A DNA stretch of 36,435 nt from Candidatus Omnitrophota bacterium (GTDB taxonomy: Bacteria > Omnitrophota > Gorgyraeia > JABMRJ01). A program made the translations under genes and the position numbers. The notes under the pieces were generated by a model. The model did no database searches. It was not told the DNA's origin and saw only the letters and a list, made by a program, of their open reading frames with translations. This document shows positions 1-36,435 of this stretch, piece by piece (the first letter of the stretch is position 1; each line of letters starts with the position of its first letter). Location of the stretch: assembly GCA_013202745.1 (NCBI GenBank), contig JABMRJ010000115.1:1-36435 (forward strand). Reading direction: 5' to 3'.

Positions 1-43
1 GGGCTATCCAAAGGGTTTCGTCCCGCGGTAATGCCTCTCTTTT

Positions 44-535
44 TTATCTCTTCCTATATTCTAACTTATCTTTTAATCCATTCATAAAAAGCATGTGCGT
101 AGCAAATTTTCTCAATAATGATGAAAAATCATGCTGATTTGGAATAATAAGTTTTAGCAATTTATTTTCCTTTTCAAAATGTTCTATCAGGCAATAGAAA
201 TCGCCATCTCCTGAAACTATAATAGCTTTATCATAATTGGAGTATTCTAACATTGCATGAAGGACTAGCTCTGCATCTATGTTACCTTTAGGTTTTCCAC
301 TTGGCAAAATTAAAGTTGGTTTAAAAATTAAAATATACCCATATTTTTGTAACGCAGTATAAAGAGTTTCGTTTGTAGTAATGTAGCCAATAAAAATAAA
401 TGCCTTTGTAACACCATATTTATCTTCTAAATACTTTCTGAATCGTTTGAAATCAAGTTTCCAGCCTTGTTCCTGGATAGAAAGATTTAAATTTTGACTA
501 TCAATAAACGCATAGTTATTTGCTTTATTTTTCAT
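44..535 (-). CDS. NYN domain protein (LabA/DUF88-like, PIN-fold)
   Basis: Motifs YAFIDSQNLN, KGNIDAELVLHAM and AIIVSGDGDF are typical of NYN/LabA-like proteins. Confidence 0.88.
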   Translation of the reverse strand: MKNKANNYAFIDSQNLNLSIQEQGWKLDFKRFRKYLEDKYGVTKAFIFIGYITTNETLYTALQKYGYILIFKPTLILPSGKPKGNIDAELVLHAMLEYSNYDKAIIVSGDGDFYCLIEHFEKENKLLKLIIPNQHDFSSLLRKFATHMLFMNGLKDKLEYRKR

Positions 536-675
536 ATACTCAGTCCTCTCTGTTTTTAAAGCTAGCTATAGGTAAATATAATTTTACTAAGACACTATTA
601 TTATAGCATTTGGCTAGTTTTTAGGGAAGTAAAACAATACTCCTTGCTACGTTACGCAGCTATTACAGATTTGAA

Positions 676-966
676 CTATCCTACCATCCCCCTTTCCACA
701 TAAATCTCAAAAACATTACCCTTTAGCCTTATGCCATGTATGCAGGACTTTGGAACCCAGGTTTTTAGGCCGTTGTTGATAAGTATGGCTTTCTCTGTTT
801 CGTACAAGATGTGTATTGAGACCCAGTTATAGCGATTTTTTGGATCATTAGGGACGGTTCTCGGGGTGCCAGGTCTTACCTCAAGAAGCACGCACTGCAA
901 AGTCCCGAACGAAGTGAGGGAAGCTTGTCGAAGGGTGGCTCCTTCGGACTTGTCCCCTATTTTCAC
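676..966 (-). CDS. Small hypothetical protein; N-terminal part of the ORF is translated from interspersed repeat A, so start is uncertain
   Basis: ORF track; LLEVRPGTPRT segment is repeat-derived (same peptide appears in ORF 8596..8988); the C-terminal ILYETEKAILINN..WVPKS looks like a genuine small-protein family. Confidence 0.45.
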   Translation of the reverse strand: MKIGDKSEGATLRQASLTSFGTLQCVLLEVRPGTPRTVPNDPKNRYNWVSIHILYETEKAILINNGLKTWVPKSCIHGIRLKGNVFEIYVERGMVG

Positions 967-1000
967 ATACTGCTAACCTGCCAAATCTAACCAGGTTAGA
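851..1000. repeat. Composite intergenic repeat copy 1: module A (851-957, with apical insert) + module B (970-1000)
   Basis: GGGACGGTTCTCGGGGTGCCAGGTCTTACCTCAAGAAG...TGGCTCCTTCGGACTTGTCCCC + CTGCTAACCTGCCAAATCTAACCAGGTTAGA, shared with copies near 3174, 8920 and 17064. Confidence 0.9.
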
Positions 1001-1008
1001 TGCTTATT

Positions 1009-3024
1009 TTACTCTTTATTCCTAAGCCTTGCAAATATATCTTTTATCTCCTGCCACCAAGGTTTTATCTTTTCAAGCACGATGCGCTGGTTTATCCTTT
1101 TGTAATGCTTGTCAAAGAAATCTTTAACCTCAGGATAATCTTTTACAGGAATCTCTTTTCTGCTAAACCGTATTATTTCCGTAAAAACAATCTTTTTATC
1201 TTTATGATTATACTGCCTTTCGAAGTTATAGAAACCTACATCCTCGTTCAAATCTTCAGGTAAATGCGATACGCGGAAACCTTCGGGTATCTCATATACA
1301 GTAATTTGTTCACTCAGGGAGTTTCCGGGACAAAATATAGGATATTTTCTTTCTTCTTCCGTAAAATCAGTGGCCCGGTCAATGTTCGGTAAATCAATAA
1401 TTATTATGTCGTCCGTAATAGCGTACATATCTTCTTTTTTATACTTCAGATAACTAGTTACCCTGCCGTATCTTTGCTCAAAATTCTTCCATTTGTGCTC
1501 CGATACTTCTCCGTACTCCGCGTCTATTGCTTGAAAAAATTTCTTTTTTTGCTCATCATTTAAAGCGTTAATTTCTTGCCTCACGTCAATGGAAAAATCC
1601 AAATCCCACAAGAATTCAACTTCTACTATGCCTGAGCCATTGGGCTCTATGGTGATAATCTCTTTTTTATATGAAAAGTCTCTTTTTTCATCAAATACAG
1701 GAAAACGATCAAATCTGCCTCCATCTTCTGTGATTATAAAGGTGTAAGCGCACTGATATGACTTCGGGTATTGGCCTATATCATAGCCATCGAGTAAAGG
1801 GTCTATATAGAAATTACCGCCTTCAGGGTCTTCCACTAAAAGCAAGACGTGGTCAAAAAGCGTAGGAAACGGCGGGTCATACTGCGGATCGCTTAAGGAG
1901 TATTCATCGTTAAAAAGCGCTGCATAAGATTTTATACCGGCAACCTTTAACATAGCCATACATAGAATGGAAAGATCCTTGCAGTCTCCGTATTTGTTGC
2001 GGAATACATGGTTTGTTGGATGAGGTTCCAGCGCATTATCGCCAAACGACATGGAAACATATCTGAAATTCTCTTGTATATATTCAAGGATGGCTCTTGT
2101 TTTGTCTTTTATACCAATATGGCCTTTTATCACTTTTTCAGTGGTTTTCTTTATTAAGGGGGTTGTCTTTAAATTTTTCTGAACAAGCGAATAATACCAG
2201 TCTGATACATCGCTCCAGCTCTTTATCGATGAAAATTCTATGCTGTTTTTAATAGAATCCAAACTGGGCGGCGGTATATAACTTTCCGTTTTAGAAGGAG
2301 TGTAGAGATCTTCTAAGTGCCAGGAATACGTTATCGTAGAATCAGTCTCTGTTATCGCAGGCTTATGCTCAAGGTTAAATTCTGCATAATGCATATTAAA
2401 TTTCTTTGGGAAGGTAATTGTGTAGTTTAGCACTTTTATAGGAACAGTGTAGTTGAAATAAAAACTGTCCCAAAATGCATTCTTGATAGGGCTCTCTTTT
2501 GTTACCCTTGTAGCCTCATATTCCAAAATAGAACCTATATTAACCTGCGGCATGGTAATGAGTTTCACCCTGACATCGGAATACATGGGGTAGCTTTTGT
2601 ATGTTCTGAACTCCTGAATCTTGGAATAACGGTATTTTTTGCCATCCGGTGTAATAGTATAGGCCTTTATATCCGTTATTTTTTCTCTCCCTCTTTCATA
2701 AGGTATAGATATTTCACCAAGAGATTTTGCTTTTTCCTTGAGAATTTTTATTTTCTTATGCTTCTTCGAGGTATAGGACCAGTCCTCATGCAATTCTAGA
2801 GATATATCAAAAAGCAGAAACATTGTAGACTTATCTTTATGTATTTCTTCAAAGGTTTGCTCGGGTTTTGTAGATATGGATGTGGTTTTTTCTTTACTAT
2901 CTACTTGTATTTGCTGGTGGGGCTGGGTCAATGCTGCCGGTTGTTGTGTTTCACCCTGCGCGATAGCTTGCGTCGGTTGACACATAGAACAAATACAAAA
3001 TAGAATGATTGCTAAAATTTTCAT
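1009..3024 (-). CDS. DUF3857 / transglutaminase-like domain protein, exported (signal peptide)
   Basis: Hydrophobic N-terminal leader; transglutaminase core NKYGDCKDLSILCMAML, FDHVLLLVED, YIDPLLDG. Confidence 0.85.
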   Translation of the reverse strand: MKILAIILFCICSMCQPTQAIAQGETQQPAALTQPHQQIQVDSKEKTTSISTKPEQTFEEIHKDKSTMFLLFDISLELHEDWSYTSKKHKKIKILKEKAKSLGEISIPYERGREKITDIKAYTITPDGKKYRYSKIQEFRTYKSYPMYSDVRVKLITMPQVNIGSILEYEATRVTKESPIKNAFWDSFYFNYTVPIKVLNYTITFPKKFNMHYAEFNLEHKPAITETDSTITYSWHLEDLYTPSKTESYIPPPSLDSIKNSIEFSSIKSWSDVSDWYYSLVQKNLKTTPLIKKTTEKVIKGHIGIKDKTRAILEYIQENFRYVSMSFGDNALEPHPTNHVFRNKYGDCKDLSILCMAMLKVAGIKSYAALFNDEYSLSDPQYDPPFPTLFDHVLLLVEDPEGGNFYIDPLLDGYDIGQYPKSYQCAYTFIITEDGGRFDRFPVFDEKRDFSYKKEIITIEPNGSGIVEVEFLWDLDFSIDVRQEINALNDEQKKKFFQAIDAEYGEVSEHKWKNFEQRYGRVTSYLKYKKEDMYAITDDIIIIDLPNIDRATDFTEEERKYPIFCPGNSLSEQITVYEIPEGFRVSHLPEDLNEDVGFYNFERQYNHKDKKIVFTEIIRFSRKEIPVKDYPEVKDFFDKHYKRINQRIVLEKIKPWWQEIKDIFARLRNKE

Positions 3025-3041
3025 TTATTCCTCTTCGAAAC

Positions 3042-3072
3042 AAAAAAACCTTTGCTTTTTTAAGCGAAGGTT
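3042..3072 (-). terminator. Intrinsic terminator-like hairpin in the 5' leader of the 1009..3024 gene
   Basis: Minus strand AACCTTCGCTT-loop-AGCAAAGGTT followed by TTTTTTT, about 20 nt upstream of the ATG. Confidence 0.7.
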
Positions 3073-3134
3073 TTACTTTTTTAAAGTCCGGGATTTCCCC
3101 CTTCTAACTCGGGACTTTCCTAATTGTCGAATTA

Positions 3135-3163
3135 ATTATACCATAATAAGTTAGGGTTGTCAA
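3135..3163 (-). promoter_or_regulatory. Consensus sigma70-type promoter
   Basis: Minus strand TTGACA (3163-3158), 17-nt spacer, TATAAT (3140-3135). Confidence 0.85.
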
Positions 3164-3173
3164 TCAGGGCTTT

Positions 3174-3278
3174 GGGGGATGGTCCTCATGGTGCCGGGTC
3201 TTACCTCAAGAAGTGGCTCCTTCGGACCTGTCCCCTATTTTCACATACTGCTAACCTGCCAAATCTAACCAGGTTAGA
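3174..3278. repeat. Composite intergenic repeat copy 2: A (3174-3235) + B (3248-3278)
   Basis: Near-identical to the other copies; B overlaps the stop codon of 3274..3879. Confidence 0.9.
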
Positions 3279-3879
3279 ATATTATTTTCTTAGCTTCTCT
3301 CACGAGTCGCCTTTGGATCACATCACGTGAAACAACAAAATCTTCGCTTAAGAACTCTATTACCCTATCATTAATGACGTCTTTGTTTTTAATGCCCAAA
3401 GATTCGATTTCTTTTGTATGATAAGAAACTCTCTTGTTCAAATGAACGGGCGGCACAAGGACCAAACCCGCGAATTCATATGCCTGCCATTCAAACCATG
3501 AATATTCCTTCTCCGGAAACTTTTCGATAAATTCTTTCCATTCCGTAATATTATCGAATTTATACCGGTTATACATATCCTTATGCAAAACAAGGTGCCC
3601 TATTTCATGGGCTAAAGTAAATCGATATCGCCCCGGCCTGCTCTGATAGACACCCTCGTCAACCGATATGCTTTTACAGTCGGATGATAAGAATCCATCT
3701 ACATCAAAGGTCTTGTGTAGTCCGGGAATTGGGATTATATCCAATCTCAGCTTGAATTCTGCGATCTCTTCTACCGGTATAGGGTAAGATTTTTTAGGAT
3801 GGTATTTTGTAAGAAAACGGTCCGCGGCTTTAGCAATATAGTTGTGGTTCTTGTAGGGGGCTGTGATCTCAAAGCTCAA
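3274..3879 (-). CDS. ImmA/IrrE family metallopeptidase
   Basis: HEIGH motif (TLAHEIGHLVLH), COG2856-like architecture, next to an XRE regulator. Confidence 0.88.
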   Translation of the reverse strand: MSFEITAPYKNHNYIAKAADRFLTKYHPKKSYPIPVEEIAEFKLRLDIIPIPGLHKTFDVDGFLSSDCKSISVDEGVYQSRPGRYRFTLAHEIGHLVLHKDMYNRYKFDNITEWKEFIEKFPEKEYSWFEWQAYEFAGLVLVPPVHLNKRVSYHTKEIESLGIKNKDVINDRVIEFLSEDFVVSRDVIQRRLVREAKKIIF

Positions 3880-4260
3880 CTACGACTCCTTGATAATCCT
3901 GATTAATTTATCAAGCTTCTCTTTTGTTAGTTTTTTTCCACGAAGTGTCCTGAACAGAAGAGGCATTCTTTTCAAAACATCTTTTTCCATAAGCTCCTTA
4001 GGGAACCTGCCGGTTTCAGCGGCAGCGAGATCGAAGAAAAGATACCAATCATCTGTCCCTTCCTTAAGATTAAGCGATTTGGCGTACTTTTTCAAAAGTT
4101 CTTCAGCTTTTGGCGGTGGAAGTATGCCTCTCTCCATTTTGCTTATATTGCCGGCATCTAAATCGTTATTTTCGCAGAATTGCCGTAATGTTAGAGAAAG
4201 CTCTATTCGTTTCTCTTTGAAAAATCCTCCAAAACTTCTTCCTGCTGCCATTATCAACAC
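3880..4260 (-). CDS. XRE-family helix-turn-helix regulator
   Basis: HTH LTLRQFCENNDLDAGNISKMERG; paired with the ImmA/IrrE gene. Confidence 0.85.
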   Translation of the reverse strand: MLIMAAGRSFGGFFKEKRIELSLTLRQFCENNDLDAGNISKMERGILPPPKAEELLKKYAKSLNLKEGTDDWYLFFDLAAAETGRFPKELMEKDVLKRMPLLFRTLRGKKLTKEKLDKLIRIIKES

Positions 4261-4358
4261 CCCCTTTTTCTCTCTACTTCAAGTATACCACTGTTGTATA
4301 AAAAATACAACAAATAAATCTGGATTTTTTTACATTAACATACCTATACTCTTACCCC

Positions 4359-4523
4359 CTATCCTTTCTCCACCTCAAGCATAATCGTGGAGACCTCTAC
4401 CGGCAGCTCGAAGCGCTCTTTTTCATTTATTATATACTCGTGCCTATCATAATCGAACGACACCGCGTAGCACCGCTTAATCTCCTTACCGTCAAACTTA
4501 ATCAAAAATCCTCCGTCTGCCAT
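4359..4523 (-). CDS. Small hypothetical protein (start probably at MADGG, 4523)
   Basis: Short ORF 5-overlapping/adjacent to the next gene in the operon. Confidence 0.5.
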   Translation of the reverse strand: MADGGFLIKFDGKEIKRCYAVSFDYDRHEYIINEKERFELPVEVSTIMLEVEKG

Positions 4524-4534
4524 AATTTTTCCTC

Positions 4535-5554
4535 CTACCACCGCCAGGCTGCGCCTGCGTAAATGGCTGCTTCCTTCCGTGACTTAAGCAGCTTCAGGAA
4601 GGCCCGGCCGTCGCCTTTTAGTATATCGTGTGATAGTTCGATCTCTGCTCCCGTATCGTTTCTCTTCTCATTTATGAGCTTAAAAGAGACGGTGTCTCTC
4701 TCTGTAAGACGCGCTTGAGCTCCGAAGATTATCTTACTGATTGTCCTTCCTTTATATCTAACCTCAAAGGTTACCCCCACACCTTTTTTTATGGTCCATC
4801 TCCCAAAAAGGGTGAGCGTACGCTTCTCTTCTTGCGGTTTATCTGAAAGACCTATCCCTATTTCGTATTTTATCTTACTTTTTTCAAATATGCCCAGGCT
4901 TGTCGTAAAATTAAATGCGGAGTGCGTATCTTTATCCAGCACATATGATACCCTGGCCCTATCTTTTATGTCCCAGTGCCCTTTGAAGGTTATGGTGTGC
5001 GTTTTGTCGCGCTTACGTGTAAGGCGGGATTTTGCGTACCGGTATATTATCTGGTAGTTCTTGCCTATCTCCCAGGCGCTGTTAAAAGTGAGGACATCAT
5101 GCCTCCCATCTTCTTTATTTACCCTGAATGTCAGGCGGTTATTTTCGTCCGCCTGCCAGGCGCCCTCGAGCTTCAGGATATAGGCACTCGCGGTCTTCTC
5201 TTTCGACCTTGTGGTTACTGCAAAAATGAGCTTATTTTTACGGGCGTCCAGTATTTCGCCCTGTAGCGTAAGCTGATCGCCGAAGGTCTGGCGCCCCCAT
5301 TTATCCAGCGTCAGCTTCAAATCATGATTATCGCTCAATGACCAGACACCCCTTAGCTTTACCTGGTGGGGTATGCCGGAATCGGCACCTGTACCGCCTA
5401 TGGTGGATTTTACGTGATACATGAGGGAATTGTCAGGGCCGGTCTTGAATCTTCCGTCCAATACCCTGCGGAAACGGCTGATATCCGCCTTTTTGCCGGT
5501 CTTCTCTATAACCAGCCTGTTATGAGGGTCTATCTCGTATCTTACCTTTTCCAT
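4535..5554 (-). CDS. Repetitive beta-strand-rich protein of unknown function
   Basis: Recurrent LxGxW...NxxLxFxV-type units along 339 aa; no signal peptide evident. Confidence 0.7.
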   Translation of the reverse strand: MEKVRYEIDPHNRLVIEKTGKKADISRFRRVLDGRFKTGPDNSLMYHVKSTIGGTGADSGIPHQVKLRGVWSLSDNHDLKLTLDKWGRQTFGDQLTLQGEILDARKNKLIFAVTTRSKEKTASAYILKLEGAWQADENNRLTFRVNKEDGRHDVLTFNSAWEIGKNYQIIYRYAKSRLTRKRDKTHTITFKGHWDIKDRARVSYVLDKDTHSAFNFTTSLGIFEKSKIKYEIGIGLSDKPQEEKRTLTLFGRWTIKKGVGVTFEVRYKGRTISKIIFGAQARLTERDTVSFKLINEKRNDTGAEIELSHDILKGDGRAFLKLLKSRKEAAIYAGAAWRW

Positions 5555-5565
5555 GGATATCTATT

Positions 5566-6357
5566 TTAAGCCAAGGCCTGCTTCTGGTAGTTTAAAACGC
5601 TCGCCAGGGTAAGTGGATTGGGATCTTCTATGTCTATCGAGCTCCACGCGTCCATCATGTATAGATCGATATAAGCATATGGCAGGAATCCATACCCCTT
5701 ATCCCCCCAGTCTTCGGATCAGGAGTTTTTAAATTTGATAAGCCTCTTTGTGTCATCGTATCCTACCGGTGAGATAGCGTGGCCTCCGAGAGAGCGTTCG
5801 TCCTTTTTAGGCATCGCAACCACGCCGGTCTTGGTTTCGAAAAAGCCATGAAAAACCTCGACGCCTATAGCGCACGGCCCCTTCGTATAAAGGTGCGAGC
5901 GCAATTCGTCCAGGTTAAGTATGCGGGCATAGCTCTTGACGCGGAATTTCTTGGCATTGGCGGGAGCTCCTTTTTTGGCCTTGGTCTTCTGTTGGGGGCT
6001 GTACGGCCAGAGCTTCTCCTGACAGACACCCTTTTCGTTAAGCACCTTCATTGCCGTCCGGATACTGGTGCCTTCTATGCCAGGCATGCCGTCAATTTTC
6101 TTACATTCGGCATAAACAAAACGAGGCGAAAGAAGGACCAGTTTCTCATAGTCAAGCATCTCCTGATATTCCTTCATGCCGCAAGCCGTCGCGAATCCTA
6201 CGCATGTTCCTTCGTCGCCCTGGTTCCTTACGGGGGAAAGTTTCCGTGTATAGTCAACCTTCCGCGGCAGCTTTACGGGCGCGAGATACGCCCTCATCAG
6301 ATAATCCCTTTCGTCAAATCTGTCTCTTACGCAGCCTAATTTACTCATTATCCTCAC
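5566..6357 (-). CDS. C1A papain-like cysteine protease interrupted by an in-frame TGA (5719-5721)
   Basis: QGDEGTCVGFA (Gln/Cys), GGHAISPVGYDD (His), KFKNS then TGA, then SEDWGDKGYGFLPYAYIDLYMMDAW... open to TAA at 5566-5568; the ORF track only gives 5719..6357. Confidence 0.75.
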
Positions 6358-6366
6358 TCGTTCTTT

Positions 6367-7569
6367 TTAAAACTCAAATTTCGTCAGCTTGTATTTATTA
6401 GGCCCTCTCTTATTGCCTTCCCTCTTTTCTCCGTACCATATCGAAATAATGCCTTTATCTTTAAGTTCATTCATACCCTTTGATATTGCCCATTTAGATA
6501 TGCCGAAGCGCATGTTTAAGGTCTCGCGCGTAAAACCCCACCAGCCATCCTTATCGGTGTTAGTCGCTTCATAAAGGTTTATTAGGAGGCAGTACTTTGC
6601 CGCAAGTGACAGCTTGCCGGGATAACCGTCTTCCCAGTAGGCGTATGGAATCTGAAAGTAATGCTCTTCGGGTATACTATACGCCTCTTTCCTGTCCTTC
6701 CAGTCTAAGAGAGTTACGATAGGCTCTTTACCGTAGATCTTTTCAAGGGTTATAAGATTATACTTATCCTGCAGTTTTTGCAGTTCTCTTCTTATCTGGC
6801 GCCGGTACCATTCAAGGCCTTTTTCAGTATCCAGTCCCAAATAGCGCGCCGTCTCTTCATAGTCTATCTCAACTCTTCCTTCTTTATTCCCGTTAAATTG
6901 ATATAAAAAGAAAAGGTACAGGTCAAAAGCCCGGTTTGAATTGTTCTTTAAAAAGAGCGCCCCAAGGACGGGGTCCTCCAGGAAAGCCCTTTCTATCGGA
7001 ACAGTCAGTATGTTTTCGAGCCGCTTATCTTTTTTCTTAGTCTTAATCTCGGCATACCTTGCCAGTATCGACTCGGCCAGTTCCGGAGAGTCCACCAAAA
7101 CCGATGTCTCGCTGTTGTATCGCATGGCGGCTTCCGTCCAATTCGTGCTTCCGGCCACAACCCATCTCTTGTCGATTACTATCCCCTTGTCATGTTTATA
7201 CTGCTCTGATATATCGATTGATACATCGATGCCATTTTTATCCAGATAATAATACGCGTATTCGTTCTTCTTTATGTCGCCTTCCAGTATAACCTTGGCC
7301 TTCACGCCCCTTTTTGCAGCTTTTACCAAATCCTCACACAACCTAAAGATAGGGTCTTTTTCGTTTTCGCTCTTCATGTCTATTATGTACATTACTATAA
7401 ATATCTCTTTCTCTGCGCCTTCCAGTATCTTATGCATCTTCTCGAAATACATCCGGCCGCTTAAATCATCCGTCTCGTGCGCCTCAAAGGCAAGAGCCGA
7501 CGCGGCCAAAAACAGAGCGATAATTAACGGCAAAAAATAGCGGCAGATACCTATTTTAAATTTACTCAT
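6367..7569 (-). CDS. Phospholipase D-like (single HKD) protein with N-terminal signal peptide and C-terminal winged-helix-like domain
   Basis: Leader YFLPLIIALFLAASALA; HDKGIVID...GSTNW; C-terminal LNMRFGISKWAISKGMNELKDKGII. Confidence 0.8.
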   Translation of the reverse strand: MSKFKIGICRYFLPLIIALFLAASALAFEAHETDDLSGRMYFEKMHKILEGAEKEIFIVMYIIDMKSENEKDPIFRLCEDLVKAAKRGVKAKVILEGDIKKNEYAYYYLDKNGIDVSIDISEQYKHDKGIVIDKRWVVAGSTNWTEAAMRYNSETSVLVDSPELAESILARYAEIKTKKKDKRLENILTVPIERAFLEDPVLGALFLKNNSNRAFDLYLFFLYQFNGNKEGRVEIDYEETARYLGLDTEKGLEWYRRQIRRELQKLQDKYNLITLEKIYGKEPIVTLLDWKDRKEAYSIPEEHYFQIPYAYWEDGYPGKLSLAAKYCLLINLYEATNTDKDGWWGFTRETLNMRFGISKWAISKGMNELKDKGIISIWYGEKREGNKRGPNKYKLTKFEF

Positions 7570-8065
7570 TTACAAGCTCCAGCCTTGAGCTTCTTGATAT
7601 GTCTCCAGGCGATGTTATATCCGCCTCCGATATATCCGGTACAATATCGAGGCCGCCGCCTTCCCGGAAGGCCTCATAACACAACTCGGAGCAGAAATAA
7701 TCTCTATCCTTCTGCCACTTGTTGGCAGCATGTTTTAGTGGAAGTCTCATCTTCACAAGTAATTTCAAAAGCCCAAGGAATATCACGCCCCATACATCGT
7801 AGTTGCTGTTTAGCCTGCTTACGAGATACGATATTACACCATTGAGGTCATAACCGTCTTTTATCCTGTAAACATCGTACTTCTCTTTTATCTGCCTTAT
7901 ATCCCGGGCCCTCACCCCGCCCCTCGTCAAGGCCTCTATCGCCAGGTTGATTTCCGGAGATACGCATACAGCCACGTGCGAATACCTGCTGTTCGTCCCC
8001 CACGCGATCAGCCGCGATAAAAGCTCCTTCTCGGCTTTGAATAATAGGATGTCACCCGGTTTCAT
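7562..8065 (-). CDS. YiiX/YebB-like permuted NlpC/P60 hydrolase
   Basis: KPGDILLF, YSHVAVCV (His) and YFCSELCYEAF (Cys). Confidence 0.75.
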   Translation of the reverse strand: MKPGDILLFKAEKELLSRLIAWGTNSRYSHVAVCVSPEINLAIEALTRGGVRARDIRQIKEKYDVYRIKDGYDLNGVISYLVSRLNSNYDVWGVIFLGLLKLLVKMRLPLKHAANKWQKDRDYFCSELCYEAFREGGGLDIVPDISEADITSPGDISRSSRLELVNE

Positions 8066-8095
8066 ACGCTCTGCCTGTTGCCCTCAAATAACACG

Positions 8096-8126
8096 CTGCT
8101 AACCTGGCATATCTAACCAGGTTAGA
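8096..8126. repeat. Solo module B of the composite repeat (diverged copy)
   Basis: CTGCTAACCTGGCATATCTAACCAGGTTAGA. Confidence 0.85.
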
Positions 8127-8185
8127 TTTTCATTTTTGACCTGCCCTCTATTCTCTCCCAGAAAATCAAAGGATTAGTCTTTCAA

Positions 8186-8437
8186 CTAGAGTTCCTTTTT
8201 CTCCCAAATTTCATACCATACATCACGAGTAATTTCCGACACATCTCTACCAAGAATATCTTTTGCTGCATCTTTAGCTATCACTTCCATAGATGCAACA
8301 TAACTTTGTCCATGGCCGGCATCAATTCGTTTTACATGGTAGGTTCTTTCTCCATCGCGGCTCTTCACAGTTTTCTCATTTATTTCCGGCTCTGCCTCGC
8401 TCCTCTTTGCTTGCCTTGGTCTGGGAATACGATCCAT
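8186..8437 (-). CDS. Hypothetical protein
   Basis: 83-aa ORF between repeat modules. Confidence 0.55.
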   Translation of the reverse strand: MDRIPRPRQAKRSEAEPEINEKTVKSRDGERTYHVKRIDAGHGQSYVASMEVIAKDAAKDILGRDVSEITRDVWYEIWEKKEL

Positions 8438-8486
8438 AAAAACTCACCCCCTTGTGTTTTCGCTCGTTTTCTTATGTGTGTATCCT

Positions 8487-8532
8487 GGGGACAGGTCTTA
8501 CCTCAAGAAGTGGCTCCTTCGGACCTGTCCCC
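8487..8532. repeat. Solo module A with perfect 11-bp terminal inverted repeat
   Basis: GGGGACAGGTC...GACCTGTCCCC. Confidence 0.88.
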
Positions 8533-8595
8533 TGTTATCCTAGGTACTAAATCTTATTTTTGATAAATGACTTCCTGAACCGTCACGGACTTTTC

Positions 8596-8883
8596 TTAAG
8601 GCTTTAACCATCTATCATTAAATCTATCTCTGAAATCATCGATTACTTCTTCAAAGCGAGTAAAACCCTCCGTTCTCATTTGTCTTGCAAACTCTGTGCT
8701 TTTTTCAGTTCCCACTATAGCCGACCAATAATAACTTACCATTCCTTCCGGATCCAAATTATTAAGACGCATAATAGTATATCTAACACCCTTTTTCAAA
8801 CTTTCAGAGGCGGTTGACGATGTTAGTATAGGTTCAAAAACATTTTGTGATAAAAAATCCATAATTTCCTGTTCTTTTGTCAT
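8596..8883 (-). CDS. Hypothetical protein (start probably MTKEQE, 8883, not 8988)
   Basis: Upstream 35 codons of the ORF 8596..8988 are repeat-derived. Confidence 0.6.
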   Translation of the reverse strand: MTKEQEIMDFLSQNVFEPILTSSTASESLKKGVRYTIMRLNNLDPEGMVSYYWSAIVGTEKSTEFARQMRTEGFTRFEEVIDDFRDRFNDRWLKP

Positions 8884-8919
8884 ATATAAAATCCTCCTAC
8901 TATTTGCCCTAGGATCTTT

Positions 8920-9069
8920 GGGGGCGGTTCTCGGGGTACCAGGTCTTACCTCAAGAAGCATGCCCTGAGCAAGCGAGGTGCAAAGCACCTAGCGCGTCGA
9001 AGGGTGGCTCCTTCGGATCTGTCCCCTATTTTCACATACTGCTAACCTGCCAAATCTAACCAGGTTAGA
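8920..9069. repeat. Composite intergenic repeat copy: A with apical insert (8920-9026) + B (9039-9069)
   Basis: Same architecture as 851-1000. Confidence 0.9.
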
Positions 9070-9109
9070 TGTTTATTTATAAGGTAAAACCTGCCAAGTT
9101 ATTGAAGTT

Positions 9110-9358
9110 TTAATGCTTCAGTAATATTACTAACAAAGTTACGACAACCAATGCATACGTAGCATATACCAAATTACGCATTTGCCTGACCGTGTCATCC
9201 TGATACTTCTTCTGACTCTCTATCAATTCTTTGTTCAATTCTAATTTTAAGTATTCCTGAAGTAATATGAACTCTGGCGAAAGGGGCGTTCCCCTATGTC
9301 TAACTAACTCGTTCGCTATATATTCTGACCCCTTACCTATATAATCATTGGGTTTCAT
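9110..9358 (-). CDS. Small hypothetical protein with C-terminal transmembrane helix
   Basis: YATYALVVVTLLVILLKH at C-terminus. Confidence 0.6.
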   Translation of the reverse strand: MKPNDYIGKGSEYIANELVRHRGTPLSPEFILLQEYLKLELNKELIESQKKYQDDTVRQMRNLVYATYALVVVTLLVILLKH

Positions 9359-9405
9359 CTCTAATCTCCCTGCATTATTCTTTGGCTATCTGTCTACCAT
9401 AAAGC

Positions 9406-9783
9406 TTAATGTTTTGACCAGTAATCGTAAACTCTACTGACTTCTCTAACCCAACACTTTGTCTTATCAGAAACATCCCTACCCAAAACTTCCGCATAGT
9501 CAAAAAACCCTTGGCCAGGTTCCCTATCTCCTGTTTTATGAACGACAAGCGCGGATAACATACCGCGACCAGCTTTGTCTTCAGCAAGAGATATTTCACC
9601 CAACATTTCAGCCATAATGCTACGGTGGTCTATCTCTTCTATATTGAGTTTTAGTGATTTAACTTTCTTAAGTAACTCAGAATAAGTTATCATATTTTCT
9701 CGTTTAGCCTGTTCGATAATAGCGATTCTCATTTCTTCTTTAGTGCACTCCCACGATTTACGCTTGATGTCCGTTTTTTTCAT
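9406..9783 (-). CDS. Hypothetical protein
   Basis: 125-aa ORF with soluble, protein-like composition; GRGMLSALVVHKTGDREPGQGFFDYAE. Confidence 0.65.
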   Translation of the reverse strand: MKKTDIKRKSWECTKEEMRIAIIEQAKRENMITYSELLKKVKSLKLNIEEIDHRSIMAEMLGEISLAEDKAGRGMLSALVVHKTGDREPGQGFFDYAEVLGRDVSDKTKCWVREVSRVYDYWSKH

Positions 9784-9796
9784 AATTTTCTCCTGC

Positions 9797-10135
9797 TTAA
9801 ACTGCTCCTTTACTTCGGGGTCTTAATTCTATCCACCATATACCGCTACCCTCATCAGCTGTACCACAACCATCATACCCACCAAATAGAAAATATTCTC
9901 CTGCTTTATTTTGATATAACACAAAATGAGCTTTACCTTTGGGCTTGTGACTAAATTCGTAAAACCCCTTGTAATTTATACCATCATTGCTTTCTAATGT
10001 GGCTATGTGAAGCTTATCGTCTTGAACAAAATCAAAAGTAATTCTACTTTCTGATACATTAGCTTTGCTGATTTTCCCACTACCAATAATTTTTCCTTCT
10101 TCGTTCGTAAAAGTACCTTCGCCAGTAAATTGCAT
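9797..10135 (-). CDS. Hypothetical protein
   Basis: 112-aa ORF with SD-like AAGGAGAG upstream. Confidence 0.6.
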   Translation of the reverse strand: MQFTGEGTFTNEEGKIIGSGKISKANVSESRITFDFVQDDKLHIATLESNDGINYKGFYEFSHKPKGKAHFVLYQNKAGEYFLFGGYDGCGTADEGSGIWWIELRPRSKGAV

Positions 10136-10145
10136 GCCTGTCTCT

Positions 10146-10188
10146 CCTTAAAACAAAAAGCAACCCCGCTTTCTACAGGATTGCTTAC
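10146..10188 (-). terminator. Intrinsic terminator-like hairpin in the leader of 9797..10135
   Basis: Minus strand AAGCAATCC-TGTAGAAAGC-GGGGTTGCTT then TTTG TTTT, directly before the SD. Confidence 0.55.
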
Positions 10189-10287
10189 GCTTGTATCTCC
10201 ATATTCATATACCACCTCATTGTGGTAGATATATTATATAACCATGTTAGCATACAGGCAAGATTTTACTTAGTAGAATCGCATTTC

Positions 10288-10758
10288 TCACTCGCTCGCC
10301 CTTATAGATGGTGTTTCATTCGCGTAAACGATTTTAGAAACCTTTTCTTTGTTAATCTTGTAAATGTAATCAGATAGTTGCAATGCCCCTAAGCATAAAA
10401 AAAGAGCGAAAGAAATACCCAACACTATACCACGCTTACTGAATTCGAAATTTAGTCCACGTTGCGTAGCCATATTGTTTGCTTGAGCCATTAAGGATAA
10501 AAGTAGTAGTATGCCCCCTACAAGAGTATCGGCGCTTTGGCGGCAAAAGGAATCTGCGAGACTCACACTAAACCCACCAAAACCGGATCCTGATAATGCA
10601 ACTATCTTTTCAGGGGTAAGGCCAAGACCGCTTTTTATTAAGAAATATGTTGAAATTCCAGTAAGAGCTATTGGTAGAGTACTTTTGAATGCCACAAAAA
10701 TAAACTTAATATCCTTTGTAAGAGCTTCTTTATCCATATACCACCTGCTCTTTGACAA
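10288..10758 (-). CDS. Hypothetical membrane protein
   Basis: Several hydrophobic segments (FKSTLPIALTGISTYFLIK, LVGGILLLLSLMA, GIVLGISFALFLCLGAL). Confidence 0.6.
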   Translation of the reverse strand: MSKSRWYMDKEALTKDIKFIFVAFKSTLPIALTGISTYFLIKSGLGLTPEKIVALSGSGFGGFSVSLADSFCRQSADTLVGGILLLLSLMAQANNMATQRGLNFEFSKRGIVLGISFALFLCLGALQLSDYIYKINKEKVSKIVYANETPSIRASE

Positions 10759-10873
10759 ATTACTTAAACTGCTCCTTTATTTTTAGGAATACTAAAGACC
10801 TTTCCATGACCATCTATAAAGGCGACCATTTCTATCAGCCCAAAACATGCGTTGTGCTTGATATCCATGAGTT

Positions 10874-11552
10874 AGTAGCTCAGATCTAGATCCCTTTTAA
10901 TGTAACTTCTTCTAAATAAGCAAATTACATCATTTGGCTATGTATTTGTCCGTAATATGATCTTCCTCGTCTTTTAGATATACTTTAGCCGATGAATATG
11001 GGTAATCTTCGGCTTCTCTTATTATATTAGCCCTTATCGGGTTTTGCAAGATATAGTTAATTCTGGTCATGAGGGCTTGTTCATCCCTTAAGATAGTATC
11101 ATAGAATCGATTTTGCCATATTGGACCGCTTTTATATGTGAGATTATTATGTGTTCTAGCAAAAGATCCTTTGATATGCTTCATTATCTGGGAAATATTG
11201 TACTTTTTAAGATGCGGCTGTATTATTACATGCAGGTGCTCAGGCATTATACAATAACAATAAAGGCTAAACCTTAATATGTATCTGTAATACCCAAGGG
11301 TGCTTAATAGGCAATCTGCTGCTTTTTTGCCTTTAAATATGGGCCGTCTTGCATAGGCATTACATGTGATATTGTATACAGCATTGGGTTCATAATATCT
11401 TCTTATCTTGGACATAATAAAATCCTCCCTTTACTTAAGTAGACACAAAAAATGAGGATTTTATTACAATTATTTAAAAAAAGTATCGCTGATTTACGTA
11501 AGAGGTGATTTTATGGAGAGTTACGAGAAGGAGGATCTAGATCTGAGTTACT
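10874..11552. mobile_element. RAYT-type element bounded by about 20-bp inverted repeats
   Basis: AGTAGCTCAGATCTAGATCC (10874-10893) versus GGATCTAGATCTGAGTTACT (11533-11552), 19/20 inverted match, flanking a Y1 transposase. Confidence 0.7.
10930..11415 (-). CDS. REP-associated tyrosine transposase (Y1_Tnp / IS200-like family)
   Basis: PEHLHVIIQP HUH-type motif, SFARTHNNL, GPIWQNRFYDTILRDEQ, YILQNPIRANI. Confidence 0.9.
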   Translation of the reverse strand: MSKIRRYYEPNAVYNITCNAYARRPIFKGKKAADCLLSTLGYYRYILRFSLYCYCIMPEHLHVIIQPHLKKYNISQIMKHIKGSFARTHNNLTYKSGPIWQNRFYDTILRDEQALMTRINYILQNPIRANIIREAEDYPYSSAKVYLKDEEDHITDKYIAK

Positions 11553-11662
11553 ATTTCAATAAAACACGCTTTTTTAGCATTTTTTTCAAGCTCAAGTCAG
11601 GACATATCTTTTGTGGACAGAATTAGTTAGACAATAATGCTTATAAAGCCTATAATATTCTT

Positions 11663-13165
11663 ATGCGCACTCTGGAACTTTGGACAGATAGCTTCCATGA
11701 AGGCGAATGGTTCATGCATAATATTAAAAAATTATGTGGAGCATCATCATGCCATTATATTCATAACTTCATACCCTCTTATACCGTAGAATTAGATCCT
11801 GCTAATAACATAGAAATGATAGTATATGGCTCCTATAAATCATGGGAAAATATACCCTCTAAGATAAATACCCTATTAGAGATGGGTAAACCCGATATAA
11901 TACTTTATGAGAGAGAGTCTGATGAAATAATCCTTGCCATAGAAGAAACTGCCGCAGTTCCCACAGGAAACCAAGCCCTACAAAGATGCGAGAGAATTTT
12001 TGGCAGTGCCTATCTAAAAATCCCATTTATTTACCTTTTGCCAGAATACGGCCTTCATAAAGATGGTAATGTCAGAAGAGCTTCTATTTGGCCCACCCTG
12101 TTAGGGTTGAAACTATCTTTGCAGTTTCAGGTCCCATCAATCTCTTTGCTCTATTCTGATATCGATAATCCTGAAGATTACAGTAAGGGTACTGGTCTGG
12201 ATATGCTTTTTCAATACACATACTATCTGATAAAGCAACATCTAGGGGTCATGGATAAAAGCGAATATCAAAAACTCACCGCTCTTACGACGGATATAAT
12301 AACGGAGATGTGTGCCTTCGTCATCAGTCAATTTGATAAGATTATCCGTTTTTTCCCAGATTTATTGCGCTTTAAAAAGAAAGCATTTGCAATCTTGTTG
12401 GCACATCGCATTCTAGATAAAGAATCTAAGGATGTTGATATTACTATTGATAAATTTCTGCTCTGGCCGCTAACAAAAGACAGGGGTATCCCTGCTGAAT
12501 TTAAAGACGTTTCTCTTGGAGCTATAAATAATAATGATTTTTTACTGGCTATAGACGATTGCGTGCGCAAAAACAAGGGCTATGTACTCTCACAGGGAGT
12601 TGGAACAAGACCTCAAAGTAAGAAGGATATCTCCGGATGGTTCAAGATACAATCTGCATTTTCAAAGCAACTTAATCTTCCATATAAAAAGCCTTCCGCT
12701 GACCTTAAAAAAACTGACAAAGGTAACTACCATATTACAACATCAAAAAATATAACATATCTTATAGATGCTCTTGAAGATATCGATAATGCATATGCTG
12801 CTGCTTTCCCACAACATGGATTATCGCTCAATAAGCTTTTAATAAATACGGCGGCCTTGCCTGTCTTTTTGTATATCTGTAATTCTTTAAAGCCGAGAAG
12901 AATGTTTGGAGACCCATTTACGGGTCAATTCGCCGCTTTCGCCAATATTTTTTGCTATAGTGGCACTTACAGAAAAATACGAAATGCTATAATATACCTT
13001 CCCTACCAAAGCGCCGGATGCTTCTACGATAAGGATAAAAAATTGACACGAAACAAGGGTACTGCCATATATTCACTACTGGCAGATATTGTTATATGTA
13101 ACGATGGATATGTAGTATCTTTTCAGGATAAAGGTAAACTGTATGGAAAAGAAAATACCCTATAA
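11663..13165 (+). CDS. Putative restriction endonuclease large subunit / PD-(D/E)XK-like protein
   Basis: GKPDIILYERESDEIILAIEETAAVPTGNQALQR nuclease-like core; overlaps the downstream nuclease gene and neighbours two DNA methyltransferases. Confidence 0.6.
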   Translation: MRTLELWTDSFHEGEWFMHNIKKLCGASSCHYIHNFIPSYTVELDPANNIEMIVYGSYKSWENIPSKINTLLEMGKPDIILYERESDEIILAIEETAAVPTGNQALQRCERIFGSAYLKIPFIYLLPEYGLHKDGNVRRASIWPTLLGLKLSLQFQVPSISLLYSDIDNPEDYSKGTGLDMLFQYTYYLIKQHLGVMDKSEYQKLTALTTDIITEMCAFVISQFDKIIRFFPDLLRFKKKAFAILLAHRILDKESKDVDITIDKFLLWPLTKDRGIPAEFKDVSLGAINNNDFLLAIDDCVRKNKGYVLSQGVGTRPQSKKDISGWFKIQSAFSKQLNLPYKKPSADLKKTDKGNYHITTSKNITYLIDALEDIDNAYAAAFPQHGLSLNKLLINTAALPVFLYICNSLKPRRMFGDPFTGQFAAFANIFCYSGTYRKIRNAIIYLPYQSAGCFYDKDKKLTRNKGTAIYSLLADIVICNDGYVVSFQDKGKLYGKENTL

Positions 13166-13736
13166 AATAACCGAGGAAATCGTCAGGTTTGCTTTCGAGG
13201 TCTACATAGGCAGATTCGCAAAAAAATGGTCGATACTTTTTACAAACCCAACAGCCGGACCATGGAAAAAGATTGTACTTAACACAGGAGAGACGTCTAT
13301 GGAAATTGGGCGCTACAAGCGAGAAGAAAAAAGACCAGATTTAATTTTATTCCTTAAGGACCCTGCTATCTGCATAGTTGTCGAAGCTAAGGATGCTTTC
13401 AATAAAATTAACAATGAGGACCAGATTGAAAAAAGTTTTTCGGTCTTCAAAAAAGAGAGGAAGAGAATCCAGGAGCATTCAGCGTTTAATACTTTTATTA
13501 ATAAAGATATACATTTTATAAACTCATACTTATGGTATGACACCACTGCAAAGAATATTGACACTCTTAAGAACAGCTATTTTAGGCAGCATGTAAATGA
13601 GGGCCACCTGCTCTGCATAGTAGGTACAAAAAAAGATGGTAATCTGTGTTTTAAAGGAGAGCTGGTGGCAAAGAATGAAGCATTACTCAATAAAAAAGTT
13701 GCGAAGGCTATAGAAGAGCTTTTTCAAACAAGCTAG
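13143..13736 (+). CDS. Putative PD-(D/E)XK nuclease (small subunit)
   Basis: RPDLILFLKDPAICIVVEAKD matches PD-x(n)-ExK. Confidence 0.7.
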   Translation: MEKKIPYKITEEIVRFAFEVYIGRFAKKWSILFTNPTAGPWKKIVLNTGETSMEIGRYKREEKRPDLILFLKDPAICIVVEAKDAFNKINNEDQIEKSFSVFKKERKRIQEHSAFNTFINKDIHFINSYLWYDTTAKNIDTLKNSYFRQHVNEGHLLCIVGTKKDGNLCFKGELVAKNEALLNKKVAKAIEELFQTS

Positions 13737-15621
13737 GTAAGTACTGGCTCTTAAGCGTGTAGCTCTTTCCCTTTTTAGTGCAGAAATCCGGAAGAAGAGA
13801 AGTAATCTCTGTGACCCCTGGGGCTTCTTCAAAAGAATATTTCAATAGAATTTTCTGGACAATCTCCCACTCCTCCATGATTCCATCTGAGAGAACTTCA
13901 ATTATATCTTTTCTGATGATATCCTGTAACGTTTTCTTATCCCCTTCCCCAGGGACATAAGCCTTATATTGTATTGACGGAGATGCTCCATTAGAAAAAG
14001 AGTTGCTAATATACTGCTCTGCTAGTCTTATTGTATCAGCAGAATATTTATTTTTCAAAATTAGTCCTATAACTACTCGTACTACATGAGGTTTGAAGAA
14101 AATACCTTTTCGAGAGGCAGATAGCTTCTGAAATACTGCGTTAAAGAGCTTTTCTAGCTGCTGATAAGATATAACACACCTCTTAGCCTTGTTTGCTTTA
14201 CTGAATGTGATATAGAAATCTCCTATATAGCTCCCTCTTTCTGAGAATCTTGCTTTGGCGGGTATAACAGCTGGCAAAGCCATGGAAATGTCATCAAAAT
14301 CCAGATTCGCCTGTTCCGACGCTAGCAAGAGAGAGTGCCAAGCATCTAGCGTTAATTGATTAAATGTAAAAGTAATGTGTCCTTTAGTCGATAAGGATAA
14401 AGATAGTTTTAATACGGCGTCTGCCAGTTCTATCCTATATCTGCCCCATTTCTTGTTCCTGCTTATACTATCAGACACAACTATTTCGCTTTCATACTCA
14501 GGCTCTTCTTTTAGCCAGGTATTCCATAGTGCTGAGAACTCTAAATAAGGTACACTGTCCCCATAGGCAGGATCTGCAAATATATACCCTATCTTCTTTT
14601 TTGAAAACTTTGAGACCGCTTTCTGGATTGGCATATTATAAAATACGCTTTTTGCGTCTTTGCGAATATTGTATTTTAAATTATACAGCCCCTTAATAAT
14701 TTTTCTAAATCTAATATTGAAATTTAGAAGCGGGTTTGACTCTAAATGCATAGCCGGAATCCAAAATCCAGGGACAGACCATGCTGGCCCACCAGTACTT
14801 AATTCATTACGAAAAGGAATGAGCCTACTACACTGAGTCGCTGTAGAGGTTAGGCATAAAAGAAAAATATTCTTTATGCTCCTATCCGTGATTTTGTGGA
14901 TTTCGTCTGCTAAATATGAAAGCGCACTAAAGGCGCGAGGGGTATAAAATTTACTGGTAGTTGTGCCAGCATAACACAGAATACGCTTGTTCTCTATAAG
15001 CTCTCTATTATAGAAATGCGAATCTGTGCCAAGCTCATTATCTACGTTTTTATTTGCCAGGAAGGTTTGATTTTCAATAATTTTTTTATCTTTTATGGGG
15101 TGCTTGCATTCAACGGTATTTACGCTCACTACATAAGAGCTCTCGATGGTCTGTAGGTTAGAATTTACATTACTATGGCACGAGTTACATATATATTTTT
15201 TACCTACTTTTTTTGAATCTGAAATCCTAAATAATTGATTACAGCTAGAGCACCTTAATGCCAGCTGATGCACACAGTAACGTACTTTTCCATGCTCGCA
15301 GTTGTAATAGCGACTAAGTTTTTTTTCCACATTGTGAATAAAATCCTTATAGAAATCTTCAACCTTGGCAAAAGACACATTTGTTGTCGATACTTTACCT
15401 ATAAGAATCGCTAAAGGGTTTATATCCACCCCTATACTACTAATCCCTAATTTTGTTGCCTCTATGTTGGTGACACAGCTACCGCAGAATGGGTCTAGTA
15501 CTAGCATATTGGGAAGGTTATACTTTTTTATAAACTCTGACACTATATTATGCGGCTTCCGCGCCCAATATTTGTGTATAAGATATTCTGGTGAATGTGT
15601 CTTAGCGATATATACCTTCAT
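13708..15621 (-). CDS. DNA methyltransferase (N4/N6 type) with internal zinc-ribbon-like segment
   Basis: HKYWARKPHNIVSEF, DPFCGSC (motif I), FADPAYGDSVPYLEFSALWNTWL (motif IV variant), CSSC...CNSC. Confidence 0.85.
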   Translation of the reverse strand: MKVYIAKTHSPEYLIHKYWARKPHNIVSEFIKKYNLPNMLVLDPFCGSCVTNIEATKLGISSIGVDINPLAILIGKVSTTNVSFAKVEDFYKDFIHNVEKKLSRYYNCEHGKVRYCVHQLALRCSSCNQLFRISDSKKVGKKYICNSCHSNVNSNLQTIESSYVVSVNTVECKHPIKDKKIIENQTFLANKNVDNELGTDSHFYNRELIENKRILCYAGTTTSKFYTPRAFSALSYLADEIHKITDRSIKNIFLLCLTSTATQCSRLIPFRNELSTGGPAWSVPGFWIPAMHLESNPLLNFNIRFRKIIKGLYNLKYNIRKDAKSVFYNMPIQKAVSKFSKKKIGYIFADPAYGDSVPYLEFSALWNTWLKEEPEYESEIVVSDSISRNKKWGRYRIELADAVLKLSLSLSTKGHITFTFNQLTLDAWHSLLLASEQANLDFDDISMALPAVIPAKARFSERGSYIGDFYITFSKANKAKRCVISYQQLEKLFNAVFQKLSASRKGIFFKPHVVRVVIGLILKNKYSADTIRLAEQYISNSFSNGASPSIQYKAYVPGEGDKKTLQDIIRKDIIEVLSDGIMEEWEIVQKILLKYSFEEAPGVTEITSLLPDFCTKKGKSYTLKSQYLPSLFEKALL

Positions 15622-16844
15622 ATGGATTTCCTAAAGACAAGGATGAAATCTGAAATGTTAATGCCCACCTTGCTTCCCGTGCGCCTTTGGCTGGCCACCC
15701 ACGATGCCTCTGTGAACTTAGGCCTTCTAATTGCAATAGAAATCAGGGTTAGCTCGCAATCCGCAATAGAATCGAGTAATAGCTTCGTAGTCCTTATATA
15801 CTCCCCTCTGATACGGGTATCCCCTATCATAAGAGCAAAAAACGTGTTCTTTTTCATCTGCTGCGATATGTTTTTAATCCCAGCAGCCATATCTTCTACA
15901 TACCTATGAACATTTTCTTTTTTTCCGACTTTAAAAAATTCTCTCAATTCCTGCTGCCTAATGCTTTTTTTATCACACATAAGCCATGGTAGCTCTAGAG
16001 AAAAAATCGAACTAAACTTATAGACGTTAAAATATGGTGGGTGGCATATAATTAATTTAGGCTTGCCGCTCTTTAACTTCAACTGTCTTATATCTTGCAT
16101 GATAAACTTTGGTGGCTCAAAATCTTCGGGCAATGTTTCAATAGATTTTATTATTTTTTCTGCTGTCTTATTGAATAAGTCTATCGGTTCTTTTATGGCA
16201 GAATCAACGTCAAGAAAAAGACGGCCTTGTAGCGAGGTAGCCTTCGATGTCTTTCTGATAATGTTTATAAGAATACATAAATAGGTCTCTCGTACATCTT
16301 CATCCTGCAGTGAGTGTATGGCGTTCAATAATTTTAAAAGATTTTTATACGTCTCCGGTAGAAACCAGTGTTTAATTTTTGAATCCTCTAGCGGTACCCT
16401 GGTAATATCGTATATATGCCTTGATTTGTTATTGTATTTTTTATTTACCTCCCTTAGAGCATCTATTAACACCTTGTCTTTAATATAGCGGCATTTTACG
16501 TTCACTAGAAGCTGGCTAATCGGACTTACGTCTGCACAAATAATTTGTCGCTTCATAAGGAGCGCTTCCACAGCAGATGTTCCGCTCCCGCACATAGGGT
16601 CCAAAATTAAGTCGTTGTTATCAGTATAGCGCTCGATTAGGTATCTTGCTATTGGCGGAGGGAATTTCCCATAGAATCGAAAGATTGAATGAGTTTTATA
16701 AGCTAATTTTTTTGAAGAAAAAGGAATATCCCATACCTCAGACATGTCTTCAAATTCACATAGCCCAGCCTCCTTAAGTAAGAGCTTTTTATATTTAAGG
16801 CTCTCGGGGCTCTTTTCTATTACAATATTAGGGTATTTTTCCAT
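15618..16844 (-). CDS. DNA methyltransferase (start probably MEKYPN, 16844)
   Basis: FRFYGKFPPPIARYLI, DPMCGSGTSAVEAL (motif I), CHPPYFNVYKFSS (motif IV); ATGA overlap with the 637-aa gene. Confidence 0.85.
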   Translation of the reverse strand: MEKYPNIVIEKSPESLKYKKLLLKEAGLCEFEDMSEVWDIPFSSKKLAYKTHSIFRFYGKFPPPIARYLIERYTDNNDLILDPMCGSGTSAVEALLMKRQIICADVSPISQLLVNVKCRYIKDKVLIDALREVNKKYNNKSRHIYDITRVPLEDSKIKHWFLPETYKNLLKLLNAIHSLQDEDVRETYLCILINIIRKTSKATSLQGRLFLDVDSAIKEPIDLFNKTAEKIIKSIETLPEDFEPPKFIMQDIRQLKLKSGKPKLIICHPPYFNVYKFSSIFSLELPWLMCDKKSIRQQELREFFKVGKKENVHRYVEDMAAGIKNISQQMKKNTFFALMIGDTRIRGEYIRTTKLLLDSIADCELTLISIAIRRPKFTEASWVASQRRTGSKVGINISDFILVFRKSI

Positions 16845-17063
16845 TACGCAATGTATTTTAGCAATGTAATGACAAAAGGTCAATAATATTATCTTATTAT
16901 ACTGGGACCTACATGGACTTCAGTGCCATCTCAATTTTATATTTTCCTATCTGGCTTTTCAAGGGTAGGCCTTCGTTGTAAAGCTCAGTAGCCTTCCTTA
17001 CTGATAGTCTTGTCCTTTTTATATCCATTAATTTATTAATATCGATTTTTTTCTTCGATCTTT

Positions 17064-17167
17064 GGGGGCGGTTCTCAGGGTGCCAGGTCTTACCTCAAGA
17101 AGTGGGGCCTTCGGACATATCCCCTATTTTCACATACTGCTAACCTGCCAAATCTAACCAGGTTAGA
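17064..17167. repeat. Composite intergenic repeat: A (17064-17124) + B (17137-17167)
   Basis: Sequence match to the copies at 851, 3174 and 8920. Confidence 0.9.
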
Positions 17168-17231
17168 TGCTTATTATATAGAATGTCTATGTAAGCGTGG
17201 ACAGGCAATTAAATCCTCATATTAAGGTTTT

Positions 17232-17293
17232 GGGGGACGGTCCTCATGGTGCCAGGTCTTACCTCAAGAAGTGGCTCCTTCAGACCAGTCCTC
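17232..17293. repeat. Solo module A, diverged 3' half
   Basis: GGGGGACGGTCCTCATGGTGCCAGGTCTTACCTCAAGAAGTGGCTCCTTCAGACCAGTCC. Confidence 0.8.
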
Positions 17294-17355
17294 TGGTTTC
17301 TTCTATTTCACTGGTTTTATGCTATTTTAGAGGAGGCTCTATATCTGAATTACAA

Positions 17356-18207
17356 TTATTGTGATGACGTGGTTATTAAATCTTTTTCTTCCTCTGAACT
17401 CTTGTTCTCATCAATTAATTTTTTGCCAATAGAGGTGAGTAAATGACTAAAATGTTTTGTGTTACTTGTATATAAATAAGTTTCTTGTGGACATTCTATT
17501 GAAAGTATTGCATCGCCACACTTCCAGCAATATTTTGAATCAAGCATATTCTCAGGATAGGCTAAAGCTTTTTCTATAATTTTTGCCATTTTAGTTAGTT
17601 CTGGTTCTTTTTTTTCATCAGGAATGCCTTTTAACTCTTTAAGAATATTTTCAAGCTCTGTTCTATGTTTTTTAAAAAATTCATCTATTTTACATTTCTT
17701 ATTAGGTTTTTTACAGGTTCCGAAAGGTTTATATGCATCGCCTTCTCTTTCTGGGGCATTACTGCCCTTATCGCAGCCGGTTTCATCTGTTAACCCATCA
17801 AGAGAATATTCAAACCATAGCCATGCCTCATCAATCGCATGTGGCAACCATAGTTGTAGCTTTTCTAGAGTATCTACATTGGCTCTATCAGTGACTCGTC
17901 CTTCCTTTTCCCAATAAAACGACGCTATGCATTGTAATACTCTGTTAACTTTCCGCTTTGCTTGAGGTGGTAATTTCGTAAGCCAATGTACTATTTCCCC
18001 AAAATTATTTAATCTTAATGTCAAGCTATATAAATAAATCATATCTCTTAAAAATGAATGCGTAAACTCCATTCTTGCAAATGTAGATGAAATCACCAAT
18101 CTATAATTTGCTATCACTTTATTTAATTCTTTTTTTAACTTATCCGGACCAAACCTTCGAAAAATTTGTATAGAAGTTTCTAAAAAAATGCGTTCTACCT
18201 TCATCAC
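17356..18207 (-). CDS. PIN-like domain protein with Cys-containing insert
   Basis: N-terminal ERIFLETSIQIF, STFARMEF, C-terminal GDAILSIECPQETYLYTSNTKHFSHL. Confidence 0.55.
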   Translation of the reverse strand: MMKVERIFLETSIQIFRRFGPDKLKKELNKVIANYRLVISSTFARMEFTHSFLRDMIYLYSLTLRLNNFGEIVHWLTKLPPQAKRKVNRVLQCIASFYWEKEGRVTDRANVDTLEKLQLWLPHAIDEAWLWFEYSLDGLTDETGCDKGSNAPEREGDAYKPFGTCKKPNKKCKIDEFFKKHRTELENILKELKGIPDEKKEPELTKMAKIIEKALAYPENMLDSKYCWKCGDAILSIECPQETYLYTSNTKHFSHLLTSIGKKLIDENKSSEEEKDLITTSSQ

Positions 18208-18827
18208 TACTTAGCACCTTTTGCTACTACAATATATTTATCGGCAGCGACATAAAATGGTCTAAAAATATCGAATCCTGATTCCTGTAATTTCTGTCTG
18301 CATTCTCTTGGATAGGTACTTGATATGTCCTGCATTTTTAAGCTAGAATACATTTCGCCTAAGCTATTTATTTTTTCTGCTGTTAGCTCTTTAACGTCAT
18401 AATATCTAATACAGCTTTCCACTAATACTAGTACTTCTGCATATGATTTTTCTCTTTTTTTCCTTAATTCCCATAGCTTCTTATGTTTTTCTATAATATT
18501 AGAAAAAAGCGTTTCTGTTTCAATCGGGTCAGTCAAAGATTCTTTTAAGTATTCTAGGAGCCCTTTAATTCTATCTACTATTTCAGAAATTCTATTATTA
18601 GCATCTTCTAAACTTTCCTTAAAAGAAACTGCAGTTCCTAAAATGTATGTCTCCAATTTTTCCTTTTGGTGTGTTGTCTTTTGTAAATCTGTTTCGTCTG
18701 CTAAATCACTTATGTCGATGTAACCTTCTGAGGTATTTAGTCTTGCAGTTTCATGAAATAAAGCTTCTTTTTGTTCCTCTACATCGATGCTTTTTCCCTT
18801 ATCTACAATTTTGGTATACCATTCCAT
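18207..18827 (-). CDS. Hypothetical coiled-coil protein
   Basis: Extended charged heptad-like region; abuts the PIN-like gene. Confidence 0.6.
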   Translation of the reverse strand: MEWYTKIVDKGKSIDVEEQKEALFHETARLNTSEGYIDISDLADETDLQKTTHQKEKLETYILGTAVSFKESLEDANNRISEIVDRIKGLLEYLKESLTDPIETETLFSNIIEKHKKLWELRKKREKSYAEVLVLVESCIRYYDVKELTAEKINSLGEMYSSLKMQDISSTYPRECRQKLQESGFDIFRPFYVAADKYIVVAKGAK

Positions 18828-18838
18828 TTTAGCTCCTT

Positions 18839-19534
18839 TTATTTAAATAGTTTTAGTAAATTGCTTTCAATCTTTTTATAGCTTCTCTGTATAAAATCAG
18901 AAGAAACAAAATCGCTTATTTTGTAAACTTTTGTTGTAAAAACATCTATATCAACTAAAATGGCGTGTTCGGGATTGAATTTTCTAAAAGCTTTATCCTT
19001 ACCTATTTCGACAACTTTTGGTCTGGATGCCGAGCCAATAGCAATCCTATAAGTTATGTCATCCTGTTCCAAAACAAGTGTAAAATCTTTATTTACTATC
19101 TTTTTTCCAAACGCTGACACTTTTTCTGGTTCTATTTGCAATATTCCACCTTTGTCTATTATTTTCTCGGCTATTTCAACAGAAGCACAGGGTAATAAAA
19201 ACCAATATCTATTTCCTATTCTTTCAAGCTCCTGAATTTTAAAATTATTAAACAGTATTTTAGTAATCTTATCCGAATTTATTTTAAACTGATTTAGGTT
19301 CTCAACGTTAATTTGTCGAATCCATACTCTATTCCAGTGATAGATGGCAATAATTTTGCGTTTCTCGTTGATCATCTGCATGCCTTTATCTCCTAAACTG
19401 TGCCACTTCCAATCAGGATTTTCTTTTTGTATATTAAGTATAGTTTCTCCGGACTTATCCCAATATAAATAGCCGCTATTGTAGTGTATTTCTAGAACGG
19501 CTTTACTCAATAAGAAATCGCTAAAGCTCGCCAT
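18839..19534 (-). CDS. Hypothetical protein, first gene of the PIN-like operon
   Basis: ORF track, protein-like composition; AVLEIHYNSGYLYWDKSGETILNI... AILVDIDVFT. Confidence 0.6.
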   Translation of the reverse strand: MASFSDFLLSKAVLEIHYNSGYLYWDKSGETILNIQKENPDWKWHSLGDKGMQMINEKRKIIAIYHWNRVWIRQINVENLNQFKINSDKITKILFNNFKIQELERIGNRYWFLLPCASVEIAEKIIDKGGILQIEPEKVSAFGKKIVNKDFTLVLEQDDITYRIAIGSASRPKVVEIGKDKAFRKFNPEHAILVDIDVFTTKVYKISDFVSSDFIQRSYKKIESNLLKLFK

Positions 19535-19743
19535 GTGATTACCTCCTATTTGATATTATTAAATTCAGTACTCTTAGCATAGTAGTTGTTCAATAGATAT
19601 ATTATACACCTGGGAAAATTAGAGGGCAAGGGCCTTCTTGTGCTCCTGCAAAGGTCCTTTGCATGCTCCCTTAAAGGTCCAGAAACGCTTGCTCGTGTAT
19701 GCCCCTCGCTCGCCTGAGGGTTTTTCATATGCTCCTGCAAAGG

Positions 19744-19802
19744 TCCTTCAGATGCTCCTTTTCGTCGCATCTTCAGGATCACTTTCTCCTTCGGAGAAAG
19801 TG
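19744..19802 (-). repeat. RNA-trailer repeat: imperfect hairpin with loop GACGAAAAGGA (19744-19778) plus perfect hairpin (19780-19802)
   Basis: GATGC-tccttttcgtc-GCATC; CACTTTCTCC-TTC-GGAGAAAGTG; parallels 22594-22670. Confidence 0.75.
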
Positions 19803-19819
19803 GTGGAGGTGCCGAGATT
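19801..19819 (-). repeat. Duplicate of the tmRNA 3' end (candidate distal att site)
   Basis: TGGTGGAGGTGCCGAGATT identical over 19 bp to 21644-21662. Confidence 0.9.
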
Positions 19820-19913
19820 TTGGTCGTTTCGTGCTCAAAATGGCCTTTTCACCACACTTCTCACCACATTTGTTAGATCTCATTTTATCCTATCTATGCC
19901 CTTATTTCAAGGG

Positions 19914-20705
19914 TCAGCGTATAATAAATTCCCTTAATCTACTGAATCTCTCAAAGATATCCTGTCTTAAATTATCGATATATTCATCCGCGCCATTTTC
20001 CCTTTCGACCATGAGGCATCCTGGGCTCGAAACTCTCCCAAAGAACTTATTGAGGTCATCAGAAATGTCTGCAAAATAGCCCTCGTTTCTGTATTGAGAG
20101 ATTTTCTTTAGAATCACATCAACATCTGGCGCGTATCGCAGGATGAAATACATGTAATATAAGTCTTTCGCCTGTTTCTCTTCGTTTTCTCTATTAATAA
20201 AAGTCGCCCCTTTGTGGTATAAAAAAGCTGAGGGTCTCGGACAGTTAACAGAATATGTTTGATTTTTCTTTTTAGTATACACATCTATTGGTATGCGATA
20301 TTTTAAAAGAAAATCAAATCTGTCAATTTTGTTAACTTGGATTTGCCTGCCGACTAACTGTTCTATAATGTGAATATCGGCACCTGGATAAGTGATAAAG
20401 TCGATGGGTACCTTCCCTTTATGCAATACAACAGGAAACATTCTATCCATTCGCGGGTGGTGCTCTTCATAATCCAAAGTAGAAAGTGTTTCAAAAATTG
20501 TTTTGGTGTAATCCCCTGTAATTAATTGATCCAGACCAAAATCTATATCAACTGTAGTAACCGGATTTTTAATGAAATTCTTCCAGAGAAAATTAGAATA
20601 GATGTACGGCATCCAACCGCCAACAAGGGTAAGATCGCACAGATAATCCTTGATATCTTCCAATACGTTAAAAAATATAGATTCAATCCTATTAGAATTA
20701 ATCAA
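19914..20705 (-). CDS. AbiEii-like nucleotidyltransferase (putative type IV toxin)
   Basis: TLVGGW...TTVDIDFGL nucleotidyltransferase signature; downstream of an AbiEi-like gene with 8-nt overlap. Confidence 0.7.
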   Translation of the reverse strand: MINSNRIESIFFNVLEDIKDYLCDLTLVGGWMPYIYSNFLWKNFIKNPVTTVDIDFGLDQLITGDYTKTIFETLSTLDYEEHHPRMDRMFPVVLHKGKVPIDFITYPGADIHIIEQLVGRQIQVNKIDRFDFLLKYRIPIDVYTKKKNQTYSVNCPRPSAFLYHKGATFINRENEEKQAKDLYYMYFILRYAPDVDVILKKISQYRNEGYFADISDDLNKFFGRVSSPGCLMVERENGADEYIDNLRQDIFERFSRLREFIIR

Positions 20706-21378
20706 GCCGGTTTCCCTTCTCTTCTAATAATTTTTTTAGGTATTCCGCATGTTCTCTTCCACGGGGCCGAAAATTGAAAAGATCCAGATAAAGCTGAAGG
20801 TTAGAAACAACTTTATATCCGTTTATCATCTGGCTATTAAAAAAAACACTTTTTTTGTAGTACGGACGGATGAAATGAATATTGCCGCCTCTCACAAGCT
20901 CCTTCAAATCAAACCTCTGGCGCATATCCAAGATATCCTTATTCCAGTTCTGAGACTCGAAATACATATATACATGGTCTGTCTTTACAAAAAAAGTCCT
21001 CAAATTAGCGCCTGTATGGAGAGTTAAAGCATACTGTCTATCTTTTAGATAATTCTTAAGTTTCGTCAGGATATTTTTATCAGGCGTATAATAGGTGTCG
21101 ACTTCGTTCAATTCAAAGCTATATCCCTTCTTCCAATTTTCTATAAGCCTTTTTGCATCAGTAAGAATCGTGTAACTGGCGGGTCCTCTTTTTATTCTTT
21201 CTATATATCCTAGTCTTGCCATTGCTTCAAGCACAGCCTGTGACATTCCTATGCTCACACCTCCGCGGCCGGTAAAACCACGTGTCACCCATTTTTTTTG
21301 GGGGTGGCATAACATCTCTCTTAAAATCAAAGTCGCTTTGTCTGCGAATATATTCTTCATCTTTTTATTGTTTTTCAC
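20698..21378 (-). CDS. AbiEi-like antitoxin / winged-helix regulator
   Basis: N-terminal wHTH-like segment, C-terminal SNLQLYLDLFNFRPRGREHAEYLKKLL; gene order as in AbiE; GTG start (or ATG 18 nt downstream). Confidence 0.7.
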   Translation of the reverse strand: MKNNKKMKNIFADKATLILREMLCHPQKKWVTRGFTGRGGVSIGMSQAVLEAMARLGYIERIKRGPASYTILTDAKRLIENWKKGYSFELNEVDTYYTPDKNILTKLKNYLKDRQYALTLHTGANLRTFFVKTDHVYMYFESQNWNKDILDMRQRFDLKELVRGGNIHFIRPYYKKSVFFNSQMINGYKVVSNLQLYLDLFNFRPRGREHAEYLKKLLEEKGNRLD

Positions 21379-21410
21379 TAAGTTTACCCTCCCTCATTTT
21401 TTTTTGCTAT

Positions 21411-21448
21411 TGTTCACCTATTAGTGAACAATATATACTAAGTGAACA
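21411..21448. promoter_or_regulatory. Candidate AbiEi operator
   Basis: TGTTCAC-ctatta-GTGAACA perfect inverted repeat plus additional AGTGAACA half-site at 21441-21448. Confidence 0.65.
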
Positions 21449-21596
21449 TTATTGTCAAGTTTTATTTTTTGCTCCATTTGCTGCCTCCTACGTATAATTG
21501 CTTAGTACTTATAAATAAGTATACATAATATATACGATTATGTTTGCAATTCTTTCCCTTTCTTATTATCTGCGCCCTTTTTCATCACATTTTCAC

Positions 21597-21630
21597 AAAA
21601 AAGGCGATTTCGTATTTGAAATCGCCTTTC
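21597..21630 (-). terminator. Intrinsic terminator downstream of ssrA
   Basis: AAGGCGATTTC-loop-GAAATCGCCTT, 11-bp perfect stem with T-run on minus strand. Confidence 0.85.
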
Positions 21631-21643
21631 TCTTATTATGATA

Positions 21644-22040
21644 TGGTGGAGGTGCCGAGATTCGAACTCGGGTCCCCGGAAGTCAACCAAAAGCTTCTAC
21701 ATGTTTATCCTACCATTTATTATCCTACGTCAGGCTCCGGCAGAAAGGATACTGACGTAATAGCCTCTTAAGCGTTCACCTATCGCCCAGAGACAAGGCG
21801 GTTAGGCTATCCTGCTTTATGTACTCGCTCTTAGCTTCCCAGGAAACTAGCTAAGGGAGTCGCCCCTGCTAAGCAGGGACTGTGTCCAACGCGCTGGTGC
21901 AGAGTATTTCTTCCGCCTCAGCAACGGCACTATATGTGTCGTTTGCGTTTGTATTGTGCCAGGTGTTTAAAGAGGCCTCCCGACAACCTCTACATGCCAC
22001 TCTTAGAATGAACTAGCCGGATCGAGAACCTTTCACCCCC
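21644..22040 (-). ncRNA. ssrA: tmRNA
   Basis: 5' GGGGGUGAAAGGUUCUCGAU, ...AAGAGUGGCAUGUAGAGGUUGUCGGGAGGCCUC, 3' GGGGACCCGAGUUCGAAUCUCGGCACCUCCACCA; acceptor stem pairs; adjacent to smpB. Confidence 0.95.
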
Positions 22041-22046
22041 GATCTA

Positions 22047-22505
22047 TTATCTATTCTTTCTAAACTCTGCTACTTTTCGGAGCTCGCGCCTGGCTTCTTT
22101 ATCTTTGACGGCGCGGCGTTTGTCATAGAGCTTTTTACCTTTTGCAAGGGCCAATTCCACCTTGCACATACCTTTCTTAAAATACATCTTGAGGGGAACG
22201 AGCGTAAAGCCCTTCTGCGATGTCTTGCCCATAAGGCGCATGATTTCACGCTTATGGACAAGTAGCCTACGTCTCCTCAATGGATCTAATTGAAATGCAG
22301 TCGTATGTTCGTAAGGGCTTATATGGCAATTATATAGGTAAAGTTCTTCTTTGTCTATCGTTGCGAAACTTTCCTTCAGGTTGACCCTGCCGGCCCTTAT
22401 AGACTTTACCTCAGGACCTTTAAGCTCAATGCCGGCCTCAAAGCTCTCTTCGATGTCATAATCGTACCTGGCCTTCCTATTAGTCGCAACCGCTCTGTCC
22501 TTCAT
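22047..22505 (-). CDS. smpB: SsrA-binding protein
   Basis: NRKARYDYDIEESFEAGIELKGPEVKSIRAGRVNL... KGKKLYDKR. Confidence 0.97.
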   Translation of the reverse strand: MKDRAVATNRKARYDYDIEESFEAGIELKGPEVKSIRAGRVNLKESFATIDKEELYLYNCHISPYEHTTAFQLDPLRRRRLLVHKREIMRLMGKTSQKGFTLVPLKMYFKKGMCKVELALAKGKKLYDKRRAVKDKEARRELRKVAEFRKNR

Positions 22506-22593
22506 GGCAAGTACTGATTATAGCACATAATAATAGTATAGGCAAGATATGGGTTTTTGGGTGAATTGGGGTGTTTTGAGACTCCTACAAAGG

Positions 22594-22648
22594 TCCTGAA
22601 ACGCCTTCAATGCTCCTTTTCGTCGCATTGTTTAACGGCGTTTCAGGA
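22594..22648 (-). repeat. RNA-trailer hairpin repeat downstream of tRNA-Leu
   Basis: TCCTGAAACGCC ... CAATGC-loop-GCATTG ... GGCGTTTCAGGA nested inverted repeats, loop GACGAAAAGGA shared with 19756-19766. Confidence 0.75.
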
Positions 22649-22668
22649 TCAAATTTGCGGAGCAAATT

Positions 22669-22755
22669 TGGTGCGGGAGGGGGGAGTTGAACCCCCAAGG
22701 GTTTACACCCACAGCGTTCTGAGCGCTGCGCGTTTGCCAGTTGCGCCACTCCCGC
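22669..22755 (-). tRNA. tRNA-Leu (anticodon CAG), CCA encoded
   Basis: GCGGGAG acceptor, CAGCG-CTCAGAA-CGCTG anticodon arm, long variable arm, GGGGG-TTCAACT-CCCCC T arm, CTCCCGCACCA. Confidence 0.95.
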
Positions 22756-22757
22756 AT

Positions 22758-24323
22758 CTATTTATCAGTAACCAAGTAGTACTCTCTCTTATAACTATCT
22801 AAAAATGCACCTATGCCCTCTTTAAATAAGAGCGCGATCTGATCTTTTGTAATGCGGATCTTCCTTCTCCACATAAAACCCTTATGGAGAATCTTAAGGC
22901 GCTTCTTTATATCTGCAGATACATGCTTTGTAAAATCATCTTTATTTATTATACAGAATGTCCCTGCTTTTGTCCTGTAAAAACTCTCTATAAGGTTCCT
23001 GCTTACCCTGTCGTGGTACTCGGGATCGTACCACTTCCCCCCTATCTTCTTTACGGGCCTGTTTAGATGTGCCTCGAGGTGCTGGGGAATCAATTCGTGT
23101 GATCCGACTGCCACGCTATCGTTGTCGTCGAGATCATGAGATATTATCTTGTATGCGAAGCTTCCCATGATAGCATTATTGAGCCTCAAGCCTTTATTTG
23201 AGACAAGAAGAGATATTGAAAATGCGGTTATGAGTATTATGGCAACAGGTAATAAGATCCTCTTTTTAAAACTCCCCTCTACAAAGTTGGCCCCTATCAT
23301 AAGTGCAAATGGAGGTGTTAGGGCGAGCATGTACTGGCTGTGTTTTTCACCTACAAGCGTAAAGAGAAAGAATACTGCAAGAAACCATCCCAGGACCAAG
23401 GCATACTCTTTCCGCGTCTCTCCGGACTTAACAGCCGAGAGGCTCCTCGCTATCCCCGAAGGCAAAAGAAGAGACCACGGCAGGAATCTTACGATTAAGA
23501 TGGGTATATAAAACGGAAGGGTCTTTAGGTATTCCAGGAATACATCCACGCCATTTTTTGTATCCGAGAAGTATCCTATCCTGTGCGTTATCTCCCGGGA
23601 CCATATATGTGCAGTAAACGCATCTCCGTGAATCTTTAGCATGACTAAAAACCACGGGAGTACTAAAGACAAGAAAATGAATATCCCGGTAATAAGATTT
23701 GCTTTTCCTATCACTACTCTCTCTTTAGAGATGAGGATAAAAGCGAATATGGCCAGAAGCGGCACTATTATGCCTATAGGGCCTTTGATTAGTGTGGCAA
23801 GGGCAAGCGATAAGAAAAAGAGCGGCCATAAAAAACGATTCTTCTTATCCGGACTCTTTACTATTTTTAAAAATATATACAAAGAGATCGTCATAAAGCA
23901 TAGTAATGCCATATCAGGGATAGTAGTCCTTGCATACTTGAAGAATTTAAATGTCGTGGCCAGTATAAACGCAGATAATAGTGCCGGGCCGTTTCTTTCG
24001 AAGAGGTTCTTTCCGATTAAGAATGTAAAGAGTATTGTCAGCGAGGCGAATAAGACCGACGGAAACCTTGCGCCAAACCACCCTATCCCGAATATCTTAA
24101 GGGATACTGCTACCAGCCAGTAGTAGAGGATAGGTTTTTGGAAACGGGGTTTGCCGTAATATCGCGGTGTGAGCCAGTCACCGCTTGAAATCATGTTCCG
24201 CGAACTCTGGAAATAGAAGTTTTCGTCCCCAGTAAATTGTGATGTGATATCTCCCGCTTTAAAAGAGAGAAAGATAAGGGAAAGGAGGATTATTGATATT
24301 CCAAGGAGGAGATCTTTTCGCAT
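22758..24323 (-). CDS. Glycosyltransferase family 39/83 membrane protein (ArnT-like)
   Basis: DITSQFTGDENFYFQSSRNMI...YGKPRFQKPILYYWLV, multiple TM helices. Confidence 0.88.
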   Translation of the reverse strand: MRKDLLLGISIILLSLIFLSFKAGDITSQFTGDENFYFQSSRNMISSGDWLTPRYYGKPRFQKPILYYWLVAVSLKIFGIGWFGARFPSVLFASLTILFTFLIGKNLFERNGPALLSAFILATTFKFFKYARTTIPDMALLCFMTISLYIFLKIVKSPDKKNRFLWPLFFLSLALATLIKGPIGIIVPLLAIFAFILISKERVVIGKANLITGIFIFLSLVLPWFLVMLKIHGDAFTAHIWSREITHRIGYFSDTKNGVDVFLEYLKTLPFYIPILIVRFLPWSLLLPSGIARSLSAVKSGETRKEYALVLGWFLAVFFLFTLVGEKHSQYMLALTPPFALMIGANFVEGSFKKRILLPVAIILITAFSISLLVSNKGLRLNNAIMGSFAYKIISHDLDDNDSVAVGSHELIPQHLEAHLNRPVKKIGGKWYDPEYHDRVSRNLIESFYRTKAGTFCIINKDDFTKHVSADIKKRLKILHKGFMWRRKIRITKDQIALLFKEGIGAFLDSYKREYYLVTDK

Positions 24324-24324
24324 A

Positions 24325-25014
24325 CTAAATTTTTCTCTCTATTAGGAGTTTTACAAAATCTCTCGAGGTCCTGAATATCTTTGTGGGGCTGTACTTCGAT
24401 TTTCCGTATTTGCGCGCATGGTGTGTCACAACGACCTCGGAAATCTTTCTGTTCTGGCGAATAAGCAGATACGGGATAAACCTGTGGGCACCGCTCCAGC
24501 TTAGGTCGAGATCCCTTAGCGACTCTCTTCTATATGCCCTGAGCGTGCATGATATATCGTGCAGGTTGCTCTTAAAGACCGTTCCCTGTACAAGGTTTGC
24601 TATCTTCGATGCCGCTTTCTTCCAGAGTGAGTCATGGCGGTCCTTGCGCCATCCGCATACTACGTCGTACCCTTCATCTATCTTTTTAAGTAGATGTGGT
24701 ATATCCTTGGCGTCATTCTGCAGGTCGCCGTCCATAGAGACAACTACATCACCTTTGGCTATCTGGAATCCTACTCTCAGGGAGGCCGTCTGCCCGGAGT
24801 TTTTTTCAAGTGTTACTATATTCAGGTTGGGGTTATCGCTTCTCAAACTCTTCAGGTTCGCGAGTGTTCCGTCGGTGGAGCCGTCATTTATGAATATGAT
24901 CTCGTAAGGCTTTCCCAATGACTCCATCGTCTCCCTTGCTGATTTTTCAAGGGGTAAAACCGATTCTTCTTCGTTATATACAGGTATCACTATGGAGTAT
25001 TTGGTCTTATTCAT
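24325..25014 (-). CDS. Glycosyltransferase family 2 (dolichol-phosphate mannosyltransferase-like)
   Basis: YSIVIPVYNEEESV, FINDGSTDGT, VSMDGDLQNDAKDIP. Confidence 0.93.
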   Translation of the reverse strand: MNKTKYSIVIPVYNEEESVLPLEKSARETMESLGKPYEIIFINDGSTDGTLANLKSLRSDNPNLNIVTLEKNSGQTASLRVGFQIAKGDVVVSMDGDLQNDAKDIPHLLKKIDEGYDVVCGWRKDRHDSLWKKAASKIANLVQGTVFKSNLHDISCTLRAYRRESLRDLDLSWSGAHRFIPYLLIRQNRKISEVVVTHHARKYGKSKYSPTKIFRTSRDFVKLLIERKI

Positions 25015-26671
25015 TTTTTAGATATATCTCCTCTTCTATTTCGAAATTTTTCTGGAACTCAAGGTCCTTTGTAAGCTGCGGCACCTTAAATTGGCCGTCA
25101 TGCGCGCCGTTTGCAACGCGCTTCACCCTGTACTGGTGGAAAGCGCCTCTCTTTACAATCTTTAGCACCGGGTCATTTAAGCGTTGTGACTTTCTCTTTG
25201 AATCATACTCTATATTTACCGCCTTTATCTCATCATCTATAGATTTAAGAAACGCCATCTTCCTCTCAGAGGGCGGAGCCTCTTTGAATTCTACTAAAAA
25301 TACATACCTGGGTATCTCCTCCCATTGGAGGCATGCTGTAAAGAACTCCATAACCAGGCCTATTTTGTTGATTGATTTCTTTACGGCCTCTACCACCTGA
25401 GATTCATAAAGCTTCTCCCCTGTAACGGATGATACATTCAGCCCTTTTTGTATAAACTCTATGCGAGGGGTCTTATTATAATATCCTGTTACCTTTACTA
25501 CATCATCTATGTCATAACGGTAGAGACCTCCGGGTGTGGTAATGATGACGAAATACTCCCTGCCCAGCTCCACCTGGTCACATAGCAGTACTCTCTTATC
25601 AGGTTTATCCCTATCCTCTTTTGGTATAAATTCGTAGAAATTGGCGTTTATCGCAAGGACGCCGCAGCATTTATCGCTATCAGTAGGTATAGAGCATCGG
25701 GCCTCGCTTGAGAGATATCCAAAATCCCTTATCGGCACATCCCCGAAATATTTCGGGAACTCTTTAAGATACATGCCTACCGTCCCGGCCTTCCAGCACT
25801 CTATAAGCTTAAGGTTACGCCATATATCTACCGGCAGCAGTTTGCCCTTTTTCTGCATTATATCTTTTAGCTCAGATGCTCTCTTCTTGTTCGGTTTTAA
25901 TTTCTTTTCAATGAGCTTCCTTATGTCATCTCTTATATTCAGAGTCTTTAGTAATGTGCCCTTCTCCATATCTTCTATGATGGAGTCTTTAAACTCCTCT
26001 ATCTTCTGGCATAAGAGGACTACGGTGCTCGGGTTCATCGTCGCGATCGTCGTTATATTCTGCTCCATAGCTATTCTTAATATGCAGTAGTATTTGGCGT
26101 TATAATCTTTTATTTCGAATACAGGATATGGTATCGCATATAAGCTCCTTATGAGGAATGGAAGGTTCTTGTACGCATGGCCTGTCTCTGCTCCGCATGA
26201 GAGGCCGCACGGGGTACACCCTTCTATCTCAGGGCTCACTATAGCGAGGATCTTGCCGCAGAATATATCAGGATAATCCCGGACTATATAATAGACCCAT
26301 ATATCCATCACCTCTTTCTTCTTATTCCTGGAATATTTTGTTACAGGTATGAATTTGGGGTCACCCGTTGTACCGCTCGTCGTGCCGAAGAGAACAGGAA
26401 GATCCCTGGTCAGTATATTCTTTTCGCCTGAAAGGAGCTTGTCTACATATGGCTGCAGATTGTTATAGCTATTAACAGGTACCTTTTTCTGGTACTCAGC
26501 TACAGAGTTTATGCTATTAAAAGAGTGCTCTCTTCCGTATGCCGACTTTTTGTTTCTCTTTATGAATTCTAAGAGCACCTTTTTCTGAGCATTGGCAGGA
26601 TTGAGTGTCGACCTTTCAAAAAAATACGCCTTTGGGGCCATCATCTTCAATATGTGGCATATGATCTGCAT
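25007..26671 (-). CDS. GH3 auxin-responsive promoter family protein (acyl-adenylate-forming)
   Basis: LFGTTSGTTGDPKFIPVT, EFIPKED..., TTPGGLYRYDIDDVVKVTGYYNKTPRIEFIQKG. Confidence 0.92.
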   Translation of the reverse strand: MQIICHILKMMAPKAYFFERSTLNPANAQKKVLLEFIKRNKKSAYGREHSFNSINSVAEYQKKVPVNSYNNLQPYVDKLLSGEKNILTRDLPVLFGTTSGTTGDPKFIPVTKYSRNKKKEVMDIWVYYIVRDYPDIFCGKILAIVSPEIEGCTPCGLSCGAETGHAYKNLPFLIRSLYAIPYPVFEIKDYNAKYYCILRIAMEQNITTIATMNPSTVVLLCQKIEEFKDSIIEDMEKGTLLKTLNIRDDIRKLIEKKLKPNKKRASELKDIMQKKGKLLPVDIWRNLKLIECWKAGTVGMYLKEFPKYFGDVPIRDFGYLSSEARCSIPTDSDKCCGVLAINANFYEFIPKEDRDKPDKRVLLCDQVELGREYFVIITTPGGLYRYDIDDVVKVTGYYNKTPRIEFIQKGLNVSSVTGEKLYESQVVEAVKKSINKIGLVMEFFTACLQWEEIPRYVFLVEFKEAPPSERKMAFLKSIDDEIKAVNIEYDSKRKSQRLNDPVLKIVKRGAFHQYRVKRVANGAHDGQFKVPQLTKDLEFQKNFEIEEEIYLKNE

Positions 26672-26674
26672 CTT

Positions 26675-27790
26675 TTAGCTTATAACCTCTTCTTTAACGG
26701 TATATCGCTTAAGTATCTTTTCTGAAATATTCACACCCAGGCCAAAGCCTTCAACAGGCTTTATCGTTCCGCCTCTTCGTATAGTCATATCTTCTTTTGC
26801 AACATCTTCTTTAAGCAGGAATTTTCCGTAAGCGCCTTCGCAGAAAGATATATTGGGGATGAGCCTTGCAAAATGCCATCCTGCAGCGGAGAGCAGTCCG
26901 CTCTCCCCTACCTGGCAGCCGAGCTGGATACCGATCTTATTGAGCCTTGCAATCTTTGCTATCTTTAATGATTCAAAGATGCCGCCGCATTTTGATATCC
27001 TTATGTTGAAGATATTGCAGGCCTTCTCCCTGGCCAGCATCTCGGCATCTATTAATGTGCATAGGGATTCATCCGCTATTATAGCTTCTTTGACCGCACA
27101 CGTAACTTTTTTAAGGCCTTTGTAGTCGTCTGCCCTGACCGGCTGTTCAACGGCGCTGATATTGCACTCTCTCATCTTCTCTATATTTGCTATGGCCTCA
27201 TCCGCGCTCCAGGCGCAATTGGCATCGACCCTTATATCGGCATCTTTTCCGACTACCCGCCTCACCGCCCTTAATCTTGCCATATCATCATCCATGCCCA
27301 CCTTGACCTTTATATAGCGCAGGCCGTATAGCCTGAATAATATACCGGACTTCATAACATTAGGGACGCTGCCGGCCTGGATGACGCCGCTATATACGAA
27401 CTTGCTCTCACCCTCGCCTATTAATGCGCTTATCCGCTTTTTGAAGAACTTGCCGAAAGTATTCAATAATGCGAGTTCCAGCGCGCACCCTGCGGCCCCA
27501 TCTATATTTAGGCCTTCCACTAAAGAGTGTACCCCTCTGTAATTATCAGGCGCAAAGCCCAGGATCTTCTCCCCGGCTATATTCTTTAATGTATTTTCTA
27601 CGGATTCCAGTGTCTCACCGGTTACGTATTTGCGCGGTAGAGACTCGCCGTATCCCGTCGTCCCGTCTTCCAGGGTGAGCTTTAAGAAGATGCTGTTAGA
27701 GAGGGATCTTGAAGTGATGGCATGTTTGAATTTCTTCTTAAGAGGCAGATCGACATGCAGTATACGCGCCTCTTTAATCCTGTTTTTCAA
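26675..27790 (-). CDS. Enolase superfamily protein (dipeptide epimerase / N-acylamino acid racemase-like)
   Basis: KVKVG, RVDANCAW, VEQPV, IADESL, NIRISKCGG. Confidence 0.9.
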   Translation of the reverse strand: MKNRIKEARILHVDLPLKKKFKHAITSRSLSNSIFLKLTLEDGTTGYGESLPRKYVTGETLESVENTLKNIAGEKILGFAPDNYRGVHSLVEGLNIDGAAGCALELALLNTFGKFFKKRISALIGEGESKFVYSGVIQAGSVPNVMKSGILFRLYGLRYIKVKVGMDDDMARLRAVRRVVGKDADIRVDANCAWSADEAIANIEKMRECNISAVEQPVRADDYKGLKKVTCAVKEAIIADESLCTLIDAEMLAREKACNIFNIRISKCGGIFESLKIAKIARLNKIGIQLGCQVGESGLLSAAGWHFARLIPNISFCEGAYGKFLLKEDVAKEDMTIRRGGTIKPVEGFGLGVNISEKILKRYTVKEEVIS

Positions 27791-28621
27791 TTACGCACCC
27801 CTTTTACCCTTCATCCATGCCGCGACAAATTTTACTATATCATCCAGGTTATCCTGAAACGGCAGAAAATGGCAGCATCCGTTAAAGAGCTTGATAGTCT
27901 TATCACCCGTCTTTAATCTACTGTGCCACTTGACCATGGCATCATTGTTTACTATGGGATCATCTTCTGCAAGTACAGTAAGCACGGGGATCTTTGTGTT
28001 AAAGATTTTTCTTGAGACTGCCGCATCCATAATGGCCAGCTCCCGGTAGAAGCGCGCCGTAAGGCTATGGAGGCTTAAGGAGTCGTTTTTTATAAATTCT
28101 ATATACTTTTTGTTCTTTGTAAACATATCGTAACTTAAGGGCGTCGGTATCATCTTTTTGGGATTGAAAAATGAGCTAAAGAGTACGTCGAGTTTTTTCA
28201 TAGGCGAGAGTGTAACCTTGGCCTTTATGGCAGGTGATATCAATATGAGCCCATCTACGGAATTCGGATGGCTGCTTACAAAATTTGCTGCGAATTTACC
28301 TCCGCCGCATATACCCATGAGGAATATCTTCTTGCCGGGGCGTTTACTCCTCATCTCCTCCACTACCCTCTCTATGTCATCTAAGATAATCCTGTAGCTG
28401 TCGATATGCCCCCTCTCCTCCTTGGAGAGGCCCGAGCCCCTTCTATCTATTGCATAGACAGAAAAGCCGCTCTCCTGGAGCTTTTCTGCCATATCCTTAA
28501 ACCACCCCATGTGGCTCTCTATGCCATGGAGGTAGAGTATAGCATCCCCTCCGGCATCCCAAATGCCGCATGGGATCAAAACATTGTCTTTCGTTTTTAT
28601 TTCTACGACTTGATGGGCCAT
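27791..28621 (-). CDS. Alpha/beta hydrolase (lysophospholipase-like)
   Basis: YLHGIESHMGWF, DRRGSGLS, GICGGGKFA, CHFLPFQ. Confidence 0.88.
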   Translation of the reverse strand: MAHQVVEIKTKDNVLIPCGIWDAGGDAILYLHGIESHMGWFKDMAEKLQESGFSVYAIDRRGSGLSKEERGHIDSYRIILDDIERVVEEMRSKRPGKKIFLMGICGGGKFAANFVSSHPNSVDGLILISPAIKAKVTLSPMKKLDVLFSSFFNPKKMIPTPLSYDMFTKNKKYIEFIKNDSLSLHSLTARFYRELAIMDAAVSRKIFNTKIPVLTVLAEDDPIVNNDAMVKWHSRLKTGDKTIKLFNGCCHFLPFQDNLDDIVKFVAAWMKGKRGA

Positions 28622-28625
28622 ATAA

Positions 28626-29228
28626 TCAGATCCGTAAAACCGTATCTTCCTTCCGGGCGGGAGGAGTCTTTGGAAACGCCTTCGGGTAACCGAATATCAC
28701 ACAGGCGTCTATATTGTAAGAAGGCGGTAAGCCTATCTTCTTTAAGAATATTTTTTTGGGAATAGCCCTTCCCCTTCCGATAAAACAGCTCCCTATACCC
28801 ATAGAGTATGCGGCGAGCATCATATTTTGCGCCGCAAGGTGGCAGTCGGTCCGGGCATCACTAAATCCCGTATCTCCGGCTACGAATACTACGAGAGGGG
28901 CACCATAAAAGACGGTATCGCCCGGATTTTCAGCCGTCTTTTTGATGGTATTTAAAAAACGCTCGTCTTTTAGGTCTTTCATAAAAGGCTTCAGCAGGGG
29001 GCTAAGTTTATAGAGCATCTTTACACGCTTTGTCGCTATACCGGATAATTCGCTTATGAGCTCTTTGTTATCTATAGGGATAAATTTCCATGCCTGCCTG
29101 TTTAGAGCGCTCGGGGCAAACCTCCCGGCCTCTATTATCTTTTCGGCAATATCCTCGGGGATGGGCTTGTCCAGAAACTCTCTTACCGAACGGCGTGATT
29201 TAATATTCTCTATGATATTATTTTGCAT
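28626..29228 (-). CDS. Nitroreductase family protein
   Basis: IKSRRSVREFLDKPIPEDIAEKIIEAGRFAPSALNRQAWKF. Confidence 0.92.
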   Translation of the reverse strand: MQNNIIENIKSRRSVREFLDKPIPEDIAEKIIEAGRFAPSALNRQAWKFIPIDNKELISELSGIATKRVKMLYKLSPLLKPFMKDLKDERFLNTIKKTAENPGDTVFYGAPLVVFVAGDTGFSDARTDCHLAAQNMMLAAYSMGIGSCFIGRGRAIPKKIFLKKIGLPPSYNIDACVIFGYPKAFPKTPPARKEDTVLRI

Positions 29229-30204
29229 TTTTATCCATCCAGGCCTTTGTCCTCTTCATCCCTTCTGCCATATCTATCTTTGGGCTGTAGCCCAAGTCGG
29301 CCTTTATCTTCGATATATCAAAATCGAGATTCAGGCTCAGGAACTTAAGCCTCGTTTTATTAAGAAGCGGGGCTTCTTTTGCATGCACTGCCTTCGCAAA
29401 AAATTCAAGTATTGAGCATATAAAATACGCTACATTCTTTGGCAGATGTTTTGTGGGCTTCTTGTACCCCCAGGTGTCTGCGACCATGTTCACCACATCC
29501 ATCATCGTCATTCCGCTTTCATTGGTGATATTATATATCTGTCCTATGGTCTTATCCGAATAAGATGCGTCTACCACGGCCTTGGCAAGGTTCTCTACAT
29601 ATATCATATTCACCTTATTCTTCCCGCTCCCCACAAAGATATACTTTCCCTTGCTTAAGAATTCGACCATCTTGGGGACTACCTTCTTGTCGCGCGGCCC
29701 AAATACAAAGCCCGGCCGTATGACGGTAAATGGCAGGTTGCGCGTCTTGCCGTATTCCACGACAAGTTCCTCTGAGTCTATCTTTGTATCGGCATATATA
29801 TCCCCTGTCTTTATGCGCGGGGCATCTGAGGGTGTCTTTTTGTGGTCCCTCATGCCAAGGACGGCAAGGCTGCTTACAAAGACGAATCTCTTTATATTTT
29901 CGGCAATAGCCGATTCGAGCATCTTCCGCGTACCGCCGACATTTGTCTTTTGCGCATCTTTCCTGAGCACCCAGTCGCCGACCATCGCTGCGGAATGGAA
30001 TACCTTATCCATGCCTTTCATGGCTTTCCGTACAGAAGCCGAATCATCCAGGTTTCCGTAGAAGAGTTCGACACCTATGCTCTTTAGGAATTGCGTATCG
30101 CTCGTCTTCCTGACAAGCGCCCTTACATGCTCACCCCTCTTTACAAGCTCTTCGGCTATAAAACTGCCTATAAATCCTGACGCTCCGGTCACCAGATTCT
30201 TCAT
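29218..30204 (-). CDS. NAD-dependent epimerase/dehydratase (extended SDR)
   Basis: VTGASGFIGSFIAEEL Rossmann motif, FVFVSSLAVLG. Confidence 0.92.
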   Translation of the reverse strand: MKNLVTGASGFIGSFIAEELVKRGEHVRALVRKTSDTQFLKSIGVELFYGNLDDSASVRKAMKGMDKVFHSAAMVGDWVLRKDAQKTNVGGTRKMLESAIAENIKRFVFVSSLAVLGMRDHKKTPSDAPRIKTGDIYADTKIDSEELVVEYGKTRNLPFTVIRPGFVFGPRDKKVVPKMVEFLSKGKYIFVGSGKNKVNMIYVENLAKAVVDASYSDKTIGQIYNITNESGMTMMDVVNMVADTWGYKKPTKHLPKNVAYFICSILEFFAKAVHAKEAPLLNKTRLKFLSLNLDFDISKIKADLGYSPKIDMAEGMKRTKAWMDKNAK

Positions 30205-30848
30205 AATTTCTTCTCCTTTGTTGCATGGCCCATTGTAAAAAGAAGCGGCGCCATCGGGTTGAATTTCCTCTGTTTCACCTTATCGAACCCTACTGACATC
30301 AGCATATTCCTGAGCTCGTTCTCAAAGATGTGGTAGACGTCGCCTTCCACGATCTCCACTATCCCGAATATAACCTTTCCCAGCAATCTATCTCGGCAAC
30401 CGTCGACTATCATGAGCTTGCCGTCTTCTTTTAGGACCCGGTGCATCTCAGCCACTGCTCTTTTCTGGTTCGGGTAGTGATGGAAGGAGTTGGAACAGGT
30501 TATTACGTCAAAGGTGTGAGAGTCATAAGGGAGGTTTTCGACGTCGCCTACCTTAAACTCTATATTCTCATCCCTGCGCTTCGCCTCTGCCTTCTTTATC
30601 ATATCACCGGAGATGTCGATTCCGTGAATCCGTGCATCCTTGTTTATATTGCAGAGCCTATAGGCAAATTTGCCCGTCCCGCAACCTATATCGAGGACCT
30701 TCATGCCGTCTTTGATATAAGGCGCCATCTCTTTAAAGAACATATTGTGAGAAGTGTTGAAGATTAACATCTGCAGTACCGACCTGTCGTATACCTTTGA
30801 CCATCTATCAAACCTCTCTTCGTGTCTCTTCTTAATCTCTACACTCAT
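30201..30848 (-). CDS. Class I SAM-dependent methyltransferase
   Basis: VLDIGCGTGKFAYRL, ENLPYDSHTFDVITCSNSFHH. Confidence 0.92.
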   Translation of the reverse strand: MSVEIKKRHEERFDRWSKVYDRSVLQMLIFNTSHNMFFKEMAPYIKDGMKVLDIGCGTGKFAYRLCNINKDARIHGIDISGDMIKKAEAKRRDENIEFKVGDVENLPYDSHTFDVITCSNSFHHYPNQKRAVAEMHRVLKEDGKLMIVDGCRDRLLGKVIFGIVEIVEGDVYHIFENELRNMLMSVGFDKVKQRKFNPMAPLLFTMGHATKEKKL

Positions 30849-30880
30849 ATCAGGCTCCTCCTCTTATCTCTCTTATATAA

Positions 30881-31144
30881 TCAACCGCTCTTAATGAGCT
30901 TCTTTGCGATACTCTTTATCAATATCCACTCGCCCACTTCGTTCTTATCGAAATACGTATGGCCTATCCATTGAAGCAGGTAGCCTATAAATAAATTAAG
31001 AAGACCGGTCTTCCAGTCTCCTGTAAATAGTTGAAATATGCCATAAAAGGCGAGCGGGATGCCGATAATATGGAGCCATATATCGACATTATGCCTATGG
31101 CGAGAAGTGTAGTCTGCTACAAACCACTTAATCGCTTTTAACAT
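30881..31144 (-). CDS. DUF962/Mpo1-like membrane protein (start probably MLKAIK)
   Basis: SRHRHNVDIWLHIIGIPLAFYGI, GYLLQWIGHTYFDKN. Confidence 0.8.
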   Translation of the reverse strand: MLKAIKWFVADYTSRHRHNVDIWLHIIGIPLAFYGIFQLFTGDWKTGLLNLFIGYLLQWIGHTYFDKNEVGEWILIKSIAKKLIKSG

Positions 31145-31183
31145 ATAGGATAAGATTATATCATATAACAGGCAGGGAATCAA

Positions 31184-34100
31184 CTACTCTTGAGGGGTCA
31201 CTACAGTCTCATGGTGGAAAATCTTCATGGTGAGATCATCGATTATGGCATAGATACATGGTATGACTATGAGGGTAAGTATCGTCGCAAAGGCAAGCCC
31301 CCAGCACATGGCAAGGGCCATAGGGATAAGTATAGGGTCGCTGCCGCCTATGCCATACGCCACAGGCGTCAGCCCTACGACAGTTGTTATGGTAGTAAGG
31401 ATGACGGGCCTTAGCCTCATCTGGCCTGCCTCTATTATGGAGTGCCGCCTGTCCATGCCCCCTTCCCTCAGCCTATTTATAAACTCTACCAGTACTATAG
31501 AGTCATTAACGACTACGCCGCTAAGCCCCACTATACCTATGATAGCCAGGAAACTAAAAGCCTCTCCATGGAGCATAAACATTATAACTACCCCTATGAT
31601 ACCGAATGGTATGGCCACCATAACGACGAGCGGCTGTATGAGGGATTTGAAATTGGTCGATAGTATCATAAAGATGAGAAAGAACGCAAGTACAAAGGCC
31701 TTTATGAGGCTATTCATAGACTTCATCGTCTCTTCCTGCTCTCCGCCATACTTTACCGTATAGCCCGGATAGTCGCGCTCTATATCCTTAAATTCATTCA
31801 TTGCCATTGAGTTTACTTTTCCGGATTTTATGATTCCGCTGTCTACATCGGCCTTTACAGTCACCACCTTCTTTCCGTCAAGGTGGCTTATCGATGATAT
31901 GCCGCTTTTATTCTCAAGCCTCGCCACGCGATTTAAGGGTATGAGGTTGTCAAACTTATTGGGTATCAGTATCTTGTCGAATGCGGTAAAATTACTGCGC
32001 TCTGACTTAGGGAATCTTACAAGGACGTCTATCTCTTCCGCCGCCTTCTCCCTCTTTATTGATGTGGCCACACCGCCCTCAAAGGCATTCCTGACAGACC
32101 TTGCTATATCACCGACACCCAGATAGGCGCTCGCGGCTGCGTCTTCATCTACGACGACCATGATCTCTTCTTTTCCGATCTCGTAATCGTCATTTATGTC
32201 GGAGACACCCTTTATAGTGCCGAGGAAGGCCTTGAACTTCTCTGCAATCTCTTCCAATATCGGGAAATGCTCTCCGCGTATCATTACAGCAACCGGCTTT
32301 CCCACGGGCGGCCCCGGCCTTATCTTCTCGAAATAGAGCCTCTCGAACCCCTCTATACCTTTTGTCTTATTTTTAAGGAAGTCTATTATCGCCTGGGCGT
32401 CCCTCTTTCTGTCAGTCTCGGGCGTCAAGTATACTATCATTTGCGACAGGTGTGTCCCGCGCCTCGCCCTCAGGTCGTGGGGATCTTCGGACATTACGCC
32501 TATCTGCGTAACGAGCGCCTCCAGTTCGTTTTCAGGAAGCTTCAGGACCTCCTCTTCCACTTTCGATATCCTCTTGTTCATCTCGTCGAGGGGAAGCCCC
32601 ATTTTAGCCTCGGCCCTTATGAAGAATATCTCTATACCCCTTGAGCTAAAGAGCTCAAACGGCATGACCTTTGCGGCAAGAAATACACATATTATAAATA
32701 GGAGAAAGACTCCCAGGCAGACCCTATACCGCTTCTTTATAGCTTTGGTCAATATATTCGTATAAGATTTTAGTAATTTCTGAAACCACACCGTATTCTT
32801 TTTTGAGATCACCTTACCGTTTTTATCCTTCTTTATCCGGACAAAGTCGGCTATGTGAGATGGGAGGATTATAAACGCCTCTATCATAGAAGCGCCAAGG
32901 GCTATTATGACAACCATGGGAATGTACCTTATGAACTTCCCCAATATCCCGCTCATCATCATAAGCGGCGTGAATGCTGCCATCGTCGTAAGTATCGTAG
33001 CGGTAACCGGCTTTACCACTTCTTGCGTACCCACTACCGCCGCTTCGGCGGGGGACATGCCATTTTCCATATGGCGGTAGCAATTCTCGGCTATTATTAT
33101 ACCGTCGTCGACGAGCATGCCCAATACGACGATGAGGCCAAACATAGTTATCAGGTTGATGGAGAGGCCGAGGAAACTCATAATTACGAATGATGCGAGG
33201 AATGCTATGGGTATGCCGAGCGCCGTTACGAATGCTACGTGCTTGTTTAAGAATATGAGCAGAGATATGGCTACCAGTATAAAACCTACTATTCCGTTAT
33301 TCTTAAGGACATTCAGCCTTCTTTTAATATAGAATGACATGTCGTCCACATAAGCGCTCTTAAGCTCAGGCGGCTGTGTCTCTTTAAATTTATCCAGGGA
33401 TACCTTAAGCCTATTTACTACATCTATTGCATCGGCCGATGCTCTCTTGACTATTACTAGGTAAACGGACCTTGTGCCGAAGGTCTTATTTATCACATCT
33501 TCATCATGGAATGCTTCCCTCACCTCGGCAATGTCTCTGACCCTTATCCAGTTGCCGACATCATTGGCCCTTATGACGACACCCTCTATCTCCGCCGCGG
33601 TCATGAATTCGCCTGTCGTCCTCACGTTAAATTCCTTATCCCCCCTCACCATGGATCCGCCGGGTACGCTTATATTCTTCTTCTTCAAGCTATCCATTAT
33701 CTCTTCGATAGAGATATGGTATTCACGGAGTTTATCGGGATCTACTTCGACCCATATCTCCTGGTCTCTCCAGCCCCATCTGCGGACTGCAGCAACACCG
33801 TCGAGATCAAGGAATCTGTCTTCCAGTATTTCGGCTATATCCTGGAGCCGCTTCTCGGGCAGATCACCGCTTAACGCTATGCCTATGACAGGGGTATTTT
33901 TGGTATCCTGATCGGTCACGAGCGGGTCATCTTTTATATCAGCCGGCAGGTTCTTTACTCTGTCGACCGCCCTCTGCATATCATTTACCAATTTATCCTT
34001 ATTCTTCACATCGGGATTCAACTTCAGTATTATAGTCGAGAGCCCTTCTATTGATGCGGAGGTCATCTCATCTACATCATCTACCTCTTTGAGCTCTTTT

Positions 34101-34303
34101 TCAAGAGGGGTCGTCACAAGCTTCTCTACCTCTTTTGCCGAGGCACCCGGGTACACAGTAGATACCTGGACCATGTCGAATGACACATTGGGAAATGCCT
34201 CCCTGCTCATGCTTATAGCCGCTATGAGACCGGCTATGATAAAGAAGACGCTCAGGAGATTTACAAATAATGACTGTTTTACAGAAAATTCTGCTATCTT
34301 CAT
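31184..34303 (-). CDS. RND family efflux transporter permease
   Basis: 1039 aa; VLGMLVDDGIIIAENCYRHME, AFTPLMMMSGILGKF, RLRPVILTTITTVVGLTPVA. Confidence 0.96.
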   Translation of the reverse strand: MKIAEFSVKQSLFVNLLSVFFIIAGLIAAISMSREAFPNVSFDMVQVSTVYPGASAKEVEKLVTTPLEKELKEVDDVDEMTSASIEGLSTIILKLNPDVKNKDKLVNDMQRAVDRVKNLPADIKDDPLVTDQDTKNTPVIGIALSGDLPEKRLQDIAEILEDRFLDLDGVAAVRRWGWRDQEIWVEVDPDKLREYHISIEEIMDSLKKKNISVPGGSMVRGDKEFNVRTTGEFMTAAEIEGVVIRANDVGNWIRVRDIAEVREAFHDEDVINKTFGTRSVYLVIVKRASADAIDVVNRLKVSLDKFKETQPPELKSAYVDDMSFYIKRRLNVLKNNGIVGFILVAISLLIFLNKHVAFVTALGIPIAFLASFVIMSFLGLSINLITMFGLIVVLGMLVDDGIIIAENCYRHMENGMSPAEAAVVGTQEVVKPVTATILTTMAAFTPLMMMSGILGKFIRYIPMVVIIALGASMIEAFIILPSHIADFVRIKKDKNGKVISKKNTVWFQKLLKSYTNILTKAIKKRYRVCLGVFLLFIICVFLAAKVMPFELFSSRGIEIFFIRAEAKMGLPLDEMNKRISKVEEEVLKLPENELEALVTQIGVMSEDPHDLRARRGTHLSQMIVYLTPETDRKRDAQAIIDFLKNKTKGIEGFERLYFEKIRPGPPVGKPVAVMIRGEHFPILEEIAEKFKAFLGTIKGVSDINDDYEIGKEEIMVVVDEDAAASAYLGVGDIARSVRNAFEGGVATSIKREKAAEEIDVLVRFPKSERSNFTAFDKILIPNKFDNLIPLNRVARLENKSGISSISHLDGKKVVTVKADVDSGIIKSGKVNSMAMNEFKDIERDYPGYTVKYGGEQEETMKSMNSLIKAFVLAFFLIFMILSTNFKSLIQPLVVMVAIPFGIIGVVIMFMLHGEAFSFLAIIGIVGLSGVVVNDSIVLVEFINRLREGGMDRRHSIIEAGQMRLRPVILTTITTVVGLTPVAYGIGGSDPILIPMALAMCWGLAFATILTLIVIPCIYAIIDDLTMKIFHHETVVTPQE

Positions 34304-35784
34304 TCTACTGTCAAGCCCCTCTTCTCTAAAAATATGCCCTCTTTTAAATAGAGTTCTATTAAAGAGTCCTTATAATCTTTTAGCGCATTCAGGGCCAGTC
34401 TCTTGGCCCGCAGGAGATCCTCCTGGAACCTTATCACCCTGTCTGAATCAGAACGGCCGAATCCAAACTGCTTGAGTTCCTCCTCCAGTTTTCTCTTCTG
34501 GAGGCTCTCTATCTTGAGCCTCTCTTCGGCCTTTATCTTATTCACATTCACATCCCTTACCGCATCATCGATATCCGCAAGTATTACTTTTTCCATCTTC
34601 TTCAAATTCAAAAGGGCCTTCGCCTTTTCGTGCTTCGCCTTGTTATAGGCGCTCCTCTCGCTCCTGTTCTCCAGAGGTATGGAGAAAGTAACCCTGGCGT
34701 TATATTCAGGATTCTCTCTCGTAAATGCGTCTGCCATAGAATCCTTTACCTTCCTCTCGATTCCGTTAAGTTTGAGGGAGCCCTCAAAGTCAAGCTGCGG
34801 CCACCTGTCATTCCTCTTCATATTGAATTTTATCCGCTTTGCCTTTATCTCGTTCTTCGCGCGCTTATAATCTCTCCTCTTCTCAAACGATATTTTTAAG
34901 CTCTCAAGAAGTGTAACATTCGCGCCGGTAATCCCTATGGTGCTTATAGGTAAGATGCCTGTAGCATTTGGATAATTTATAAGCAGCCTCAGCTTATTCA
35001 TGGCGGTCTTGAGCGTATTCTCTTCTATTATGAGTTCAGTTTTACGCGTAGCCATATTGGCTTCTGCGGCCAGGAGGTCCGTTATCTCGGATGTGCCAAG
35101 CTTTTTCTTTTTTCTGCTTATCTCGTAAAATTCCTTTGCCTTCTCATACATCTCTTTTTCGACATCTACCAGCTCTACGGATAGGACGAGATCCCAGTAT
35201 GCCTCTTCTACGTCCGCAAGGTTGGTCTCTATCTTATCCAGCGTCTCGAGTGAGAAATTCCTTACATCTATACGGGCTATCTTTACATCGGCCCAGTCAT
35301 TCATACCGAAGAAGTTCCGAAGCAGCGGCTGGGTAAATTTTATCTCAGTATACGATTCATAAGAAGGGTTCAATGTAGAAAATGCCGAATCCGAACTCTC
35401 CCTTATATTCTGGAAATCTATGGAGACATCCGTGCCGGTGATAAGTTTCTTTGTAAGCTTCATCCCGGCCTGGCCTGTGTGTGATGAGGTACCGAATAGA
35501 CTGGAGGCCTGTTCCTTCCTGTCATAGGTATAATCCGCATTCAATTTTAAGACCGTGTCGTAGACAGACTTCGCCTCATCTATATCTGCGTCTTTTATGA
35601 GCCTGTCGTAAAGGGCAAACTGCACATCGAAATTATTAATGAGCGCAAGCTCGAGGGCTTCCTTTAAAGAAAGATATATGATATCTCCACCCATGCCTCC
35701 GGGGAGTGCCCATTCAGAATAGGCACCCTGCGTACCCATAAATATCGTTGTGATGATTAATAAGCTTAAGATAAAACGTCTCAC
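34300..35784 (-). CDS. TolC family outer membrane protein
   Basis: Signal peptide, ALELALINNFDVQFA, duplicated coiled-coil architecture, RSAYNKAKHEKAKALLNLK. Confidence 0.92.
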   Translation of the reverse strand: MRRFILSLLIITTIFMGTQGAYSEWALPGGMGGDIIYLSLKEALELALINNFDVQFALYDRLIKDADIDEAKSVYDTVLKLNADYTYDRKEQASSLFGTSSHTGQAGMKLTKKLITGTDVSIDFQNIRESSDSAFSTLNPSYESYTEIKFTQPLLRNFFGMNDWADVKIARIDVRNFSLETLDKIETNLADVEEAYWDLVLSVELVDVEKEMYEKAKEFYEISRKKKKLGTSEITDLLAAEANMATRKTELIIEENTLKTAMNKLRLLINYPNATGILPISTIGITGANVTLLESLKISFEKRRDYKRAKNEIKAKRIKFNMKRNDRWPQLDFEGSLKLNGIERKVKDSMADAFTRENPEYNARVTFSIPLENRSERSAYNKAKHEKAKALLNLKKMEKVILADIDDAVRDVNVNKIKAEERLKIESLQKRKLEEELKQFGFGRSDSDRVIRFQEDLLRAKRLALNALKDYKDSLIELYLKEGIFLEKRGLTVE

Positions 35785-36227
35785 TTGGTCCCCTCTCTCA
35801 ATATGCTATAGACCTTCTTTACCGTCTCAAGATACCGCTCTCTCTCTATAGGTTTTAGCCGCCCGAATACCTTGAGCATTGTTTCGCTGCGCCGCTTCTG
35901 GATGCCATCTATTATATCCCTGCCCTTCCGCGTCATCTCTATATTGATGATCCTCCTGTCATTATCGCTGGTGCCCCTCTTTAAGAGATCAGACCTTACC
36001 ATGCGGTCAATTATGCCGGTAGTAGCACTCGTAGTGACGGATAAGGCTTTTGCTATCTCGCTCATCATACAGCGCTTCTTCTCATGCAGAAGGTCTAATA
36101 TGGCAAGCTGGGGCATAGTGATATCGCGTGATTTAATGGGCTTAAATATCCTGTTATGGATCTCTCTTATAAAATGCGGCATAAGATGCATCATCTCCTG
36201 ACCGAATTCATAGAGTGCTTTATCCAT
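35781..36227 (-). CDS. MarR family transcriptional regulator
   Basis: MPQLAILDLLHEKKRCMMSEIAKALSVTTSATTGIIDRMVRSDLLKRGTSDNDRRIINIEMTRKG. Confidence 0.95.
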   Translation of the reverse strand: MDKALYEFGQEMMHLMPHFIREIHNRIFKPIKSRDITMPQLAILDLLHEKKRCMMSEIAKALSVTTSATTGIIDRMVRSDLLKRGTSDNDRRIINIEMTRKGRDIIDGIQKRRSETMLKVFGRLKPIERERYLETVKKVYSILREGTK

Positions 36228-36242
36228 TTGTCAACCCTCCTG

Positions 36243-36303
36243 ATAGTTAAGTATGTTAACTATTTATATAGTCAATTATACACCATATTTACCACATTGT
36301 CAA
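36243..36303 (-). promoter_or_regulatory. Consensus promoter and MarR-type operator for the efflux operon
   Basis: TTGACA (36303-36298), 17-nt spacer, TATAAT (36280-36275); ATAGTTAA-GTATG-TTAACTAT perfect inverted repeat at 36243-36263. Confidence 0.8.
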
Positions 36304-36435
36304 CCCCGCCTCGCTCGTGCTCTATTACCCTATGCGACCTTTATATTAGGCCTGTGGTGCCCGCCTTCGCTTGTCGCTCGCTCGGGGATGCGCGCCCCTC
36401 GCTCGCTGTGGGAAAATTGCGAACGTGTCATAAAC

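Follow-up and report, generated by a model that had tools for sequence, protein, structure and literature searches.

Introduction

Integrase-less islands in ssrA and the tandem accretion of such elements have been described before (PMC3146451, PMC5704250). Cis-mobilizable elements (CIMEs) are formed by the decay of ICEs and IMEs and accrete in tandem (PMC5704250). In Dehalococcoides, islands that target ssrA (vcr-GI) rely on a serine recombinase, and the 15 of 31 that lack an integration module were suggested to be cis-mobilizable (PMC3146451). Integron cassettes and CALINs are short and tandem, each unit is closed by a recombination site, and some arrays are integrase-less (PMC11389934). Type IV toxin-antitoxin pairs of the AbiE and MenAT types are overlapping bicistrons, the regulator followed by a nucleotidyltransferase (PMC3985639, PMC10435456). 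The AbiE pair of Streptococcus is autorepressed and serves as the reference for motifs (PMC3985639), and AbiE of S. suis helps to retain an ICE in the chromosome (PMC11062541).

In this study, we analysed a 36,435-nucleotide stretch of Omnitrophota DNA (the window), in which an initial annotation had placed an AbiE-like islet at the 3' end of the tmRNA gene. We consider it probable, at roughly 85%, that the islet is an integrase-less site-specific element at ssrA which carries AbiE-type cargo, and that a clade of Omnitrophota tyrosine integrases acted on it in trans or was once encoded inside it and lost.

Results

Duplication of the ssrA 3' end around a two-gene islet

The layout of the insertion site is given below, in the direction of ssrA transcription.

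22047 to 22505, minus strand: smpB, the native neighbour upstream of ssrA (Pfam SmpB, E 1.3e-60)
21644 to 22040, minus strand: tmRNA gene (ssrA), the integration target (ARAGORN; Rfam RF00023, 142 bits)
21597 to 21629, minus strand: intrinsic terminator AAAGGCGATTTC-AAATAC-GAAATCGCCTTTTTT, supplied by the islet (fold z = -7.3)
19801 to 19819, minus strand: distal 19-bp copy of the ssrA 3' end (attR core), an exact repeat
19773 to 19803, minus strand: displaced native ssrA trailer, hairpin CTTTCTCCGAAGGAGAAAG plus TGATCCTGA, shared with 11 tRNA genes

ARAGORN and Rfam agree in placing the tmRNA 3' end at 21644 on the minus strand. The 19-mer that forms this end, CCA included (TGGTGGAGGTGCCGAGATT; proximal copy at 21644-21662), occurs again without a mismatch at 19801-19819, and no third site was found in the window when up to three mismatches were allowed. 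Dinucleotide shuffles gave a mean of 0.01 chance occurrences, so the att-like duplication of the initial annotation is upheld and a chance repeat is ruled out. The repeat unit measures 1843 bp and the interval between the copies (19820-21643) 1824 bp, with a G+C content of 0.361 against 0.414 for the window. Only two credible genes, which overlap, lie in this interval, and neither an integrase nor an integrase remnant was found there. As the islet does not have the integrase gene of its own that marks tyrosine-integrase-type ssrA islands, it is non-autonomous. Matches to ssrA and smpB also lie near each other in further genomes of the class.

Beside the distal copy, five minus-strand genes at 13708-19534, two of them type II DNA methyltransferases, are also low in G+C (0.358). 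No third ssrA copy bracketing these restriction-modification genes was found with up to three mismatches, and the cluster is probably a defence island of other origin.

The islet terminator, a strong hairpin whose presence had been annotated, stands directly behind the tmRNA and is the apparent means by which transcription of the tmRNA is kept properly ended after insertion. Comparable hairpins follow the examined ssrA-core copies of Candidatus Aadella gelida (G103); in the islet and these copies, a terminator lies at the start of the cassette, with z values from -3.6 to -9.0. That every cassette opens with a terminator does not hold, since the feature is not general among the tRNA-Ser cassettes described below.

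The hairpin plus TGATCCTGA behind the distal copy abuts the 3' ends of 11 tRNA genes in the source genome (Gly, Lys, Gln, Val twice, Leu, Cys, Ser twice and Pro twice). The pattern matched 24 times in this genome, some matches overlapping, compared with once for a reversed control; for the remaining matches, no tRNA 3' end was detected directly alongside. This trailer is present behind the distal ssrA copy and absent behind the tmRNA itself. The simplest reading is that the tmRNA once joined the trailer and that the islet inserted at the joint, which supports an empty ancestral ssrA site. The annotated separation of ssrA from its native trailer, originally recognised by comparison with one tRNA gene, thus extends to 11. 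Trailer copies in the window include 22643-22671 and 19773-19803, with further repeated segments (AAAAGGAGCATCTGAAGGACC...) after them, and the hairpin plus TGATCCTGA has the appearance of a dispersed repeat family associated with the 3' ends of tRNA genes.

An integrase-type recombination end at the outer boundary

The following features mark the two sides of the islet.

19804 to 19868, minus strand: 65-bp right recombination end, composed of two TGTGGTG arms, the GGCCATTTTGAGCACGAAA spacer and the core, shared with integrase-linked ends
19862 to 19868 and 19850 to 19856, minus strand: the TGTGGTG arms within the 65-bp end
21581 to 21600, minus strand: degenerate left arm TTTTGTGAAAATGTGATGAA, two repeats 11 bp apart with 3 mismatches in total

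Read outward toward the distal copy, the right end consists of TGTGGTGAGAAGTGTGGTGAAAAGGCCATTTTGAGCACGAAACGACCAAA and then the ssrA core, so that an arm-and-core integrase end is recognisable at the islet boundary. The same end, of fixed length, lies behind integrase genes at 13 other loci; in a clade of tyrosine integrases from Omnitrophota, it comes directly after the gene. Measured from the first arm repeat up to the acceptor stem, nearly all of these ends are 65 bp long, across genomes and targets. The arm sequence varies by lineage (TGTGGTG, GGTGGTGTTT, TTGGTGTTAAAA), as expected if the arms evolve with their integrase. This type of end is present three times on another contig of the source genome (G000:C4), and one further copy lies on a 1.9-kb contig labelled Vogelbacteria. 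With regard to a possible phage origin of the integrase clade, no relative was found among 50,697 phage records. The source assembly is fragmented (195 contigs, 4.6% contamination), but the arm and trailer features tie the islet and its contig to the source genome.

A sequence model of the end (R1) was trained exclusively on ends next to integrase genes in other genomes, with the source genome left out. R1 finds the islet end at 19805-19868 with 44.2 bits (E 3.7e-11 per genome). If a segmental duplication or rearrangement had merely copied the ssrA 3' end beside an ancestral AbiE pair, this integrase-type 65-bp end would be left unexplained, as would the displacement of the trailer and the low G+C content of the islet. 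Direct comparison extended to the same family and included no genome of the same genus, which leaves such a history some room; the integrase-type end disfavours it, and we regard it as very improbable.

The closest relative compared was one genome of the same family, BS750m-G22. One of its contigs (JADHWH010000002.1, G001:C30) begins within an integrase gene that terminates at 494; the clade end at 661-727 comes next and then a copy of the 3' end of ssrA. The assembly did not yield the tmRNA gene itself. With integrase, arm end and ssrA copy in this order, the clade appears to target ssrA, with the islet as the integrase-less counterpart. The only clade integrase found in the source genome (L006:5402-6489) is split into two frames, and intact copies are present in other genomes, for example on JAHJHP010000088.1. 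Since the resident gene is interrupted, the islet may now be fixed.

Several other observations concern these integrases and their targets. A conserved ORF (MKGYQFLQN..., L006:227-739 and L175:11256-11720, no Pfam match) lies just inside the left end of elements in two families and is a candidate directionality or replication factor. At G000:C161:4429-7628 (L064), four tyrosine-recombinase domains stand in a row, the final two of them in reading frames given as 618 aa, in an arrangement that resembles tandem-recombinase elements. At L062, L214 and L219 (genomes G029, G046 and G042), the tmRNA 3' end runs into another conserved sequence (CGCGACCAATTCGAACCTTTGT ... GGCAAGGGTTYGAA), which is also present behind an ssrA copy at 6089 of L186; it probably represents a second, unrelated family of elements that target ssrA.

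On the left side, the islet has kept the core intact and a degenerate arm, 43 bp from the tmRNA end; none of 300 shuffles gave a pair as good. In complete elements, the left repeats are likewise 11 bp apart and lie 143-144 bp behind the tRNA. Given its degenerate sequence and unusual distance, excision of the islet may no longer work. The state of this arm bears on whether the islet is a fossil, that is, an element that entered ssrA with an integrase, was later stripped of this gene and of most of its left arm by an internal deletion, and is now immobile and kept by its addiction module. The integrase-bearing relative at ssrA and the broken resident integrase fit this history as well, and CIMEs are generally held to arise by such decay (PMC5704250). 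The right end, on the other hand, is intact at the conserved 65-bp length. We consider decay a serious possibility, somewhat short of an even chance, against which the distribution of integrase-less ends in other genomes also speaks.

Recurrent cassettes that end in the same site

R1 was searched against 386 genomes of the class and matched at E <= 0.01 in 42. Among the 33 strong matches (E up to 1.3e-5 per genome), an integrase gene lies immediately upstream of 12 and none is nearby for 21, where none nearby means none within 1.6 kb, a distance beyond which an integrase in the element would be missed and which exceeds the contig upstream of a few ends. Most of the 12 integrase-linked ends and none of the 21 others were among the training sequences. 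In all cases with two visible boundaries, the units closed by integrase-less ends are short cassettes. Their cargo includes BrnT/BrnA with a DUF481 gene, Fic (two genomes), a zeta-type toxin with a small partner, NTP_transf_8 pairs (three genomes), a DUF4143 ATPase and an SLFN_AlbA protein. No convincing integrase remnants were found inside them. Decay would have to account for 21 integrase-less ends that recur in many genomes, with a few compact genes each and free of such remnants. The islet is no lone relic; it is a member of a recurrent class of short integrase-less cassettes with a shared end.

Tandem arrangements of cassettes at tRNA-Ser or ssrA are common. On G000:C4, an integrase element at tRNA-Ser(gga) is followed by a cassette with DUF481 and BrnT/BrnA and then by one with an NTP_transf_8 pair; each unit is closed by the clade end, and the integrase of the array is broken. 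The same tRNA gene in G067, a single-contig genome, is followed by four tandem ends in 4.7 kb without an integrase. In Candidatus Aadella gelida, at least three contigs carry the clade end fused to the genome's own ssrA 3' sequence and the contig with the tmRNA breaks 3 bp behind the gene; cassettes are probably stacked at ssrA in this genome.

A comparison of related genomes, as the initial annotation had proposed, could be made at tRNA-Ser in G042 and G067, which belong to one genus other than that of the window. Their tRNA-Ser(gga) genes are 96% identical and the downstream flanks 93%, and they share an NTP_transf_8 cassette (88.6% identical over 1.25 kb). It lies directly after the tRNA in G042 and is the third of four in G067, where about 4.3 kb of other cassette DNA stands exactly at the tRNA 3' end ahead of it. 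Whole cassettes therefore come and go at this site, a rearrangement between congeners that also weighs against simple decay.

It is also conceivable that a single right end suffices for an integrase acting in trans and that cassettes are stacked behind tRNA-Ser and ssrA much as in CALINs. The TGTGGTG-type left arm that complete elements have was not detected in three tRNA-Ser cassettes (C4 cas2, C4 cas3 and the Fic cassette of G001), nor in three ssrA-core copies of G103 tested in the same way as the islet. Tandem arrays of three to four units, varied cargo on one type of end and the shuffling of whole cassettes would agree with such an integron-like process. The window islet, in contrast, shows an arm-like left pair that no shuffle equalled, left arms of another sequence are possible in the cassettes, and serial accretion with decay can give the same array pattern. 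We therefore regard a right-end-only mechanism as doubtful.

The AbiE-like cargo

The genes and predicted control region of the islet are as follows.

21442 to 21447, 21424 to 21429 and 21412 to 21417, minus strand: three GTTCAC/GTGAAC half-sites overlapping the promoter
21430 to 21458, minus strand: predicted promoter TTGACA-17-TATATT
20698 to 21378, minus strand: AbiEi-like predicted antitoxin and autorepressor, 226 aa, GTG start (Pfam PF09952 AbiEi_2)
19914 to 20705, minus strand: AbiEii/MenT-like predicted nucleotidyltransferase toxin, 263 aa, TTG start (Pfam PF12281 NTP_transf_8)

The first protein matches AbiEi_2 above the gathering score (34.5 bits against a cut-off of 21, E 3.1e-8) and the second NTP_transf_8 (40.2 bits against 26.3, E 4.8e-10). 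The match of the toxin to AbiEii (PF08843) stays under the cut-off, at 14.9 bits against 22.5. As the toxin falls in NTP_transf_8, the name AbiE-like is right and AbiE is not proven; with this wording, the annotation of an AbiEi/AbiEii-like pair as the only content between the copies is correct. The genes have the order of type IV AbiE systems, abiEi and then the nucleotidyltransferase, with an 8-bp overlap. The toxin carries the nucleotidyltransferase GG...DID motif (D53/D55) together with the conserved residues K165, R172 and D181. The islet pair shares with AbiE and MenAT the AbiEi_2 domain, the GG...DhD motif, the K, R and D residues and the promoter repeats; it differs in that the toxin scores in NTP_transf_8 and not in AbiEii and in the GG-to-DhD spacing, 23 residues compared with 15. 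The half-sites at 21412-21458 are a probable AbiEi operator, and gene order, overlap, promoter and motif residues fit an autorepressed AbiE-like pair, for which the domains suggest a toxin-antitoxin function. Sequence searches of the PDB gave no match, NCBIfam holds no family for the pair, and the predicted structures of both proteins were too poor to use (mean pLDDT 35.3 and 37.5).

Discussion

The initial annotation read the islet as a minimal or decayed ssrA element without an integrase, carrying an addiction module. Three lines of evidence support an integrase-less element at ssrA: the recombination end of the integrase clade, the integrase at an ssrA copy in BS750m-G22, and the trailer behind the distal copy. 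Because its outer end is the site used by this Omnitrophota integrase family, the islet looks like one of the recurrent small passenger cassettes moved by integrases encoded elsewhere.

We propose that a tyrosine integrase of the clade, provided in trans from a related element or formerly encoded inside and lost, would have recombined a circular form of the islet in the 3' core of ssrA. This would have regenerated the tmRNA 3' end on one side and left the displaced 3' end with the native trailer on the other. The islet brings a tmRNA terminator of its own and the AbiE-type pair as cargo; its right end is complete, with both arm sites and the core, and its left arm is degenerate. Judged by its domains and promoter, the pair is probably an autoregulated type IV toxin-antitoxin system, in which AbiEi would repress the promoter and counteract the nucleotidyltransferase toxin. 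Such a pair would stabilise the cassette and may possibly act in phage defence. MenT3, an enzyme that belongs to the related DUF1814 family, modifies the acceptor ends of tRNAs and prefers tRNA-Ser (PMC10435456); that cassettes with such nucleotidyltransferases lie in tRNA-Ser and tmRNA genes invites speculation and may be coincidence.

Among the known systems, CIMEs share several features with the islet. Both lack integration and transfer genes and are flanked by att sites; in the islet, the right end and the left core are intact and the left arm is degenerate. As with CIMEs, related units in the source genome form a tandem stack that includes an integrase-bearing element and lies at the 3' end of a tRNA gene. 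Unlike CIMEs, the cassettes measure only about 1-3 kb and carry one or two gene modules. Genes of ICEs or for conjugation were not seen in them, several do not have the usual left arm, and the class recurs across the phylum. A derivation by deletion, as for CIMEs, would have left only two genes and no integrase remnant in the islet. The islet is CIME-like and was probably inserted in trans. The Dehalococcoides vcr-GI islands share the ssrA target and are also tandem (PMC3146451). They differ from the islet in their serine recombinase (DsiB, as opposed to the tyrosine integrase of the Omnitrophota clade), in their larger size, in cargo rich in reductive dehalogenases and in the motif that adjoins the repeat. 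Compared with integrons, the Omnitrophota site is an arm-plus-core end anchored at a tRNA or tmRNA 3' end. The islet end matched such an end; no attC or integron integrase was identified, and no attC model was run. Cargo rich in toxin-antitoxin genes is also known from integron cassettes.

No report of this integrase clade, its end or its cassettes was found in the open-access literature searched; most subscription papers were outside the scope of the search. We suggest, tentatively, that Omnitrophota may possess an integron-like cassette economy, in which short cassettes with a single recombination end of about 65 bp, rich in toxin-antitoxin and Fic genes, are inserted, stacked and reshuffled in trans at the 3' ends of tRNA-Ser and ssrA by a clade of tyrosine integrases that separate elements encode.

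The right end defines where to look for such elements, and the 21 integrase-less copies are now open to tests of trans-mobilisation, for which the integrase and its end provide a compact pair suited to assay. These results point to a route by which toxin-antitoxin pairs spread through an uncultured phylum, in cassettes of a single module that carry no genes of phages or for conjugation.
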